Positions 1-64,000 of a DNA stretch of 64,000 bases are shown piece by piece. How positions within the stretch are numbered: the first letter of the stretch is position 1; each line of letters opens with the position of its first letter. Under the pieces are notes generated by a model. It was given only the letters and a program-made list of their open reading frames with translations, did no database searches and had not been told where the DNA came from. The translations under genes and the position numbers were made by a program. The stretch comes from Desulfosporosinus acidiphilus SJ4 (GTDB lineage: Bacteria; Bacillota; Desulfitobacteriia; Desulfitobacteriales; Desulfitobacteriaceae), in assembly GCF_000255115.2 (NCBI RefSeq), contig NC_018068.1, positions 3,939,977 to 4,003,976 of the forward strand, written 5' to 3'.

Positions 1-345
1 TTCAAAGCCTATGGGCATGGCATCTTGAATGGCTTCTCCAATGATCTTCTGGATATCATTAACCATTCGGGACACTTCAAACTCAGCTTCCAGATACTCT
101 CTCGCCGCCGGATTAATGCTTAACAGACTATATAACCGTTCAAGCTCTTGCTGCTTTTCCTCGCTGACCTCATTCTCTAACATTTGTGCTTCACGAATCT
201 CCCATTGTTTCAATTGGAATTCCTTAACCATCTTATGATTATTTTCATCACTCATAACTTTCGCCTTTGATTTGTAGAACTGCTTAAATTCAGCGGATTC
301 TTTGAGTGTACGGGCCAATTCACGGGCCAAATCATGAGCTGCCAT
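1..345 (-). CDS. YlbF/YmcA-family protein, 3' end outside window
   Basis: The minus strand starts at an ATG at 345, preceded by an AGGAGGGG ribosome site, and stays open to the window edge (115 codons visible). The product begins MAAHDLARELARTLKESAEF and is a charged, all-helical protein with a LARxLKESxEF start typical of the small YlbF/YmcA (Com_YlbF) family. In Bacillus these proteins act with YaaT on RNase Y-dependent mRNA processing and on competence, sporulation and biofilm decisions. The C-terminus is cut off by the window, so length cannot be compared. The family call rests on the N-terminal pattern and helical character. The role in this organism is inferred. Confidence 0.65.
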   Translation of the reverse strand, partial: MAAHDLARELARTLKESAEFKQFYKSKAKVMSDENNHKMVKEFQLKQWEIREAQMLENEVSEEKQQELERLYSLLSINPAAREYLEAEFEVSRMVNDIQKIIGEAIQDAMPIGFE

Positions 346-388
346 TTCTTAACCCCTCCTATCTCCTTACCTCTAAACGATTGTCAAT

Positions 389-417
389 ATTATATATAAA
401 TTTGCGGTTCGAAACAA
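389..417 (-). promoter_or_regulatory. Sigma-A-like promoter for the YlbF-family gene
   Basis: On the minus strand TTGTTT (417-412) and TATAAT (394-389) are separated by 17 bases. They lie about 45 bases upstream of the ATG at 345, right after the stop of the preceding gene at 434. The -10 is a perfect match and the -35 is partial. Confidence 0.55.
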
Positions 418-433
418 ATACTTATCTCTAAAA

Positions 434-1123
434 TCACAAGCTATTAAGAACCAGTTCCTCTAAGAGATCAAAAGCCTGTAAGCGGCTGTAAGCTAACAAG
501 TCCTGCCATTGATCCTGGGTAATTGTCCAAGGACAGTGTACCGCCCTCCAACTGGCAAACCCTAAAGGGTTTCCGCCATACATTTTTTCCAAGCGACGTT
601 GGGCTAGGCTGATGATTCCCGGCGCGTGACAATTAACCGTAATGGGTTCGAGACATAAGACCGGTTCCTCCTCATAGGTAACAAGCAAGAAAAACTTAAT
701 AAGTTGTTGGATGCTTACCTTGTCTCGAATTATTTTCCCCTCCAGAGAAACCGGATCCGGCCGCAAGATTCCGCCAATTTGTTCCCAAAAATGCCGTTCA
801 GCCGAACTATTAATCGAGGCACAAACTCCCACTGCACCCATTTGCCCCGCAAATCGGATGACAAACCGGGCAAAATCGAAATCAGATGCCCCTTTAAGCT
901 CTATACCATCAATAAGCACAAGCCGTTCTGCGTTGTGCAGCGTCAGGGCCCCGGCTCCTTCCTCGCCCATATGAACTATGTTAAATCCAGGCAGCCTTCG
1001 GATCTCAGGCTTCAACTCAGTTCCCTTTTCTGTCAGAAAAGCCCCTAGGGCTAAGGTCCAATCCTCTAGACCTTCTTCATTCCAATCTGATTGAGGATTA
1101 ATTTCTATTTCCATCCAAGGCAT
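434..1123 (-). CDS. Hypothetical protein, about 229 aa
   Basis: This gene is not recognised. The reading frame could begin at 1147, 1129 or 1123. The ATG at 1123 is preferred because an AGGAG (minus strand, 1136-1132) sits 8 bases before it. The product starts MPWMEIEINPQSDW, is acidic, has no signal peptide or clear membrane segment, and contains a moderately hydrophobic block around residues 75-105. It has two Cys and a central run that could form alternating strands and helices, but no catalytic motif is evident. It lies between a nuclease-fold-like gene upstream and the YlbF-family gene downstream, with about 80 bases on either side. No function is proposed. Confidence 0.6.
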   Translation of the reverse strand: MPWMEIEINPQSDWNEEGLEDWTLALGAFLTEKGTELKPEIRRLPGFNIVHMGEEGAGALTLHNAERLVLIDGIELKGASDFDFARFVIRFAGQMGAVGVCASINSSAERHFWEQIGGILRPDPVSLEGKIIRDKVSIQQLIKFFLLVTYEEEPVLCLEPITVNCHAPGIISLAQRRLEKMYGGNPLGFASWRAVHCPWTITQDQWQDLLAYSRLQAFDLLEELVLNSL

Positions 1124-1202
1124 GGACATCTCTCCTTTACAAAGCACTACACTCTGTAGTGTTGCACCGGAAAGCGCAGTCTATGCTCAGCGAATTGGGT
1201 CG

Positions 1203-1694
1203 TCAGCGCAGCCTTTCAAGCAGCGTCCAATCGCGCTCTCGAAAATCATAGAACAGCAACCAGATTATTTTGAAATCGGAAGGCGGGACAATGATTCTGG
1301 AAGCATAGAGTTCAAAATCCAACATGTGAAAGATTGGAGATACTACTCGAATCAAAAGAGCTAAAGGATCTTGGTGACAGTACCCCTTTGCCTTTTCGCT
1401 CTTTTGCTGAAGCAAGGCATTCAACCGCCGGATATATTCTTCAATATATTCCGGAGGATGACTCTGAGCATGTGACCTGCCAAATATCGCTCTCGCTTCT
1501 TCGGAATCGTAAAAGAGATGCGTAACTTCGACTCCTAAACGGCTGCCGTCCTGTAGATTCTCGATTACTATATCCGGCCGGTCCGCATGCTGAACAATCT
1601 TATACTCTTTTCCTTGTTGGCTGTTTAAGAGTTTCACTAAGGCCTGTGCGGCACCTTCTTCAATTAGCCATTTTTCATTAAGCGAATAAGACAA
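1203..1694 (-). CDS. Hypothetical protein with PD-(D/E)xK-like motif
   Basis: The frame encodes 163 aa. It uses a TTG start at 1694 just after a GGGGGAGG ribosome site, and no later ATG fits. Residues about 38-60 read HADRPDIVIENLQDGSRLGVEVTHLF. The spacing of PD, then an E-V-E/D-V pair on a strand (xVEVT), resembles the core of restriction-endonuclease-like (PD-(D/E)xK) folds, where the Asp and Glu bind metal. This is pattern reading only. The rest is helical with a hydrophobic C-terminus ending in FYDFRERDW. The gene lies 12 bases downstream of the PHP gene, so the two may be co-transcribed. No cognate methylase or toxin partner is visible. Confidence 0.55.
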   Translation of the reverse strand: MSYSLNEKWLIEEGAAQALVKLLNSQQGKEYKIVQHADRPDIVIENLQDGSRLGVEVTHLFYDSEEARAIFGRSHAQSHPPEYIEEYIRRLNALLQQKSEKAKGYCHQDPLALLIRVVSPIFHMLDFELYASRIIVPPSDFKIIWLLFYDFRERDWTLLERLR

Positions 1695-1706
1695 GGCACC
1701 TCCCCC

Positions 1707-2468
1707 CTATTCCAAGGTATAGTTTACTTTAGCGAAGCCCCTAAACCCCGTAACGTTTCTTACTCCGATCTGACGCAGGATAAGAATCGCTTCATCAAGG
1801 TCCCGGCCAACAATTTCTGCACTATGAGCATCCGACCCCAGTGTGAAGTCAATCCCTCTTCGCTTAATTTCTTCCATAAGCCGTCTTTCCGGGTAGAATT
1901 CCCGAACAGGCTTGTAGCGTCCATTGGTATTAACTTCTAAAGCCAGCCCCTGCTCAGCTGCCGCAGTTAAGGCTTCATCGGCAAGGATTAAGATATCTGA
2001 AGTGGGTCTGATCCCAAAAATTTTGATAAGATCGAAATGGCCTATCGTCGTAAATAAGCCGCTTTGAGCAGCCCTTGTTACCAAGTCAAAATAGTCCCGG
2101 TACAATCTGTCCGCTTCCTTTTGGCGATGCATAGGTTCCTCTTCCGGATAATCAAAGGCCCAGCCCCCAATTTCATGAACAGACCCTATTACAAAATCAA
2201 AGGGATATTGACTCAGCAAGTTTTTAATTCTATCTTCTTCATTCGGACGGTATTCCGCCTCCAAGCCGATTCGAACCTCCAACCCCGGAAATTCTCGGGC
2301 CACTTCTCGAATCAAAGGAAAATTCATCTGGTCCCAGTAATAATCGTGATCAGCAAATCCTATTTCTTTTAATCCTTTGCGGGAGGCTTCCTTTAAAAAT
2401 GCCCGGATATTTTCCTGATTGGCTTCACGATCATTATGCCCCAGAAGATGCACATGTAAATCTAACAT
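1707..2468 (-). CDS. PHP-domain phosphoesterase (histidinol-phosphatase-like)
   Basis: This 253-aa protein has the PHP superfamily metal-binding motifs in order: DLHVH at residues 3-7, GFADHD near 38-43, a conserved HE near 98, GHFDL near 143, and GSDAH at about 211-215. These histidines and aspartates coordinate the trinuclear metal centre. The size and motif set fit the HisK/YcdX-like single-domain PHP phosphoesterases, which hydrolyse phosphate esters such as histidinol phosphate. No his genes are nearby, so the substrate cannot be assigned. A purine-rich ribosome site (GGGGGAG) precedes the ATG. The gene follows pmbA by about 24 bases and probably shares its transcript. Confidence 0.8.
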   Translation of the reverse strand: MLDLHVHLLGHNDREANQENIRAFLKEASRKGLKEIGFADHDYYWDQMNFPLIREVAREFPGLEVRIGLEAEYRPNEEDRIKNLLSQYPFDFVIGSVHEIGGWAFDYPEEEPMHRQKEADRLYRDYFDLVTRAAQSGLFTTIGHFDLIKIFGIRPTSDILILADEALTAAAEQGLALEVNTNGRYKPVREFYPERRLMEEIKRRGIDFTLGSDAHSAEIVGRDLDEAILILRQIGVRNVTGFRGFAKVNYTLE

Positions 2469-2492
2469 CTCTTACTCCCCCCTCTCGCGTCT

Positions 2493-3812
2493 TTATAGCT
2501 TTTGCACCCCGGTCTTCAACAGAAGGTAGGGATGCAAACTCAGGTCAGACCGAGCTGCCTTAGTCGTCGCTGCCGCCAGATCCCTAAAAAAATTCCCTGA
2601 TAATTTCACATCAACTTTCCCCACAATCTGTCCCTTTAAAATTCGCAGACTATGAGGCGCGCTGAGAGAATAGGATCCCGCCACTGCATCTTGGGTATGT
2701 AATCCCAGGACCGATAAAATTAAGACACCATCCTCTACGGTAGACAAGATTTTATCCCATGAATCTTCAACGCTATACTCAAGATATAGTCCCGATGCTC
2801 CTTGGGGCAGCCCTGTCGGTTTTAAACCCCAACGAACAGAATCTTTGACTCGGAGAAAAGGAGTTTGAAGTTTTCCCTCTTGCACCAGGGACGTCCGCTT
2901 GGCCGGCACTCCCTCCGAGGTCACCAGATACGACCCCAATTCAAGAGGCCGCAGAGGATCTATCGTCAGGGAGCACTGGGGGTGAAATACTTCTTTATGC
3001 TTTTGAAAATTATCCTGAGAAAATGCTCCTTGTCCCTCCATCACCCGCTCGCCGGAAAAATTGGGTACAATAAATTGGCCCAAAAATTCCCCGGTCAGTG
3101 CAGGAGCAAAAATCACCTGAGTTTCAGGAGTTACATCGGCCGCCTCTTTATTCATGGCTTCATACCGTTGGACGGTTTGATTCCATAGTTTTTTCTGCTC
3201 TTCCGGACGAATAAGCCTTCGCTTGGCAAACCCGCCTCCGACTAAGCTGTCGAAGGAAAACCAGGAAACAAATTGAGATTGTTGATACGTTACCGCAAGA
3301 CCTGAGGAAGTTCGAACATTCCTATATCCCCAGGCGGCTTGAATGCTGCCTTGCATTTTAGCCTTCTCCGGCTTTTCCTGAAGCCACTGTTTGGCAAGGT
3401 CAAATAAGACCTCATCATCTCCTTCGATAATTTTACGAAGAGCTTCGTCCTCAACAGCCACAAGGGGTAAAGGTTCAGGAGCCGGAATATGAGCAGCGTC
3501 GGGATCAGTATAAGAAGCTTGCTTCCAATGTTTCATTTCCTCTATCCAAAACTCTGAGGACGTATGAGGATGCAGCTGGACCGAAGCTTCGCTGCAGGTT
3601 CCATCGGACCAGACTAAGAAAACTTCCCCGCTTTCTCTCTGTCGATAACTTGGCGGAGTATACACCCCACCAGGCGAATTATCCTTAATCCCCAAAGAGA
3701 TTACTTGCGATTCATTGACTAAAATACGCCAAGCGGATAAGCGCAGGGCCTCATCCTGAGGTGCCGTTTGAAACTGGTAGAATAGCTCTTCTAATTGTGC
3801 AACGAGTTTCAT
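2493..3812 (-). CDS. pmbA: TldE/PmbA-type metalloprotease subunit
   Basis: This 439-aa protein belongs to the TldD/PmbA (TldE) family and lies directly behind tldD, whose stop overlaps this ATG by four bases. In the Escherichia coli complex, TldE is the non-catalytic partner of the TldD zinc protease, and together they degrade or process unfolded peptides such as microcin B17 precursor and CcdA. This copy lacks an HExxxH motif, as expected for the TldE partner. It has the C-terminal beta-rich core with the GxQGAxGLYLEYS-type stretch near residue 335. Its length is close to the family's usual 440-450 aa. It is soluble and cytosolic. The substrate in this organism is unknown. Confidence 0.85.
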   Translation of the reverse strand: MKLVAQLEELFYQFQTAPQDEALRLSAWRILVNESQVISLGIKDNSPGGVYTPPSYRQRESGEVFLVWSDGTCSEASVQLHPHTSSEFWIEEMKHWKQASYTDPDAAHIPAPEPLPLVAVEDEALRKIIEGDDEVLFDLAKQWLQEKPEKAKMQGSIQAAWGYRNVRTSSGLAVTYQQSQFVSWFSFDSLVGGGFAKRRLIRPEEQKKLWNQTVQRYEAMNKEAADVTPETQVIFAPALTGEFLGQFIVPNFSGERVMEGQGAFSQDNFQKHKEVFHPQCSLTIDPLRPLELGSYLVTSEGVPAKRTSLVQEGKLQTPFLRVKDSVRWGLKPTGLPQGASGLYLEYSVEDSWDKILSTVEDGVLILSVLGLHTQDAVAGSYSLSAPHSLRILKGQIVGKVDVKLSGNFFRDLAAATTKAARSDLSLHPYLLLKTGVQKL

Positions 3813-5302
3813 CCCTGTGTTCCTCCCAAACTGACTTGCTGATCAGAATCCATAAGCAAATAACGATGACTGCCGCCGCTTGAAGGAACCGATTGGCCGC
3901 CTTTACCGCAAGTTCCAATAGCGTCGAAACAACCTTCACCCAGACCACCCCTAATGGCCTCCAAAGCCGAGAGGATTTTCCCGCTAAAAATTGAGGGTTG
4001 ATAAATTGGCAGCTGAGGGTCGGCGACATCGATAATACCATCACATTGAAAAACGAAGTCTCCTGTTTTAGGATTAACCTGCCCGCCCCGATATCCTAAT
4101 AACAACAGATTCTTCTCACCTTCCGACAACTCATCGTTTTTCAAGAGGATCTCGCGAATTGACTTCACTTCATCCATCAGAGACAACGCCGGCGGTAAAG
4201 GAAGTTGACGATCCACCAACAAACGAATATTACTCATACGTGGCAATGGAACATTGGCATAACTTTCTGCCCGCCCAGCCCCGGTCACAGGCATGCCGGC
4301 TTCTTCAGCTGAGAAAACATCTCCGAGTCCGGCTTCCAAGACACCATTTCGCACAATGGTCACCGTTTCTCGCAAAAGTCCATTGGCAGAGTAGGGTTGG
4401 TAAGCCCAATCTCCAAGCAGTGGTCCATCAATAATATGTACACCGGGTCTCGCTACCCGCAGGCCTTTCCGTAGTTTTCCCTTTTCGCCGAGTACTGACT
4501 CGTTCATATGATCCGATTCTACTGCATGCCCAAAAGCTTCATGGGCCAAACCTTTCGCCAAGCCATAATCTATAATGAGGGGATAATGACCGCTTGGCAG
4601 CTGGGGAGCAGTGCACACGGCTTGAGCAAACTTGGCCCGGTCTATAGCCTTTACTTCCAGGTTGTGATCCTTCATTTCCTGATGAAGGATCATGGCATCC
4701 ATGCCACTGCGATGAATGAGTGTACTTTGGGCTTTTCCTTCGGCTCGGACTGTGCCTTGATGCATCAGTACCGCTCTCGGAACTGCGAAGGATACAAGAG
4801 TTCCGTCGGTTCTGCCGATACACCATAGTTCTTCAGCCTGTCGATAACTAGTCTGCCATACCGCCTGAGGGTGAGCCGTCTTCAGCCTTGAGTGCAAGGC
4901 CATAACCAGTTCTTCTAAATCAGTCAAAGGGATTTCTCCCAAAGATGTTTGCGCAGGATTGACTTCTTCCGCTAAAACCTGGGCAGCGTCCCAAATCTGA
5001 CGACTTGGCTTTGTCCCCAGAGTTTCATTTCTATGTGCAAGCTGGATTGCCTTTTTCACCAATTGACGCCCCGCATCTTCCTCCAAGATATCTGAACTGG
5101 CAAAGCCGGTTGCTCCGCTCTTGGTAAAAGCCTGGACCCCAAAGCCTTGGTCTTCGCCTGTTGAAACCCGTTCCAAACGGCCGTTGCTTAAACGCATACT
5201 CCATTCCCGGCGAGACTGGGCCCGCATAATCACATACCCTTCAAACGTTGACGTTTCAGCTAAAACTGCTTGAACGAATGCCCTAAGCTCCTTTTGTTCC
5301 AC
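3809..5302 (-). CDS. tldD: TldD zinc metalloprotease
   Basis: This 497-aa TldD-family protease has its catalytic zinc motif HEAFGH at residues 254-259 (HExxxH), followed by VESDH. The start is a GTG at 5302, with AGGAGGG seven bases upstream. It forms a heterodimer with the PmbA/TldE partner, whose gene overlaps the stop by four bases. Such tight coupling is usual for these subunits. The complex cleaves unfolded or modified peptides in the cytosol. The C-terminal half carries the glycine-rich segments typical of the barrel that encloses the active site. An extended -10 promoter is visible about 63 bases upstream. Confidence 0.9.
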   Translation of the reverse strand: MEQKELRAFVQAVLAETSTFEGYVIMRAQSRREWSMRLSNGRLERVSTGEDQGFGVQAFTKSGATGFASSDILEEDAGRQLVKKAIQLAHRNETLGTKPSRQIWDAAQVLAEEVNPAQTSLGEIPLTDLEELVMALHSRLKTAHPQAVWQTSYRQAEELWCIGRTDGTLVSFAVPRAVLMHQGTVRAEGKAQSTLIHRSGMDAMILHQEMKDHNLEVKAIDRAKFAQAVCTAPQLPSGHYPLIIDYGLAKGLAHEAFGHAVESDHMNESVLGEKGKLRKGLRVARPGVHIIDGPLLGDWAYQPYSANGLLRETVTIVRNGVLEAGLGDVFSAEEAGMPVTGAGRAESYANVPLPRMSNIRLLVDRQLPLPPALSLMDEVKSIREILLKNDELSEGEKNLLLLGYRGGQVNPKTGDFVFQCDGIIDVADPQLPIYQPSIFSGKILSALEAIRGGLGEGCFDAIGTCGKGGQSVPSSGGSHRYLLMDSDQQVSLGGTQG

Positions 5303-5364
5303 AATTGCCCTCCTGTTTCCCTGAACCTATTTGTTGAGCTATAATTTCCCTTATCAATATGGAT

Positions 5365-5373
5365 ATTATACCA
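5365..5373 (-). promoter_or_regulatory. Extended -10 promoter candidate for tldD-pmbA
   Basis: The minus strand reads TGGTATAAT here, a perfect -10 with the extended TG motif. It lies about 63 bases upstream of the GTG start of tldD. No good -35 hexamer is visible, which is common for extended -10 promoters. Confidence 0.5.
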
Positions 5374-5443
5374 CAGGGATTATGAAAACACGTCTCTTCT
5401 TGCCATTCTATGGCTACCTTGCGGCATAGGGGTCTGATCGTAC

Positions 5444-5487
5444 AAAAAATATCCCGAGTCCTGTATAAACAAGAACGTCTCGGGATA
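5444..5487 (-). terminator. Factor-independent terminator after the GNAT gene
   Basis: A perfect 9-bp stem (TATCCCGAG at 5450-5458 with CTCGGGATA at 5479-5487) is followed on the minus strand by a run of T (A residues at 5444-5449). It lies about 95 bases past the stop of the GNAT gene and before the tldD promoter. Confidence 0.75.
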
Positions 5488-5544
5488 CACTTTAATTAGT
5501 CTCACGTTTTTCTTTTTTAATCCCCACTCCTCTCTTTTACTTCA

Positions 5545-5582
5545 CTTGCGGCGAAGAAATAATCGTCGCAAGCTTTTTTTTT
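5545..5582 (+). terminator. Plus-strand hairpin-T-run terminator with no obvious gene
   Basis: A 9-bp stem with one wobble (CTTGCGGCG at 5545-5553 with CGTCGCAAG at 5564-5572) is followed on the plus strand by CTTTTTTTTT up to 5582, touching the stop codon of the minus-strand GNAT gene. On the minus strand the stem is preceded, not followed, by the homopolymer. It therefore has the polarity to stop plus-strand transcription, although no plus-strand gene is visible upstream. Confidence 0.6.
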
Positions 5583-6105
5583 ATGACAGACATTTCACCA
5601 TAATCTTCCGTTCTTCAACGAAACCGGATTTTTCGTACAAGTGAAGAGCAGGAACATTGTGAGTGCTGCAGGCCAGACCAAGGTAGGAGATATCATGCTG
5701 CCGACAGTAATCTTCAGCTGCCTTGAGCAACTTTTTACCAATTCCTTGACCCCGCCATTCCGGCAATACCCCAAAATCCATAATCCATCCTTGATAAACA
5801 CCGGTTAACTCTTCCCGGGATGAAGGGTGGAGGACTAAATACCCTATGGACCGATTCCTATCAGCTTCTGTACTTGAACTTCTTTCCATATAATCCTCAT
5901 AATCCTCAGATGTGGCCTCCGCAATAAAAACAATTGACCCGGTCTGTTGGATCCATGTCCAAAAACCTTTAAGAACGGCTTCACGGTATTTAAGAGTTTC
6001 CTCCAGGGGCTGTTTGCGCCACGGAGAAGCACTATCCGGTATATTTATTTTTCCCAAGGAATACATAAAAGGCCAATCACGAACACTCCCTTGACGAACT
6101 CGCAT
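5581..6105 (-). CDS. GNAT-family N-acetyltransferase
   Basis: The ATG at 6105 (product MRVRQGSVRDWPFMYSL) is preferred over an ATG at 6141 because AGAGGTGATG directly precedes it, giving 174 aa. The C-terminal half shows the acetyl-CoA binding motif A of the GNAT fold (LPEWRGQGIGKKLLKAAEDYC, with the RGQGIGKKLL pyrophosphate loop). It is followed by the motif B region, LGLACSTHNVPALHLYEKSGF. The acceptor is unknown: the family acetylates aminoglycosides, amino acids, protein N-termini and many small amines. The gene is monocistronic, with its own terminator downstream at 5444-5487 and a 326-base divergent intergenic region upstream. Confidence 0.85.
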   Translation of the reverse strand: MRVRQGSVRDWPFMYSLGKINIPDSASPWRKQPLEETLKYREAVLKGFWTWIQQTGSIVFIAEATSEDYEDYMERSSSTEADRNRSIGYLVLHPSSREELTGVYQGWIMDFGVLPEWRGQGIGKKLLKAAEDYCRQHDISYLGLACSTHNVPALHLYEKSGFVEERKIMVKCLS

Positions 6106-6431
6106 ATCATCACCTCTTAAGTTAAGGTATGCAGGCATCAAGGGAGTGTCACTTTAATACAATCTTTTCTGCAATCGGTTAACGAATCATCCGAAAGAAT
6201 TCGTCCTTTTATAAAGGTCCCTTACAGCTTTCTTAGACTGTATTTCATGTGTCTTTCTTTAGCAGGTTGTTTCTCAATATGTCTTTTCCAAAACCTTGTA
6301 CCCAAGTGTCCAATTGATCCCAATTATCTAAAGAGTTCTTGTCGTCTTTCCTTCTCATATACTTTAATTGGCGGTGCTTAAAGCCAATGAACGAATTAGC
6401 ATTGTGCCTTTCTATGAAAGAAGGTGATCCC
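6106..6431. other. Divergent intergenic region with a weak plus-strand promoter
   Basis: This 326-base stretch separates two divergent genes. On the plus strand TTGTCG (6339-6344) and TTTAAT (6363-6368) are 18 bases apart, a weak sigma-A-like pair. It would start a transcript about 60 bases before the transporter start codon. Small reading frames here have no ribosome sites and look non-coding. No riboswitch or repeat was recognised. Confidence 0.3.
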
Positions 6432-7346
6432 TTGTACTTTATCACCCTATCCATTGGACTTGGCCTTTTACTCTGGGGAATGAAGGAATTACGGCAGGGG
6501 CTTCAGTCCTTTGCGGGACACCACTTTCGCAGATTCCTCCTTTGGATGACCGCCACTCCATTTCGGGGCTTTTGGACCGGAGGAATAAGTACTGCTTTGC
6601 TGCAATCCAGTACAGCTTTAACCGTCATGGCAGTGTCCTTTGTAGATGCCGAACTGCTTCCCTTTGAAAACGCTCTGGCCTTAATACTAGGAAGCAATAT
6701 AGGGACGACCCTCACGACGCAATTACTTGCCTTCCCCTTAGAGTCTGTTACCCCCTACCTATTGATTCTAGGCGCCCTCGGCTTTCTCTTTATTCCCAAT
6801 CGAATTCGCTATCTTTTTTTGTCCGTCTTCGGTCTGAGCCTTCTCTTTTTTGCCCTAACTATGCTTCAAGCGGGCATGGCACCGCTCGCCGACAAGCCAT
6901 TCATCAGGCAGTTTCTTCAGCAGCTGGGAGATAACCATCTCAAAGGAGTTCTTGCCGGAACTCTCCTTTCAGCCTTGCTTCATTCTTCCAGCGCAACAAC
7001 CGGGATTGTCATGGTACTGACGGAAAATGGCAGGATAACTCTCCCCACCGCACTGGCCTTTATTTTCGGAGCTAATATAGGAACCTGTTTTACCGCCGTC
7101 TTTGCTGCACTGGCCAGTTCCAGAGCTGCGCAAAGAGTGGCCCTCTTTCATGTCTTGCTCAACCTTTTTGGTGTTTTGCTGTTTCTGCCTTTTCTCAGCC
7201 CCATGGCTGAAGGACTTAAACTAATGGGAGGAAGTCTTTCTCGACAGGTGGCCAATGCTCATACCCTGTTTAATATTCTTTCTTCTCTCTTAGCCTTTCC
7301 CCTTCTAGCCAAGTCAGCTCAACTATTGAAAAGGCTTCTTCCTTAA
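6432..7346 (+). CDS. Na/Pi-cotransporter family membrane protein
   Basis: This protein has the duplicated Na/Pi-cotransporter (PF02690) repeat. The signature QSSTAL...GSNIGTTLT appears in the first half and HSSSATTG...GANIGTCFTA in the second. The frame is open from 6339, but the TTG at 6432 is the likely start because AAGAAGGTGATCC lies immediately upstream, giving 304 aa that begin directly with a membrane helix. Eight or so hydrophobic segments are visible. The C-terminal PhoU-like domain found in many YjbB-type members is absent. It probably moves phosphate or an organic anion with sodium across the inner membrane. It is one of only two plus-strand genes in the window and stands alone, convergent with mobB. 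Confidence 0.85.
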   Translation: MYFITLSIGLGLLLWGMKELRQGLQSFAGHHFRRFLLWMTATPFRGFWTGGISTALLQSSTALTVMAVSFVDAELLPFENALALILGSNIGTTLTTQLLAFPLESVTPYLLILGALGFLFIPNRIRYLFLSVFGLSLLFFALTMLQAGMAPLADKPFIRQFLQQLGDNHLKGVLAGTLLSALLHSSSATTGIVMVLTENGRITLPTALAFIFGANIGTCFTAVFAALASSRAAQRVALFHVLLNLFGVLLFLPFLSPMAEGLKLMGGSLSRQVANAHTLFNILSSLLAFPLLAKSAQLLKRLLP

Positions 7347-7368
7347 GTCCTTTCGCTGAATAATAATT

Positions 7369-7890
7369 CTATCTTACTTCAATCCCATAGAGAGACTCTA
7401 TTAGATCACAAATCCCCGAGGCATCGTCTAAACTAAACGTCGGAATTCCAAGATCAAACGATACATCACTGGCAATAGCTAGCAGCTCTTCCGGCCGACA
7501 AAAGAGCTTTTGGTGTACCGATGAGCGGAAGACTTCAATCTTTGGTTTGTCCCCTGACTTATAACCCTCTGTAAAGATCACATCGACACCTTGAATTCTG
7601 TCAATGACCTTTTCAAGGGGCTGATCTTCACTGACGCTTTCCATAACTGCGATTTTTCGGGGTGAGCTTATTGCCACGATATCTGCCCCGGCCTGAGCAT
7701 GCCGCCAGGAATCCTTGCCCGGCTGATCCAGATCAAAACCATGGATGTCATGTTTCAGGGTTCCTACTCTCCAACCCCGCTGCTTCGCCTCGCGAATTAA
7801 TTTTTCCAGTAGGGTTGTCTTTCCTGAATTAGAGCCACCGCCGACGATAGATATTACAGGAGTTAAAGTTTTCTTTAAGGTTTCGTCCAT
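7369..7890 (-). CDS. mobB: Molybdopterin-guanine dinucleotide biosynthesis protein MobB
   Basis: This 173-aa P-loop GTPase has the Walker A motif GGGSNSGKT at residues 17-25, then GTLKHDIHGFDLDQPGKDSWRHAQAGAD, which is characteristic of MobB. MobB assists MobA in attaching GMP to molybdopterin to form the bis-MGD cofactor of enzymes such as formate dehydrogenase. The ATG lies one base from the moeA stop, so the two are one transcript. A mobA gene is not in the window. The length matches the family. It is a cytosolic protein. Confidence 0.92.
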   Translation of the reverse strand: MDETLKKTLTPVISIVGGGSNSGKTTLLEKLIREAKQRGWRVGTLKHDIHGFDLDQPGKDSWRHAQAGADIVAISSPRKIAVMESVSEDQPLEKVIDRIQGVDVIFTEGYKSGDKPKIEVFRSSVHQKLFCRPEELLAIASDVSFDLGIPTFSLDDASGICDLIESLYGIEVR

Positions 7891-7891
7891 T

Positions 7892-9112
7892 TTAATTCTC
7901 CCAAGCTTCTATCCAATTTGCCTGCAATATTTCTCCCGGATTCACCGGACCGTGATTTGCCGGCACGTCTACCAGCAGTTGACTGCCAATCATGGAACGA
8001 AGAACTCCTGATCCTTGGGCAGACGCCAAATCCGCCCATACTTCTCCGTCTTTAAACACTGCCCTGGCTCTTAAAAAACGCCGTTGCCTTCCTCCCTTAG
8101 CAAAACCATTAGCCATTTTGACTAAAATCCCTTTATTCTCGAAACATGAATGACCTGCCAACTTACGCAAGGCCGGGCGTACTAAGAGTTCATAGGTTAC
8201 TGCGGCGGCAGCTGGATTTCCCGAAAGAGAAAAAAATAATTTCTGCCCTTTGAGCCCTACAGAGGCAGCAGTTCCGGGTTTTAGATTGACCTTCCAGAAA
8301 AACATTTCGCATCCAAATTGGGCAAGAGCATGCCGCATAATATCAAAATTCCCTACAGATGCTCCTCCGGTTGAAATCACCATATCTGTATCTGCCATTT
8401 TTTCTAAAGCAGCTAATGTATCTTCAATTTGATCGGAAACAATAGGAATTGAGATAACCTCGCACCCGGCATTTTGAAGCATACCGCGCAGTGTATAATT
8501 GTTGCTGTTATAGATCTTCGAAGGAAGCAGGGGCTGACCAACATCCATGAGTTCAGACCCGGTAGAAAGTAAACCGACGCGCGGCCGTTTATATACCGTA
8601 ATTTGATCCCAACCCACCGCTGCCAGGAGGCCAATCGCCGGGGGAGTCAAATAAAAACCTTGCTTTAGAAGAAGTTCTCCTTCCTTAATCTCCTCTCCGC
8701 GGCGCACAACATTTTGGCCGGCCATTAGAGGACGCGCGATTTTTATCTGATCACCATCACGTTCCGTATCTTCCTGGCGTATTACGCAATTTGCCCCGGG
8801 AGGGATTGGTGCACCCGTATAGATCCTTGCAGCCTCTCCGGTCATAATTCTTCGCTCTGAAAAAGTCCCCGCTGGAATTTCACTCACTACCCTTAATAGC
8901 AGAGGCATATCTTCTAACCCCGTAGCTTGATAAGCATAGCCATCCAAGGGAGAACGATCAAAGGGAGGCATATCCATCGGCGCACTTATATCCTGGGCTA
9001 ACACTCTCTGAAAAGCATTGACTAGGGAAATTATCTCATGTTCCACAGGCTTAGTTGCCTTCAAAACCATTTCCTTAGCTTCTTCTAACTCAATCATAAC
9101 TTTCATACACAT
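7892..9112 (-). CDS. moeA: Molybdopterin molybdenumtransferase MoeA
   Basis: This 406-aa MoeA inserts molybdate into adenylated molybdopterin with release of AMP. Family signatures are in order: PPFDRSPLDGYAYQA (about residues 43-57), TGAPIPPGANCVIRQEDT (about 93-110), STGSEL near 185, GGASVGNFD near 254, and SLSGNPAAA near 300. The start at 9112 has GAGATGG-type ribosome-site sequence nearby, and a second ATG seven bases on is an alternative. The gene leads a two-gene operon with mobB and has a good promoter at 9161-9189. In a sulfate reducer or related anaerobe it would serve formate dehydrogenase and other Mo/W enzymes, which is inference. Confidence 0.95.
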   Translation of the reverse strand: MCMKVMIELEEAKEMVLKATKPVEHEIISLVNAFQRVLAQDISAPMDMPPFDRSPLDGYAYQATGLEDMPLLLRVVSEIPAGTFSERRIMTGEAARIYTGAPIPPGANCVIRQEDTERDGDQIKIARPLMAGQNVVRRGEEIKEGELLLKQGFYLTPPAIGLLAAVGWDQITVYKRPRVGLLSTGSELMDVGQPLLPSKIYNSNNYTLRGMLQNAGCEVISIPIVSDQIEDTLAALEKMADTDMVISTGGASVGNFDIMRHALAQFGCEMFFWKVNLKPGTAASVGLKGQKLFFSLSGNPAAAAVTYELLVRPALRKLAGHSCFENKGILVKMANGFAKGGRQRRFLRARAVFKDGEVWADLASAQGSGVLRSMIGSQLLVDVPANHGPVNPGEILQANWIEAWEN

Positions 9113-9160
9113 ACCATCTCAATTTTTCCTCTCTAAACACTCTTTTCATTATTTTTCTTT

Positions 9161-9189
9161 AGTGTAACGGCATTCCCAATCAATGTCAA
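9161..9189 (-). promoter_or_regulatory. Sigma-A promoter for moeA-mobB
   Basis: On the minus strand TTGACA (9189-9184) and TACACT (9166-9161) are exactly 17 bases apart, about 50 bases upstream of the moeA start. The -35 is perfect. The large palindrome at 9211-9270 ends about 20 bases upstream. Confidence 0.65.
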
Positions 9190-9210
9190 AGGCGTGAAGC
9201 GGGGGAGCGC

Positions 9211-9270
9211 CGTGAAGCGGGGACGGTCCTTTTAACACATTTGTGTTAAAAGGACCGTCCCCGCTTCACG
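9211..9270. repeat. Perfect palindrome with 29-bp arms
   Basis: The arms 9211-9239 and 9242-9270 are exact reverse complements, separated by only two bases. The outer part is GC-rich (CGTGAAGCGGGGACGG) and the inner part AT-rich (CCTTTTAACACA). A partial direct copy of the arm's outer end (GGCGTGAAGCGGGGGAGCG) lies just to the left at 9191-9209. The structure resembles REP-like or MITE-like mobile palindromes found in intergenic regions of many genomes. It could also block read-through from the gene ending at 9299 in either direction, but there is no T-run. Confidence 0.85.
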
Positions 9271-9298
9271 CTCAGCCCGCGTCACCATCGATCTGAAA

Positions 9299-11248
9299 TT
9301 ACATGGGATTCGCCTTGAGTTTTTCGACTTGAACCCGACCATTCTCTCGGTAAATTTCCAGTTGTTTGCAATCTTCTTCGATTTGTATAATTTCTTTACC
9401 AACGGTCACGACCACATTTTGATGGCAATAAGACACAGAAAGACGACTGTCGGAGCCTATTTGAACGTAGGTAGCACTGACTCCTGAGCCGCCTAATTCA
9501 TTGATCTTAGCATTACCTCCGGCAAAGATTTTCCCTCCCCGGCATACGCCTTCAATGATGACATCTTCCACAATATGAATTTCAGAGTTGTAAATTCCTT
9601 TTGAACACTTAAATGAACCGCCGCATTCAACGTTTGCTCCTTGCAAATAAGCAACTTCAAGGGTGATCTTTTCCGGAATCTCAACTGACATATTTTCTAC
9701 GTACTGTCCCAAAGCTTGGTCAACTCGCTGCAAGGCCGGCACCGATTGTAGTTCAAGAGGTCCCAAACCGACTAAAAACCGTTTCGCTGTTTGAATCGTA
9801 ACAATGAGTCCTTCAGAAACCATATCGTCATCTTTGTGATCTATTATAAATTTCTCAATTCGTGTACACAGTTTAGGGAGATTGGTATATTGCTTTTCCA
9901 AAATCAGCTTCAGACATTGGCCAGGTTTTAGATTACTCGCCCCTGATGCCTTTATCAAGGCAGCCGTATTGGCCAAACAGCTGCTTAGTTGTTCCTTCAT
10001 ATCGGTCAAAGTGCGGAGAAGTTCTGAACGAGCAACAAATTTCTCTCCGATAAAGGTCTTGCCGCCCATAATATTTCCGTATATTTGAGCACCTTTTTCA
10101 GCCCTTATTTCCGCACGGGATACCGAACCCTTGATTTCAATTTTTCCTCCCGCAAAAATATGAAGCCCATCTTGAACATTACCATTAACGTAAACATCTC
10201 CGGGAAAATCAATACTCCCGGTTGCCAAATCAACATCTTGATTCTGTACAAAAACATTTTCGACCATATATGTCTTTTCGTCCACTCGTACTGGCTGTCC
10301 CGAGCATGAGGCGATCACCTCAAGCCCATCCTCCGTAAGATGAGCATTCTTCTTCACTCGGAATTGAAAATCTTTAACAGCAGCTGCACCAAGTTCTTTG
10401 CCAAAAACATCTTTGCCTGGTATTCCCGGTTCTCCCGGTATTTTGCGAGCAAGGACAGTCCCTTCTTCAACCAATTTAACTTTAGAAGCGAAGAAATCAA
10501 TTTTATCATCATCCTCAGAAACAACATTTTTCTGAGGATCGCCCACAAAGTCTTCCAGCTTAGCGTGCTGTGGCGGAACCGGCAGGGTGGCTTCAGCCAC
10601 AATAACCTCACCGGTTCCTTCAACGGACATAATCTCCGTCCAGCACTGAGGTCGACGTCCATAGACAACCTTCAATTGATCCAAGTCCGAATTCAACTTT
10701 GCTTCGTCCCATTCATTGTTGCCGTTGGACAAGGTCTCCCAACGAGCAAATTGCGCTAAATCAAAAATTTCCTGGGTCAGAAGTTCATCCGGAAGCAGAT
10801 AACGTCCCGGTAGTTCATGCTTTACTTTCGCCGCAACGACCAATCCTTGTTTACGAACTTCTAATTCCCACGTTAATTGTCCGCTTTGTTCATAAGGATA
10901 AAATTCCACCTCATCACCCTGGTTGACATAAAAAGGCTTGTCCTGGAGTTTACCATTCAGATTGACTTCTCCGGCCCGTGTAAAGGGTGCAAATCTTTTA
11001 ACCCCTTCACCAAAAATAAATTTATATTTATCCTCAACTCGAGTAACTTGCGTAGATATTAAATGAGAATCTTCGGGAGCTTGATCTATCTTTTCGTTCC
11101 AGGTTAATCGCACCTTCCATTTTCTAGAGAGAAAACGAGGTTTTTCTAATACTTCGACAGTGATTTCTTCTTCTGAAAGTTTGAGCTTAGAGACCCACTC
11201 TTGTTTAATTTCTTCGAGCGAGCTACCCTGTACGACTTCTTCTGGCAT
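9299..11248 (-). CDS. FapA (DUF342) family protein
   Basis: This large 649-aa protein belongs to the FapA/DUF342 family (flagellar assembly protein A-like). The N-terminal third is a JAG-like/KH-type start (LEEIKQEWVSKLKLSEEEITVEVLEKP). The middle holds the family signature VKKNAHLTEDGLEVIASCSGQPV, followed by repeated beta-helix turns (SIDFPGDVYVNGNVQDGLHIFAGGKIEIKGSVSRAEIRAEKGAQIYGNIMGGK). A coiled-coil section about residues 400-470 precedes more beta-helix (GGKIFAGGNAKINELGG). The role of the family is not well settled; members often sit near motility or polar genes. Here it stands alone, about 8 kb from the end of the flagellar operon. It is probably cytosolic. Confidence 0.8.
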   Translation of the reverse strand: MPEEVVQGSSLEEIKQEWVSKLKLSEEEITVEVLEKPRFLSRKWKVRLTWNEKIDQAPEDSHLISTQVTRVEDKYKFIFGEGVKRFAPFTRAGEVNLNGKLQDKPFYVNQGDEVEFYPYEQSGQLTWELEVRKQGLVVAAKVKHELPGRYLLPDELLTQEIFDLAQFARWETLSNGNNEWDEAKLNSDLDQLKVVYGRRPQCWTEIMSVEGTGEVIVAEATLPVPPQHAKLEDFVGDPQKNVVSEDDDKIDFFASKVKLVEEGTVLARKIPGEPGIPGKDVFGKELGAAAVKDFQFRVKKNAHLTEDGLEVIASCSGQPVRVDEKTYMVENVFVQNQDVDLATGSIDFPGDVYVNGNVQDGLHIFAGGKIEIKGSVSRAEIRAEKGAQIYGNIMGGKTFIGEKFVARSELLRTLTDMKEQLSSCLANTAALIKASGASNLKPGQCLKLILEKQYTNLPKLCTRIEKFIIDHKDDDMVSEGLIVTIQTAKRFLVGLGPLELQSVPALQRVDQALGQYVENMSVEIPEKITLEVAYLQGANVECGGSFKCSKGIYNSEIHIVEDVIIEGVCRGGKIFAGGNAKINELGGSGVSATYVQIGSDSRLSVSYCHQNVVVTVGKEIIQIEEDCKQLEIYRENGRVQVEKLKANPM

Positions 11249-11283
11249 CTTTATTCTCCCCGCTTTTTGTAAAATTGCCTTTT

Positions 11284-11292
11284 ATTTTACCA
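11284..11292 (-). promoter_or_regulatory. Extended -10 promoter candidate for the FapA-family gene
   Basis: The minus strand reads TGGTAAAAT, an extended -10 motif, about 36 bases upstream of the ATG at 11248. The -35 is poor. The next gene upstream ends at 11402, so some promoter is expected in this interval. Confidence 0.35.
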
Positions 11293-11398
11293 TATCAGAA
11301 ATTTCAATAAAACCACATAGGTCAATAGTCCCAAAGTCCCAAATTGTCTAGCATTTTTTCACTAAATTGACTTGCCAAGTAAACAAAATATTGATCCC

Positions 11399-11431
11399 CC
11401 TCTAAGACCCCGCTTCTCTAAGTGGGGTTAC
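11399..11431. repeat. Hairpin repeat, copy A
   Basis: CCTCTAAGACCCCGCTTCTC followed by TAAGTGGGGTTAC forms a stem (ACCCCGCTT with AAGTGGGGT, one wobble). It closely resembles sequences at 19016-19055 and 22471-22504. It forms the last codons of the LCP gene, so the protein's TPLREAGS tail comes from the repeat. Confidence 0.5.
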
Positions 11432-12553
11432 TCCTTCGATTTCTTCAGTGGGTATAGTGTCCTCCTCCACCAAGCCTCCAGATCCGGCTTCAGCTGAGCG
11501 AGTTTGCTCTGAACCGAAAACGCTAAATGCCGTGGAATTAATCCCATTTGGATCCAGACTGTTGCCCGGAACTTTAGGAATAGGTTTAGCGGGAGTTGGA
11601 ATAGTAGGTCGTAGCAAATCAACCGGCTCTTTGTCGATCACTCGATCAGTAGTTATCCCTCTCTGCAAATTACTGACTACTTTCTTAACCTCCATAGGAT
11701 CTACTTGCCAATAACTAATCCTGTTAACCTCTAGGAATGTCCCCGGTAAGGTCTGAGAAATCACATTCGAGCTTTTAAAAGTGACCGCTGTCTTTGCTAA
11801 GGCAAATATGTCTTTAGCAGGCAAATTTGTCTGGACTGATTGCATTAACTCCGGAACAAGGTATGGCAATTTTGGCAAAGTACTGAGCTGGAACATTTCT
11901 TTGGCCGCTGCCTTTAACACGATCTGCTGTCTGGCTGTCCGCGATATGTCTGATAATGCATCATGCCGAAAACGAGCATATTGTAAGGCCTTCTCGCCGT
12001 CAAGACGCTGGATGCCTTTGTGCAGGTTAATGTATCCATCTACCTGGTCCCCTGTCTCATAATACATATTTTTTTCTACATCAACAGTAACTCCGCCTAA
12101 GGTATCTATAATTTTCTTGAATCCTTGGAAATTCGTCAGAATGTAACCCGAAACCTCTTCGCCGGTTAAATCCTCCACAACTTTTTGTAATGCCTCCAGA
12201 TTTTCTAACATGGCAACTGCATTAATCTTTACATAACCATGCCCTGAAAGATAAATTCTCGTATCCCGAGGAATAGAAAGTAAGCTTATCCTCTGAGTTT
12301 CGGGGACAAGACTCACAAGTATGATGGAATCTGTATTGAATTTCGTTTCCTCGAATCTCTGATCAGTCCCGATGAGCAAGATGTTCACCGGATTGGACAA
12401 ACCTTCGGATGAGGAATTAAGGGAATTCCCCTTTGACAAAGTTTTTCCCGTAGTACTTAATCCTTTATAACCAAATCCATGAGCCAAAAATCCACAGATT
12501 CCGATAATTAAAAGAAATGTGACCAACCTTTTCTGCACTAAGAACAACTCCAA
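11402..12553 (-). CDS. LytR-CpsA-Psr (LCP) family cell-wall ligase
   Basis: This 383-aa protein has one N-terminal membrane helix (about residues 10-27) and then an extracellular LCP domain. Diagnostic stretches are NILLIGTDQR, then NTDSIILVSLVPETQRISLLSIPRDTRI, GYVKINAV, IDTLGGVTVDVEK and GEKALQYARFRHD. The Arg and Asp residues in these stretches bind pyrophosphate of polyprenyl donors. LCP enzymes attach teichoic acids or other glycopolymers to peptidoglycan. The region after about residue 300 is low-complexity and Pro/Ser-rich, and its last residues overlap a hairpin repeat. It is apparently transcribed alone, ending 150 bases before the FapA-family gene. Confidence 0.9.
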   Translation of the reverse strand: MELFLVQKRLVTFLLIIGICGFLAHGFGYKGLSTTGKTLSKGNSLNSSSEGLSNPVNILLIGTDQRFEETKFNTDSIILVSLVPETQRISLLSIPRDTRIYLSGHGYVKINAVAMLENLEALQKVVEDLTGEEVSGYILTNFQGFKKIIDTLGGVTVDVEKNMYYETGDQVDGYINLHKGIQRLDGEKALQYARFRHDALSDISRTARQQIVLKAAAKEMFQLSTLPKLPYLVPELMQSVQTNLPAKDIFALAKTAVTFKSSNVISQTLPGTFLEVNRISYWQVDPMEVKKVVSNLQRGITTDRVIDKEPVDLLRPTIPTPAKPIPKVPGNSLDPNGINSTAFSVFGSEQTRSAEAGSGGLVEEDTIPTEEIEGVTPLREAGS

Positions 12554-12617
12554 TAAACGTCTTTTTTTATATCATAACCAAATTTAGGATAATAAACTAA
12601 ATTCGCCCTATTCTATG

Positions 12618-12651
12618 AAAAAAAAATCTCAGAAACCAAAGTTCCTGAGAT
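12618..12651 (-). terminator. Terminator after bshC
   Basis: The minus strand reads an 11-bp stem (ATCTCAGGAAC with GTTTCTGAGAT, one wobble) around a TTTG loop, followed by nine T (A residues at 12618-12626). It lies 14 bases past the bshC stop and is a textbook terminator for the selD-bshC transcript. Confidence 0.88.
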
Positions 12652-12664
12652 GAATTGAAAGCTA

Positions 12665-14242
12665 TTATAACAAAATTACTTGTTCTTGAAAATCGCCAGT
12701 TAAAGGAAGTTCCGCAATTCGCTCAATAAAACCCTCTCCATATAACACTACAAAATAGAGTGGATTCAAGACTCGTTCCTGTCTCTCCTTATTGGGTGCG
12801 ATTCCGGCTTCTAACTTCTGTAGGCGATTGAGAACACTGCCGTATTTCTTTCGTTGAGCCTGCCATAGCTTCTTTCTCAAGTATTCTATTTGATAACCTA
12901 CCTTCTCTTCATTACGAGTTAGTAACTCATGGACATTCGAATGAATTTTCTCGAGAGGCTCCAGTTCTTTATAACCTTTTTCGATTGCTGCTCTTAAACA
13001 CTGTAAGCGGTTGTCTATCTCCAGTGAATCCTGATCACGAAGGCAGCGTTCTTTGTGAGCCTCAAGCCCCTGATATACATCCCTTAAAGTTAAGCCTTCT
13101 CGATTGAGGGTTTTCTGCCAGGAAGGCGTCAGGATCACCCCCGAGAAACGGGGAAATAAGATTGGCATATTAAAACCAAAGGTTGAGAATACTTGTCCCA
13201 ATTGGGCCCAGTAATTTAATTCCCCAGGCCCCGGAACATAGGCTAAAGTGGGAAATAAAAACTCCTGAACAACCGGCCGTGTCACAACATTGGGAGAAAA
13301 CATTCCAGGACTCTTCCTCAGCAAGGCGTTGAGCTCATCGGTATCCAACATTTCATCCGAGCCTCTCAAATAAAACCCTTGACCTTGATTTAAAATCGCC
13401 CTGCGCTCAGGTTTGGCCAGGAATAAGTTTACTTCTCCCCCCAGGGGCTGAATTTGGGCCTGAAACCCAAGATCCACCCAAGCCTTTGTTCTTTGAGTGA
13501 GTGCTTCCCGTACATCAACGTATATTTTTATGATCTGTTCATACATTGGAGCCGCTAATTGTTTGAATTCCGGCAACATTGGATCAAAAAATATAAGTCC
13601 CCATCGTTTAAGCAGCCATTGTAGTGTTAAAGCAAACCATTGAGTCAAATTCTCAGCTTGTTCATGAAATTGACGACAATGCTGGAGTACGTATTTTTTA
13701 AATTCGCCTTCCGGCAAATCGAAAAGCTGCTGCTCAATAGTATCCCAGGCCGGAACTGGCTGATGTCCCACTGATCTCCCTCCGCCATCACCCGGAAGGC
13801 TGCAAGAAATAATCTTATCTTCAGAATTAAGAAAGAACGTCTTATGTATTTCTAACCAATCGTGGTCTTCGCCGGCTATCCAAAAGATAGGTACCACGGG
13901 CCGTCCCAGTTTTTTTCGCTGCTCTTCAGCAAGCCGAATGACAGTTATGGCTTTAAATAAGGTATATAGAGGCCCGGTTAGCACCCCCGCTTGCTGGCCG
14001 GTAAGGACTGCTAATGTTTCCTTATGTCTCAGCTCTTCAATCATCAGAAATGTTTCTCTGTTTGCTCCCAAACCCTCGTGATATTTTTTCAGGATATCTG
14101 CCAGCCGTTCTCGCTCATAATTCCTTGAATCCAAATAGTAAGCACGCTGCTCGAAGCTTTCCTGAAGCTTGGGATCTCCGCCGGGAAAAAATAAAGCCAC
14201 TTGTTCAAAACAAGTAGCCATAGTATGCATTGGATCTCTCAT
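12665..14242 (-). CDS. bshC: Bacillithiol biosynthesis cysteine-adding enzyme BshC
   Basis: This BshC-family protein (525 aa from the ATG at 14242) is preferred over upstream starts because GGGGGGAGG lies just before this codon. Hallmarks are LTGQQAGVLTGPLYTLFKAITVIRLAEE about residues 80-107, PIFWIAGEDHDWLEI about 118-132, and FLFPTLAYVPGPGELNYWAQL in the middle. A C-terminal coiled coil (ELEPLEKIHSNVHELLTRNEEK) follows. BshC adds cysteine to glucosaminyl-malate, the last step of bacillithiol synthesis. Length is near the usual 540 aa. It lies 44 bases behind selD, a pairing that may be functional or just positional. bshA and bshB are not in the window. Confidence 0.9.
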   Translation of the reverse strand: MRDPMHTMATCFEQVALFFPGGDPKLQESFEQRAYYLDSRNYERERLADILKKYHEGLGANRETFLMIEELRHKETLAVLTGQQAGVLTGPLYTLFKAITVIRLAEEQRKKLGRPVVPIFWIAGEDHDWLEIHKTFFLNSEDKIISCSLPGDGGGRSVGHQPVPAWDTIEQQLFDLPEGEFKKYVLQHCRQFHEQAENLTQWFALTLQWLLKRWGLIFFDPMLPEFKQLAAPMYEQIIKIYVDVREALTQRTKAWVDLGFQAQIQPLGGEVNLFLAKPERRAILNQGQGFYLRGSDEMLDTDELNALLRKSPGMFSPNVVTRPVVQEFLFPTLAYVPGPGELNYWAQLGQVFSTFGFNMPILFPRFSGVILTPSWQKTLNREGLTLRDVYQGLEAHKERCLRDQDSLEIDNRLQCLRAAIEKGYKELEPLEKIHSNVHELLTRNEEKVGYQIEYLRKKLWQAQRKKYGSVLNRLQKLEAGIAPNKERQERVLNPLYFVVLYGEGFIERIAELPLTGDFQEQVILL

Positions 14243-14286
14243 TGTTATCCTCCCCCCGCTACCTATCCGGTACACGAGGTATTTTA

Positions 14287-15360
14287 TCACGCATGCAAGG
14301 AAATCGCAATTCTGCCGGGCTGCCCCTTGCGGACTCGCCCAATGACCGCCGCTGCAGGCGTCTGAGCAGTCGCTAACTGTCTCAGCAAAGGACTCAGATG
14401 TTCTTCAGGAACCGCAATCAGCAGGCCGCCGGACGTTATTGCATCACAGAGAACAAGCCGCAGTTCCTCAGGCACATTCTCATGAAACTCTATCTCACCT
14501 TCCAGGTGACGTTGATTCGCTATGGTCCCGCCGGGAATCGCTTTTTGTTCTATGCATTCCCATACACTTTCTAAAACCGGGACATCTTCGGCATATACTT
14601 CTCCACTAAAGCCGCTGGCCATAAGCATCTCATGCAAATGTCCCAATAATCCGAAACCTGTTACGTCAGTGACAGCATGAACACCAATCTGGATTGCTGC
14701 TTCAGCCGCCCCTTTATTCAGAGCAGCCATAACCTGGATAACCTCTTGTTCCGCCTGTGCCGGTACTATGCCGCGCTTGATACCAGTCGTTATTATTCCT
14801 ACCCCGAGAGGTTTTGTAAGTACTAAATAATCGTCAGCTTCAGCTTTAGCATTGGAAAGAACATGTTCAGGATGAACAATGCCGGTGACAGAAAGCCCAT
14901 ACTTCGGCTCAGAATCGTCAATGGAATGCCCCCCGACGAGAACGGCCCCTGCCTCACGAATCTTGTCGCTGCCGCCCTGCAGTATTTGTGCCAACACATC
15001 CATTTTCAATTTACTGACGGGAAATGAGACCAAATTCATGGCCGTCAAGGGTTTGGCACCCATGGCATAAATATCGCTTAAAGCATTGGCTGCAGCAATC
15101 TGTCCAAAAGCATAGGGATCATCGACAACAGGAGTGAAAAAATCAACGCTCTGCACGATGGCCTGTTGCTCATTTATTCGGTATACTCCAGCATCATCGG
15201 AAGTATCCAATCCTACAATTAAATTGGCATCTTCTTGGTTTGGAGGTAAAAAGCACAAAACTTGTGCCAGGTCCGCTGGACCTATCTTGCATCCTCAGCC
15301 TGCCTTCGTAGAAAACTGGGTCAATCGGATTTTATCTTGTTGATCTAGACCGAGATTCAT
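14287..15360 (-). CDS. selD: Selenide, water dikinase SelD, selenocysteine-containing
   Basis: The real gene starts at the ATG at 15360, behind a GGGGGTG ribosome site, and reads through an in-frame UGA at 15295-15297 (codon 22). The context is FSTKAG-U-GCKIGPADL, the conserved catalytic loop in which other SelD enzymes carry Cys or Sec, with the essential Lys three residues on (codon 25). Taken as a stop, the UGA would leave a truncated protein lacking the catalytic residue. The full product is 357 aa, normal for the family, with ATP-binding DTSDDAGVYR and GGHSIDD stretches. SelD makes selenophosphate from selenide and ATP for Sec-tRNA synthesis. selA lies directly upstream. A candidate SECIS hairpin follows the UGA. 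Confidence 0.93.
15269..15283 (-). promoter_or_regulatory. Candidate bacterial SECIS hairpin in selD
   Basis: Eleven bases after the UGA codon the minus strand reads AGGTCCAGCGGACCT, a 6-bp stem with an AGC loop containing G. Bacterial SECIS elements are short hairpins within the coding sequence just 3' of the UGA, with a G in the apical loop that SelB contacts. The position and shape fit. A longer lower stem was not worked out. Confidence 0.6.
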
Positions 15361-15411
15361 ATAATTCACCCCCAACATTCAATATTTATAATCCCGAAGT
15401 ATCACTCTTTA

Positions 15412-15439
15412 ATTATAGCTCTATTTAGTTTAACGTCAA
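15412..15439 (-). promoter_or_regulatory. Sigma-A promoter for selD-bshC
   Basis: On the minus strand TTGACG (15439-15434) and TATAAT (15417-15412) are separated by 16 bases. A transcript would start about 45 bases before the selD ATG. selD therefore has its own promoter besides any read-through from selA. Confidence 0.75.
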
Positions 15440-15573
15440 CCTTATTCCCATGTAAACAATTCCTAGCGAGTACTAATAACTACTAATCCATTGCAGAACC
15501 CCCAGTAATATCGTTTATCACCAGAGGGTACTATGCCAAAATACTTCGACACACACTGAGCCGGAGCCGGACA

Positions 15574-17010
15574 TCAATCCTCAACAGTACGGTTTTCCTG
15601 CTCCCAGGCCTGTAAACGTTCGGTTATATCCCCAATGTCGCCCTCAAGCAGCGTCCGGCCGTCGATTAGCACTCGATCCTTTTGAATTCGCGTTAAAATG
15701 GCCACAGGACCCAGACGTAAAAACTTTTCCAGTTCGCCGACACTTCTTTGTCGGGGACGAATAGAGCACACCCAGGTAGGAAGGTCGACTGTAGGCCATG
15801 CCCCTCCTCCGACCTGGGATACATCTTTCTTAATTTCAACCAATAAAGCAGTATTTGACCCCAGAGCAGATTTTAACTCTTCAGCAACGGATTTCAAATC
15901 CTTCAAAGAATAAGAAAGCATCCTCCAGACAGGAATTTCCTCGCCTTCCCCATTTTCATACATCCGGAGAGTTCCTTCTAAAGCCGCTAAGGTCAGCTTA
16001 TCAATTCTTAAGGCCCTTGTTAACTGATTAGCCTTCAAGCGCTCAATAAAACGTTTTTTGCCCACGATAATCCCTGCCTGGGGGCCGCCCAATAATTTAT
16101 CCCCGCTGAAGGAAACCAGATCGAGACCTGCCTTAACAGCTTGCTGAACCGTTGGCTCCGGTGGAAAACCCAAGCTTGCTCCATCAAAAAAGCTCCCGCT
16201 TCCTAAATCCTCCATAACAGGAATTCCCCGTTTTTCTCCAAGTTCAACTAATTCTGCTCCCGAAACAGAGTGCGTAAACCCTTCAAGCCTGTAATTACTG
16301 GTATGAACTTTAAGTAAAAGAGCTGTTTCCGGACTGATGGCACCTTCATAATCCTTATACCAGGTCTTATTAGTGCTTCCTACCTCTACCAGCTTAGCCC
16401 CTCCGGCTTTTAAGACTTCAGGGATTCGAAAGGAACCTCCCACTTCGACTAATTCCCCGCGGGAAACAACAACTTCTTTACCCATAGCAAAGGTATTCAT
16501 CATTAATAGAACTGCTGCAGCGTTGTTATTCACCACCATCGCGGCTTCCGCTCCTGTGAGTTCACAGAGAATCTGCTCAACGAGACTATATCTTGAGCCT
16601 CGTTCTCCTGTCTTGATGTTCAATTCCAGATTACTGTATCTTTCAGCCTGTGCTGCCACAAAACGTGCAACCTCAGGGGCAAGAATTGCTCTGCCGCAAT
16701 TAGTATGCAATACTACTCCGGTTGCATTAATCACTCGGCGCAGATTCATCTCCGGATTTGCCAAAGCTTGAAGAAGATTAACTTTCAGCCACGGCCAAAG
16801 CCGCTGCTCAAAGTCCCCCCCCAACTCCCATGAATTCTGATAGACATTTTTTCTTGCGTTTTGTAAAACCTGTCGAACACAATGTTTTAAACGAGGCGAG
16901 TTCCTCTTATTCGTCAAGAAGGGACTGAATTCAGCTTCTGCTTTCAGTCGCTCAAGCACTTCGTGAACCGCAGGAAGCGCTCTTAATTGTCTTTGCGTTT
17001 CTTCTTCCAC
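15574..17010 (-). CDS. selA: L-seryl-tRNA(Sec) selenium transferase SelA
   Basis: SelA converts seryl-tRNA(Sec) to selenocysteinyl-tRNA(Sec) using selenophosphate and pyridoxal phosphate. The frame is open to an ATG at 17034 without a ribosome site. The GTG at 17010 has AAGGAG nine bases upstream and yields 478 aa, beginning VEEETQRQLRALPAVHEVL, which matches how SelA proteins normally begin. The PLP-binding Lys is in SFSGDKLLGGPQ (about residue 305). NATGVVLHTNCGRAILA and NNNAAAVLL are family-typical. selD follows after 213 bases. selB and the selC tRNA are not seen here. Confidence 0.95.
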   Translation of the reverse strand: MEEETQRQLRALPAVHEVLERLKAEAEFSPFLTNKRNSPRLKHCVRQVLQNARKNVYQNSWELGGDFEQRLWPWLKVNLLQALANPEMNLRRVINATGVVLHTNCGRAILAPEVARFVAAQAERYSNLELNIKTGERGSRYSLVEQILCELTGAEAAMVVNNNAAAVLLMMNTFAMGKEVVVSRGELVEVGGSFRIPEVLKAGGAKLVEVGSTNKTWYKDYEGAISPETALLLKVHTSNYRLEGFTHSVSGAELVELGEKRGIPVMEDLGSGSFFDGASLGFPPEPTVQQAVKAGLDLVSFSGDKLLGGPQAGIIVGKKRFIERLKANQLTRALRIDKLTLAALEGTLRMYENGEGEEIPVWRMLSYSLKDLKSVAEELKSALGSNTALLVEIKKDVSQVGGGAWPTVDLPTWVCSIRPRQRSVGELEKFLRLGPVAILTRIQKDRVLIDGRTLLEGDIGDITERLQAWEQENRTVED

Positions 17011-17142
17011 CGATAGACACTCCTTACAGGCCATTTCTATGTTAACCAGTTTACAATATAATTAGGCCTTGCACACTTTTTAGGATTTCGACAACCCAAT
17101 TGGCATATGATATAGACACAAGCTAATTTGAGGAGGAATTTC

Positions 17143-17346
17143 ATGTCCAGCCTAAATTCAATTCAGCCAACACGCCAGCTAGCTCAACAAGCTGTTATCA
17201 TTTCTTTTTCTGAATTTGCTCGCAAAAAGAACCAATTCCAGCCCTGCATCTTCTGCGGTGAGACGATGACAGTTCAAATGTTTAAAGGCAAAAATGTATG
17301 TACCCGCTGTCTGCACCAGATACCGGCAATCTTCTCCTTCGGCTGA
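17143..17346 (+). CDS. Small zinc-ribbon protein (possibly Gin-like)
   Basis: A 67-aa protein starts at the ATG at 17143, with an AGGAGG ribosome site seven bases upstream. Its second half has CxxC-N14-CxxC (CIFCGETMTVQMFKGKNVC then TRC), a zinc-ribbon pattern. The N-terminal half is Gln/Ser-rich and helical. The cysteine spacing and the helix-then-ribbon order recall Gin/CsfB, the small anti-sigma-G factor of sporulating Firmicutes, but the rest is not clearly similar, so that is only a suggestion. It is on the plus strand, divergent from selA, followed by a hairpin terminator. The upstream CATATGATA could be a sporulation-sigma -10, which is weak evidence. Confidence 0.7.
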   Translation: MSSLNSIQPTRQLAQQAVIISFSEFARKKNQFQPCIFCGETMTVQMFKGKNVCTRCLHQIPAIFSFG

Positions 17347-17458
17347 GAAGAAACATGACTTCCGTGACATTCGGCCCATCCGCATTGCGGGAGTAGAAAG
17401 TATACAACCGAAAGTTCCTTTCGATAGGATAAAAAATACCAAACATACTATAATTAAA

Positions 17459-17499
17459 GCCTTCCGCCACTAAAGTATCGCGGAAGGCTCAGCTTTTTT
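17459..17499 (+). terminator. Terminator for the zinc-ribbon gene
   Basis: A perfect 9-bp stem (GCCTTCCGC at 17459-17467 with GCGGAAGGC at 17480-17488) is followed on the plus strand by TCAGCTTTTTTG. It lies between convergent genes. On the minus strand only TTTAATTA follows the stem, so it may also weakly stop mecA transcription. Confidence 0.8.
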
Positions 17500-17542
17500 G
17501 ATAGTATCCACTACCCGAAATTAAAGTCTTGGGTCCAAAGCT

Positions 17543-18145
17543 TTATTCGCTCTCCTTCGGGCCAAGCTTATTGAATGAATCGTTAAGTGCCTGCACCGCT
17601 TTTACGGGAAGAATAACCTTTCCATGTTCAGCCAAGAAAGCACTGGTAGTAGCAACAATCTCTCCATATTCGTCTAGGACAGCTTCAGCTAAAAGTCTCT
17701 TTTTCCCCGCTCCCATACGGCTTAAGGAAAGGAAATATTCCCCTTCAAACAAGTAGAGACTTGACCGCAATTGGCTGAACTCCGGCAGTCTTCCTACGGC
17801 AGAGATCACATCTTCGAAATCAGCAAAGACATAAACTAACTCCGTCACCCGTCCTTTGACAGGTTTTCGCACTGATTTCTCTTTGATCAACCCTTCTAGT
17901 TGTTCTTCCTGCTTCATGATGGTTATGACAAATTCATCATTGGTTGCCACGGTAGCCTGAATCCAAAAAGGTTGGTCTAAATTAAATTCGACTTCTTCTC
18001 GTGCCTGAGCAATAAGTTCCCAAAACAATTGTTCCGTTTTTGCTGACCTTTGAAATAAATCAGCCATCGTAATATCCCTGTCAGTTAGTTCTGTCAAGGA
18101 GATAAAGATGCGGATGGTATGCTCATTAACTTTTTGTACACGCAT
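17543..18145 (-). CDS. mecA: Adaptor protein MecA
   Basis: This 200-aa MecA-family adaptor targets proteins to the ClpC-ClpP protease. The N-terminal domain MRVQKVNEHTIRIFISLTELTDRDITMADL is the substrate-binding half (binds ComK and other clients in Bacillus). The C-terminal domain (about residues 115-195, VYVFADFEDVISAVGRLP...YFLSLSRM) binds ClpC. Linker residues EEQLEGLIKEKSVRKPVKG are charged, as usual. It is monocistronic, with an extended -10 promoter close upstream. Clients in this organism are unknown. Length is near the 200-220 aa of the family. Confidence 0.9.
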   Translation of the reverse strand: MRVQKVNEHTIRIFISLTELTDRDITMADLFQRSAKTEQLFWELIAQAREEVEFNLDQPFWIQATVATNDEFVITIMKQEEQLEGLIKEKSVRKPVKGRVTELVYVFADFEDVISAVGRLPEFSQLRSSLYLFEGEYFLSLSRMGAGKKRLLAEAVLDEYGEIVATTSAFLAEHGKVILPVKAVQALNDSFNKLGPKESE

Positions 18146-18192
18146 ATCCCCACTCTCCTTTCCGCATCAAACTCTTATCCTATCTTATTCCC

Positions 18193-18201
18193 ATTATATC
18201 A
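18193..18201 (-). promoter_or_regulatory. Extended -10 promoter for mecA
   Basis: The minus strand reads TGATATAAT (perfect -10, with the TG one base upstream), about 48 bases before the mecA ATG. The -35 is not well conserved. Confidence 0.5.
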
Positions 18202-18384
18202 TATTACGCCAGTAATTATCGGTAAAATCCTAAGATATTGGTGATCTTTATAAAACTTTAACAAATCAGTAATTAAAATAACTGCTTCCTAACAAATCTT
18301 CTCGTCAAAAGAAAAGTATACCTTCGTTCCTGTCACGCCTTGGAAAAATGCTTTTCAATGTCCAATTCTAATGTAATTTTTGGA

Positions 18385-18831
18385 TTAATGCAAATTTCCC
18401 AGGACCTCACATTGGACAACGTCCCTGCGCACAGGTAAAAACATCAGTTTAACCTGATCTTCAAGTTTAATTTGCTGATAAGCGTTTGGGTCGATATAAA
18501 ATGACTGCTGTTTTGTTTTGTCCCCAACCTCTATGATATAAGCTCTCAATCTCGAATCATAGGCTTTACCCATAACTGTCCCTTGAATATACCCCGGCTG
18601 CTTAAACCAATCCGGCTGAGAAAACAAGAAAAGCTCTGTATAGACCCCTAATATTCCTGCCCAAATTAATACTTTAAATCCCAATACTATAAAACTCCAG
18701 AGGCTAGGATGATAGCGCCATGTTCTTATGGACTTCCAGACTAAGCGTGAAAGAATGAACCCCCAGATCAAAAGAAGAGCAATCAAATTGGGCCAAGTCA
18801 TACTCCAAAGATAGCGATAATAAGCTGACAT
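18385..18831 (-). CDS. Hypothetical membrane protein, 148 aa
   Basis: The ATG at 18831 follows AGGGGTTG and gives a 148-aa protein. Two hydrophobic segments are clear, about residues 13-28 (LIALLLIWGFILSRLVW) and 44-65 (SFIVLGFKVLIWAGILGVYTELFLF). The C-terminal 80 residues form a soluble beta-rich domain (IQGTVMGKAYDSRLRAYIIEVGDKTKQQSFYIDP...QVKLMFLPVRRDVVQCEVL) that looks like a small barrel. No family was recognised. It stands alone between mecA and the end of the flagellar operon. A possible weak promoter, TTGCAA-N17-CAAAAT, lies at 18891-18919. Confidence 0.6.
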   Translation of the reverse strand: MSAYYRYLWSMTWPNLIALLLIWGFILSRLVWKSIRTWRYHPSLWSFIVLGFKVLIWAGILGVYTELFLFSQPDWFKQPGYIQGTVMGKAYDSRLRAYIIEVGDKTKQQSFYIDPNAYQQIKLEDQVKLMFLPVRRDVVQCEVLGNLH

Positions 18832-19015
18832 AATCAACCCCTATTTGCATTAATATGATTTTGTGTTTGAATTAACGATAAAATATTTTTATTTTGGATA
18901 AAAGCTCTGTCTCTTGCAATCTACCTTTAATTGACTAGATTCTATAGACTATTAACGTTTAAGTCAATATGTCACTATCTTTTACCATATTAGACAATCC
19001 ATCTAAGACTTTTAT

Positions 19016-19055
19016 CCTCTAATACCCCCACTGCTTTAATATGGGGACTCTACCC
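19016..19055. repeat. Hairpin repeat, copy B
   Basis: CCTCTAATACCCCCACTGCT, then TTAATATGGGGACTCTACCC, carries a CCCCA/TGGGG stem. It shares the CCTCTAAnACCCC start, the CTnTAA centre and the GGGG end with the copies at 11399-11431 and 22471-22504. Confidence 0.45.
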
Positions 19056-19079
19056 CCACCGAAGCAGAGACCGGAGACC

Positions 19080-19104
19080 ACTCCCACATACAAGAAGTGG
19101 GAGT
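19080..19104. repeat. Hairpin resembling an IS200/IS605-type end
   Basis: A perfect 8-bp stem (ACTCCCAC with GTGGGAGT) has a 9-base loop ATACAAGAA and is followed by CTCACG. GTGGGAG stems followed by TTCAC or TCAC are typical of the right ends of IS200/IS605-type elements. No tnpA or tnpB gene is nearby, so at most this is a relic. Confidence 0.35.
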
Positions 19105-19160
19105 CTCACGATTGGATGAATTCACTAAAATTCTGGCATATTGGGTTCTGAGAATATAAG

Positions 19161-19187
19161 AAAAAAGCAACCCCTGCAAGAGGTTGC
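19161..19187 (-). terminator. Terminator of the flagellar-chemotaxis operon
   Basis: On the minus strand GCAACC and GGTTGC form a stem with a 9-base loop, followed by CTTTTTTC (A residues at 19161-19166). It lies 4 bases past the stop of the last gene of the 31-kb minus-strand block. Confidence 0.75.
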
Positions 19188-19191
19188 AATG

Positions 19192-20481
19192 CTATGAAAC
19201 AACTGAGGCCATGTCCAATGTGTAAGTATTTCCTGAACCATCGGTCACTTGAATTCGAATTTTCTTCCCTGTTAGAGGTGTCGAAAACTTATACGAAAAG
19301 TTGCCATTTTTATCAGGTGTTATTGTCTTCAATACTTTGGGGGTTGTTGGTACAGTATCACAGATAGTGACAGTGGCATCAAGATTAACGCTTCCGGAGA
19401 TCTCTCGTGTTGCTGCATCAATTCCGCCTAATCCGCCTGATCCGTTATCTGTAAGTGGTGAGTTAAGGGTAAGTCCTAACTTGTTGAGAGGATCCTGTAC
19501 ATTGATCATCCCGCCAGGAGTAATCGGAGTGGTCATTTGTCCCGCTGTCACCGTCAATTTATAACTGCTATTCTTATACTCCGAGCTTTCCCCATTAACG
19601 ACTAAAGTATAACTGCCTGCTGGAACATAAATCTTAAAACGGCCGTTTGTATCTGTTGTTGTACTCCAACTCATCGTAGAATTCGAGACGGTAACAGGTA
19701 CAATGGGGGGCGAATAATTGGTCGGAATCCAGTTTTCAGGGACAATACTGCCGCCAATTGAACCGGATTTCTTTTGTATAACCCCACTTTCCGTCGGGAT
19801 TGTCATGGTAATTTTCCTAACGGTAGTTGTTCCGTTTGTTGGAATTGTGATGCTAGGTGCTTTAAGAGTTTGGGTCATAAGCTGACCATTAACGCTGCTT
19901 CGATAGTTAAGAATATAATTTCCGCTCTCATAAATTGAAAATGTATAGATTCCGTTTGAATCATTGGAAAATGAAGGGGCTAAACTATTGCCATTGGAAT
20001 CTACAAGTGTCAATGAACCTGAAAGGGTACTGGAACTTTTAATATCGTCTGTCATTGTAACTTGAAGTGAAACGCCCGGCAAAGGGACCACTGTAAAAGG
20101 TACAACAATTGATTCGGTAAGTGCAGAACCGTCCAGAGACATCACTCCGTTGGTAATGTATAAGAAATAGTCCTGGTTAGTGTATGAACCCGTAGGGGTA
20201 ACTATAGCTGAAAGCCCATCTGCAGACAATTTAACTGAAGTGGAGATTTTTGCCTGTTTCGTATCTGTTACATATATTGTTTTGTTGTTAACGGTCTTAT
20301 CTAAAACCGGAATATTAAACGTGACGGTCCAGACCTTATTGACATCATGGACTGTCTCTGACGGCCAGATACTAAATCCTTTGGCGGAAGAAGGTGTGGT
20401 GGCCGCTGTAACTGACGAAACGGGCAGAAGCAATAATATAATTGTGAATAGACAAGCAATCCACCTGGTTCTATTGTACAC
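19192..20481 (-). CDS. Secreted protein with Ig-like and carboxypeptidase-regulatory-like domains
   Basis: This 429-aa product starts at a GTG at 20481 behind AAGGAAGG. It has a signal peptide (WIACLFTIILLLLPVSSVTA, cut near residue 27). Residues about 35-130 form a Big_5/SbsA-type Ig-like domain (FSIWPSETVHDVNKVWTVTFNIPV...GLSAIVTPTGSY). Later segments (about 255-320 and 355-425) look like carboxypeptidase-regulatory-like beta sandwiches (TTDTNGRFKIYVPAGSYTLVV; KTITPDKNGNFSYKF). It is Thr/Ser/Asn-rich, as for exported bacterial surface proteins. It is 24 bases behind the lytic transglycosylase gene and ahead of the operon's terminator, so it is transcribed with the flagellar genes. Its role is unknown. 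Confidence 0.75.
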   Translation of the reverse strand: MYNRTRWIACLFTIILLLLPVSSVTAATTPSSAKGFSIWPSETVHDVNKVWTVTFNIPVLDKTVNNKTIYVTDTKQAKISTSVKLSADGLSAIVTPTGSYTNQDYFLYITNGVMSLDGSALTESIVVPFTVVPLPGVSLQVTMTDDIKSSSTLSGSLTLVDSNGNSLAPSFSNDSNGIYTFSIYESGNYILNYRSSVNGQLMTQTLKAPSITIPTNGTTTVRKITMTIPTESGVIQKKSGSIGGSIVPENWIPTNYSPPIVPVTVSNSTMSWSTTTDTNGRFKIYVPAGSYTLVVNGESSEYKNSSYKLTVTAGQMTTPITPGGMINVQDPLNKLGLTLNSPLTDNGSGGLGGIDAATREISGSVNLDATVTICDTVPTTPKVLKTITPDKNGNFSYKFSTPLTGKKIRIQVTDGSGNTYTLDMASVVS

Positions 20482-20505
20482 GCTACCATCCTTCCTTTAA
20501 TTTTT

Positions 20506-21180
20506 CTACGCTTTCCAATCTCGTTGGTTCAATCCGGCCATAATCTTCTGAACGTAGGCCTGGGTTTCTTTGTAGGGCGGAATGCCCTGATATTTTTCAA
20601 CCGCGCCTGCACCGGCATTATAAGCCGCTAAGGTAAGCGGAATATTTCCTTGATAACGATCAAGCAGATTCTTCAGGAGATGCGTTCCTCCATCCAGGTT
20701 TTGCATCGGATCATAGGCATTCTGAACGCCGTATGAAGATGCAGTACCGGGCATGAGCTGCATTAGGCCCATTGCTCCCGCCTGTGACGTTGCCTTGGAA
20801 TTAAACCCAGACTCTGCCTTAATCACTTGTTTTATAAGATTTGAATCAACCCCGTATTTTTGAGCCGCTGAATTAATCATGGTATCTAAAGAACCAAGGC
20901 TGTCCTTTATTGATTTTGAAGACTGAGAGGAGGTAACCGTCGAATCTTCATTGGATTGAGGACCTCCGGTTAATTCTTGGGTAAGGCTGTCAATTCCTTG
21001 CAAAGTATCCGTCCCGTTTCCTAATGCCGCTTGAAACAAAGCGGCAAAAAGTTGGGAATTAGAGTTTCCACTGTTCCCAAGGTCATACAAACCGCCATTA
21101 TTCGCCTGCGTTGTCTGCCATGCAGAATTCATCTGTTGATATTCAAGCAGAAGAAGCATCTGAGCAACGTTAACATTCAT
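20506..21180 (-). CDS. Lytic transglycosylase (SLT domain)
   Basis: This 224-aa protein has a C-terminal goose-type SLT lysozyme domain. The catalytic Glu is in [31 protein letters not shown] (about residues 115-145), followed by [20 protein letters not shown]. These motifs match bacterial Slt/MltC-type transglycosylases. The N-terminal 80 residues are Gln/Ser/Asn-rich and carry no signal peptide, so export could use the flagellar system, which is inference. The ATG at 21180 follows AGGAGG. It probably opens the peptidoglycan for rod passage, a task done by FlgJ in enteric bacteria. The flagellar neighbours support that role. Confidence 0.88.
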
Positions 21181-21218
21181 TCAAAAACCTCCTCTCGCAC
21201 CTTTTGACAAAGATTCCA

Positions 21219-21680
21219 TTATTTTAACTGACTCAGTTTCTGAACTTCGTCGTTTAGGAGAATCTGCTCAGGAATAAGATGTATGATTATCCTATCCGGC
21301 AGATTCACGATCCCACCGATAAATGGAGCACTCAACAATGGCGGAGGTGGAGAAATAGTTTCAAATATTCTAACCTCTCGGACTTCGTCTACTGCAAAAC
21401 CAACATTCTCTCCATGCACCTCGGTAATCAAGGCAAAGGTATTCCGTTCTGTGGTCACAGTTTCTTGTTTCTGAGTTTCCTTCGAATTTTTAAAACTAAA
21501 CCGCTCATGCAAGTCGATAATCGGAATAGCCTCGTCCCGTAAGGTGATCAATCCGCAAATGTACGAAGGTGCCTGCGGAATCCTTCGCATCTCTCCTAAG
21601 CGAGTAATTTCTCTTATAATGTCTATAGGCATGGCATATTCTTCTTCACCCAATTGGAAAATGACAACCTGAACTGACAT
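21219..21680 (-). CDS. cheW: CheW-like chemotaxis coupling protein (second copy)
   Basis: This 153-aa CheW-domain protein couples receptors to CheA. CheW features are FQLGEEEYAMPIDIIREI, RIPQAPSYICGLITLRDEAIPIIDL and the late NLPDRIIIHLIPEQIL stretch. It is the second cheW in the window (the other is at 48185) and lies at the distal end of the operon, between a rod gene and the lytic transglycosylase. It has a TTERN insert near residue 75. Which receptors or kinase it serves is not shown here. Confidence 0.88.
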   Translation of the reverse strand: MSVQVVIFQLGEEEYAMPIDIIREITRLGEMRRIPQAPSYICGLITLRDEAIPIIDLHERFSFKNSKETQKQETVTTERNTFALITEVHGENVGFAVDEVREVRIFETISPPPPLLSAPFIGGIVNLPDRIIIHLIPEQILLNDEVQKLSQLK

Positions 21681-21696
21681 GAACCCACTTCCTCCA

Positions 21697-22443
21697 TTAA
21701 ATCTTCCCTACGTCATTGACAGCTTTCCCCAGCATTTCATCCTGGGTCTGGATCACTTTTTGATTAGCCTCATAGGCTTTCATGACCGTCATCATTTGTA
21801 CCATCTGTCCCGATAGATCAACATTTGACGCTTCTATAGAGCCTTGGAGTATTTGAGGATTTGCTGAAGCCTGGGCCGGTTGGGACGAACTGTATAAGGA
21901 TTGTCCTTCACGAGTTAATGCTGTTTCCGGGATATCCACAATACGCAGGCGATCAATAATCTGCCCATTGTCTATGATTGTCCCGTCAGCTTTCACGCTG
22001 AAGTCAGCGCTAAGAGGACCGATAGCCCCTTTAGTACCTTGCACGGCATACCCATCGGGAGTCTGGAGCATCCCATTGGCATTGCGGTCAAAATGACCGT
22101 TGCGGGTATATCTTTCTCCCTGAGGAGTCTGGACAACGAAATATCCCGGCGTGGTTAAAGCAAGGTCGGTTTTACGATCCGTCGCTTGCAGGGCGCCCTG
22201 AACATTTGACACGGCACCGCGGTCAACGCTCACCCCTGTGCCCATTGCTCCTATGGGTGTTGCCTCCGGACCCATGTTTCCATTCTCGATACGATCGGTC
22301 AGAACCGTGTCAAAAGCTCGATCGCTGGCTAATTCTTCTTTGTAACCCGGTGTTCGTACATTGGCGATATTATCCCCTATGACCTCGCTTTGGGTTTGAG
22401 TTGCCAGCATCCCTAACGCTGAGGTATATAATCCTCGAATCAC
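21697..22443 (-). CDS. flgF: Flagellar rod protein, FlgF/FlgG type
   Basis: This 248-aa axial protein has the N-terminal heptad MIRGLYTSALGMLATQTQSEVIGDNIANVRTPGYKEE and the C-terminal helix SNVDLSGQMVQMMTVMKAYEANQKVIQTQDEMLGKAVNDVG, which pack together in the rod. Both ends match the FlgF/FlgG (Bacillus FlhO/FlhP) group. The FlgF label is chosen because another gene in the block is more FlgG-like; the two could be switched. It lies behind flgB with about 70 bases between, containing a hairpin repeat. Confidence 0.8.
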   Translation of the reverse strand: MIRGLYTSALGMLATQTQSEVIGDNIANVRTPGYKEELASDRAFDTVLTDRIENGNMGPEATPIGAMGTGVSVDRGAVSNVQGALQATDRKTDLALTTPGYFVVQTPQGERYTRNGHFDRNANGMLQTPDGYAVQGTKGAIGPLSADFSVKADGTIIDNGQIIDRLRIVDIPETALTREGQSLYSSSQPAQASANPQILQGSIEASNVDLSGQMVQMMTVMKAYEANQKVIQTQDEMLGKAVNDVGKI

Positions 22444-22470
22444 GCTATTCCCCCCGTAACCAATTAAAAT

Positions 22471-22504
22471 TAATGAGCCCCGATTTCTCTAAGAGAGGGG
22501 GTAC
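22471..22504. repeat. Hairpin repeat, copy C
   Basis: TAATGAGCCCCGATTTCTCT, then AAGAGAGGGGGTAC, lies in the gap between flgB and the flgF-type gene. It shares the CCCCGnTTCTCTAAG core with the copy at 11399-11431 and a looser version with 19016-19055. It has no T-run, so it is not an obvious terminator inside the operon. Confidence 0.45.
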
Positions 22505-22513
22505 TAGAATCTT

Positions 22514-22918
22514 TTATTTACTCTGGACTACCATTCTAAGTAACCCTAATTGTGAGGAGATGGCCTGGGTGAGAGACTCATAATAAAGTCCATTTTCCGC
22601 CACCTTGGACATTTCCTGATCAATATCCACATTGTTGCCGTCATTACGAAGGGATGTTGTTAGATCTGTAACAACTCCATTGCTATTCTCTCCGGAAACA
22701 CCGGGAAGGTGCTGGGGCAGTGTCACCTTCATAGGCAATGCCCCGCCGTTTTCGCCCAAAGCGGCCCCCAGCACCGATTGAAAATCCACATCAGAACGTT
22801 TAAAGTTCGGAGTATCTACATTGGCCACATTATTAGACAGAACCTGCTGCCGCAAATTAGAAGCCTCAAGCCCTTTTTGTAAAACACTCAGCACAGGCCC
22901 ATTCAGCCAACCGGACAT
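22514..22918 (-). CDS. flgB: Flagellar proximal rod protein FlgB
   Basis: This 134-aa rod protein has SNLRQQVLSNNVANVDTPNFKRSDVDFQSVLG in the N-terminal half and the C-terminal helix EMSKVAENGLYYESLTQAISSQLGLLRMVVQ, the usual FlgB layout and length. FlgB, FlgC and FliE form the base of the rod on the MS ring. Here flgB is far from its normal partners: flgC and fliE are at 46-47 kb. It lies 5 bases behind flgG. The ATG at 22918 is preceded by AGGTAGAGG. Confidence 0.92.
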   Translation of the reverse strand: MSGWLNGPVLSVLQKGLEASNLRQQVLSNNVANVDTPNFKRSDVDFQSVLGAALGENGGALPMKVTLPQHLPGVSGENSNGVVTDLTTSLRNDGNNVDIDQEMSKVAENGLYYESLTQAISSQLGLLRMVVQSK

Positions 22919-22923
22919 TTCCT

Positions 22924-23709
22924 CTACCTCCTAATGGTATTTGCGATCCCCCACATCTGGTCTCCGTCAGAAATTAACCTGGCATTCAGTTGATACGCTC
23001 TTTGCGCCTGGATGAGATCTGTCATAGACGCCGCAAGATCCACATTGGATTGTTCCAAGGACTGACCACGAATTGTTCCTAAAGTCAAAGCACCAAGGGT
23101 ACTACCCGGTCGTCCAACCTGTGGCGCCCCCGAATTAACGGTTGCGGCATAGAGATTATCTGCTTTCTTTTCCAGACCCTCAGGATTTTGAAATCCAACC
23201 AAAGAAATTTGTCCAATGGTTGTACTGGCACCTGCAACATCTCCCGTAACTTCTCCGTTGGCGGAGACCTTTATGTCGGTTGCTCCGGCAGGAACAGTAA
23301 TATTCGGCTGCAATAAATTTCCCTGCATATCAGCCAACTGTCCCGTCCCGTCAAGCTGGAAATTCCCTGCCCGGGTATAAGCGGTCGTGCCATCTGCAGT
23401 TTTCACCTGAAAAAAACCTGCCCCGTCAATACCTAAATCCAAAGGACTATCTGTGGGAGCCAAGGTTCCCTGCTGGAAGTTTGTTCCGATACCATTGGTC
23501 AGGACTCCGGCCCCAACCCCAGTGTTAATAGACTTATTCCCTGTGAATTTCTGATCTGCAGTTTGCGTTCCGGTCGCTAAAGCCTCAGCGAAATCTACCT
23601 GACCTTCTTTGTAGCCTAAGGTATTAACATTAGCAATATTATTCCCTATTGTATCAATCGCCATCTGCTGCGCACGAATTCCCGCCGCACCAGTTCCTAG
23701 CAGGCGCAT
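22924..23709 (-). CDS. flgG: Flagellar distal rod protein, FlgG type
   Basis: This 261-aa axial protein begins MRLLGTGAAGIRAQQMAIDTIGNNIANVNTLGYKEGQVDF and ends NVDLAASMTDLIQAQRAYQLNARLISDGDQMWGIANTIRR, which fits FlgG. Middle stretches (LDLGIDGAGFFQVKTADGTTAYTRAGNF) are the D1-region signature. It should form the distal rod between FlgF and the hook. The start is the ATG at 23709, behind a GGGGGG tract. It follows flgE by 75 bases and precedes flgB by 5. Confidence 0.88.
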   Translation of the reverse strand: MRLLGTGAAGIRAQQMAIDTIGNNIANVNTLGYKEGQVDFAEALATGTQTADQKFTGNKSINTGVGAGVLTNGIGTNFQQGTLAPTDSPLDLGIDGAGFFQVKTADGTTAYTRAGNFQLDGTGQLADMQGNLLQPNITVPAGATDIKVSANGEVTGDVAGASTTIGQISLVGFQNPEGLEKKADNLYAATVNSGAPQVGRPGSTLGALTLGTIRGQSLEQSNVDLAASMTDLIQAQRAYQLNARLISDGDQMWGIANTIRR

Positions 23710-23783
23710 GACTAGCCCCCCGTTTTCTTTGAAATAACGCAGCTATAGAATTTTTCGTTGGTTAATCTTTAATCGAGCAAAGA

Positions 23784-24683
23784 TTAACTACGTTTGAGAT
23801 CAATGAGTTCTTGGAGAAGGGTATCTGATACGGTAATAACCCGTGAGTTTGCTTGGAAACCTCTTTGGGCTGTAATCATATCCGTCATCTCTTGAGAAAG
23901 GTCAACATTGGACATTTCCAAAGAGCCGGTAACTAAGGAAGTACCCGTGGGATAATTAGAGGTAGCTCCGATTCCATATAAAGTAGGATTATCAGGTGTC
24001 GTTGCGCCTGAATCCCCTGAATTGTTTGACGGTAGGTAATAGTTATTGCCGATACTTGTTAGTCCGGCAGGATTTGCAAAAAGTGCTATTCCGATATTTC
24101 CACCGGCACTTGAATCGACCGCACCGTCCTTATAAGCCGTCACTTTTCCCGTAGCATCAATGCTATAGGTATCACCCGTTGGAACTTGAATATATTTCGG
24201 ACTGGCTGTAGTACTACCCTGAGGCACCGTACTGCTTGCATCAAGTACGTAAGCTCCAGTCGACGGGTCTACTAAGTATCCTTGGGCATCAAAAGAAAAT
24301 GCACCTGAACGAGTATATACAACCTGATTACCATCTTGTAAAGCAAAAAATCCATTACCTTGGATCATCATGTCTGTAGGAACACCCGTTGTCTCATTGC
24401 TTCCTTGAGTCATTATTTGATTAATTGCTCCCACAGAAGTCCCTAATCCGATCTGAATCGGATTTGTTCCACCAGTATCACCACCGGTAGAGGAAGGTGC
24501 GGTTCCTGACGCCGGAGTCGGTGTTCCGGCCCCTCTAATTGATTGGCTTAAAGCCGTTGCAAAGGTCACACTGCTCCTCTTAAAACCCGTGGTGTTAACG
24601 TTGGCAATATTATTTCCAATAACATCCATTTTCGTTTGGTGGGCTTTTAACCCCGAGATTGCTGAATAAAGGGAACGCATCAT
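23784..24683 (-). CDS. flgE: Flagellar hook protein FlgE (short form)
   Basis: This 299-aa hook protein begins MMRSLYSAISGLKAHQTKMDVIGNNIANVNTTGFKRSSVTF and ends NVDLSQEMTDMITAQRGFQANSRVITVSDTLLQELIDLKRS. Both ends match the short FlgE of Bacillus (about 264 aa), not the long enteric one. The centre has FALQDGNQVVYTRSGAFSFDAQGYLV and a Ser/Gly/Thr/Pro-rich insert near residue 55. FlgD (cap) and FliK (length control) lie immediately upstream, as a hook module. An AGGAGG site precedes the start. Confidence 0.92.
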   Translation of the reverse strand: MMRSLYSAISGLKAHQTKMDVIGNNIANVNTTGFKRSSVTFATALSQSIRGAGTPTPASGTAPSSTGGDTGGTNPIQIGLGTSVGAINQIMTQGSNETTGVPTDMMIQGNGFFALQDGNQVVYTRSGAFSFDAQGYLVDPSTGAYVLDASSTVPQGSTTASPKYIQVPTGDTYSIDATGKVTAYKDGAVDSSAGGNIGIALFANPAGLTSIGNNYYLPSNNSGDSGATTPDNPTLYGIGATSNYPTGTSLVTGSLEMSNVDLSQEMTDMITAQRGFQANSRVITVSDTLLQELIDLKRS

Positions 24684-24761
24684 AGCCGTATTTCCTCCTT
24701 ATATGTTACATGCCTAAATAATCAATCATTATCTAAAAAATGGTTGCACACTTGCCGTTAT

Positions 24762-25220
24762 CTAACTCTGGACTTGCGTGATCATGCTCATTTCTAAATC
24801 CACCAGGCTGCCGTCTGATTCGCGAACCTGAAGTTTGGGATTACTGTCCAGCCATTTCACAGCTTCAACGGTTCCACTGATTGTTGTGGTTCCATCCGTA
24901 TCCAATCCGCTTACCGTTTTGCCAATCAAGGAAGCTCCCTGAGCGAGCAATGATTGCTGATTATAAGACGAAAAGTTTGTATTCAATGTATCCATGGCAG
25001 TAGCGATGTTGGTCATTTGCTCCAAGGAGCTGAATTGGGCCATTTGCGCAATAGACTGAGTGTTATCCATAGGATTCATAGGATCTTGATTTTCCATCTG
25101 CGTCACGAGTAACTTTAGAAAATCATCCTTTCCGAGTGTTGAATTGCTATTTGTTTGCTGAGTATTACTAGTACTGCTTGTACTAGTTGTAGAATTTGTT
25201 GCGTTAATTGTATTGCTCAA
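24762..25220 (-). CDS. flgD: Flagellar hook cap protein FlgD
   Basis: This 152-aa FlgD has [41 protein letters not shown] after a Thr/Ser/Asn-rich leader of about 28 residues. The start is a TTG at 25220, with GAGGAGGT seven bases upstream. FlgD caps the growing hook. The protein is short, lacking the extra Ig-like domains of enteric FlgD, as in Firmicutes. It ends 15 bases after the fliK stop, consistent with co-translation. Confidence 0.92.
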
Positions 25221-25234
25221 GGATATACCTCCTC

Positions 25235-26830
25235 TTAAGCGGTAACATTAATTTGGCTAATCCCATCCTCTTCCAGGGAAGGAATGTTTAGAGCCGGTAT
25301 TGGATCTTCATCCCCAGCAGCATTAGTATTTTGTTGGCGAGTTTGGGAGGACCCATTTCCCTGAGGATTCTTTTGCCCTTCACCGCCCAGTCCCATTTGC
25401 AGCATACCGCAATTGATCCCTTGGTTCAGGAGGGCTTGGCGCAAATCCGGCAATTGATTTTGCAGGAGTTGACCGGTTGCCCCTTGCGAGGCTTGCACCT
25501 GGAGGTGAAGTTGTCCATTTTCCCAACGCAAGTCAATTTGAATTTTGCCTAAATCTTCCGGATGAAGCTGAATATCCAGCTGCTTTAAGTCCTGAGGTTT
25601 ATTCATGACCTGCCCGCTGATTACAGTTGCGATCTGTTGCCAAACCGGAGTAGCGGCGGTTTTAACGTCTGTGATATTAGCCGCTGCGGTATTGTTGACC
25701 AGCCCCATGTTTAGGCTGGGATTTAGATTTTGCACGTCTTTTTCTTCAGAAGGTACACTGGACTTTTGACCCTCCTCATTGACAAGGGTCTGCTTAAGAA
25801 CATCCTGGACCTTTGCTATGTCTTTTAGTCCTGCTGCGGCATTGTCTTTCAGACCTTCGTCAGTACTGCTCAGCAGAGAATCTAAGGCAGATTTTAAAAA
25901 GGCCTTTGCGCTCAATACTGGGGAATTTTTATCTTCCCCTGACATTGAATCATAGACCTTTGCAGATAATACTGGTTCTTTCACTTCTTCATCCTTTTCA
26001 GTGATCAATGAGTTAAGAGCAGCTTGCAAAATAGATGCTGAGTCCTGGTCAGAGCTGCTTTTACCAGACCCTAAAGCTGAACCCTCAACAACAGTTTGGA
26101 TTCCCTTTTGATTAGTTCCTTCATTCGGAACTTCTAGCCACCCTTGGATAATTTTCGCCATAGTTTGACTAAAGCTCATGGAGTCGGATTTTCCTGAATT
26201 TATCGAAGTACCCATTGCCGAAGTGTCCGTAATCTCTCCTGAGAGCTTTTCTAAAAGATCCGGGATAACCTGTTTATATTTATCCAATTCCGAAATAATG
26301 GGATTATTTCCCTGAGATTTCACCACCGTCTTCCCTAACTGAGAAGAAACCTCATCTGAGGACTGAGAAAGTAAATTCAAGAGCGCCAGTTCTAATGTCT
26401 TCCCTCCTAAGAGAGAACTATTGGACGCAGACGCAGAATTAACTGTTAATGATTTCTCAACCCCCTGGCTTACATCATCTCCGGAATTGGCCTCCTTGCC
26501 TGCCGGAAGTTCGTTCTGCAGCATTAATTGCGCAAAAAAAGGAAAAGCAAGATTATCTAATCCCATCATAGTTCCCTGTCCATTCGTTGTTTGGGAGCTC
26601 GAATCGGAATTTTCGGTAGTTTGCTTTCCTTGTGTAGTATGACTCGCTGCAGAACTCTGTCCTTTCGAATCTGTGCCCGACTTACCCTGAACCTGGCCAT
26701 TAAGGACTTCGGTAAAAGAACCGGCCGCGCTTCCTGAGTTATCGGTCGAAGTTTTTCCCTTAAGGGGTGAAGTTTTTCCAACCTTGCTGCCACCTGTGGG
26801 AATCTCCGAAAGGACATTAATATTAGACAT
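25235..26830 (-). CDS. fliK: Flagellar hook-length control protein FliK
   Basis: This 531-aa protein starts at the ATG at 26830, set by a perfect AAGGAGGTGAT site 8 bases upstream. The N-terminal half is Ser/Gln/Gly/Asn-rich and disordered (the molecular ruler). The C-terminal part (about residues 420-500) is the Flg_hook domain, with [50 protein letters not shown], which binds FlhB to switch export from hook to filament. It lies just after the sigma factor gene, leading the hook-rod block. Confidence 0.92.
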
Positions 26831-26901
26831 AACCGCTATCACCTCCTTCATACTTCTATTTATTGTATCGACAAAATTCACCTAAAACATTAGGCAAGTT
26901 T

Positions 26902-27654
26902 TTAGAATAAATTCTTTTTCTGCCGGCTGAGTCTTCCTCTTAAGCGCATAATCGCTTGAGAATGAAGTTGAGATATTCTGGATTCCGACAATTTTAGGAC
27001 GGCAGCAATTTCTTTTAGGGTCAGTTCTTCCTGGTAATAAAGGGCAACCACTAACTTTTCTTTTTCGGGCAATTTTTCCACAGCCTGAGCCAGAATACGT
27101 TTTTGTTCCTCTTTCTCAATAGCCTGGTATGCTTCCTGAGCATTGGTGTCCACGAGCAGATTGAGCGGCGAACCATTGCTTTCTCCCTCATTATCTACTG
27201 TCGTTTCGTCAAAGGATGTGAGGGTTAGAACCTGAGCTTGGGCGAGAATTCCTTCTATTTCTTCGACCTTTAGTTTCAGCATTTTAGCAACTTCCTCAGT
27301 CGTTGCCGCCCGCCCTAATTGATATTCCAGTTCCGCAAACCCGTCTTGAACGCGTTTTACTTTTTGTCTCGCAGAATGCGGAACCCAATCCATCGTCCGG
27401 AGTCCGTCGATCATAGCTCCGCGAATCCGGATAGAAGCATACGTCTCAAATTTGAACCCCCGAGCAGCTTCAAACCTTTCCAAAGCATCCAGTAGCCCAA
27501 AAACCCCATATCCTATAATATCATCTTCCTCAATATGCGGTGGGAGTGACATAGACAACCGACCCGCTATGCGCTTGACCAACGGCAAATATCGTTCGAT
27601 AGACTCTTGTTTCCACTCTCCGCGTGCAGCGGTTTCATATGTATTTGGTATCAA
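26902..27654 (-). CDS. fliA: Flagellar sigma factor FliA (SigD/sigma-28)
   Basis: This 250-aa sigma-70-family factor has region 2 (VKRIAGRLSMSLPPHIEEDDIIGYGVFGLLDALERFEAARGFKFETYASIRIRGAMIDGLRTMDWVPHSARQK), the FliA/WhiG type with the conserved RIRGAMIDGLR. Region 4 is EELTLKEIAAVLKLSESRISQLHSQAIMRLRG. The start is a TTG at 27654, with GGGGAGGTGAG before it; it overlaps the previous stop by four bases. FliA transcribes late flagellar and chemotaxis genes and is held by FlgM, whose gene is not in the window. Length equals that of SigD of Bacillus (254 aa). Confidence 0.95.
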   Translation of the reverse strand: MIPNTYETAARGEWKQESIERYLPLVKRIAGRLSMSLPPHIEEDDIIGYGVFGLLDALERFEAARGFKFETYASIRIRGAMIDGLRTMDWVPHSARQKVKRVQDGFAELEYQLGRAATTEEVAKMLKLKVEEIEGILAQAQVLTLTSFDETTVDNEGESNGSPLNLLVDTNAQEAYQAIEKEEQKRILAQAVEKLPEKEKLVVALYYQEELTLKEIAAVLKLSESRISQLHSQAIMRLRGRLSRQKKNLF

Positions 27655-28049
27655 GTCTCCTCACCTCCCCAACCCATTCGACGTATTATATCTGCTTGTT
27701 TCTTGCTGTCTAAACCAAGGCTTAAATCTTTATCTACCTGTCCGGGTACTCCCGAGTTTTGTGGGAGTGTATCAAAAAAATCATCCCCGCCGAGGGATAC
27801 ATCAACTAAGCCCCCTCGTCCTGTTTCTAAGGTCTGGTCCTGCTTTGGAATTGACAGGGCCGTTTTCTTAAATAAACTAAAAGTTCCCATCAGTAACAGA
27901 TAAATAATTCCAAAGGAAATCCCTGCCCGCACAATTAGATTAAAGATCTTTAAACCGTTAATCCAGCTAAGTAAGGCTACAATCAGAGCAACCAGAATAG
28001 AAATACGCATGGACCAGAGCGTGAAATTCGGATAATTTTCCATGGTCAC
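27651..28049 (-). CDS. Hypothetical membrane protein between cheD and fliA
   Basis: This 132-aa protein has two membrane segments, about residues 12-29 (RISILVALIVALLSWING) and 37-60 (LIVRAGISFGIIYLLLMGTF). A soluble C-terminal half follows (about 65-132), polar and Gly/Asp-rich, ending ADIIRRMGWGGEET. The GTG at 28049 overlaps the cheD stop by one base; an ATG two codons on is an alternative. Its stop overlaps the fliA start. Such tight coupling in a flagellar operon suggests a motility role, but no family was recognised. Similar small membrane proteins next to fliA are known in other Firmicutes operons, also without clear function. Confidence 0.7.
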   Translation of the reverse strand: MTMENYPNFTLWSMRISILVALIVALLSWINGLKIFNLIVRAGISFGIIYLLLMGTFSLFKKTALSIPKQDQTLETGRGGLVDVSLGGDDFFDTLPQNSGVPGQVDKDLSLGLDSKKQADIIRRMGWGGEET

Positions 28050-28531
28050 TAAACCACCTTTTCACCATGATTAATTGTTCGAATGCGTAATTCCCCGGTC
28101 CCCACATCAAAATGAATAGTACGCCCAAAGCTGCCCCCTACATCTGCGACCAAAAGCGGGATTCTGTATTTTTTTAATTCCTGTTCGACAGCCTCAGCAT
28201 TGCGATCACCAATTTTAAGAATCGGAGTTTTTCCCGGAAAGGAAAACATCTGAGCGCCGCCTGCTATTTTGGCCTTGAGGCGGGATGGACTTGCTCCCAA
28301 ATCTAAAATCTGTTTTATCATTAACTCCAGGGCAGTATCTGCATATTTCATCGGATTCCCTCCTTGGCTTCCGGAAGAGGTAGGCAGCATGATATGAGCC
28401 ATCCCTCCTAACTTCAAAACGGGGTCATGGACACAGATTCCGATACATGACCCCAACCCGGCAGTCATTAAAAGATCCGGAGTTTTTGCCGTTTTAAAAT
28501 CCGCCATACCGACAGTAATTATTACGCTCAT
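28049..28531 (-). CDS. cheD: Chemoreceptor glutamine deamidase CheD
   Basis: This 160-aa protein has the CheD family signature LMTAGLGSCIGICVHDPVLKLGGMAHIMLPTS, with the catalytic Cys in GSCIG (about residue 29) and the His in GGMAHIM (about 44). GGAQMF and DVGGSFGRTIHFDVGTGELRIR follow. CheD deamidates receptor glutamines and is controlled by CheC, whose gene lies directly upstream with a 4-base overlap. Together they provide adaptation in the Bacillus-type system. Length is normal. Confidence 0.94.
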   Translation of the reverse strand: MSVIITVGMADFKTAKTPDLLMTAGLGSCIGICVHDPVLKLGGMAHIMLPTSSGSQGGNPMKYADTALELMIKQILDLGASPSRLKAKIAGGAQMFSFPGKTPILKIGDRNAEAVEQELKKYRIPLLVADVGGSFGRTIHFDVGTGELRIRTINHGEKVV

Positions 28532-29124
28532 AATCCCATAGCCCCTAATAATTTTTGTAACGAACCTTCGTCGGGCAAAAAGATAAATTGACCTTCAATC
28601 TTAGGAATGCCGGAGAGTTGTGTGTCAATAAATAAGACTGTATCATCGAGAGTTCCTTCCTCAAGAAAAATAGCATCTAAAAGGGCCCCAATCATATCTA
28701 CGGATAGCGCCGGGACTGATGATTGCAGGGGTACCCCCGAAAACTCCGTTAAAGCAATAAGAAAAGAACTCACTAAGATGTTGCCAACCTCTTTCAAGGC
28801 TGATTGTGCCATCTCATCACTATAAAGATCCCGTTCCTCACTGGAGCCAAAAAGTGCCTGAACAACTATTTCTGCGCTTTCAACAGGGAAGAAGAAGACG
28901 GCTTTCCCCGGAGCAGACCCTTCGACTTTGACATAAATGACGGCTTGAGGTGTGTCCAATTGCCCCACGATTGCAGTAATCTGCTCAAAGGGGACGGCCC
29001 AAACCTCTGGCACAGACATATCAATTCGACGCTGCAGGAGGGTGGATAAAGCTGTGGCCGCATGGCCAGAGCCAATATTCCCGATTTCACGCAATGCATC
29101 CAGTTGGCACTGTGTTACTTCCAT
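28528..29124 (-). CDS. cheC: CheY-P phosphatase CheC
   Basis: This 198-aa CheC-family phosphatase carries two copies of the E-x-x-N helix: LREIGNIGSGHAATALSTLLQRR near residues 10-32 and LKEVGNILVSSFLIALTEFSGV near 110-131. In CheC the Glu and Asn of these helices act on CheY-P, and CheC binds CheD. The order cheC-cheD with a 4-base overlap is as in Bacillus. It follows the PilZ gene by 4 bases. Confidence 0.93.
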   Translation of the reverse strand: MEVTQCQLDALREIGNIGSGHAATALSTLLQRRIDMSVPEVWAVPFEQITAIVGQLDTPQAVIYVKVEGSAPGKAVFFFPVESAEIVVQALFGSSEERDLYSDEMAQSALKEVGNILVSSFLIALTEFSGVPLQSSVPALSVDMIGALLDAIFLEEGTLDDTVLFIDTQLSGIPKIEGQFIFLPDEGSLQKLLGAMGL

Positions 29125-29128
29125 GTTC

Positions 29129-29773
29129 CTATATCAGCCCTTTCTTCCGCATCTCTCGTTGTCTTTCAAAAACGCATTTTATAATTTGATCCCTCTCTCG
29201 TTCTGAAAGGTCAAAAAATTCTGCGGTAACAGTATATCGTTGATTTTTCTCCATCGTTTCGGTCCTGCAAACACGAGCAGGCGTCTGAATTTCGCCGTTA
29301 GGAAGACCTAATTGTACATAGAGCAAGGCTTTATTCTCCACAGGTTCATCCGTTATGAAACGCACCCCTCCGCCGCTAAAGTCAACCATCGTTCCTCTTA
29401 AAAGATCACTTAGGCCATCCTCCTTTACAACTTTAAAGGAAAGGTCAAAGGCAGCGGGTACTCGAACATAATTTCGACGCTGAACTTTGGTAATCGAATC
29501 AGGGAACTTCAAGACTAGCATCGGCACAGGAACCGCAATACGCTGCATAATCTCCCCCTCGAACTCATAAGCTGATAAATGATCCCAAAAGGTAATTACG
29601 ACCTTAGTTCCTTCCCGAAGAGGCACAACCTCACCTTTATCATAAGGTGCGCCCACCGTGATAATCTTTTGCCCAACTTCCTCGATTCGCGTCCGATATT
29701 TTCCGCAATACTCTCCATCAAGTACGATAAGATCAATAGACAGGCCATGTGAGAGTTTCTCACTGTACGACAA
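29129..29773 (-). CDS. PilZ-domain flagellar brake protein (YcgR-like)
   Basis: This about 214-aa protein has an N-terminal YcgR domain and a C-terminal PilZ domain. The c-di-GMP-binding motifs are RRNYVRV (RxxxR, about residue 109 on) and DFSGGGVRF (D/NxSxxG). The start is uncertain: a TTG at 29773 is 7 bases after AAGGGGGG, while the ATG at 29779 is only one base from it and a TTG at 29797 overlaps it. When c-di-GMP is bound, proteins of this type (YcgR; DgrA/YpfA in Bacillus) slow or stop the flagellar motor. Its place next to flhG and cheC in the operon fits that role. No cyclase or phosphodiesterase is nearby. Confidence 0.85.
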   Translation of the reverse strand: MSYSEKLSHGLSIDLIVLDGEYCGKYRTRIEEVGQKIITVGAPYDKGEVVPLREGTKVVITFWDHLSAYEFEGEIMQRIAVPVPMLVLKFPDSITKVQRRNYVRVPAAFDLSFKVVKEDGLSDLLRGTMVDFSGGGVRFITDEPVENKALLYVQLGLPNGEIQTPARVCRTETMEKNQRYTVTAEFFDLSERERDQIIKCVFERQREMRKKGLI

Positions 29774-29892
29774 AATCATTCCCCCCTTAGGAATCAAGCT
29801 AAAAATTAATTGCCACGAGCTGCAAGTAAGTTCCTAAATTAATTAGTTCAAAAAAACTCTTTGTCTATTAAAAAGTGCTTAGTTTTGGAGTT

Positions 29893-30756
29893 TTAAAACG
29901 GTCGAAGCAATTTGCTTAGAAATCCCTTGATTCCTTCAACGTGACGAGGAGGATGATCGTTGACTCCTGTAATTGTTCCGGCTATCCATTGTATACAACG
30001 ATAGGCCGAACTATCAGGTGAGCCTATACCGAGGGGGACCTGCTGCATAACAGCGCGGCTCATCAAAGGATCATCATAAACCCAGCCCCATAAATCAAGC
30101 GGTTCGTTTAAAAACTTGTGCACTGCTGTTTCCAGTTTTTTGTAGGTTGCCTGAGCTTCGCTTTCCGAGTGCACCCTATTGGCAACGACATGAATGGGTA
30201 CCTTTATGTTCTCTTTTTTCAAGGTTTTAAGCACGCCATAGGCATCGATCAGAGCGGTAGGCTCCGGTGTTGTTAAGAGGACAATATCGTCAGCGCCCCG
30301 CAAAAAGTTAGTTACGGTATGCCCAATACCTGCACCCGTATCAATCAGCAGAATATCGGCCATTTTTTCTAACCGCCCGAGATTGGTTAAAACATTCGCA
30401 ATCTTGTCTCTTTCCAGGTTAGCAAGATCCTGAACCCCTGCTCCTCCTGGAATAATCATGATTCCCTGCGGACCTGTCAGGAGGATTTGCTCAATCGTTT
30501 TTTCTCCGGTTAATAAATGTTCAATCGTATACCGAGCTGTAAGACCGAAAGAAATATCCACATTCGCCAGTCCCAAATCTCCGTCAAGGATAATGACGCG
30601 TTTCCCAGATTGAGCCAGAGCTAAAGCAAAGTTAACTGTGAAGTTTGTTTTCCCGGCTCCCCCTTTACCACTGGTCACAGCTAAAACTCTCATCTTAGTT
30701 TGTTCACTTTTTTCATCTGAGACCAACTTGCGCAGGGCGCTGGCTTGATCATTCAC
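29893..30756 (-). CDS. flhG: Flagellar number regulator FlhG (MinD-like ATPase)
   Basis: This 287-aa MinD/ParA-type ATPase has deviant Walker A SGKGGAGKTNF (about residues 30-40) and LDGDLGLANVDISFGL. The DTGAGIG stretch follows further on. The GTG at 30756 (beginning NDQASALRKLV) has GGAGAGGAG before it and overlaps the flhF stop by 8 bases; longer starts lie within flhF. FlhG controls flagellar number and placement with FlhF and helps assemble the C-ring with FliM/FliY. The conserved DQAxxLR motif at the N-terminus stimulates the FlhF GTPase in other systems. Confidence 0.92.
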   Translation of the reverse strand: MNDQASALRKLVSDEKSEQTKMRVLAVTSGKGGAGKTNFTVNFALALAQSGKRVIILDGDLGLANVDISFGLTARYTIEHLLTGEKTIEQILLTGPQGIMIIPGGAGVQDLANLERDKIANVLTNLGRLEKMADILLIDTGAGIGHTVTNFLRGADDIVLLTTPEPTALIDAYGVLKTLKKENIKVPIHVVANRVHSESEAQATYKKLETAVHKFLNEPLDLWGWVYDDPLMSRAVMQQVPLGIGSPDSSAYRCIQWIAGTITGVNDHPPRHVEGIKGFLSKLLRPF

Positions 30757-31930
30757 AGTGCTTCTCCTCTCCAAACACGAAGCGAGCAATCCGATTCTGG
30801 TTGGCTGCAACTATGTCATCCGGGACATTTTGTCCATTCGTTAGATAGGCCGTTGGGAGTTCTGCCTGATCTAAGAAATTCAATAAAGTCCCTGCACTGT
30901 CAGTTTCATCGAGCTTTGTGAAAATAAAATGGGTTGATACGTCTTTGAAACGCTGATAGATTTTAAGTTGATCAGCGAGTTGTGTCGTAGCGCTCATAAC
31001 CAACATCGTATAGTCCGGATTGGCCTTTTTTAAGAAAGCTCGCAATTCTGACATATGCAAATCATGATGCGGGCTTCGCCCTGCCGTATCAATAAAAATT
31101 AAATCTTTATCCTTGTGACGGTTCTTGGCCATCTGAAGTTCTGTCGGTGTCATTACCACATCGACAGGAACGCCGATAATCTCGCCAAAGGTTTTAATTT
31201 GCTCTACCGCGGCAACGCGATACGTATCCGCCGTAATCAGAGCAACTTTTCGCTTATCGACAATACTAAAACCTGCCGCCAGTTTACCTATGGTTGTTGT
31301 TTTCCCCACACCTGTCGGACCGATCAAAGCGATAACCAGAGGTTTATCCGTGTCAGTCTGTATGGGTTCAGTGGTTCCGCAGATTTCCATGATTTCTGTT
31401 TCGATCTGAGAGTAAACCTCGCTGTCGTTATTCCATTGATTTTCAGGTAACCTTTGCTGAAGGTGACTGATAATCCGTTTAATTATCGTTTCCTCTACCC
31501 CTCGGTCTAGCAAACGATCTACCCATTTTTGCAGAGTTGGAGGCCATTCCTTTCTTTCACTTCCCAGTTCCTCGATTTGCTGATTGACTTTCTCCAATAA
31601 TAAATACATTGACTTGAGATCAGGTTGAATCGTTTCCGATGGGACTTGAGTGTCACGCTGAAGGGTTTCCTGCCGAATTTGAACCTCAGGCCGAGGGGCA
31701 ATCCTAACGGGTCTTTCTTCCTCAATATTATTGTCATACCTAGACCAATCGGAAACCGGCTTCTCTTCAATAGCAGCCGTTATTTCAACCTTCATAGTTC
31801 CAAAGAAACCTAAAAAACCTCCTTCGCGAAATTCACGGGTTTGCAGGATAACGGCATCTGAGCCAAGTTCCCTTTTTACTTTTCCCATAGTGTCTGTAAC
31901 GTTGTCACCTACAAATCGCTTAACTCGCAC
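30749..31930 (-). CDS. flhF: Flagellar GTPase FlhF (SRP-type)
   Basis: This 393-aa protein has a charged B domain (residues 1-110), an N domain, and the SRP G domain from about 195. The P-loop is IGPTGVGKTTT at about 203-213, with DTAGRSPHH and TKLDETDS after it. FlhF places the flagellum and recruits FliF to the membrane. It overlaps the flhA stop by 11 bases upstream and flhG by 8 downstream, a coupled trio seen in many flagellates. Length is usual for Firmicutes (about 370-400 aa). Confidence 0.95.
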   Translation of the reverse strand: MRVKRFVGDNVTDTMGKVKRELGSDAVILQTREFREGGFLGFFGTMKVEITAAIEEKPVSDWSRYDNNIEEERPVRIAPRPEVQIRQETLQRDTQVPSETIQPDLKSMYLLLEKVNQQIEELGSERKEWPPTLQKWVDRLLDRGVEETIIKRIISHLQQRLPENQWNNDSEVYSQIETEIMEICGTTEPIQTDTDKPLVIALIGPTGVGKTTTIGKLAAGFSIVDKRKVALITADTYRVAAVEQIKTFGEIIGVPVDVVMTPTELQMAKNRHKDKDLIFIDTAGRSPHHDLHMSELRAFLKKANPDYTMLVMSATTQLADQLKIYQRFKDVSTHFIFTKLDETDSAGTLLNFLDQAELPTAYLTNGQNVPDDIVAANQNRIARFVFGEEKHCE

Positions 31931-33989
31931 GATCCATCCCCACCATTCCTATAGCTTGAACTTGTATACCTTGGACTAATTCATTATACGAAAGAACTAT
32001 GAGATGCGGCAGTTGTCGCTCGGTGACTCTTTTTAAATTAATCCTGACCAAAGGAGCGCAAACCAACACGGGGCTAAGGCCTTTGAGTATAAATTTCTCT
32101 GCCTCACGAGAGAGATTTTGGACAATTCCTTGTAATACTTTGGGATCAAGGGCTAAATAGGTTCCATAATCCGAGGGCTGAATACTGTCAAGTATCTGCT
32201 GTTCAATCTGCGGATCAAGGGTAAGCACCGACAACGTTTTATCTTTACCAACGAGGGGTTGAGTAATCTGACGAGCTAATCCCTGTCTTACATGTTCGGT
32301 CAAGCGATCGATATCCTTGGTTGATTGAGCTTGATCAGCCAGAGTTTCCAAGATCGTTATCAAATCACGAATGGAGACCCTTTCTCTCAATAAGTTTGCC
32401 AAGACTTTCTGAACTTGGCCGAGACTGAGAATGTCCGGAATCAGCTCCTCAACAACTGCAGGGGCCTGCTCCTTAGCATGATCAATGAGAGTTTTTACGT
32501 CTTGACGGTTCAGGATTTCCCAGGCATTAGTCTTGATGACCTCAGTAATGTGTGTCGCTAAAACAGTTGGGGCATCCACAACCATCCAGCCCTTTAGTTC
32601 TGCTTGCTCTCGATAGGCCGCATTAATCCATTTAGCATCAAGTCCAAAAGCAGGATCTTTAGTCGGTGTACCTGGAATGGCATCATCATCCATTCCGCTG
32701 CTCATCGCCATATAATGATCGGCCAAAATCTCACCCATGGCGATTTCCGCTCCCCTGATTTTTATAACGTATTGATTAGGCTGTAAGTTCATGTTGTCGC
32801 GAACCCTGATCACCGGGACTATAAACCCTAGCTCGCTGGCGATCTGACGACGAATCAATACGATTCTATCCAGCAGATCTCCGCCTCGCTGGACATCCAC
32901 CAAGGCCACCAGAGCGTAGCCCAACTCCAATTCCATATGGTCAATATTCAAGAGGTTTAACACATTCTCCGGCTTCTTACTGTCAGCAATCTCCGATTCT
33001 CGCGCGGCAGCAGTCTTTTGGACGACAGAAACCTTCGAGTTCTTACGGATCACAACACCGGCAACGATTAAAATCGCTGCCACGGTAACCATAGGAGCAG
33101 GCGGTAATCCCAGCAAGGCTAATGAAAGCAAAACCCCGGCTGTGATAAAGAGTGTCGTTGGGTTTTGAAATAATTGTTTGCTTAAATCCTGACCTAAGTT
33201 ATTGTCAGAAGCTGCCCTAGTCACAACCAGTCCTGTCGCGGTAGAAATCAACAGCGCCGGTATCTGAGAAACCAAACCGTCTCCGATGGTTAGAATGGTA
33301 TATTTATTGAGAGCGTCCAGCAAAGGCAGCCCTTGCATCGCCACACCAATGATGAAACCTCCGAGAATGTTAACAACCAAAATGATAATAGCTGCGATAG
33401 CATCCCCTTTAATAAACTTAGTGGAACCATCCATGGCACCATAAAAGTCTGCTTCACGCTGTATATTTTTCCGCCGTTCACGGGCTTGCTGTTCATTGAT
33501 CATTCCGGCATTAAGGTCGGCATCAATGGACATTTGTTTTCCAGGCATGGCATCTAAGGTAAAACGCGCCGCGACTTCAGAAACACGTTCTGCCCCTTTG
33601 GTAATGACGATGAATTGAACGATGACCAAAATGAAGAAAACAACAAAACCAACAACAGGATTGCCACGAATGACAAATTGTCCGAATTGTTGAATGACCT
33701 GCCCGGCGTAACCATCAAGAAGTACAAGCCGTGTTGTCGAGATATTTAAGGACAATCGAAACAGGGTCATAGTCAATAAAAGGGAGGGCAAGGCCGAGAA
33801 CTCCAAGGGTTCTTTGGAAAAAAACGCGATCATCAGAGTCAGTACTGAACCCGTAATATTTAAGGTAATTAATATATCAAGTAAACTTGCCGGCAGGGGG
33901 ATAACCATCATGACTACGATGCCTACCATCCCAATTGCGGCGAGAATATCCGTATTGCTTAACAACCGGCGTTTCATCGATACGGCCAT
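31920..33989 (-). CDS. flhA: Flagellar export gate protein FlhA
   Basis: This 689-aa membrane protein has about eight transmembrane helices in the first 320 residues, including the FHIPEP-family loop LDAMPGKQMSIDADLNAGMI and ARERRKNIQREADFYGAMDGSTKFIKGDA. A large cytoplasmic domain follows (about residues 350-689). It forms the nonameric ring of the type III export gate and receives substrate-chaperone complexes. The ATG at 33989 follows GGAGGA. Its 3' end overlaps flhF by 11 bases. Confidence 0.96.
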   Translation of the reverse strand: MAVSMKRRLLSNTDILAAIGMVGIVVMMVIPLPASLLDILITLNITGSVLTLMIAFFSKEPLEFSALPSLLLTMTLFRLSLNISTTRLVLLDGYAGQVIQQFGQFVIRGNPVVGFVVFFILVIVQFIVITKGAERVSEVAARFTLDAMPGKQMSIDADLNAGMINEQQARERRKNIQREADFYGAMDGSTKFIKGDAIAAIIILVVNILGGFIIGVAMQGLPLLDALNKYTILTIGDGLVSQIPALLISTATGLVVTRAASDNNLGQDLSKQLFQNPTTLFITAGVLLSLALLGLPPAPMVTVAAILIVAGVVIRKNSKVSVVQKTAAARESEIADSKKPENVLNLLNIDHMELELGYALVALVDVQRGGDLLDRIVLIRRQIASELGFIVPVIRVRDNMNLQPNQYVIKIRGAEIAMGEILADHYMAMSSGMDDDAIPGTPTKDPAFGLDAKWINAAYREQAELKGWMVVDAPTVLATHITEVIKTNAWEILNRQDVKTLIDHAKEQAPAVVEELIPDILSLGQVQKVLANLLRERVSIRDLITILETLADQAQSTKDIDRLTEHVRQGLARQITQPLVGKDKTLSVLTLDPQIEQQILDSIQPSDYGTYLALDPKVLQGIVQNLSREAEKFILKGLSPVLVCAPLVRINLKRVTERQLPHLIVLSYNELVQGIQVQAIGMVGMDRAS

Positions 33990-34038
33990 AAGTGGTTCCT
34001 CCTTTCAAGACCACGTGGTCAGCAGACACCTGCCGTCC

Positions 34039-35088
34039 TCATGCTCTTTTCTTTTTCTTTAAACGATAGACGAAGGCCAAAACCTCAGCGACGGCTTTAT
34101 ATAACTCCTCCGGAATACCCTGTCCAATCTCCACTTGAGCGTAAAGGGCCCGAGCCAGCGGCCTATTTTCCATAATCACGAGACCGTAGTCTTTCGCCAC
34201 TTCCCGCATACGAAAGGCGATTTCATCTTGTCCTTTAGCCACAACATAAGGTGCACTATTGACTTTCAAATCGTAACAAAGAGCAACAGCATAATGAGTT
34301 GGGTTGGTAATGACAACGTCTGCCTTTTTCATATCCTGCATCATGCGACTCAAAGCAAGGGCGCGTTGCTTCCTCTTTATTTCCCGTTTAATTTCAGGAT
34401 TACCCTCGGTCTGCTTAAACTCTTGTTTCAATTCTTCATGAGACATCCGCAATTGTTTCTCATGGTCCCATCGTTGGTAAAAATAATCCAATATTGCCAA
34501 GCCGAAAAACGATATTGAGATTTTCCAGCCCAGTTCCATCAAAGCTTGTCCGATAAAAACCGCTCCCTGCTTCACATCCAGTTGCTGTAAAGCAGGATAA
34601 ATATTAATTCTGTCGCGAACACTGGCGTATAAAAAGTAGCCAATAAGAATCACTTTGGTCAAGGATTTTGCCAATTCCACCCAAGCTTTAACACCAAACA
34701 TCCGTTTCGCACCACTGAACGGACTGAGACGGGAAATTTGCGGTTTCAATGGTTCAAAGGTGAAGAGAATTCCAACTTGAATATAGTTGGCTGCTAAAGC
34801 GACTACTAAACCTGTGACTAAAATAGGTCCTACAATCTGAATTCCCAGCCACAGGACATTGACCATCAGGCTGGCAATAGAACTCTCCGTCCACTCGGAG
34901 GAAAGGCCTAAAACATAGGGGAAAAGCTGCGCCATGCGCTGTATCATCACCGGAAGCCAGAGTTTAAGAAGTGCCACAGCACTTAAGAGCATAAAGGAAG
35001 AAATGACTTCCTGACTTTTAAAGATTTGGCCCTTTTTCCGGGCTTCTTGACGGCGTTTGGGAGTGGCCGGATGTTTTTTCTCACTCAC
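34039..35088 (-). CDS. flhB: Flagellar export switch protein FlhB
   Basis: FlhB has four transmembrane segments and the C-terminal cytoplasmic domain with the autocleavage motif NPTHYAV (N at about residue 262), where cleavage between N and P switches export from hook to filament. The frame runs to an ATG at 35121, but a GTG at 35088 has GGGGTGG before it and overlaps the fliR stop by four bases. This gives 349 aa starting SEKKHPATPKRRQEARKKGQ, as FlhB does. FliK at 25.2 kb would act on this domain. Confidence 0.93.
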   Translation of the reverse strand: MSEKKHPATPKRRQEARKKGQIFKSQEVISSFMLLSAVALLKLWLPVMIQRMAQLFPYVLGLSSEWTESSIASLMVNVLWLGIQIVGPILVTGLVVALAANYIQVGILFTFEPLKPQISRLSPFSGAKRMFGVKAWVELAKSLTKVILIGYFLYASVRDRINIYPALQQLDVKQGAVFIGQALMELGWKISISFFGLAILDYFYQRWDHEKQLRMSHEELKQEFKQTEGNPEIKREIKRKQRALALSRMMQDMKKADVVITNPTHYAVALCYDLKVNSAPYVVAKGQDEIAFRMREVAKDYGLVIMENRPLARALYAQVEIGQGIPEELYKAVAEVLAFVYRLKKKKRA

Positions 35089-35864
35089 TGCTTCCACCCC
35101 TGAAAGAGATTCAGAATCCACGTCATATTCATCTTAAAGAGATGAGAGACAGCTTCTCCAAAAAAAGACACTGAAAGAAATAAAATTATAAGTCCGAAAA
35201 TAACCTTGACTGGAAAAACTACAGAAAAAATATTAAATTGAGGAGCTGTTCTCATCAGCAGACCCACCCCGATATCTGAGACAACTAACGCCCCGAAGAC
35301 TGGCAACCCCATTTGTATGGATAAGGAAAATACATGGGCAACAAGCTCGACAAAAAAGTGATAATCAATAGGCAAATTTGAAGGGTTAAGAGGAATAAAA
35401 GCATAGCTCTTAACCATGGCAGCAATAAGATAATGATGGGCATTTGTAGAGAGTAACAGCATCGTTGCCAATACCATTTGAAAGTTACCCATCATAGGAC
35501 TTTGTGCCCCGTAAACCGGATCTATCGCTGCTCCCATAGTGAAACCCATCTGAAAATCGATGAGTTGACCGGCACCCTGCAAAATGGCAGTCAGTAAATA
35601 GATGACATATCCGATAACTAACCCCACTAAAACTTCTTTGATGACCACAGCAACATAAGGCAACATCTCACTAGGAATAGTCGGGTTTGTGGCAAAGACC
35701 AAAGGATATACTACCACCGTAAAACAACCGGCCAAACTAAGTCTTATAAGCGTCGGGACACCTCTTGCACCAAACACTGGAGCTAATATAATCATTCCTG
35801 CCCAACGTGATAAAATTAGTATAAATAGAGAGAGGTTCCATTGGAGCAGTTGCGCCAGACTCAA
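35085..35864 (-). CDS. fliR: Flagellar export protein FliR
   Basis: This about 259-aa membrane protein of the export gate has six hydrophobic helices and the FliR-typical stretch DFQMGFTMGAAIDPVYGAQSPMMGNF. A TTG at 35864 is preferred because GGGGGGAG directly precedes it; the frame is open to 35891. FliR joins the FliP-FliQ-FliR gate that starts rod export. The 3' end overlaps flhB by four bases, as in the common order fliP-Q-R-flhB. Confidence 0.92.
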   Translation of the reverse strand: MSLAQLLQWNLSLFILILSRWAGMIILAPVFGARGVPTLIRLSLAGCFTVVVYPLVFATNPTIPSEMLPYVAVVIKEVLVGLVIGYVIYLLTAILQGAGQLIDFQMGFTMGAAIDPVYGAQSPMMGNFQMVLATMLLLSTNAHHYLIAAMVKSYAFIPLNPSNLPIDYHFFVELVAHVFSLSIQMGLPVFGALVVSDIGVGLLMRTAPQFNIFSVVFPVKVIFGLIILFLSVSFFGEAVSHLFKMNMTWILNLFQGWKQ

Positions 35865-35955
35865 ATTACTCCCCCCAATTTTGATGCGCAAATCATTAAC
35901 TCGACGCCTAAATTCGAAGTAACAAATGTCCTGCTATTACTGACCTTTAAAATGA

Positions 35956-36228
35956 TTACATTGTACCAAAGGAAACCAACTGATTCAGTAAGTTTGTGGT
36001 GAAACCTGTTATTACGGATAACATCCACGGACCCAATAAAAGAAGAATAACTACAACCGCGATAACCTTTGGGATAAAGGAAAGCGTTTGTTCCTGGATT
36101 TGAGTCATGGACTGAAAAATACTGACCAAAAGGCCCACCAATAAGCTGGCACCGAGGATTGGCCCTCCCACAAGAATCACTGCCCCGAAAGCCTCTTTTG
36201 CTAAATAAAGCACCGTAGTCTGACTCAC
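35956..36228 (-). CDS. fliQ: Flagellar export protein FliQ
   Basis: This small 90-aa protein has two membrane helices (GAVILVGGPILGASLLVGLLVSIFQS and VIAVVVILLLLGPWMLSVITGF) linked by MTQIQEQTLSFIPK, the FliQ signature. The GTG at 36228 follows AAGGAGAG. Part of the FliP5-Q4-R1 gate. Confidence 0.94.
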   Translation of the reverse strand: MSQTTVLYLAKEAFGAVILVGGPILGASLLVGLLVSIFQSMTQIQEQTLSFIPKVIAVVVILLLLGPWMLSVITGFTTNLLNQLVSFGTM

Positions 36229-36245
36229 ATTGTCTCTCCTTTTCC

Positions 36246-37013
36246 TTATTTAAAACTGGTCACCAAGGACTGTACCACCAAATGCCAGCCATCCACCAGG
36301 ACAAATAAAAGTATTTTAAATGGCAGGGAGATCATCATCGGAGGAAGCATCATCATACCAATAGACATTAGGGTACTTGAAACAATCATATCGATAACCA
36401 TAAACGGAATAAATATCGCAAATCCCATCTGGAACGCCGTTTTTAATTCGCTGATAACAAAAGCAGGAATCAGTACATACGTTGGAATATCCCGGTAAGT
36501 TTTAGGCCGCTCCATTTTAGCTAAACCCACAAAAAGCTCCAAGTCTTTTTCCCGAGTCTGTTTGAACATAAAATCTCTTAAAGGCTCTTCAGCCTTAGTT
36601 AAAGCCTCTGTTTGCGTAATCTGGTTCTTCATATAGGGTTGGATCGCATTCGTATTAATTTGATTCCATGTAGGAGCCATGACAAAGAAGGAAAGAAAGA
36701 GAGCTAACCCTACAAGAACTTGATTGGGAGGGAGCTGCTGGGTTCCCAGAGCATTTCTGACGAAGGATAGGACAATAACGATACGCGTAAAGGACGTCAT
36801 CAACAACAGTATTGCCGGAGCCACACTTAATACCGTTAACGTCATTAAAAGCTGCAGGGATGTACTCAATTGCTGAGAGGTGGAATTTCCAAGATCCAAT
36901 GTAACCCCGGCAGCGAAAACACTCTTCGGAGTTGCCAGGATCAAGAATGCCACAGCCAAAAACAAAGGAATTCCGCGTTCTAAAAGTCCGATGAGTCTGC
37001 TTGAAGAATGCAC
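36246..37013 (-). CDS. fliP: Flagellar export protein FliP
   Basis: This 255-aa protein has a cleavable signal-like N-terminus (about residues 14-35) and membrane segments [45 protein letters not shown] and [31 protein letters not shown], which are the FliP signatures. The GTG at 37013 overlaps the fliO stop by one base and has GAGGAGG before it. FliP pentamers with FliQ and FliR form the gate core. Confidence 0.95.
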
Positions 37014-37486
37014 TATTTGTCAACCTCCTCAAGCAAACGTTCTAACTCCTCAGGGAAAATATTACCCTTGCGAGGATGTCTTTTACGCCATAGTTTAGAA
37101 ATATTCATGATCCAGCCCTCAACTTTTTCTATTGGGCGTGAGGCGATTTCTTCTAAAATTTCTGCAGCCACATCAGGATCATTAATCTCACTGAGCTTGA
37201 TGATATGATGGTCTGTTCCCCCCAAGACCTGTAATTGACCCGCGATTTCGACAAGGTACAAACTTTGCTGTCCGCCTAACACTTGTCGGTCAAGAACTCT
37301 GGCCCAAGGGGCATTCAAACTTTGAATCTTAGCGCGGTTGAGGCGGCGGATAATCCAAAGTGACACAAGCAAGATTAAGAGAAAAACAATTAAAGTTCCT
37401 ATCAGTCCCCAAGCGCTGCCGGATTGCACCGCAGGTGCAACGCTTGCGCTTGCAGGAAGCGGTAGGTCTTGGTTGAATGATGGCAT
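37013..37486 (-). CDS. fliO: Flagellar biosynthesis protein FliO/FliZ
   Basis: This 157-aa protein has an Ala/Ser/Pro leader, one membrane helix ([19 protein letters not shown], about residues 28-46) and a cytoplasmic domain with [37 protein letters not shown], typical of FliO. FliO chaperones FliP ring assembly. It lies directly behind cheY and before fliP. Confidence 0.88.
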
Positions 37487-37488
37487 GA

Positions 37489-37851
37489 CTACTTCAACGC
37501 CTTTGTGACAGCCTCGATGACACGCTCAGCTTGAAAGGGTTTAACCACAAAATCCTTTGCTCCGGACTGAATTGCCTCGATGACCATGGATTGCTGGCCC
37601 ATGGCACTGCACATGATGATTCTGGCCTTCGGGTCACGTTTAATGATTTCTTTGACAGCCTGCAGCCCGTCCATTTCCGGCATGGTAATGTCCATAATCG
37701 TTAAATTTGGCTGCAATTCCATATACTTTTCTACGGCGATAGCACCATTTTCTGCTTCACCAACGACGGTGACTCCATTTTTAGTCAGGATATCTTTTAA
37801 CATCATACGCATAAAAGCTGCATCGTCAACGATCATTACAGTAGAACTCAC
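37489..37851 (-). CDS. cheY: Chemotaxis response regulator CheY
   Basis: This 120-aa single-domain receiver has acidic pocket VDDAAF (residues 8-13), phosphoacceptor D54 in LTIMDITMPEMDG, T/S in IIMCSAMGQ and K in FVVKPFQ. CheY-P binds FliM and FliY at the C-ring. In the Bacillus-type system it favours counterclockwise rotation. It lies between fliY and fliO, the usual Firmicutes place. Confidence 0.94.
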   Translation of the reverse strand: MSSTVMIVDDAAFMRMMLKDILTKNGVTVVGEAENGAIAVEKYMELQPNLTIMDITMPEMDGLQAVKEIIKRDPKARIIMCSAMGQQSMVIEAIQSGAKDFVVKPFQAERVIEAVTKALK

Positions 37852-37929
37852 TTAATTTTCCTCCTTAATCTGTTCCAAACTTCCACTTTCATGTTTCATG
37901 AAGTGGTTACAACCCAATCGTCCCAAACG

Positions 37930-39111
37930 TTATGACTTGAGCGTATTCACACGCTCTATAGGTTGAACAATATCGGTTATACGAATACCAAAGGTTTCAT
38001 TGACTATAACCACTTCACATTTGGCGATCAGCTTGCCATTGACTATCATATCGACTGATTCTCCTGCTAAGCGGTCAAGTTCGATCACTGAACCTGGCCC
38101 CATTTCCAAGATCTCTTTAATGGTTTTCTTCGCTCTGCCCAATTCTACACTAATCTGTAATGGTACATCGAGAATTAAGTTAAGATTTTCAGGTTGCTTC
38201 GGTATTTGTCCCTGTTGTATCGGTGCAAACTGAACCGGTTGAACCGGTGTCTGGATTCTGTTTTGAGCTGCTGCCTGTCCCCCTGCGTAAGGTGGGTAAT
38301 TGGCTGATGGATAAGTGGCTTCATAAGACGGCGGCGCCGGCGGAGGAGTTTGATAGGACACCTGATTTGCGACATTTTGTTGAGGAGCCGCAGGTTGAGT
38401 GGTCGCAGCTGCAGGAACATCCCTACTCATAGCGGACATTAACTTGTTAACCATCCTTTGGGCTACACTCAGAGGGATGACCTGAATTAAAGTACTGTCA
38501 ATAACATCTTCCACAATCATCCGGAAAGAAATTCGAACCAGAGGTTCATCCTGAGTCAAGGTGTCCCGAATAATATTACTATTCGCTGCCAAATCATTGA
38601 GCATTAAATCAGGCGGCGTAATGTCCACCGTGGCTTTAAACATTGTCGACATGGAGGTTGCAGCAGAACCCATCATCTGATTCATCGCTTCGGAGATTCC
38701 GCTGATTTGCAGATCCGATAATCCCGGAGTTGGGTTTTTTCCATCTCCCCCCATCATTAAGTCGACAATGACTGAGCCGTCTTGTTGCGATAAAATCAGA
38801 AGATTAGAGCCCTCAATTCCCACCTTATATTTGACGTTGCAAATCACGGAAGGAACAGGATAATCTTTCATAATCTGTTCCGAGGTTGTCACATCAACTT
38901 TCGGCGTGGTAATGTCAACCTTTTTACCTAAGAGCATGGATAACGTGGTTGCCGCAGTCCCCATTGAAATATTAGCAATTTCACCTAGAGTATCTTTCTC
39001 CATTTCACTTAAAGAATCTTCCGCTTGCATTGGGGCTGGATTAGAATCGAGATCTGCTGTCCCCTGAAGCAAGGCGTTAATTTCTTCTTGTGAGAGAATC
39101 TCATTCCCCAT
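37930..39111 (-). CDS. fliY: Flagellar switch protein FliY (FliN with CheC-like domain)
   Basis: This 393-aa protein has an N-terminal CheY-binding peptide EILSQEEINALLQG (residues 4-17), then a CheC-like domain (EMEKDTLGEIANISMGTAATTLSMLLGKKV, and SGISEAMNQMMGSAATSMSTMF). A Pro/Gln/Ala-rich linker of about 80 residues follows, and then a C-terminal FliN/SpoA domain (LDVPLQISVELGRAKKTIKEILEMGPGSVIELDRLAGE). It combines CheY-P dephosphorylation with switch function. It overlaps fliM by 11 bases. The linker is long for the family. Confidence 0.94.
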   Translation of the reverse strand: MGNEILSQEEINALLQGTADLDSNPAPMQAEDSLSEMEKDTLGEIANISMGTAATTLSMLLGKKVDITTPKVDVTTSEQIMKDYPVPSVICNVKYKVGIEGSNLLILSQQDGSVIVDLMMGGDGKNPTPGLSDLQISGISEAMNQMMGSAATSMSTMFKATVDITPPDLMLNDLAANSNIIRDTLTQDEPLVRISFRMIVEDVIDSTLIQVIPLSVAQRMVNKLMSAMSRDVPAAATTQPAAPQQNVANQVSYQTPPPAPPSYEATYPSANYPPYAGGQAAAQNRIQTPVQPVQFAPIQQGQIPKQPENLNLILDVPLQISVELGRAKKTIKEILEMGPGSVIELDRLAGESVDMIVNGKLIAKCEVVIVNETFGIRITDIVQPIERVNTLKS

Positions 39112-40099
39112 CTTCTTCCCTTCCTTCTTCTACGACTTCGGTAATTTGAACAGCGAGATGTTCTCCGTTAAGTCCTGGATTAGACTTGAATTTCATATAC
39201 TTTCCGACATATATGGGAAGAGGTTCTGCCAGGGACTGCCGCAGGGGGATAACATCTCCCACAGCTAATTCGAGAAGGTCCCGCACAAGAATTTCGGAAT
39301 GACCCAAAAACGCAACCACATCAACCTTTGCCCATTCAATTTTTCTGCGAATTGCAGCAATCTGCTCGGGAGAACTGACCTTAGCTTTTGTAGAGAATAG
39401 GAAGTAAGTACTTAATTTTTCTAAGATAGGCTCAAGAACCAAATAGGGCAGACAAACTTCGATCATCCCTACAGTGTCTCCAACGGTAACCTCTATGGTA
39501 ATTAAAATTACCATTTCATTAGGAGCAACAATTTGCACAAACTGCGGATTTGGTTCCATGGCAATAAACTGCGGTTTTAATTCATAGACTTCGCCCCAAG
39601 CCTCTTCTGTCAGGTTTATCATATGAGTTAGGCGGTGTTCGACGAGTGTTTTTTCAATTTCTGTTAAATCCCGGTTCTTTTCAGCTCCTTGTCCTTGACC
39701 GCCTAAGATTCTATCCACGATTGTGAAAGCCAGTGAAGGGCTCACTTCCATCAAAACGGTCCCCTCCAAGGGTTCTAAGGTGAATATTCCAATGACAGTA
39801 GGACTTGGCAAAGACCGTATAAATTCGTCGTACGTGATTTGCTCAATTGAAAGAACTTTACTTTCAATGGCTGAATGCAAGTTTCCTGAAAGGAAGTTTG
39901 TCAGAGCGCGGCAATAGTTTTCATAGATATTTTGCAGGGAATGAATCTGATCCTTGGAAAACTTATTGGGACGCTTAAAATCGTAGACTCTGACTTTTTT
40001 TGTAGTATCCGTTGAACGCATTTCTTCAGCATCTACTTGCCCGTCAGACAGTGCACTTAACAAAGCATCAATTTCACTTTGGGATAAGATGTCTCCCAT
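39101..40099 (-). CDS. fliM: Flagellar switch protein FliM
   Basis: This 332-aa FliM begins with the CheY-binding peptide MGDILSQSEIDALLSAL. A middle CheC-like domain (RALTNFLSGNLHSAIESKVLSIEQITYDEFIRSLPSPTVIGIFTL) and a C-terminal SpoA domain (FLGHSEILVRDLLELAVGDVIPL) follow. It forms the C-ring with FliG and FliY. Length matches Bacillus FliM. Confidence 0.95.
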   Translation of the reverse strand: MGDILSQSEIDALLSALSDGQVDAEEMRSTDTTKKVRVYDFKRPNKFSKDQIHSLQNIYENYCRALTNFLSGNLHSAIESKVLSIEQITYDEFIRSLPSPTVIGIFTLEPLEGTVLMEVSPSLAFTIVDRILGGQGQGAEKNRDLTEIEKTLVEHRLTHMINLTEEAWGEVYELKPQFIAMEPNPQFVQIVAPNEMVILITIEVTVGDTVGMIEVCLPYLVLEPILEKLSTYFLFSTKAKVSSPEQIAAIRRKIEWAKVDVVAFLGHSEILVRDLLELAVGDVIPLRQSLAEPLPIYVGKYMKFKSNPGLNGEHLAVQITEVVEEGREEDGE

Positions 40100-40147
40100 C
40101 GAATTCCCCCTCTCCTAAAGGAACTAAGTCCTCTTTACTACGTATAG

Positions 40148-40579
40148 TTATTGTTGGTAAACGATTTTTTCAAAGAAGACATCGGTTATTTTGTTATCTG
40201 CCACTTCATTAAGTTTCTTTAACAGTTCAGCCTTTAGCTTAGCTAAGTTCTCGGGGGTTTGTACATCGGCAAGAGGTCGGTTTAAGAGAACCGAGTTGAC
40301 TTTGTCACTCAAGATGGCCGTGTCGGCTTTCAATTGAGTTAAGGCCTTATCGTCAGTAACTTCCAGGGTAATGGTTGTTCTAAGAATAGCCCCGCCTTGC
40401 AAATTAATTAGGACCTCACCGAGGGAGAGAAGGGGGCCGGTCTGTTTTGGCTGACTCACACCGGCAGCTGTATTTTGAGTTTTAAAGATCGTTTTTTGAG
40501 CTAAAACCGTTCCGCCTATACCGATTCCTAAGCCCAAGATAAGAGCGATGATCAGGAAAATCAGAACTTTTTTATTCAT
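40148..40579 (-). CDS. fliL: Flagellar basal-body protein FliL
   Basis: The start at 40579 (MNKKVLIFLIIALILGLGIG) has GAGGAGTG before it and overlaps the flbD stop by 8 bases, giving 143 aa. There is one N-terminal membrane helix and a periplasm-side domain (LSLGEVLINLQGGAILRTTITLEV...TDVFFEKIVYQQ) typical of FliL. It supports stator function. motA and motB are not in the window. Confidence 0.9.
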   Translation of the reverse strand: MNKKVLIFLIIALILGLGIGIGGTVLAQKTIFKTQNTAAGVSQPKQTGPLLSLGEVLINLQGGAILRTTITLEVTDDKALTQLKADTAILSDKVNSVLLNRPLADVQTPENLAKLKAELLKKLNEVADNKITDVFFEKIVYQQ

Positions 40580-40787
40580 TAATTTGATCACTCCTCATTT
40601 TTGGAAACTGCTGGCAAATACGCCGAAACTCAATGATACGTTCGATGAGCACTTCGATGCTCTCTGAGACCACGTATTTATTTCCACCCGTTAAGGTTAT
40701 GACCGTATCCGGGGTTTCTTCCATTGTTTCAATCAGGTCACAATTTAAGGCAAAAGCTTTGCCGTTCAAGCGAGTGACGTAGATCAT
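40572..40787 (-). CDS. flbD: FlbD-family flagellar protein (SwrD-like)
   Basis: This small 71-aa protein, MIYVTRLNGKAFALNCDLIETMEETPDTVITLTGGNKYVVSESIEVLI, is typical of the FlbD/SwrD family. In Bacillus SwrD raises stator power. The gene lies between fliJ and fliL, its normal place, and the next start overlaps its end. Confidence 0.9.
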   Translation of the reverse strand: MIYVTRLNGKAFALNCDLIETMEETPDTVITLTGGNKYVVSESIEVLIERIIEFRRICQQFPKMRSDQINE

Positions 40788-40802
40788 AACTTCATCCTTC
40801 CG

Positions 40803-41258
40803 TTAACACTTTGTCGAATATTTTTTCTGTTGCCAATGAAGAATCTGACCGGTTTCATCCAAGACCTTCTGTTCCTTAATAAGTTCTTTGATTTGAAATG
40901 CTTTAAACTGTTTTTCTTTCAAGCGTCGAAACTTCTCTGCTTCTCGATGCGCCTCTATTAAACGACAACGCGCTTTCTCCATCATCACTTCTTGCGCTGA
41001 CTTCTCTGCTTCGCGTTCCTTGAGCCGGCGTCGCTGTTCAAAAACATACGTTTGCCAAATGGCTAATTTCTCCGGAGAGTGGAGTCCGGCATTCCTCTGA
41101 CCCTCTAAAGCATCATTGAAGCGGCCAAGTTGAGTCACACGGGCCTCAATACAAACTTGTAAACGCTGCATTTCCTGAGCAAATTCTCGTTTGGCCACAT
41201 CTAACAGTTGATCAGCCAACCGCTGGCTCGCATCAAAACGAAATCGAAATCGAGCCAT
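40803..41258 (-). CDS. fliJ: Flagellar export chaperone FliJ
   Basis: This 151-aa, almost wholly helical and highly charged protein (MARFRFRFDASQRLADQLLDVAKREFAQEMQRL...) forms the FliJ antiparallel coiled coil. The ATG at 41258 follows GGGGTG; a GTG three codons up is an alternative. FliJ connects the FliI ATPase ring with FlhA. It follows fliI by about 70 bases, and the next gene is flbD. Confidence 0.88.
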   Translation of the reverse strand: MARFRFRFDASQRLADQLLDVAKREFAQEMQRLQVCIEARVTQLGRFNDALEGQRNAGLHSPEKLAIWQTYVFEQRRRLKEREAEKSAQEVMMEKARCRLIEAHREAEKFRRLKEKQFKAFQIKELIKEQKVLDETGQILHWQQKKYSTKC

Positions 41259-41329
41259 TCCTTTCACCCCTTTAGTCCAGTATCTAACTCCAATTTTCAG
41301 AGGCTACGCTTCTAAACTTTGGGGGTTAT

Positions 41330-42637
41330 TCACTCTAGAGCATAGATTCCGTTAAGCTGCTGAAGCGTCTCTTCGAATCCCGAACTTTCTGAGACTCCTT
41401 GCCTAGTAAACTCCTGAATCCGTTCTATATACGCAATAGCGGAATCAATCCTGGGATTGCTTCCCGAAGTATAGGCTCCAATGTCAATCAGATCTTTGGC
41501 ATCACGGTAAACCGCAAGATGTTCCCGAAATTTTGAAGCCAAGTCTTTATGAACTGGACTAACAACATCATTCATCACCCGACTCACGGACTGTAAAATA
41601 TCAATCGCTGGGTAATGATTCTGCATGGCAAGGTCCCGTGTTAAAACAATATGTCCATCCAGAATCCCGCGCACAGTATCGGCAATTGGCTCATTGTGAT
41701 CATCGCCATCCACCAACACTGTATAAATTCCGGTGATGCTTCCCTTCTCCGCCATTCCGGAACGCTCTAAAAGTTTTGGTAAAAGTGCAAATACAGAAGG
41801 CGGATATCCTCGGGTTGCAGGAGGTTCGCCCACCGTAAGCCCCACTTCTCGCTGAGCCATGGCAAAGCGTGTTACAGAGTCCATCATTAACAGTACATCC
41901 TTACCTTGATCTCGAAAAAACTCAGCCACTGCAGTAGCGGTAAAAGCAGCTTTTAAGCGAACTAATGCCGGTTGATCCGATGTCGCCACAACAATTACAG
42001 AACGTGCTAATCCTGCGGGTCCAAGATCTTTCTCAATAAAGTCCCTCAATTCCCGCCCCCGTTCCCCTACCAGAGCAATAACGTTGACATCAGCCACGGT
42101 ATTTCTGGCCATCATTCCCAATAAGGTGCTTTTACCTACACCGGAACCGGCAAAGATTCCCATCCGTTGCCCGCGGCCAAGGGTTAGCAGCCCATCAATC
42201 GTTCTTACTCCTACACTGAGAACGTCCGTTATTCGTGGACGTAAGAGGGCGTTAGGCGGCTTATTTTGCAAAGGGTAAGAGTTTTCGGTCTTAAGCGGAC
42301 GCCCATCGATGGGATGTCCCAAACCATTGAGAATTCGCCCCAAAAGTCCGGACCCTACTGAAACGGTTAACTTCTGCCTTTGAGGGATCACGCGGTCGCC
42401 GGGAGCAATTCCTTCAAGTTCCCCTAAAGGCATTAAGAGAGCCGTGGAATCACGAAAGCCAACTACCTCTGCGGGAAGTTCATTTCCGGCGCGAGTAAGA
42501 ATATGACAGTACTCACCCACACTCACTCTCGGACCGGCAGATTCAATCATCAGTCCTACAATTTTGGAAACCCTTCCTTGGGCAGAGACAGGGTCAATCT
42601 CCTCCGCCTTCTGAAGCATTAATTCCCAAACTCCCAT
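41330..42637 (-). CDS. fliI: Flagellar export ATPase FliI
   Basis: This 435-aa F1-beta-like ATPase has Walker A GSGVGKST at about residues 164-171, ALVGERGRELRDFIE, VVVATSDQPALVRLKAA and the catalytic-site stretch DSVTRFAMAQREVGL. The start at 42637 follows GAGAGGAG and overlaps fliH by 44 bases. It powers or regulates export of flagellar subunits with FliH and FliJ. Confidence 0.96.
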   Translation of the reverse strand: MGVWELMLQKAEEIDPVSAQGRVSKIVGLMIESAGPRVSVGEYCHILTRAGNELPAEVVGFRDSTALLMPLGELEGIAPGDRVIPQRQKLTVSVGSGLLGRILNGLGHPIDGRPLKTENSYPLQNKPPNALLRPRITDVLSVGVRTIDGLLTLGRGQRMGIFAGSGVGKSTLLGMMARNTVADVNVIALVGERGRELRDFIEKDLGPAGLARSVIVVATSDQPALVRLKAAFTATAVAEFFRDQGKDVLLMMDSVTRFAMAQREVGLTVGEPPATRGYPPSVFALLPKLLERSGMAEKGSITGIYTVLVDGDDHNEPIADTVRGILDGHIVLTRDLAMQNHYPAIDILQSVSRVMNDVVSPVHKDLASKFREHLAVYRDAKDLIDIGAYTSGSNPRIDSAIAYIERIQEFTRQGVSESSGFEETLQQLNGIYALE

Positions 42638-43463
42638 GTTTGAACTCCTCTCGTAAACTGTGCTCTATTTTATCTAATTGAGCACTTAGTCGAGCGTCAA
42701 ATATCCCTTCCAGACAATCCAAGTAACAATCGCCTTGACTTAAGGATTCATCGGGGATCAAAGGGCAAGGCAATTGATTTTCATCAAGCCAGCCTGCGTC
42801 TGCTATGGATACATGCAGTTTCCACCCGTAGCGTTCCTGAGGCAGCTGCATCAGAGCTTGGATCGTTCTCATGAGTTTCTGGGGCTCAACGGCAAAACTT
42901 GATCTCACAATTCTCTCGGCAATCTTTATAGCCAAATGGAGTATCTCTTCGTCCACTTTTGCATATTCTTCCTGAAAAGCATGCTGAGCCATTTGGAACA
43001 GCATAAGAGCGTTTTGCGACAAGCGGCTTCCTTCAGCTTGGCCTTCCGCCAGACCGGCTTGATAGCCTTGATCCTTAGCCGCAGGATATACTTCCGCCCG
43101 GACTGATTCCCTAACCTCTGCGCGCAGCCGTTCCATATCATTTTGTGCCTGAGTTCGAATTGCTTCAGCGTCAGTCTCTGCTTGCCTGATGATCTCTTGA
43201 GCGTCAGCTTCTGCTTGAGCCTTGATAGCCAGGGCTTCTTTTTTCGCCTGGTCTAACGAGAAGGCAATAAGCTCCAGCTCTTCATCTGTGGGTGAAGACG
43301 ACTGGTCTAAGTTCTCCTGACCCAAATACTGTTCTGTCTCAGCACCGCTAACTTTTTCTCTAACAGCAGTGTCCGCTTGCACAACCCTAGGAGTCCATTT
43401 CAGCAGATGAGGTGAAGATACCTCTACCTCCCAACTTTTTACGACACCCGCTTTAGTAAACAA
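42594..43463 (-). CDS. fliH: Flagellar export regulator FliH
   Basis: This 289-aa protein has a long Ala/Glu/Gln-rich helix (about residues 70-150, AKKEALAIKAQAEADAQEIIRQAETDAEAIRTQAQ) with Gly-rich heptads (AGLAEGQAEGSRL). A C-terminal domain with LAIKIAERIVRSSF follows, the FliH signature. The TTG at 43463 overlaps the fliG stop by 11 bases. It binds FliI and the C-ring. Confidence 0.9.
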   Translation of the reverse strand: MFTKAGVVKSWEVEVSSPHLLKWTPRVVQADTAVREKVSGAETEQYLGQENLDQSSSPTDEELELIAFSLDQAKKEALAIKAQAEADAQEIIRQAETDAEAIRTQAQNDMERLRAEVRESVRAEVYPAAKDQGYQAGLAEGQAEGSRLSQNALMLFQMAQHAFQEEYAKVDEEILHLAIKIAERIVRSSFAVEPQKLMRTIQALMQLPQERYGWKLHVSIADAGWLDENQLPCPLIPDESLSQGDCYLDCLEGIFDARLSAQLDKIEHSLREEFKHGSLGINASEGGGD

Positions 43464-44463
43464 TTTCGTCTGCGCCTCCCCTTGAAATGACTATCGCGCC
43501 ACCCTCTTCCAGTTTGCGTATCACTTTCACAATTCTCTGCTGAGCTTCTTCGACATCTCTTAAGCGAACAGGGCCCATGAATTCCATATCCTCTTTGAGC
43601 ATCTGTCCGGCCCTTGAAGACATGTTGGCCATGACTTTCTGCACGACTTCCGGATTGCTCCCTTTTAAGGCCAATCCCAAATCCTTCGTGTCGACTTCGC
43701 GCAATACCAGCTGAATACCACGATCATCAAGAGTGATAATATCTTCGAAGACAAACATTTGGCGTTTAATTTGTTCCGCTAAATCCGGATCGTCTTGCTC
43801 CAAAGCATCCATGACCACTTTGACTGTTCCCGGATCGGTGCGGTTAAGAACATCAACAATATTTTGAATCCCGCCGGAACTTGTATAATCTGTCGGTGCT
43901 AAACTAGAGATCTTTCGCTCAAGAACCTTCTCGATTTCTTTGAGTACATCTGGGCTTGTTCGTCCCATAAGCGCAATCCTCTTGGCCACATCCGCCTGCC
44001 GTTCTTGGCTAAGGCTAGCCAGTAAGGTTGCTGCTTTATCCACAGGAAGATGCGTCATAATAAGGGCGATGGTCTGCGGATGCTCACCTTGGATAAAAGA
44101 AAACAACTGTTTAGGGTCGGTTCGGCGGACTAAGTCAAAGGGGCGCATTTTTAAATTGGTAGCCAGCCGGCTGATGATCTCCTGAGCTTTGGATTCACCA
44201 AGTGCCCGCTCCAACACTTCTCGTGCGTAATCTACTCCCCCGTGGGAGATATAATCATTGGCTAAACACATTTGATGAAATTCTTGAACGACATTGTCAC
44301 GCTGTTCTGGAGTAATTTTCCCGACATTAGACATCTCCAATGTCAATTTCTCGATTTCTAATTCACTGAGATTCTGCACTATCTTGGCAGAATTATGCGA
44401 ACCTAATGTTATCATTAGAATCGCTGCTTTTTGGATTCCCGTTAAAGGCTGCGCTTGTGCCAT
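43453..44463 (-). CDS. fliG: Flagellar motor switch protein FliG
   Basis: This 336-aa FliG has armadillo-type domains, with FSFIQGEHPQTIALIMTHLPVDKAATLLASL (ARM-M EHPQ motif) and the C-terminal torque helix FEDIITLDDRGIQLVLREVDTKDLGLALKGSNPEVVQKVMANMSSRAGQMLKEDMEFMGPVRLRDVE. The charged residues there contact the stator. The order fliF-fliG-fliH is standard. Confidence 0.96.
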   Translation of the reverse strand: MAQAQPLTGIQKAAILMITLGSHNSAKIVQNLSELEIEKLTLEMSNVGKITPEQRDNVVQEFHQMCLANDYISHGGVDYAREVLERALGESKAQEIISRLATNLKMRPFDLVRRTDPKQLFSFIQGEHPQTIALIMTHLPVDKAATLLASLSQERQADVAKRIALMGRTSPDVLKEIEKVLERKISSLAPTDYTSSGGIQNIVDVLNRTDPGTVKVVMDALEQDDPDLAEQIKRQMFVFEDIITLDDRGIQLVLREVDTKDLGLALKGSNPEVVQKVMANMSSRAGQMLKEDMEFMGPVRLRDVEEAQQRIVKVIRKLEEGGAIVISRGGADEIVY

Positions 44464-44469
44464 TGTTAT

Positions 44470-46059
44470 CTAACTCTCCTCTGCTAACCAGGTCTTAACA
44501 AGACGAGCCACTTCAGCCGGGTTATTTTGTGAATACTTTTCAACAGCCTCTTTCGTCTTTTGCATCAGGATTTCATCCTCTGTAGTTATCTGTTGCTGAG
44601 CCAATTTGGCCTCTGCCTCTTGCTCCAGCATCTCCTTAGACAGCAGGCGTTCGGCATCGGCAAGTGTCACCGGCTGGTCAGTGTTCAGACTCAACATTCT
44701 GCTTGCCCGGGCTTTCCTTGCTCGTTTAACTGCAAAACCGATGATTACCAATAATCCCAATAAAACACCGGCACCAATTTCGGCATAGGTCATCATCTGC
44801 TGCCGTTGTTGCGCATTCGCCATGGCCTGTTGTTCTTGCTGTAAGGCAGTTTTATTAAAGGGGAGGGCAGCCACTTGAATTTGATCCCCGCGAGTTAAAT
44901 CAATCCCAGCTGCAGATGATACAATCGACTTGATTTGATTCAGTTGATTCTGATTAATCGCCGACGAATCTGCCATAACCGACACAGAAAGACGTTTAAT
45001 TGCACCCGGGTTCACCACTTGCTCTTCTTGGGTTGAATCAACTTGGTTATTAATAGTATTTGTTGACTTTGTCGAGCTGGATACCCCTTGGGTTGCCGCC
45101 TGATAGGTAGGGGGCCCATTTGCTGTCAAGCCCGGAGTCCCGCCGGCTGCAGAGCCATTTGTCGTGTTTTCCGTAGAATTTTGCTGACTTACAATTGCAC
45201 CGGGACCATAAGTCTGCTTAGTACGTTTAATTTGATCAAAATTCAAATCCGCATTAATGCGAACGATTGTCTCGTTCGGACCCAGAACTCTGTCCAGCAT
45301 ACTTTGCACAGATTTTTGCATATCGCTTTCCACAGATTGTTCCAGTTGATACTGAGTTTGGGTAAGACGATTTGGACTGTCACTTTTCCCCAAAATATCC
45401 GAGAGGACATTTCCATTCGTATCCACGATCGTCACATTAGTCTGCTTCAATCCTTCAACGGAACCGGAAATCAGATTAGCAATGGCGCGGATTTGATCTT
45501 CACCCAGTTGAGTCCCCGGGGCAAGCTTGAGTGTTACCGCTGCAGTGGTGGCTTTTTGATTATCGGTAAAAAGTGAGTCGTCCGGCATCACCAATTGGAC
45601 CCGGGCATCTTGCACACCATTTAAAGTTTTCAAAGTATCTTCTAACTCATTTTGCAATCCAAGGGTATACCGTAGTTTACGGTCTGCATCTGTTTCTCCT
45701 AAGTGCATGGTATCCAAGTAAGCAAAGCTGAATTTACTTGTTTGAGGGAGTCCTGCATTAGCCAGTTCTAAACGGATTTCTGAGGCTGACTGTTGAGGAA
45801 CCAAAATTGTAGCACCGTTGTCTTGCAATTGATAGTCAACTTTTAGGTCTTTAAGTTTCGTTGTAATTGCTCCGGCATCGGAGTCAGTGAGCTTTGTAAA
45901 AATAGCAACATATTGGGGCCGGCTAGCCCAGCTGATTAAAGTAATCATCGCAATCAGAACCAATAGAGGAGCAACCACCGTAATTACTTTCTGTGGGCGA
46001 GAAAGCTTATTCCAAAAATTCTTAACCGAGGTCTTAATCCCGGCCCAAGAATAATCCAT
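44470..46059 (-). CDS. fliF: Flagellar MS-ring protein FliF
   Basis: This 529-aa protein has membrane helices at about residues 24-47 (VITVVAPLLVLIAMITLISWA) and 430-447 (IGAGVLLGLLVIIGFAV). Between them lie ring-building motifs including YVAIFTKLTDSDAGAITTKLKDLKVDYQL and RVQLVMPDDSLF. The C-terminal tail binds FliG. The Ser/Thr/Asn-rich stretch near residue 310 is usual. It starts the fliF-fliG-fliH-fliI unit. Confidence 0.95.
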   Translation of the reverse strand: MDYSWAGIKTSVKNFWNKLSRPQKVITVVAPLLVLIAMITLISWASRPQYVAIFTKLTDSDAGAITTKLKDLKVDYQLQDNGATILVPQQSASEIRLELANAGLPQTSKFSFAYLDTMHLGETDADRKLRYTLGLQNELEDTLKTLNGVQDARVQLVMPDDSLFTDNQKATTAAVTLKLAPGTQLGEDQIRAIANLISGSVEGLKQTNVTIVDTNGNVLSDILGKSDSPNRLTQTQYQLEQSVESDMQKSVQSMLDRVLGPNETIVRINADLNFDQIKRTKQTYGPGAIVSQQNSTENTTNGSAAGGTPGLTANGPPTYQAATQGVSSSTKSTNTINNQVDSTQEEQVVNPGAIKRLSVSVMADSSAINQNQLNQIKSIVSSAAGIDLTRGDQIQVAALPFNKTALQQEQQAMANAQQRQQMMTYAEIGAGVLLGLLVIIGFAVKRARKARASRMLSLNTDQPVTLADAERLLSKEMLEQEAEAKLAQQQITTEDEILMQKTKEAVEKYSQNNPAEVARLVKTWLAEES

Positions 46060-46162
46060 CCTTCACACTCCTTTCCTAAAATTAAATTCCATCACTTTTC
46101 TCCTTAACACCCATCAAAAAGTACAAAGCGATACGTATAAGTATATATAAGTACGTTTTAGC

Positions 46163-46495
46163 TCACATTTGCATAGTCATAATTTGATGGTACGCGTCAA
46201 GTACTTTATCACGCACTTGGACAGTTAAAGATAACGACAGATTGGCTTTCTCCAAGGCCACCATAGCCGTGGACACATCTTGAATCTGACCGGTAGCAAG
46301 CTGCGTACTGGCATTGTCGGCATTGACTTGTAGGGCATTGACTTGCCCTAAAGCGTCACTTAAAAACTTGGCAAAATCAGTCCCCGCCTTTTGAGCCCCA
46401 TCTCCAGTCTGTGAAGCAGCGTTATTCCCAGCCGTCACCTGAGAAATCGGATTAAGCATTCCCGGCGACATAATGGGAGGTATGGAAATACTCAT
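46163..46495 (-). CDS. fliE: Flagellar MS ring-rod junction protein FliE
   Basis: This 110-aa protein has FAKFLSDALGQVNALQVNADNASTQLATGQIQDVSTAMVALEKANLSLSLTVQVRDKVLDAYHQIMTMQM, the FliE signature at its C-terminal part. It joins the MS ring to the rod and is the first export substrate. It follows flgC by 6 bases. flgB is not here. Confidence 0.94.
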   Translation of the reverse strand: MSISIPPIMSPGMLNPISQVTAGNNAASQTGDGAQKAGTDFAKFLSDALGQVNALQVNADNASTQLATGQIQDVSTAMVALEKANLSLSLTVQVRDKVLDAYHQIMTMQM

Positions 46496-46501
46496 CTATA
46501 T

Positions 46502-46996
46502 TTACCCCTTTCCAATTTCTAAAGCTTTTGTAGTCATCGACTTACTGACATTGAGAGCGGTCACGTTCGCTTCATAGGCCCTGGATGCTGAAATCATGTC
46601 CACCATTTCAGTCACAATATTCACATTCGGTTCTCGTACATACCCTACTGGGATACCCGGTTCAGCGACCTTGGCAGCATCCGGTGAATCCGGATTGTAC
46701 TCTAAGCGGAAGGGGTCTTGGGTTTCGGAAACGCTGTTGATACTCGAAACTTCAACGCCATTCCCTGAATTTTGACCACCCATAGTCGCCCCAAGCACAT
46801 CAGAAAAGGACGTTGCCGAGGGACGCGGGACAAACACCGCTACTTCCCGTCGATAGGGAATAGGATTGCCGGCGGGAGTCAACTGACCCGTCCTCGTTGT
46901 ATTGATATTAGCAATGTTATTGGAGATCAAATCCATTCGCAATCGCTGGGCTGTCAGCCCAGAAGAGCTGATATCAATTGATCCAAATAAGCTCAT
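46502..46996 (-). CDS. flgC: Flagellar proximal rod protein FlgC
   Basis: This 164-aa protein has SLFGSIDISSSGLTAQRLRMDLISNNIANINTTRT at the N-terminus and VNIVTEMVDMISASRAYEANVTALNVSKSMTTKALEIGKG at the C-terminus, clear FlgC marks. It normally follows flgB directly, but here cheB lies upstream. An N-terminal insertion is absent and its length is a little long for the family (about 150 aa). Confidence 0.94.
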   Translation of the reverse strand: MSLFGSIDISSSGLTAQRLRMDLISNNIANINTTRTGQLTPAGNPIPYRREVAVFVPRPSATSFSDVLGATMGGQNSGNGVEVSSINSVSETQDPFRLEYNPDSPDAAKVAEPGIPVGYVREPNVNIVTEMVDMISASRAYEANVTALNVSKSMTTKALEIGKG

Positions 46997-47000
46997 TCCT

Positions 47001-48182
47001 TTACCCTCTCTTCATTACGCATTCAACAATCGTCCTTCCTATCTGCCCCAATGGAACGATTCGATCCGCAAGGCCGGCTTCGACCACAGATCTTGGCATG
47101 CCATAGACAACACAAGTCTCCTCAGATTCCACAATAGAAAACCCTTCTAAGGCCTTGACTTCTTTCATTCCCCTGGTCCCATCATTGCCCATCCCTGTCA
47201 TGACAACTCCAAGAGTCCCTTTACCAACAGACTTAGCTAGAGAAAGCAACATGACATCGACGGAAGGGTGATAAAGCGTAGGGATAGGGGCATTATCCCC
47301 AATCTGAAGCGTTAACTGCCCTGACTTACGCAGGACTTCTAATTGCTTACCGGCAGGTGCCACATAAACGGTACCGGCTTTTAATACCTCTCCATGGATA
47401 CCTTCCTTGACATTTAACTGGCAAAGCCCGTTCAAGCGCTGGGCGAGAGGTCCAGTAAAACCGGCGGGCATATGTTGGGCAACCAGAACAGGAACCGGAA
47501 AATTTCCGGGCAAAACCGGAAGAACTGCTTGTAAGGCGGAGGGTCCGCCTGTTGACGTTCCAATGGCAACAATCTCAACCGCATGCTTAGGTAAAACGGT
47601 ACTCTTGATTGCCGTCGATGGGCGCGGAATTTGCCCTTTGAGCGGAGGGGCACCCGGCGAGGAGGCTGAAATCTCAACTTTCCTCCCTGTTGTTTGATTC
47701 ACCGCCCCCAAATTTCCGGCTACTCCTACATTATTAGTTAGCCCTTTGCGTCCAAGCCGATTGAGATTTACTTCCGCAGCTGCCAAAACCTTCTCTACCA
47801 AATCATGTGAAAGCACCTGCAGATCGTCCCCTTGTTTTCCCGTTGGCTTAGCAACAACATCTACAGCACCTAGATCTAAGGCCTTTAACGTAGCTTGGGC
47901 CCCCTCAGTGGTTACCGAACTTAAGATGATTATCGGCGTTGGCTGCCAGCGCATAACCTCTTCTAACGCCCTTAACCCGTCCATTACAGGCATCTCGACA
48001 TCCATTGTAACCACCTGCGGATGAAGTGACTGGAGTTTTAAAATCCCTTCACGCCCATCCCGGGCGGTATCTAAAACCTTAATTTTCGGGCTCTGACTAA
48101 GGATTTTTTGCAGAGTTAACCGCATAAAAGGGGAATCATCAACAACCAGAACTCCTACAGGTGTTTTAGGACTTTCGATCAT
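47001..48182 (-). CDS. cheB: Chemotaxis protein-glutamate methylesterase CheB
   Basis: This 393-aa CheB has an N-terminal receiver (VDDSPFMRLTLQKIL; phosphoacceptor D61 in VVTMDVEMPVMDG; K in VVAKPTG) and a linker. The C-terminal methylesterase domain has catalytic Ser in AIGTSTGGPSAL, His in VAQHMPAGFTGPLAQRLN and Asp in GMGNDGTRG. It removes methyl groups from receptors or deamidates them. The linker (about residues 135-205) is long. cheR is not in the window. Confidence 0.95.
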   Translation of the reverse strand: MIESPKTPVGVLVVDDSPFMRLTLQKILSQSPKIKVLDTARDGREGILKLQSLHPQVVTMDVEMPVMDGLRALEEVMRWQPTPIIILSSVTTEGAQATLKALDLGAVDVVAKPTGKQGDDLQVLSHDLVEKVLAAAEVNLNRLGRKGLTNNVGVAGNLGAVNQTTGRKVEISASSPGAPPLKGQIPRPSTAIKSTVLPKHAVEIVAIGTSTGGPSALQAVLPVLPGNFPVPVLVAQHMPAGFTGPLAQRLNGLCQLNVKEGIHGEVLKAGTVYVAPAGKQLEVLRKSGQLTLQIGDNAPIPTLYHPSVDVMLLSLAKSVGKGTLGVVMTGMGNDGTRGMKEVKALEGFSIVESEETCVVYGMPRSVVEAGLADRIVPLGQIGRTIVECVMKRG

Positions 48183-48184
48183 AG

Positions 48185-48610
48185 TTAATCTCCGCCCATA
48201 ATTTGGTCGAGTTCTAAAAGAATGAGCAGCCGCTCACCGGTTTTTCCAACTCCACGAATGAATTGGGAATCTACACCTACAGCAATCGGCGGTGGTGGTT
48301 CGATGCTTTCGCTGTCTAAATGTAAAACTTCAGTTACCGCATCCACACGAATCCCGAAGACTTTAGACTGGACTTGCAGCACAATGATCCGGCTTAAATC
48401 CGTTTCTTCTGTCCGAATCATTCCAAAACGGGTAGCCAAACTTACCACGGGGATCACGTTCCCCCGCAAATTTATGACGCCTTCGATATATTCCGGAGCG
48501 TTAGGTACTCGAGTAATCGGCGGAATACGAATTATCTCCTGAACACGCATAATATCAACAGCAAATTCCTCAGACCCTAAACTAAACGTTACTAATTGTT
48601 CTTCAGCCAT
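48185..48610 (-). CDS. cheW: Chemotaxis coupling protein CheW (first copy)
   Basis: This 141-aa CheW has VTFSLGSEEFAVDIMRVQEIIRI, RVPNAPEYIEGVINLRGNVIPVVSLATRF and DAVTEVLHL, the classic CheW set. It lies between cheA and cheB, 13 bases after the cheA stop. Confidence 0.94.
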   Translation of the reverse strand: MAEEQLVTFSLGSEEFAVDIMRVQEIIRIPPITRVPNAPEYIEGVINLRGNVIPVVSLATRFGMIRTEETDLSRIIVLQVQSKVFGIRVDAVTEVLHLDSESIEPPPPIAVGVDSQFIRGVGKTGERLLILLELDQIMGGD

Positions 48611-48623
48611 GTTATTCTCCCCC

Positions 48624-50756
48624 TTAGATTTTTCTCGTAACTAATACGTCTTGAAGAAGAGATCCAATATCAAGAATCAAGGTAACTTTACCGTCTCCGA
48701 GAATAGTTGCGCCGGCAATTCCCGGCAGATTATTCAAAAAATCCCCCAATGACTTAATGACAACTTCTTGTTGTCCGCGCAGCTCATCGACAATAAGCCC
48801 CAGTGCTTTGTCACCAAAGCCCACAACCACGACAAAAACCTCATCCTTAGGAATTTCAGAATCAGGAAGACCAAACTTTTCCTGTAAAGAAATTAAAGGC
48901 AAGGTGTTTCCACGCAGTTGAACCATCTGAAGACCGCCTACCGTTTTGATCTCCGAGCGGTTGACCAGAAGGGTTTCTAAGACAGAGGACAAGGGAACCG
49001 CATAAATTTCTTCCTTTACTTCCACAAGCAGAGCCTGAATGATCGCCAACGTCAGAGGCAGACGAATGGTGAACGTAGTCCCCTTTCCTTGGCGAGTCGC
49101 GATATCTACCATTCCTCCAAGATTATTCAGAGCTTTTTTCACAACATCCATGCCAACGCCCCGGCCGGAAATGTCCGTTACCTTATCGGCAGTACTGAAA
49201 CCCGGCAAGAAGATAAGATTAGCAATATCATTGTCAGAGAGCTCTTCTCGTTCCCCGATCAAGCCTTTAGAAATTGCTTTGTTTTTAATCTTGTCAAGAT
49301 CCAGGCCGCCTCCGTCATCGGAGATCAGAATTGCGATATGGTTCCCATCATGGTAGGCATCAAGGGTCACAGTTCCATGTGCCGATTTGCCTGCCGCTCG
49401 GCGTTCTTCAGGAGACTCAATACCATGATCCACCGAGTTTCGAATAAGATGCATAAGAGGGTCCCCAATGACTTCTACCACTGTTTTATCAAGCTCAGTG
49501 TCTTCACCCTTAAGCACAAGATCAATTTCTTTACCTGTCTTTTTCGCAAGATCCCGCACTAACCTAGGAAAACGATTAAAGACAGTGCCAATCGCCACCA
49601 TGCGTAAGCGCATTACGCTCTCCTGAAGATCATTCATCAAGCGTCCCAAGTAGACATTAGCTTCATTTAAATTGTTAACCATGCTGTCGGTACTGTATTG
49701 GGCTTTAAGGTCCAAACCAATTTGCACCAATCGAGTCCGGGTAATAACCATTTCTCCGACAAGGTTAATGAGATTATCCATTCTAACTGTATCAACCCGG
49801 ATCGTATGGACTTGAGTGCTGCCTTCTCCACTTGCAGTTCCAGTAACTGCCGCTGCCGGCGGGGATTTTACTGTTGAAGTTTGTTTGGGAGGTTCGGAGA
49901 CACTTGGCGCAGCGACTTCCTTAGGTGCAGGCACTTGCTCTTTGCTTGGAGGCTCCGCAGTCAGATAGGGAAATACTGTAACATTTGTTATATCGGTAAT
50001 TTCTAAGACTTCTTTTTTAATCTCATCAGCAGGTTCATCACTCACCAGCAGAATAGAAAAGCTATTTGCCTGTCCGGCTTCTAACTCTTCAACACTCGGA
50101 ATAAGCTTTATCACTTTGCCCATTCCTTCGAGCCGTTGAGTAGACATTACTGCTCGGACCGCTTTCATAAGTGTATTGGGGTCTAACGTCACTTCAATCT
50201 GATAGACTCCGTGGCCCATGTTATGGGCTTCGTCCACTTTTTCACTTTCCTGTTGCGTTAAACGAAAGTCGATAGGAACAAAATCCACCGGAGTTTCTTC
50301 CTCATGACTGAGGACTGCCGCTGTGCTCTCCGTAGCAGGTGGTTTTTCCCCATTGAGTAAGGCTCTCATGGAATTTACTAAATCCTCAGATCCATGGGTA
50401 ATAGGCTGACGTTTTTCGACCTGTTCCAACATTGCTTTGACTCTGTCAGTTACGGCAAGCAATAGGTCAATCATCTCCAAGGAAACTTCCATTTTACCCT
50501 GCCTCAAACGATCCAACAAATCCTCAGCAGCATGGGTTATCTCAACAATCGGGGTAAACCCCATTGTACCTGAAGCCCCCTTCAAGCTGTGTGCCGAACG
50601 GAATAGATCGTTGATCAATCCAATATTTCCGCCCTCTTTTTCTAATTGCAATAATCCTGCTCCGAGCCTTTCAATCTGCTCTTGAGAATCCAATAAGTAG
50701 AAATCTAAAAACTCTCCCAATTCGACTCCTTGATTTTTCCCATCATCCTGGCCCAT
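48624..50756 (-). CDS. cheA: Chemotaxis histidine kinase CheA
   Basis: This 710-aa CheA starts at the ATG at 50756, set by GGGGTG six bases before it; a longer start at 50774 lacks a site. Domains in order: HPt with phosphorylated His in FRSAHSLKGASG (about residue 56), a CheY-binding P2-like segment, a Pro/Ala/Glu-rich linker near 270-310, the dimer domain, HATPase (LIRNSVDHGIESPEERRAAGKS, DDGGGLDLDKI, SGRGVGMDVV), and the C-terminal CheW-like domain. It is the first gene of the operon. Confidence 0.95.
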   Translation of the reverse strand: MGQDDGKNQGVELGEFLDFYLLDSQEQIERLGAGLLQLEKEGGNIGLINDLFRSAHSLKGASGTMGFTPIVEITHAAEDLLDRLRQGKMEVSLEMIDLLLAVTDRVKAMLEQVEKRQPITHGSEDLVNSMRALLNGEKPPATESTAAVLSHEEETPVDFVPIDFRLTQQESEKVDEAHNMGHGVYQIEVTLDPNTLMKAVRAVMSTQRLEGMGKVIKLIPSVEELEAGQANSFSILLVSDEPADEIKKEVLEITDITNVTVFPYLTAEPPSKEQVPAPKEVAAPSVSEPPKQTSTVKSPPAAAVTGTASGEGSTQVHTIRVDTVRMDNLINLVGEMVITRTRLVQIGLDLKAQYSTDSMVNNLNEANVYLGRLMNDLQESVMRLRMVAIGTVFNRFPRLVRDLAKKTGKEIDLVLKGEDTELDKTVVEVIGDPLMHLIRNSVDHGIESPEERRAAGKSAHGTVTLDAYHDGNHIAILISDDGGGLDLDKIKNKAISKGLIGEREELSDNDIANLIFLPGFSTADKVTDISGRGVGMDVVKKALNNLGGMVDIATRQGKGTTFTIRLPLTLAIIQALLVEVKEEIYAVPLSSVLETLLVNRSEIKTVGGLQMVQLRGNTLPLISLQEKFGLPDSEIPKDEVFVVVVGFGDKALGLIVDELRGQQEVVIKSLGDFLNNLPGIAGATILGDGKVTLILDIGSLLQDVLVTRKI

Positions 50757-51210
50757 GCTTGTCACCCCAATCATTTCGCGTTATTCCACAGTTTATTTTT
50801 TATACCGGGTAATCTAGGGCACATAGTAAATGTTCATAACATTATCACTTATTCGACACATATCTTGTGGATTAGATATGTTCTTTTTATATGTGCGCCT
50901 TCTATATAAATTATTAACTTAGATACTTTTATTCGCCATCTTTTATTATACTCCTCCACATAAGCTGATGAATTTCCTAAATACGATAAGTCCAAACTAA
51001 TAATAACCTTTTTTTCTTGCTTAGTAATATAGGACTTTCGGGTAAAAATGGTAATTCTGAGTCGCATCTAACATAGTCCTATCTAATGTTATAGATTTTA
51101 GAATCATTTTTTATATTTGAAATCATCATGAATCTTTCTTTAATGATTCATTCTAGCATTATGAGACTAAGCCGTACATAGTTTATTCGACAATTATCGC
51201 AGGTATATAA
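50757..51210. other. AT-rich leader upstream of cheA
   Basis: This is a noncoding AT-rich stretch of about 450 bases that should carry the promoter of the operon. A perfect TATAAT (minus strand, 50950-50945) is present with only a poor -35. No clear sigma-28 promoter was seen. An inverted repeat, ATAGGACT (51029-51036) with AGTCCTAT (51075-51082), flanks about 38 bases and could be a regulatory structure. A 72-codon frame at 50849-51067 has no ribosome site and is not accepted. Confidence 0.35.
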
Positions 51211-51252
51211 TAGAAAAATAGCAAGATGTTTTTCCAATTCATCCTGCTATTT
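51211..51252 (-). terminator. Terminator of the flagellin-modification operon
   Basis: A 13-bp stem with one wobble (AAATAGCAGGATG with CATCTTGCTATTT on the minus strand) has an 11-base loop and is followed by TTTTTC. It lies about 125 bases past the stop of the last gene of the island and before the cheA leader, separating the two operons. Confidence 0.75.
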
Positions 51253-51376
51253 CCAAAAATAAATATTTTTATTTAAATTGATTTTGTTGCTGATGTCTGA
51301 TCATTATATGCATATAATTTGTTTATATCAGTATAAATTGGATGCTTGATCATAATCCCAAAATGTTTTCTATAAA
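51253..51376. other. AT-rich spacer
   Basis: About 120 bases of very AT-rich sequence between the terminator and the stop of the FlgN/FliT-like gene. Nothing else was recognised. Confidence 0.3.
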
Positions 51377-51871
51377 TTAACCCTTTTTGTCAACAAACCT
51401 TGGGGCAAGCTTGTGATTTTTATGGTACATCTGATTCTTTCTGAGAGCGCTGTGGAAACGTAAAATTTGAAGTTTAATTGCTTCCCTGGCCATTTCAGCT
51501 TTTTCTTTATATTCCTTGTCTATGGCTTCGATTTGTACAATGACATTATTTAGTTGTGAATATATCGTTGTTAGACTCTTATACATCTCATCTGAAATAT
51601 AGGACTCTAGTGACTCAAGAGTAAAACTCCTGATATTAAGTATATTAATTATTTGATTGTGGATCACATTAATTTCTTTATTTACTTCATCAACCTTATT
51701 AATTAGAACTTGACGCTGCTCAAACATTTCATGGATCGGTTCTACTTCGTTATCCGGTGACTTTGCTTCAAGCTGTTGAGTTAATTCAAGCATTTGCTTA
51801 AATCCTTCAAGGTTTAGGGTCAGTTTCTCGCAAATACCCCTGCATAGATTGTTAACTTCATTGTTTATCAT
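51377..51871 (-). CDS. FlgN/FliT-like flagellar chaperone candidate
   Basis: This 164-aa protein is wholly helical, with heptad-like coiled-coil segments (about residues 20-45, 50-72 and 108-135) and a basic tail (ALRKNQMYHKNHKLAPRFVDKKG). The shape, size and location, at the end of an operon with fliS and maf genes, are what would be expected of a FlgN or FliT export chaperone, but the sequence is not clearly matched to either family. The ATG at 51871 has GGTGG before it. The gene is 20 bases behind the DUF115 gene. Confidence 0.65.
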   Translation of the reverse strand: MINNEVNNLCRGICEKLTLNLEGFKQMLELTQQLEAKSPDNEVEPIHEMFEQRQVLINKVDEVNKEINVIHNQIINILNIRSFTLESLESYISDEMYKSLTTIYSQLNNVIVQIEAIDKEYKEKAEMAREAIKLQILRFHSALRKNQMYHKNHKLAPRFVDKKG

Positions 51872-51891
51872 CTAAAGCCACCACCACTTTC

Positions 51892-53184
51892 TTAAACCTG
51901 TTTGAGTCTTGCTCCGGGACCAGTAAGCTCGTCGTTAGCAAATATTTCGCCTAAGTTCCTTTCGATTGCCCCCTCAATTTTTGCCCCTTGACTTGCATTA
52001 ATAAAAACAACTTGTGGATTAGCTTTAATAATTCTTTCGATCCATCGTTTAAAACTTAGTAAGCCCGAGTTTGTATACAACAAATCACCGTTTATACCTA
52101 GAACTGTATCGGAACTGTAAAGAGAAGCGTCATTACTTACTCCGTAAATTTCGGAAAATGTTTCGGTATGATGTTTTTTCCCAATAAACGCCAAATCTTG
52201 ACCAACGAAAATAATAGGGTTTGCTCTTCCTTGAAGAGCTATAGATAAAAGTGCTGTTGCCACTGACTTACCGGTATTAATCGTTATGCTCCCTACTTTC
52301 GGCTGATTATAAAAAATGTATTTAGGCCCCTGATAATTCAAAAGGGCCGTAAAAGAGGCCGTATCTAAAAAACAAAGCGGTACTCCAAGATTCTCAAATC
52401 CCACAAGTTGTTTAGCTACGATATCCTGAGGATCGATAATACAAATCATATCCGGCTTTATGTGGTATTTCATTAGGGTTCTCAGAGCACTTCCCGCGCA
52501 AAATAGGTTGAACTGATTTCGATATTTGGTTAATTCTTCGATGCTTGTATCTAATGACGGTCCTGAGGAGACGATAATTAGCGGCCTAACTTGAAAATCA
52601 AAACCTTTTAGAAAATCTTCGATAGTACCATGCTCAAGTGTTTGGTTAAGGTCATTATTTCTTTCAAGCATTGGCCCAAAGCGCTCCCAAGCAATTCTTC
52701 CAACTTCAAAGTCCAGAATTGCACTTTTCAAATTTTCCTGTTTTCTTGGTAAAACCCTTAGGGATGGTTTATATATTAATATATTTTCCACCAGATTAAG
52801 CTTTTCTGCAAATTCAGTGAGGAAATTACTTTGATCTCCTCCTATCAGGCTTAGGCGCCGATCATCCATCATCTCTTTAACGAGATCCAAGGTCTTTGCT
52901 TGAGATAAAACCGCTGTGTCCGCTTCAAACACATAAACTTGGCAATCTGAAGAAATTCTTTTAAGCAGTTCAGTAACATGATAACCAAAGGCTAAACCAT
53001 AAACAACCACATTCTCTTTATCTTGATATATCGCCTTATTATTTTCAAGCAGAGAAAAAGCCTCCCTGGCAGGATCGAATCTGCTGTGAACTAAAACATC
53101 ATTTACAGATAAAGTAGGTTGACCATTCTTGGCCTTGAAAATTCGCAGAATACGACCATCGTTTAAAGTCATTGTCTCATCCAA
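51892..53184 (-). CDS. Maf/DUF115-family glycosyltransferase, compact form
   Basis: This 430-aa protein is of the Maf (motility accessory factor, DUF115) family. It has NVVVYGLAFGYHVTELLKRI, then a central domain with LIIVSSGPSLDTSIEEL, a DxxxxIDPQD stretch (MICIIDPQDIVAK) and NPIIFVGQDLAFIGKKHHTETF. Maf proteins transfer nonulosonic acids such as pseudaminic acid onto flagellin Ser/Thr. The start is the TTG at 53184, with AAGGGGGG before it. It lacks the about 150 C-terminal helical residues of the 611-aa paralogue upstream, so it is a shorter subtype. No frameshift is seen. Confidence 0.82.
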   Translation of the reverse strand: MDETMTLNDGRILRIFKAKNGQPTLSVNDVLVHSRFDPAREAFSLLENNKAIYQDKENVVVYGLAFGYHVTELLKRISSDCQVYVFEADTAVLSQAKTLDLVKEMMDDRRLSLIGGDQSNFLTEFAEKLNLVENILIYKPSLRVLPRKQENLKSAILDFEVGRIAWERFGPMLERNNDLNQTLEHGTIEDFLKGFDFQVRPLIIVSSGPSLDTSIEELTKYRNQFNLFCAGSALRTLMKYHIKPDMICIIDPQDIVAKQLVGFENLGVPLCFLDTASFTALLNYQGPKYIFYNQPKVGSITINTGKSVATALLSIALQGRANPIIFVGQDLAFIGKKHHTETFSEIYGVSNDASLYSSDTVLGINGDLLYTNSGLLSFKRWIERIIKANPQVVFINASQGAKIEGAIERNLGEIFANDELTGPGARLKQV

Positions 53185-53282
53185 ATTATCCCCCCCTTAA
53201 TATTAGTGGGCCCGTAAACTCTAAGCAAGTAATAATTTGGGGCCGCTCAAAGCCTTGGGCAGTAAACTACTCCTACTGTATG

Positions 53283-55115
53283 CTAATGATCAAGATGATT
53301 CTCTATTACAGCAGCAAACTCTATGAGATACGACCGTAAATTTTCAAACAGATCGTGAAGCGATTTTGCTTTTCGTAATATATCCACCTCAGGGGGCTCC
53401 TTCTCGGAATCAGTATCCATATTATAGTAAGCGGACATTCCACGTATAAATTCAGATCTGAACGTGTAAAAAATCCAGCGATCTTTCATTATATTCTTTA
53501 CTTCTTCTTCCATTTCAAGAAGATGTCGATTCTTAAGTTCTAATGGTATTTGCGGATTTTCGATTGTATTATAGAGTCTTACCCCCTGCTTACAAATTGA
53601 TTCGGCAACCCGTAATTTATTAAGGCGCAACTCAAAGGAATTTCTAATCTTTTTAATCATGTCATTATCGGAAACTCCCAGTTTGACAGAATTCAGCCAA
53701 TCGCCAAAGGAAACTTTCTTCTCAGCCTCAAGGCCCACATATTGTTTTAAGGCATCCTTTAACGCAAGCTGTCGGGTTCCTTTAATTTTAGCCCCTCCCT
53801 CAGTGGCGTTAATTACCAAAGAAAAGTTATTCTCTAAAAATTCCTCATACCAATCTCTAAATAATTTCCAAGTTTGGCATGAGGATACTTCTCCTCCCTC
53901 ATAACCTTCTAAAAATAGGACATCATCATTCTGGGAAAGCATCGTGTTTTGCTCATCATATATACAACCCCGGCTATGAGTCTGTCCTTCCTGACCGTAA
54001 GCCAGGTCTTGTCCAATCAAAATAATCGGCGACGCCCCAAGATGGCGAGCGACTATAAAAGCGAAGTGAGTTACCGATAATCCTGCGGGTAACGCCTCAC
54101 TGCCCATATCCTGGGCAAGTTCATGCTGAAAATACCCGCCGCCTCCAAAGATTAACAGGTGTTTCCCAAACAGATCCGCGCAGCGGGGATCGACACCTGG
54201 ATTAGCTACAAAAACTATGGACTTGGGAATAGGTTCATTTCGTTTATAATGTTTCTCAGCAAGGTCAGAGTGAATATCGATACTAAAGGCGGCATCTGGA
54301 ATAATTCCATAATCCAGCAATCGATTAAAGACTGTGTTGACACAAAATATAGTAACTCGATCCTGCCATTCCTTAAGTACGTCGATATTTTTACTTAAAG
54401 ACGGGCCTGCCAAAACAATTACCACAGGTTTAGACCAAGCATTTGCAAACTGACTCGGATACGGGGCCCGAGCCAGGTAAGGAACATGTTTTATGGTATT
54501 TTTTAACCTCCGTAGCATCCAGTTGATTTCATCGTTCATTGCGAGGTAATGACTATTCAACACTTCGCGCACTATTCTGTGCATCGTTTGAACCTCTTCC
54601 ACCGCACTGTTTAGCTTGGAAGGAAAATCTAAGAAATCTATTTTCAGAAGTTTTAATAGAGAATCCTCTATGCTAAATACATCATTTAAGATTGATCTGA
54701 TTTCTGAAAGGTTTCCAAACACCAAAACAACTCGGCCTGAAGCCAGAATCCTTTCAAAATCTATCACTTGCATGGCCGCTCGAATGATATCCCAATCTGT
54801 TTCCAGAACAAAAATCAGTAACTCGGAAGACGTTTGATTTACCAATTCGCCTAGATGGTAGCCTAAGCCTAAGCCAAGAACAAAAATCGAGCCCTGTTTG
54901 GAAAATTCCTTCCCCGCAATTAATCTTAAAGCTTCATTTAAAGGATCATAGGCACTATGCAGGAGGATTTCACGGCCTTCCGCCTGTTTGACCCCAGTGA
55001 GATATCCTTTTTTACCAGTATATATATTTACGGATGAAGTTTCCTGAGGTTTCAGCATACACTCTGCAAATCCCAGAGTATGCAGGAAATGAAAATTTTT
55101 TTGATAGAGCATCAT
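53283..55115 (-). CDS. Maf/DUF115 motility accessory glycosyltransferase, long form
   Basis: This long Maf protein (610 aa from the ATG at 55115, chosen because GGAGGG lies 10 bases before it; an ATG at 55154 overlapping fliS is an alternative) has N-terminal FVLGLGLGYHLGELV, then VVIVLAGPSLSKNIDVL and the nucleotide-sugar-binding stretch SPIILIGQDLAYGQEGQTHSRGC. A long helical C-terminal section follows (about residues 470-610). It is expected to attach CMP-pseudaminic acid to flagellin. FliS, encoded just upstream, presents flagellin to Maf in other bacteria. Confidence 0.85.
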   Translation of the reverse strand: MMLYQKNFHFLHTLGFAECMLKPQETSSVNIYTGKKGYLTGVKQAEGREILLHSAYDPLNEALRLIAGKEFSKQGSIFVLGLGLGYHLGELVNQTSSELLIFVLETDWDIIRAAMQVIDFERILASGRVVLVFGNLSEIRSILNDVFSIEDSLLKLLKIDFLDFPSKLNSAVEEVQTMHRIVREVLNSHYLAMNDEINWMLRRLKNTIKHVPYLARAPYPSQFANAWSKPVVIVLAGPSLSKNIDVLKEWQDRVTIFCVNTVFNRLLDYGIIPDAAFSIDIHSDLAEKHYKRNEPIPKSIVFVANPGVDPRCADLFGKHLLIFGGGGYFQHELAQDMGSEALPAGLSVTHFAFIVARHLGASPIILIGQDLAYGQEGQTHSRGCIYDEQNTMLSQNDDVLFLEGYEGGEVSSCQTWKLFRDWYEEFLENNFSLVINATEGGAKIKGTRQLALKDALKQYVGLEAEKKVSFGDWLNSVKLGVSDNDMIKKIRNSFELRLNKLRVAESICKQGVRLYNTIENPQIPLELKNRHLLEMEEEVKNIMKDRWIFYTFRSEFIRGMSAYYNMDTDSEKEPPEVDILRKAKSLHDLFENLRSYLIEFAAVIENHLDH

Positions 55116-55146
55116 TAATTCATTCCCTCCATTCCCAGCTTTGAAC

Positions 55147-55572
55147 TCAGTCATCAGAACTCTCTGCCTGTTTCAAACCTTTGGTAGTATTATATATCCG
55201 TGCAGCCTCTTCCCATGTAGCTCGAAAACGAACCAGGAATTCTTCCACAGCTTGAAGACGGTCTGCACTTTTTTCAACCTGAGCTAAGGTCACTTCCTGC
55301 AGATAAAATTCATAAAGCCTTCGCATATTTTGGGCTATTTCACCTTGAGTCATATCCAGTGACGTGTTTAGTTCAACAAAGATATCCTGAAGCTTTCCCA
55401 ACCACTTAGCGGCAGACTCCTTATCTTCCTCTGCCAGGGCGCCGCGCGCTTGTTGAAGAAAACGGAGTGCGCCGTCATATAGCATTAAGGTCAGCATTTC
55501 CGGAGAGGCAGTCTCTAGCGCTGAAATGTCATATGCACTATCGGATTTAGCGGTTATTGTTTTAGTCGCCAT
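55147..55572 (-). CDS. fliS: Flagellin export chaperone FliS
   Basis: This 141-aa FliS is helical, with SPEMLTLMLYDGALRFLQQARGALAEEDKESAAKWLGKLQDIFVELNTSLDMTQGEIAQNMRRLYEFYLQEV, the FliS core. It binds the C-terminal helices of flagellin and prevents premature assembly. A flagellin gene (hag) is not in the window, so it must lie elsewhere. Confidence 0.92.
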   Translation of the reverse strand: MATKTITAKSDSAYDISALETASPEMLTLMLYDGALRFLQQARGALAEEDKESAAKWLGKLQDIFVELNTSLDMTQGEIAQNMRRLYEFYLQEVTLAQVEKSADRLQAVEEFLVRFRATWEEAARIYNTTKGLKQAESSDD

Positions 55573-55590
55573 TTTCTACTCCTTATTTAT

Positions 55591-55944
55591 CTAGTTTTTA
55601 TACTTCAAAAGTTTTTGAATGCTTTCTTGCCACTCCTGGAGAATTGGACTAACTTCAAATTCTAATAAATCACTAATAGTAACCGTATCTCTTTTTTCCA
55701 TGGCTTCATTAATTTCACTGATAATATCCATGACGTTATTTATTGGGATATCCTCAATTTGAAATTGGCGCGTCAGTTCAATAACCTGAACAAGCCAGGA
55801 TATTCCCTCGGCAATAAGAGTCACGAATTGAAAGCCCTTATACTCCTGACCACTTTGGAATAATACTGCGGCATCGACTGTTCCTTTACGTAACTTGTTA
55901 AGGTATTCATCAGCTGTTTTAAGTGCTTCAATTTGTTCTTCCAT
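55591..55944 (-). CDS. Small helical protein next to fliS
   Basis: This 117-aa acidic helical protein is not recognised. It begins MEEQIEALKTADEYLNKLRKG and includes GFQFVTLIAEGISWLVQVIELTRQ and EMDVAD-like polar helices, ending KLLKYKN. It lies 18 bases upstream of fliS in the same transcript, downstream of pseI. The place and helical make-up suggest an accessory of flagellin export or glycosylation, but that is inference. Confidence 0.65.
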   Translation of the reverse strand: MEEQIEALKTADEYLNKLRKGTVDAAVLFQSGQEYKGFQFVTLIAEGISWLVQVIELTRQFQIEDIPINNVMDIISEINEAMEKRDTVTISDLLEFEVSPILQEWQESIQKLLKYKN

Positions 55945-56004
55945 TATGGGTCTCCGTTCTTATCCGAATTTTAATTAAGTAACTTATTAGCTTGCAATAG
56001 GTCC

Positions 56005-57057
56005 TTATCCAATATGATTCCAAGCAACCGGGGTTCCCCTCTTTACATTCTGGTTGATACGTTTACCTAAGATAATGTCATAGTATTTTACCGGCAGACC
56101 ATAGCCAGGTCTGATTGCCCGGACATTTTCTTCATTGATTATTTCACCAGTCTTAAGATCTTTGACAAAGTATAGTGACCGTCGATACTGCAATGAATCT
56201 TTTTCTTTAGCAATTGGTCCATATGAAACCGTACCAATTGCTTGCCAGGCCCTCACACTCTCTTGAACTAACATTTTAAATTCTTCAGGTTCTAGTGAAA
56301 AAACAGAATCCACTCCACCGTCGGCACGGGATAACGTAAAATGTTTCTCAATAACTGTTGCGCCTAAGGCAACACTTGCCAGGGCAACGCCAATTCCCAT
56401 GGTATGATCGGATAAACCGACTTCACAATTAAAAGCCTGCTTCATATGGCCTATGGTCGAAATATTTGTATTTTCAGGCGTTGCAGGATAAGTACTGGTA
56501 CACTTTAATAAAATTAAATTATGGCACCCATTCTTCCTTGCAAATCGAACGGTTTCCTCCAACTCCGCTAAATTTGCCAAGCCGGTAGAAATTATCAAAG
56601 GCTTTCCGGTCATTGCCGCTTTGCGGATTAAGGTCAGATCTGTATTTTCAAAGGAAGCAATCTTATAACAAGGATTGTTCAAGGACTCCAGAAAGTCAAT
56701 AGCTGTCTCATCAAAAGGAGTGCTAAAACAAATAAGTCCTAATTCTCTGCACCGTTCAAAAATTGTTTTGTGCCATTCCCACGGAGTATAAGCCTTTTGA
56801 TATAGCTTATAAAGCGAGCTGCCTTCCCAAAGGCTTTCCGGATTTGTTATATTGAACTCGCCTTCGTCGATATCTAATGTCATTGTATCAGCCGTATACG
56901 TTTGAATCTTTAGGGCATGAGCCCCGGCCTCTGCTGCCGCTTCTACAATTGCCAAGGCTCGGTCCAACGACTGATTATGATTTCCCGACATCTCAGCAAT
57001 AATAAAGGGTTTATGATCCTTGCCAATCTTTCGCCCAGCAATTTCAATAGCCGACAT
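56005..57057 (-). CDS. pseI: Pseudaminic acid synthase PseI (NeuB family)
   Basis: This 350-aa NeuB-family synthase condenses a 6-deoxy-altrose derivative with phosphoenolpyruvate to pseudaminic acid. It has FIIAEMSGNHNQSLDRALAIVEAAAEAGAHALKIQTYTADTMTLD, CFSTPFDETAIDFLE and HFTLSRADGGVDSVFSLEPEEF in the barrel. The C-terminal SAF domain is LKTGEIINEENVRAIRPGYGLPVKYYDIILGK. The motif set favours PseI over NeuB. The ATG at 57057 follows AGAGGTG; the frame extends to 57075. The pse neighbours support it. Confidence 0.9.
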   Translation of the reverse strand: MSAIEIAGRKIGKDHKPFIIAEMSGNHNQSLDRALAIVEAAAEAGAHALKIQTYTADTMTLDIDEGEFNITNPESLWEGSSLYKLYQKAYTPWEWHKTIFERCRELGLICFSTPFDETAIDFLESLNNPCYKIASFENTDLTLIRKAAMTGKPLIISTGLANLAELEETVRFARKNGCHNLILLKCTSTYPATPENTNISTIGHMKQAFNCEVGLSDHTMGIGVALASVALGATVIEKHFTLSRADGGVDSVFSLEPEEFKMLVQESVRAWQAIGTVSYGPIAKEKDSLQYRRSLYFVKDLKTGEIINEENVRAIRPGYGLPVKYYDIILGKRINQNVKRGTPVAWNHIG

Positions 57058-57147
57058 TAGTACACCTCTTATCATTTTTAGTCAAAATAAATTTATAAAA
57101 CTGAAGATTGATTCTTCTAAGCCTAATGACTGCTTTCAATTTTGAAG

Positions 57148-57696
57148 TCATATTTTCTCAATAAATATTTCCTCATATTCAATCATCTCTCTGTGCTGCA
57201 GCCACTCGTCTCGCAAAATTGCCAAAACTACAACATCGAAATAAGTATTTTCTTTTTTTATATGGGACCTGAGTACCCCTTCTATTTTAGAGCCACAGGT
57301 TTCTTTAAGTTTAATAACTCGTTCATTAAAGGCCAAAACTTCGCTGATAAGCTTATTAAACTTTAATTCTTCAAAAACAAAATCACAAATGTTATACTCG
57401 AGAATTTTCCCGAAACCCCTGCCTCGCATTAAAGGATCGGCTATGTAATATCCCCAGGAACACCTTAGATTATGATAATCAATGTTTGTTAAATTTACAG
57501 TGCCAATTTTTGTATCTCTATACTTAATAACCCAGTGTTTACAGGTTGAGTCGTTACTAATATCATGAAGCCATTTGATCTGCATATTCATTGTTAGCTT
57601 AGGATCAGTAAACATATATTTTGTCACATCAGGCAGCATTCGCCAATGCATTAAATTGTCCAGATCTGTGGCTTTAACTTTAACCAGTTCAAGCAT
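57148..57696 (-). CDS. pseH: UDP-4-amino-sugar N-acetyltransferase PseH
   Basis: This 182-aa GNAT protein resembles PseH: RMLPDVTKYMFTDPKLTMNMQIKWL at the N-terminus, then IKYRDTKIGTVNLTNIDYHNLRCSWGYYIADPLMRGRGFGKILEYNICDFVFEELKFNKLISEVLAFNERVIKLKETCGSKIEG. The acetyl-CoA loop is RGRGFGK. It acetylates the C-4 amine of UDP-4-amino-4,6-dideoxy-N-acetyl-altrosamine, the product of PseC. It is placed between pseI and pseG, as expected. Confidence 0.88.
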   Translation of the reverse strand: MLELVKVKATDLDNLMHWRMLPDVTKYMFTDPKLTMNMQIKWLHDISNDSTCKHWVIKYRDTKIGTVNLTNIDYHNLRCSWGYYIADPLMRGRGFGKILEYNICDFVFEELKFNKLISEVLAFNERVIKLKETCGSKIEGVLRSHIKKENTYFDVVVLAILRDEWLQHREMIEYEEIFIEKI

Positions 57697-57767
57697 CGCT
57701 TTCGCTCCCTTATTTTAAATTTTCCTAAAAACTCTCCCTTCCCTTGATCGGCACAATAAGATTTAGG

Positions 57768-58862
57768 TCAATCTTGAAGGATTTTCTTTACTAATTCATC
57801 TATGCCTAAGGAATTATTGATTCCAATTAACTCCAGTGATTTATTAGCCATATCTCTTAATTTACTCGGTTCCGTGATAAATTCTTTTGTTGCCTTTACT
57901 AAAGCCTCGCCGGTAACCCCTTCATACCATCCAAGATTACAGATTGCACCAAGTTCTGAAAGAGCAACAGTTGTTTCCAATTGGTTCTTGGCAGTGATTG
58001 TCACGATTGAAGGCAACCCCAGAAAACACCTCTCCCAAGTATTCGATCCTCCCGCTCCAAAGGCTAAATCAGCCTTATTGATCAGTTCAGCCATATTTGA
58101 AACCTGACAATGATAATGTATATTTGGCTTGGATGCGCATATTTCTTTGATCATTTCTCTCTGCGAATTTGAATGCGCCGTTACCACATGTAGTACAAAT
58201 TTCTGTCTAAAACTATCTCTAAGCGCTTTCAAACACTTTTCCGTTTCGTGGGTCGGATCAGCGCCACCGTAAAAAATTAGAACATTCAAGACATTTCCAG
58301 TCCTAATTCTCATGTTCTTTTGGGTCTGGTAAAATTCATCTCTTAATAATAAATAACGTGGTCCAAGAAACAAAGAACATGTCTCAGGAACCAGCCCTCC
58401 ATAACGCCCTTGTGCCTGAGGATAATAATTTTGATCTAATAAAATATCACATTCATGACGTCTGTTAGCCAAATCATCAATGACCATAATGTTTCGAACC
58501 TGCGCTTTAAAATATAACTGCCAGCGATAATCAATTCTATAATGGTCTACAATTATGCTAGCAATGTCTTGATTTAGGCCTTTTATTACATTCATTGTTT
58601 GCACGGCATCAAGCTTCAGCAGAGGTTCTTCCCATGGCAGCTCCGTCTTGGTTAAATCTAATTCGTTAACGCCAAGTCGCGGAAGAAGATATACTTCAAA
58701 CCCCTGACTATAAATGAATTCAGACAGATTGCCGGAAAGGTCACGGCAAATAAAGCAAACATCGGCGCCCTGAGTTTTTAATCGCCTTGCTAAGGTCAGA
58801 CAACGCATGATATGTCCGCTGCCAATAACTTGAGAAGCATCTGCACGTATAACTACTAACAA
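57768..58862 (-). CDS. pseG: UDP-2,4-diacetamido-2,4,6-trideoxy-altropyranose hydrolase PseG
   Basis: This 364-aa GT-B-like hydrolase starts VIRADASQVIGSGHIMRCLTLARRLKTQGADVCFICRD, the PseG N-terminus. The middle has IIVDHYRIDYRW and VLIFYGGADPTHETEKCLKAL. The C-terminal nucleotide-binding loop is LAFGAGGSNTWERCFLGLPSIVTITAKNQ. It removes UDP from the diacetamido sugar. The start is a TTG at 58862 with weak ribosome-site sequence. The C-terminal 20 residues are helical. Confidence 0.9.
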   Translation of the reverse strand: MLVVIRADASQVIGSGHIMRCLTLARRLKTQGADVCFICRDLSGNLSEFIYSQGFEVYLLPRLGVNELDLTKTELPWEEPLLKLDAVQTMNVIKGLNQDIASIIVDHYRIDYRWQLYFKAQVRNIMVIDDLANRRHECDILLDQNYYPQAQGRYGGLVPETCSLFLGPRYLLLRDEFYQTQKNMRIRTGNVLNVLIFYGGADPTHETEKCLKALRDSFRQKFVLHVVTAHSNSQREMIKEICASKPNIHYHCQVSNMAELINKADLAFGAGGSNTWERCFLGLPSIVTITAKNQLETTVALSELGAICNLGWYEGVTGEALVKATKEFITEPSKLRDMANKSLELIGINNSLGIDELVKKILQD

Positions 58863-58895
58863 ATCATCATCTCATTCTCGCAATAATAGACGTTT

Positions 58896-59636
58896 CTACC
58901 TCAACTTCTTTTGCTCAACCTGCGAATTAATCTCTGCCCATTCAGGATGATTTTTCATTAGTTCCAATACATCTTCTAACTTAAAAAAGGGATTTCCTGG
59001 GTAAAGTTCCTTTAAAATAAGCTCAATAAGAACAAAATCCTCCGGCGTATCGACTGTCAACCTATATTGGCTTGCATCCATTAGATAAGGCACATTCAAT
59101 AAACGATATCTGTCGTCATGCTCATAAATATAGGGCGTTACATGTTCCCTATAGGGTTGATCAACGGCTTTTTCATATGTTTCTTTCAAGATTTCAAAGG
59201 GAAAAGCCTCTGTATCCATCCCTCTGGGAAAAGTTCTATGTAAGCAACTTGAAACATAATCACAACTGTCCAGATTCTTCAAATAGGTATCGATGACCAG
59301 ACTGACAACCGCAGGATCAATGAGCGGACAATCCGAAGTAATTCGCACAACAACTTCCAACCCGTTTTCCTTTGCAGCTCCGAAATACCGCGCCAACACA
59401 TCTTCCTCTGATCCTCGAAAGATCTTGATACCTAACCTTGAGGCTAAATCGATGATTGGCTGATCTGTCTCATTTATTGTTGTCGCGATGATTATCTCAT
59501 CGGCACGCTTAACACGTTTAAGACGTTCAACCTGATACTCTAAAAGCGCTTTGCCCATTACAGGCAAAAGAATTTTCCCCGGCAACCTAGTTGAGGTCAT
59601 CCTAGCCTGAATGATAATTCCAACCTTCATTCTCAT
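58896..59636 (-). CDS. pseF: Acylneuraminate/pseudaminate cytidylyltransferase PseF
   Basis: This 246-aa nucleotidyltransferase of the SpsF/PseF group begins VGIIIQARMTSTRLPGKILLPVMGKALLEYQVERL (the CTP-binding loop), then LASRLGIKIFRGSEEDVLARYFGAA, VRITSDCPLIDPAVVSLVID and RLTVDTPEDF. It activates pseudaminic acid to CMP-pseudaminic acid, the donor for Maf proteins. SpsF homologues in spore-coat clusters share the same fold, but the pse context here makes PseF the better label. Confidence 0.85.
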   Translation of the reverse strand: MRMKVGIIIQARMTSTRLPGKILLPVMGKALLEYQVERLKRVKRADEIIIATTINETDQPIIDLASRLGIKIFRGSEEDVLARYFGAAKENGLEVVVRITSDCPLIDPAVVSLVIDTYLKNLDSCDYVSSCLHRTFPRGMDTEAFPFEILKETYEKAVDQPYREHVTPYIYEHDDRYRLLNVPYLMDASQYRLTVDTPEDFVLIELILKELYPGNPFFKLEDVLELMKNHPEWAEINSQVEQKKLR

Positions 59637-59732
59637 TCTTACAACCTCTCTAGCTCAAGCTAATTTAATCTAACTATATCCCATAACGTATCATAAAAAA
59701 CCATCCCCAGTTCAAAGCTCAAGAAATAGTCC

Positions 59733-60926
59733 CTAACATTTACTGAAATAGTTACAAACCTTATTCACCGCCATGATAACATCTTGAACATCTTCATCCC
59801 TCATCGCCGGGTATAGGGGCAAGGTCACAATACGTTCATAAAACCGCTCGGTTTGCGGACAATCCGGACGAAAATCCTGACTTCTATAATAGGGATGATG
59901 ATAAACGGGAATATAATGCACATTAACTCCTATGTTTTCAGCTTGGAGAGCTTCAAATATTTCCCGTCTTCCCGCTTTAAGTCTTTCTAATTCAAGCCGA
60001 ATAACAAAAAGATGCCAGGAGGATTCACCTTCGAAGTCCTTTGGAGGAAGAACCAGGCCTTCTAGTGACGCGAATCCTTCCAGATATAGATTGACCAATT
60101 GCCTTCTCCTGCTTAAGAAGGCAGCACTTTTTTTCAGTTGAGAAATTCCTAAGCCCGCCTGAATATCTGTCATGCGGTAATTATATCCCAGACATTGCAT
60201 TTCATGATACCATGGTCCTTCACTTCCACGGCATTTACTTGGATTTTTAGTAATTCCATGGGATCGGAACATAAGCAGCTTTTCATAATACTCGTCGGAA
60301 TTCGTAACAATTATGCCTCCTTCTCCCGTTGTTATGTGCTTCACGGGATGGAAGCTGAACATAGTCATATCTGCTGAAGAACCAACGGGAATACCATTGT
60401 AGCTTGCACCAAAAGCGTGGGCTGCATCCTCAATAATAATTAAACCATATTTTTCGGCCAGAAGACGGATTCTATCCAGAGCGACGGGTCTACCGGTATA
60501 ATCAACGGGTATAATCGCTCTGGTTTTTGGGGTAATGAGGTCCTCAATTGTCGTCGGATCGATATTTCCGGTTATAGGGTCAATATCGGCAAATACCGGA
60601 CGCCCTTTCTGATAAAGTACGCAATTAGCTGAAGCGGCAAAGGTCATTGGAGTAGTTATTACTTCATCATCTTCTCCTATTCCCGCCGCAAAGACCGCGC
60701 CATGCAACGCAGCCGTTCCGTTGGCAAAAGCAACAGCATAGGAGGTTCCTGCAGAATCAGCAACCTCACGTTCAAATTGTTCGATGGCTGGCCCAGTTGT
60801 CAGAAAATCCCCGCGGAGAATTTCGGAGACCGCCTTAATATCATCTTCGCTAATCCACTGTTTCCCATACGGGAGAAGGCTATCGCGCACAGGTTTTCCA
60901 CCGTAAAGAGCTAATTGTTCTGTCAT
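59733..60926 (-). CDS. pseC: UDP-4-keto-sugar aminotransferase PseC
   Basis: This 397-aa DegT/DnrJ/EryC1 aminotransferase has the PLP Lys at about residue 196 in SFHPVKHITTGEGG, preceded by EDAAHAFGASYNGIPVGS. GYNYRMTDIQAGLGISQL and NIGVNVHYIPVYHHPYY follow. It adds the C-4 amino group using glutamate, making the substrate for PseH. It is one of the six pse genes. Length is usual. Confidence 0.92.
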   Translation of the reverse strand: MTEQLALYGGKPVRDSLLPYGKQWISEDDIKAVSEILRGDFLTTGPAIEQFEREVADSAGTSYAVAFANGTAALHGAVFAAGIGEDDEVITTPMTFAASANCVLYQKGRPVFADIDPITGNIDPTTIEDLITPKTRAIIPVDYTGRPVALDRIRLLAEKYGLIIIEDAAHAFGASYNGIPVGSSADMTMFSFHPVKHITTGEGGIIVTNSDEYYEKLLMFRSHGITKNPSKCRGSEGPWYHEMQCLGYNYRMTDIQAGLGISQLKKSAAFLSRRRQLVNLYLEGFASLEGLVLPPKDFEGESSWHLFVIRLELERLKAGRREIFEALQAENIGVNVHYIPVYHHPYYRSQDFRPDCPQTERFYERIVTLPLYPAMRDEDVQDVIMAVNKVCNYFSKC

Positions 60927-61023
60927 TATCTCCCATACCTTCTCTCGGGTTAGACTACTACAGGAACGTTATTAGTACTTATTTCTTTGCTAAACCCATA
61001 ATTCAAATCATATACTCAAGGTA

Positions 61024-61959
61024 TCAGTTGCCCTTCATCCAGGCCCTTATCTTTAAGAGCCCGTCTTCAAGCGACACTCTTGGCTCCCAGTTTAACAGTG
61101 TTTTGGCCTTCTGGGAATTACAAAGCAATTTCGGAATTTCGCTTTGAGGGTGAATGTGATCTACATGCCGGATTTGACTCTCATTACCGCAAATTTTTAC
61201 AGCCAAGTCATTAATGCTAATATCCCTTCCCAAACCAGCATTAATAATTTGCCCGTTCACGGAATCATCAAGCCCTGCTGCCACGACAAAGCGAGCGCAA
61301 TCTTCGACATACAATAAGTCTCTTGTTTGTTCGCCGCTGCCGTATATATTTAACGGTTCACCTCGCAGCGCCTTATTCGTAAAAATACTGACTACTCCGC
61401 CTTCTCCAGAAGCCTTCTGCCTTGGGCCGTAGGTATTAAACGGCCTAATGACTGCTCCCGGCAGGCCATAAGCGAAAAAGTAAGAAAGAACCATATTTTC
61501 TCCAGCAATCTTCGAACCTGCGTAAGGAGAAGCAGGCTTGATCGGTGAAGTTTCATCAATCCCCGCTGCCCCTGTTGCCCGATCATAAACCATACATGTA
61601 CTCATGAACACCATTTTAACTCTGTGTTTGCGGCAATTTTCCAGTACATTAAAGGTACCCACAACATCATTGTCAAAGGTAGTTTTCGGGTCATCAATAC
61701 TGTCTTGGACGTTGATACTGGCTGCTAAATGATAGCAAACAGCAAAACCATTTGCGAACAACTGTTCAAGAACATGATTATCTTTAATATCGCCGCGTAC
61801 AAAACCCTTAAATCCGCTCTGACCAACCGATGAGTTCAGGTTATCCTCTGAACCATTTGACAAATTGTCTAAAACCCAAACCTCATGTCCATCCTGCAGT
61901 AACTGTTCAACAACCCAAGAACCGATAAACCCGGCTCCTCCGGTCACTAATGCCTTCAT
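61024..61959 (-). CDS. NAD-dependent sugar epimerase/dehydratase
   Basis: This 311-aa extended SDR protein has the Rossmann motif TGGAGFIGSWV (about residues 6-16), catalytic Ser/Tyr/Lys in FMSTCMVYD and SPYAGSKIAGE, and the sugar-binding GEQTRDLLYVEDCARFV. The ATG at 61959 (GGAGAGG before) overlaps the pseB stop by four bases. It is not needed for the standard pse pathway, so it may make a second nucleotide sugar (for example an epimer of the UDP-sugar), but the substrate cannot be told from sequence. Confidence 0.8.
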   Translation of the reverse strand: MKALVTGGAGFIGSWVVEQLLQDGHEVWVLDNLSNGSEDNLNSSVGQSGFKGFVRGDIKDNHVLEQLFANGFAVCYHLAASINVQDSIDDPKTTFDNDVVGTFNVLENCRKHRVKMVFMSTCMVYDRATGAAGIDETSPIKPASPYAGSKIAGENMVLSYFFAYGLPGAVIRPFNTYGPRQKASGEGGVVSIFTNKALRGEPLNIYGSGEQTRDLLYVEDCARFVVAAGLDDSVNGQIINAGLGRDISINDLAVKICGNESQIRHVDHIHPQSEIPKLLCNSQKAKTLLNWEPRVSLEDGLLKIRAWMKGN

Positions 61960-62975
61960 TGCCAATCCTCTCCAGTCAAAAGTTCTGCCGCTAATAAATG
62001 GCGTATCTCATTGTTCGTAAGAACTTGTCCTTTTTCTGAGCTATAATTCCCCTCGGAGGCTTTGGAAGCCATATGCATGACCGTTCTACTGCCGCCGAAT
62101 GGAGCAGGAATAGCATACATATGCGGGTATTCATATGCATTTTTAGATTCTTCAGTAGTCATAAGTTCTTCATACATCTTTTCTCCGGGGCGAAGTCCAA
62201 TATGCTGGATTTCAACTTCACTTGTCTTAATTCCATATCTCTCACAAACCAGATCAATAATTACTTCGGCAAAATCGCCTAGACGAACAACAGGCATTTT
62301 AAAAACAAATACTTCACCGCCGCCGGCAAGTTGCATAGCTTCCATGGTTAAACGAGTCGCTTCAGAGACGGTCATCATGAAGCGACTCATATCCGGCGAA
62401 GTCAAGGTTATTCTGCGTTGCTTTAGTATTTGCTCCACAAATAGTGGAATCACCGATCCCCTGGAACCCATGACATTGCCAAAACGCACTGCCGAGAAAA
62501 CTGTCGAGGCGGACCCTTTTTGGTATTCAGCCGCAACAATTAAACGCTCCGCCATCAACTTCGTAGCCCCCATCGCATTTGTAGGGCTGATTGCCTTATC
62601 CGTACTTGTAAAGATGACTTTCTGTACTCTCGATTCCAAGGCAGCCTGTATGACATTTTGCGTACCGACAATATTAGTCTGAACCGCTTCAAAAGGATTG
62701 TATTCACATGCTGGTACATGTTTCAAAGCTGCAGTATGAAATATATAATCTATTCCCTCAAAGGCTCGCAGCAGCCGAGAATAGTCTCTTACATCCCCTA
62801 ATAAGAAGCGAAGATTAGAAGTTCCTCGATATTGTTGCTGCAATTCAAATTGTTTAAACTCATCCCGGCTATAGATGCGAATCACTTCTGGGCTTTCAGC
62901 AAGCAACGTTTTTAGCAATGATCGTCCTACTGTCCCTGTTCCACCGGTGATTAAGATTCGTTTTCCTTTAAACAC
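61956..62975 (-). CDS. pseB: UDP-GlcNAc 4,6-dehydratase (inverting) PseB
   Basis: This 339-aa extended SDR/CapD-like protein begins VFKGKRILITGGTGTVGRSLL (Rossmann GGTGTVG). It has YSRDEFKQFELQQQY, HTAALKHVPACEYNPFEAVQTNIVGTQNVI and STDKAISPTNAMGATKLMAERL, the PseB/FlaA1 signatures. The GTG at 62975 has AAGGAG before it; the frame runs to 63002. PseB opens the pathway by 4,6-dehydration and C-5 epimerisation of UDP-GlcNAc. It and the epimerase are translationally coupled. Confidence 0.92.
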   Translation of the reverse strand: MFKGKRILITGGTGTVGRSLLKTLLAESPEVIRIYSRDEFKQFELQQQYRGTSNLRFLLGDVRDYSRLLRAFEGIDYIFHTAALKHVPACEYNPFEAVQTNIVGTQNVIQAALESRVQKVIFTSTDKAISPTNAMGATKLMAERLIVAAEYQKGSASTVFSAVRFGNVMGSRGSVIPLFVEQILKQRRITLTSPDMSRFMMTVSEATRLTMEAMQLAGGGEVFVFKMPVVRLGDFAEVIIDLVCERYGIKTSEVEIQHIGLRPGEKMYEELMTTEESKNAYEYPHMYAIPAPFGGSRTVMHMASKASEGNYSSEKGQVLTNNEIRHLLAAELLTGEDWQ

Positions 62976-63057
62976 TGCCCGAACTCCTTTCTGCCTTCTC
63001 AATAATCAAATAATCTATTCTAAAACTTTAATAATAATCTTATCTATATTATTATGC

Positions 63058-64000
63058 TTAACTGAGCTTTTCCTCTTGGTCCAGCTCCGGCACTTTATCT
63101 TCCAATATCTTCTTAAGTTTATTTAAAAAAGTTGTTAAATCCTTAAACATTTCCTGCAATAATATAGCCTTTTTAATTATCATTTCCTCATCATGGTCAT
63201 CCATTGAGCCATTATTTAAGTTGATATAAGCTCCCATCCTGCTGATATATTCAGGTCTGAACAGGGAGTATATCCATTCATCTGTGAGAATATCGTAAGC
63301 CGTCTGATACATTTGGTTTAAGTATCTTTTTTTAATTTCGGTAGACATATTAGCATCTTCTATAAAACTGTACATGTTCGCAGCTCTTGTATAAACCTGT
63401 TCAGCTATACTAAGCTTCTTAATGCGTGACATAAACGAGGTTTTGATCGTTTCAATTCGATCGTCGTACAGGATATCCTGAGAAACACTTGCAAGCCAAT
63501 CTACAAAAGAATCTTTCTCAGTCGAATCTATACCAACATATTCTTCCATAGCTTCCTGCAAAGTCATTTGAACAGTACCCTTAATCCTGACCCCGCCCTC
63601 AGTGGCATTAATAAGTAAAGTCGGGTAGCGTTCCAAGAATATTTCATACCAATCTCTAAACATTCTCCATGTCACTTGCGATGGAACCTTTTCCCCATAA
63701 TAGCCTTCTAGATAAACAATTTCTAATTCCTTTTCTATATCCACTTTAACTTTGTCGTAAACACTTCCCGAACTATGAGTTCGTCCTTCTTCGCCAAAAG
63801 CTAAATCCTGACCAATTAAGATTATGGCCGGGGCACCAATATGATAGGCAAAAGCAAAGGCAAAGTGGGTTACTGACAATCCCATAGACAAAACGCCGCT
63901 CCCCAAATCGTTAGCCAACTCGTGCTCAAAGGATTCTGCTGAACTGAAGATAAAAAGATGATGCTTAAACGCACTTGCACTGCGCGAATCAACAACCGGG
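63058..64000 (-). CDS. Maf/DUF115 glycosyltransferase, partial at window edge
   Basis: The frame stays open to the right edge, so only the C-terminal 313 codons are seen. They read like the 610-aa paralogue: RVVDSRSASAFKHHLFIFSS... HELANDLGSG, then PAIILIGQDLAFGEEGRTHSSGS and the long helical tail ending DKVPELDQEEKLS. Together with the genes at 51.9 and 53.3 kb this is the third DUF115 member of the island. Its start and upstream context lie outside the window. Confidence 0.85.
   Translation of the reverse strand, partial: PVVDSRSASAFKHHLFIFSSAESFEHELANDLGSGVLSMGLSVTHFAFAFAYHIGAPAIILIGQDLAFGEEGRTHSSGSVYDKVKVDIEKELEIVYLEGYYGEKVPSQVTWRMFRDWYEIFLERYPTLLINATEGGVRIKGTVQMTLQEAMEEYVGIDSTEKDSFVDWLASVSQDILYDDRIETIKTSFMSRIKKLSIAEQVYTRAANMYSFIEDANMSTEIKKRYLNQMYQTAYDILTDEWIYSLFRPEYISRMGAYINLNNGSMDDHDEEMIIKKAILLQEMFKDLTTFLNKLKKILEDKVPELDQEEKLS

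Follow-up and report, generated by a model that had tools for sequence, protein, structure and literature searches.

A selenoprotein gene of a known kind in Desulfosporosinus acidiphilus: selD, its in-frame UGA and a two-hairpin RNA element

FdhA and SelD are the most widespread bacterial selenoproteins (PMC1794560), and the SelD family is the second largest among prokaryotic selenoproteins (PMC13188914); Sec is reported in 19% of the SelDs found in reference genomes, and the same RNA-structure screen recovered the SECIS of Sec-containing SelD (PMC4561486), with a figure of the SelD SECIS in which tandem hairpins may be visible. The published rules for a bacterial SECIS call for a G within the first two positions of the loop, often with a G or U after it, at 16-37 nt from the UGA, and some elements outside the consensus model may form distinct classes (PMC13188914). 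Changes from Sec to Cys in SelD are already known, Photobacterium profundum is described as having two SelDs, one with Sec and one with Cys (PMC1273633), and SelD has been reported in a cluster with a SirA-like protein and a class-V aminotransferase (PMC2432076). According to a 2026 review, the cellular supply of selenium to SelD is incompletely elucidated (PMC13188914). Judged from its sequence, the selD gene described here is a selenoprotein gene of this well-known kind; its neighbors and its RNA signal add some new detail.

The gene lies on the reverse strand of the window, which is the whole 64,000-nucleotide stretch of Desulfosporosinus acidiphilus SJ4 DNA that was analyzed. Its coding frame (14287-15360) opens with an ATG at 15360, upstream of which is a ribosome-site-like stretch, GGGGGUG, and runs through 21 codons to a TGA at 15297-15295 (codon 22, U22), then GCK and the open SelD frame to a TGA at 14289-14287; a TAA follows in frame, so that a tandem UGA-UAA stop (14284-14289) closes the gene. 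With the UGA read as Sec, the product has 357 residues and scores 405.9 bits against the NCBIfam equivalog model TIGR00476 (cut-off 125). Its catalytic loop is KAGUGCK, with Lys three residues beyond the Sec position, and in the SelD of solved structure 3u0o the residue aligned with U22 is the active-site Cys, the first in GCGCK; this is also the active-site Cys position of the E. coli-type SelD. The preliminary description had proposed this start, ribosome site and frame, and had placed the UGA where other SelDs have Cys or Sec; sequence, translation and alignment bear it out on both counts. It had also expected that treating the UGA as a stop would leave 323 residues lacking the active-site loop, which is exactly what mechanical ORF calling yields: only 15258-14287 is called, from a TTG start that sits inside the second hairpin discussed below. 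Reading the UGA as Sec restores a 357-residue SelD to the annotation where mechanical gene calling truncates it.

The distribution of SelD types was surveyed in 73 genomes of the order, where SelDs with at least 60% identity were taken as being of this type (a 61% UAAK fragment in G031 was set aside). There are 40 of these, and in 39 the loop is UGCK with a UGA; since the UGCK class is itself defined by the UGA, the telling point is that none of the 40 orthologues has Cys. The 39 carry the N-terminal part as well as the UGA, so that relatives do not begin at the position equivalent to 15258; the one exception (L055, in G056) has a replaced N-terminus and no loop. The window SelD is 77-87% identical to those of nine named Desulfosporosinus loci. 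Other SelDs with UGA in the order are of the UACK (12) and UAAK (9) forms, the Cys forms are CGAK (16), CGCK (2), CTAK (2), CIAK (1) and CDAK (1), and three SelDs, including that of G056, have no readable loop; in these SelD-like genes of three relatives (L055, L070 and L078) the N-terminal catalytic loop is missing or replaced. Sec-SelD paralogs with GUACK or GUAAK loops were seen near LysR regulators (L072, L073, L059, L061), and neighbors resembling sulfur or anion transporters occur, where scanned, beside L072, L059 and L057.

Sec-SelD is present in 46 genomes of the order, of which 45 have a selB above cut-off; the other, G025, has tRNA-Sec in an assembly that is 85% complete, and it is the one genome with Sec-SelD among the 18 having no selB match. 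Among the 55 genomes with selB, Sec-SelD was found without a Cys-SelD in 35, with one in 10, Cys-SelD only in 8 and neither in 2. Within the genus (29 genomes, several of them incomplete assemblies) the UGCK form is present in 21, 13 without and 8 with a Cys-SelD found, while six have only a Cys-SelD and two have neither form. Three genomes (G015, G017, G027) each have two selB matches above cut-off and two strong tRNA-Sec matches. On a wider scale, a SelD match at E <= 1e-70 turned up in 257 of 398 sampled Bacillota genomes, and among the matches listed, best first, almost every one contains one TGA, so Sec-SelD is ordinary there and the remark in the preliminary description that the gene is not a new principle stands. 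Three SelD matches (G167:C5:3477-4508, G348:C95:6467-7498 and G128:C6:3629-4675) have an in-frame TAG in addition to the TGA, which may be UAG recoding or an error.

The genome containing the window (4,991,181 bases in 3 contigs, 99.99% complete) has what Sec decoding calls for. Besides the selA adjoining selD, it encodes selB (C3:4911533-4913404, in two adjoining pieces that together score 370.9 bits against a cut-off of 242.25) and tRNA-Sec (C3:4903315-4903408, 64.9 bits against a gathering score of 47), to which ARAGORN assigns the anticodon TCA (UCA in the RNA); the earlier claim that the organism decodes Sec, which absence of selB or selC would have contradicted, is thus supported. Protein family searches found two further genes with in-frame UGA, both for molybdopterin oxidoreductases and both with SECIS-like hairpins: L122 (C3:813688-814959) and L126 (C3:2317695-2319320). 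One of them, with hairpin loop GGUCU, encodes a formate dehydrogenase (866.1 bits, cut-off 666.25); the other, with loop AGUU, is formate-dehydrogenase-like, with 214.9 bits, below that cut-off. Each loop lies 18 nt past the UGA. Further Sec genes were sought in these oxidoreductase families only, so the count is not a selenoproteome census. When the genome was searched with a covariance model built from the selD element, no convincing further copy emerged (next best E 0.013), and Rfam at gathering thresholds gave no match within the window. The window has 33 same-frame UGA sites with enough open frame on both sides, five of them outside other long ORFs; inspected by eye, the four that are not in selD were rejected, since they look like codons that arose by chance ahead of genes or belong to no recognizable gene.

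No second SelD was found in the genome, the only other match being 25% identical over residues 53-271. Since no other SelD was found, Sec synthesis would depend on an enzyme that itself contains Sec, a positive feedback, and in that sense the self-feeding loop of the preliminary description holds. Relatives have left this dependence. In four genomes (G017, G023, G032 and G033; loci L104, L105, L106 and L107) selD has been deleted between a still-adjoining selA and bshC, and the stretch between the two retains 26-53 bases with 88-100% identity to the 3' end of selD in relatives (best rows); on a tree of bshC, two changes are needed to explain the loss. All four carry selB, a UGA-containing formate dehydrogenase and a Cys-SelD of the CGAK type, and tRNA-Sec was found in G017 and G023 and not in the fragmented G032 and G033; from these gene contents, a Cys-SelD is apparently enough for Sec decoding in two of the four at least. 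As for the Cys-SelD neighbors that were scanned, L087 (G008) lies beside a TusA/SirA-like protein and a class-V aminotransferase, and for L095 (G017) the neighbor scanned is a flagellin. A selenium pathway would thus depend on its own product, and relatives that lost the Sec gene and still have a Cys-SelD would have escaped. As to how such a loop starts from zero, our guesses are low-level insertion of Cys or another amino acid at the UGA, or an inherited enzyme; the existence of relatives that left the dependence makes the question testable.

The sequence just downstream of the UGA contains two tandem hairpins on the reverse strand. Hairpin 1 (15269-15283), the one proposed in the preliminary description, has a core of four invariant base pairs, GGUC/GACC (15282-15270), and a variable loop; hairpin 2 (15252-15268) has seven base pairs and a GUU loop (15261-15259) that lies 33 nt past the UGA. 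The 51 bases from the UGA fold only moderately better than shuffled sequences (z -1.81, 10 of 200 shuffles as good), so the structure is carried by comparative evidence and not by energy. For a longer stretch of the window (75 nt) the minimum-energy fold shows one long stem-loop, at the base of which lies the UGA region; this was rejected, the consensus of 38 sequences being two hairpins.

Codon usage is one line of that evidence. Among 37 UGCK genes of sufficient length (two of 39 rows, with fewer than 300 residues, were dropped), the sole invariant codon in 99 conserved columns of three- to six-fold degeneracy is a GGT five codons past the UGA, and the sole invariant in 43 conserved two-fold columns is a GAC eight codons past it; GGT stands in 37/37 against 19% at other conserved Gly columns, and GAC in 37/37 against 18% at other conserved Asp columns. 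The wobble bases of both codons pair in the GGUC/GACC of hairpin 1, the core of which is kept in all 38 orthologues with enough sequence. Hairpin 2 has at least six base pairs and a GU loop in the same number (38/38) and follows the consensus GGCRCAR-GUN-YUGYGCY; over 33 distinct rows 99.1% of its cells are paired, and at two pairs both partners are exchanged (GC in 22 and AU in 11; AU in 29 and GC in 4). For both hairpins together, 99.4% of cells are paired as opposed to at most 53.7% in slid controls, and the covariation score is 0.212 as opposed to at most 0.114. The paired cells, the covariation score and the doubly changed cells were each reached by none of 500 shuffles; against this, two of the five measures do not discriminate, with doubly changed pairs matched by 206 and further pair types by all 500.

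The published SECIS rules were applied to both hairpins. Hairpin 2 follows them in all 38 orthologues (in the window with seven base pairs, GUU and 33 nt), whereas hairpin 1 does so in the window (loop AGC, 17 nt), in 17 of the 38 UGCK and in 12/12 UACK sequences. The UAAK paralogs keep hairpin 2 (98.1% of cells paired; at least six base pairs in 8/9), and in the UACK paralogs hairpin 1 is retained (93.3% of cells) and hairpin 2 is not (42.9%; at least six base pairs in 0/12). In the Cys-SelD negative control, neither hairpin 2 (at least six base pairs) nor hairpin 1 (at least four) was present in any of 22. Taking order and phylum together, 70 of 111 unique elements have hairpin 2, and 66 of the 70 keep a hairpin 1 stem of at least four base pairs; six of the 111 fit neither hairpin rule as coded, one of these (L143) because of register limits only. 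Loci L193 and L195, and their refetched counterparts L233 and L235, were dropped as having no Sec site by pattern, spurious second pattern matches were dropped in L138 and L148, and L102 was too short for the hairpin counts. Where hairpin 2 is present, 8 of 70 elements have the Pro codon CCG, which puts a G into the loop of hairpin 1; where it is absent, 34 of 41 do (Fisher p 3e-14, a value that ignores relatedness). A tree of 117 SelDs (one short row dropped from 118) shows 12 or more changes of hairpin 2; in six supported independent pairs, CCG was on average opposite in 3.1, the same in 0.1 and without difference in 2.8, which is in the right direction and not significant by sign test (median p 0.25).

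We hold with high confidence that selD encodes a SelD with Sec in its catalytic loop, the UGA being decoded by way of SelB, a UCA tRNA and the two-hairpin element, in a self-dependent loop. Sec-tRNA with its UCA anticodon would be brought by SelB to the in-frame UGA, insertion being directed by the two tandem hairpins downstream; SelB would read the GUU loop of hairpin 2, and hairpin 1, by folding 13 nt away, would place that loop at an effective 20 nt (33 - 13) from the UGA, near the distance of 18 nt seen in the two further UGA genes that were examined in the genome. A true stop at the UGA, with SelD made from the internal TTG at 15258 and lacking the catalytic loop, or with the gene a pseudogene, would agree with mechanical ORF calling, which gives exactly 15258-14287, and with three relatives (L055, L070, L078) in which the loop of a SelD-like gene is not readable. 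It is nonetheless scarcely credible, given that 39/40 orthologues retain both the N-terminal part and the UGA, along with the GCK Lys and an RNA element that is conserved, that the TTG belongs to hairpin 2, and that the Sec machinery is present in the genome. The Sec machinery can insert cysteine at UGA in some systems, and the UGA might accordingly be read as another amino acid such as Cys or Trp, or by general readthrough; the presence of selB alongside Sec-SelD in 45 of 46 genomes makes this very improbable, and the four other filtered UGA candidates of the window do not, by eye, look like genes running through a UGA.

More weight belongs to the proposal that hairpin 1 is the SelB-binding SECIS and hairpin 2 an accessory, which we regard as possible if doubtful. 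The invariant core of hairpin 1 in 38/38 speaks for it, as does a loop that begins 16-17 nt past the UGA, much as in the other two UGA genes (18 nt), and it is the hairpin retained in the UACK paralogs (a G in the loop in 12/12, hairpin 2 in 0/12). Its loop varies, however, with G in the first two positions in 17/38 as opposed to the GU loop of hairpin 2 in 38/38, and it usually has a G when hairpin 2 is absent (CCG in 34/41 as opposed to 8/70). Hairpin 2 is thus probably the best candidate for the loop recognized by SelB; the hairpin of the preliminary description is real, with its core invariant in 38/38, and is probably not the part that SelB recognizes, for which hairpin 2 fits better. Our reading is that the recognition loop would lie in hairpin 2 where this is present and otherwise in hairpin 1. 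A separate and second novel reading would be that the selD SECIS is bipartite, the SelB-recognition loop being able to occupy either hairpin. The two-hairpin element could serve to test how SelB locates its loop when the distance differs.

The gene order around selD recurs as well. Upstream lies selA (15574-17034, reverse strand; TIGR00474, 566.1 bits, cut-off 267.9), and directly downstream, on the same strand, bshC (12665-14242), for the bacillithiol cysteine-adding enzyme; the ORF at 12665-14290 scores 465.9 bits against TIGR03998 (cut-off 265.8), and the start is likely the ATG at 14242, which has a GGAGG-type site (by eye), as opposed to the GTG at 14290 of the mechanical ORF. In each of the 20 UGCK loci of Desulfosporosinus that have sufficient flank, and in G042, G045, G046 and G047, bshC comes immediately after selD; at E <= 1e-20 none was found in the genomes of the 14 other UGCK loci, nor in that of G022, where the contig ends in selD. 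Among the 29 genomes of the order with bshC, it follows selD in 24 and selA in the four with selD deleted, and in G026, an incomplete assembly, it was not placed, so that every placed bshC (28/29 genomes) is within the selA/selD locus. A bshA is present in 32/73 genomes, in this one at C3:3938793-3939908, just outside the window. Outside the order, where bshC was counted at SelD loci only, the selA-selD-bshC arrangement was found at 14 of 61 loci: 3/40 and 11/21, the 21 being no even sample because they were chosen as best-scoring SelDs. These loci are in family groups f4, f14, f20, f56, f85 and f133, and the gene order is found in eight Bacillota family groups overall; two of the outside BshC proteins score 503.7 and 435.1 bits against the BshC model (cut-off 265.8). 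Among the literature matches listed (titles and beginnings of abstracts), none links selD to bacillithiol. The titles and abstract openings that join bacillithiol with selenophosphate concern SenB. It is conceivable, and to our minds rather unlikely, that selA-selD-bshC constitutes a functional unit in these Bacillota, in which bacillithiol would carry reduced selenium to SelD or protect it; if so, the thiol made beside selD would be the selenium donor for Sec synthesis there, and the recurring gene order points to a testable answer on how selenium is delivered to SelD.

Compared with the described systems, a pair of Sec- and Cys-SelDs like that of Photobacterium profundum is also found in ten genomes of this order, whereas in the genome of the window only the Sec form was found, and four relatives have lost the Sec form at this locus and have a Cys form. 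The cluster of SelD with a SirA-like protein and a class-V aminotransferase has its likeness in the neighbors of the Cys-SelD of G008, and the window selD lies outside such a cluster. Hairpin 2 fits the published bacterial SECIS consensus in all 38 orthologues; that consensus is a single stem-loop, whereas here an extra, invariant hairpin stands between the UGA and hairpin 2. With the Sec-containing bacterial SelDs the gene shares Sec at the same position of the catalytic loop and a SECIS downstream, and nothing fundamental differs; what sets it apart is that it is the only SelD found in its genome, that two tandem hairpins follow its UGA, and that it lies between selA and bshC.
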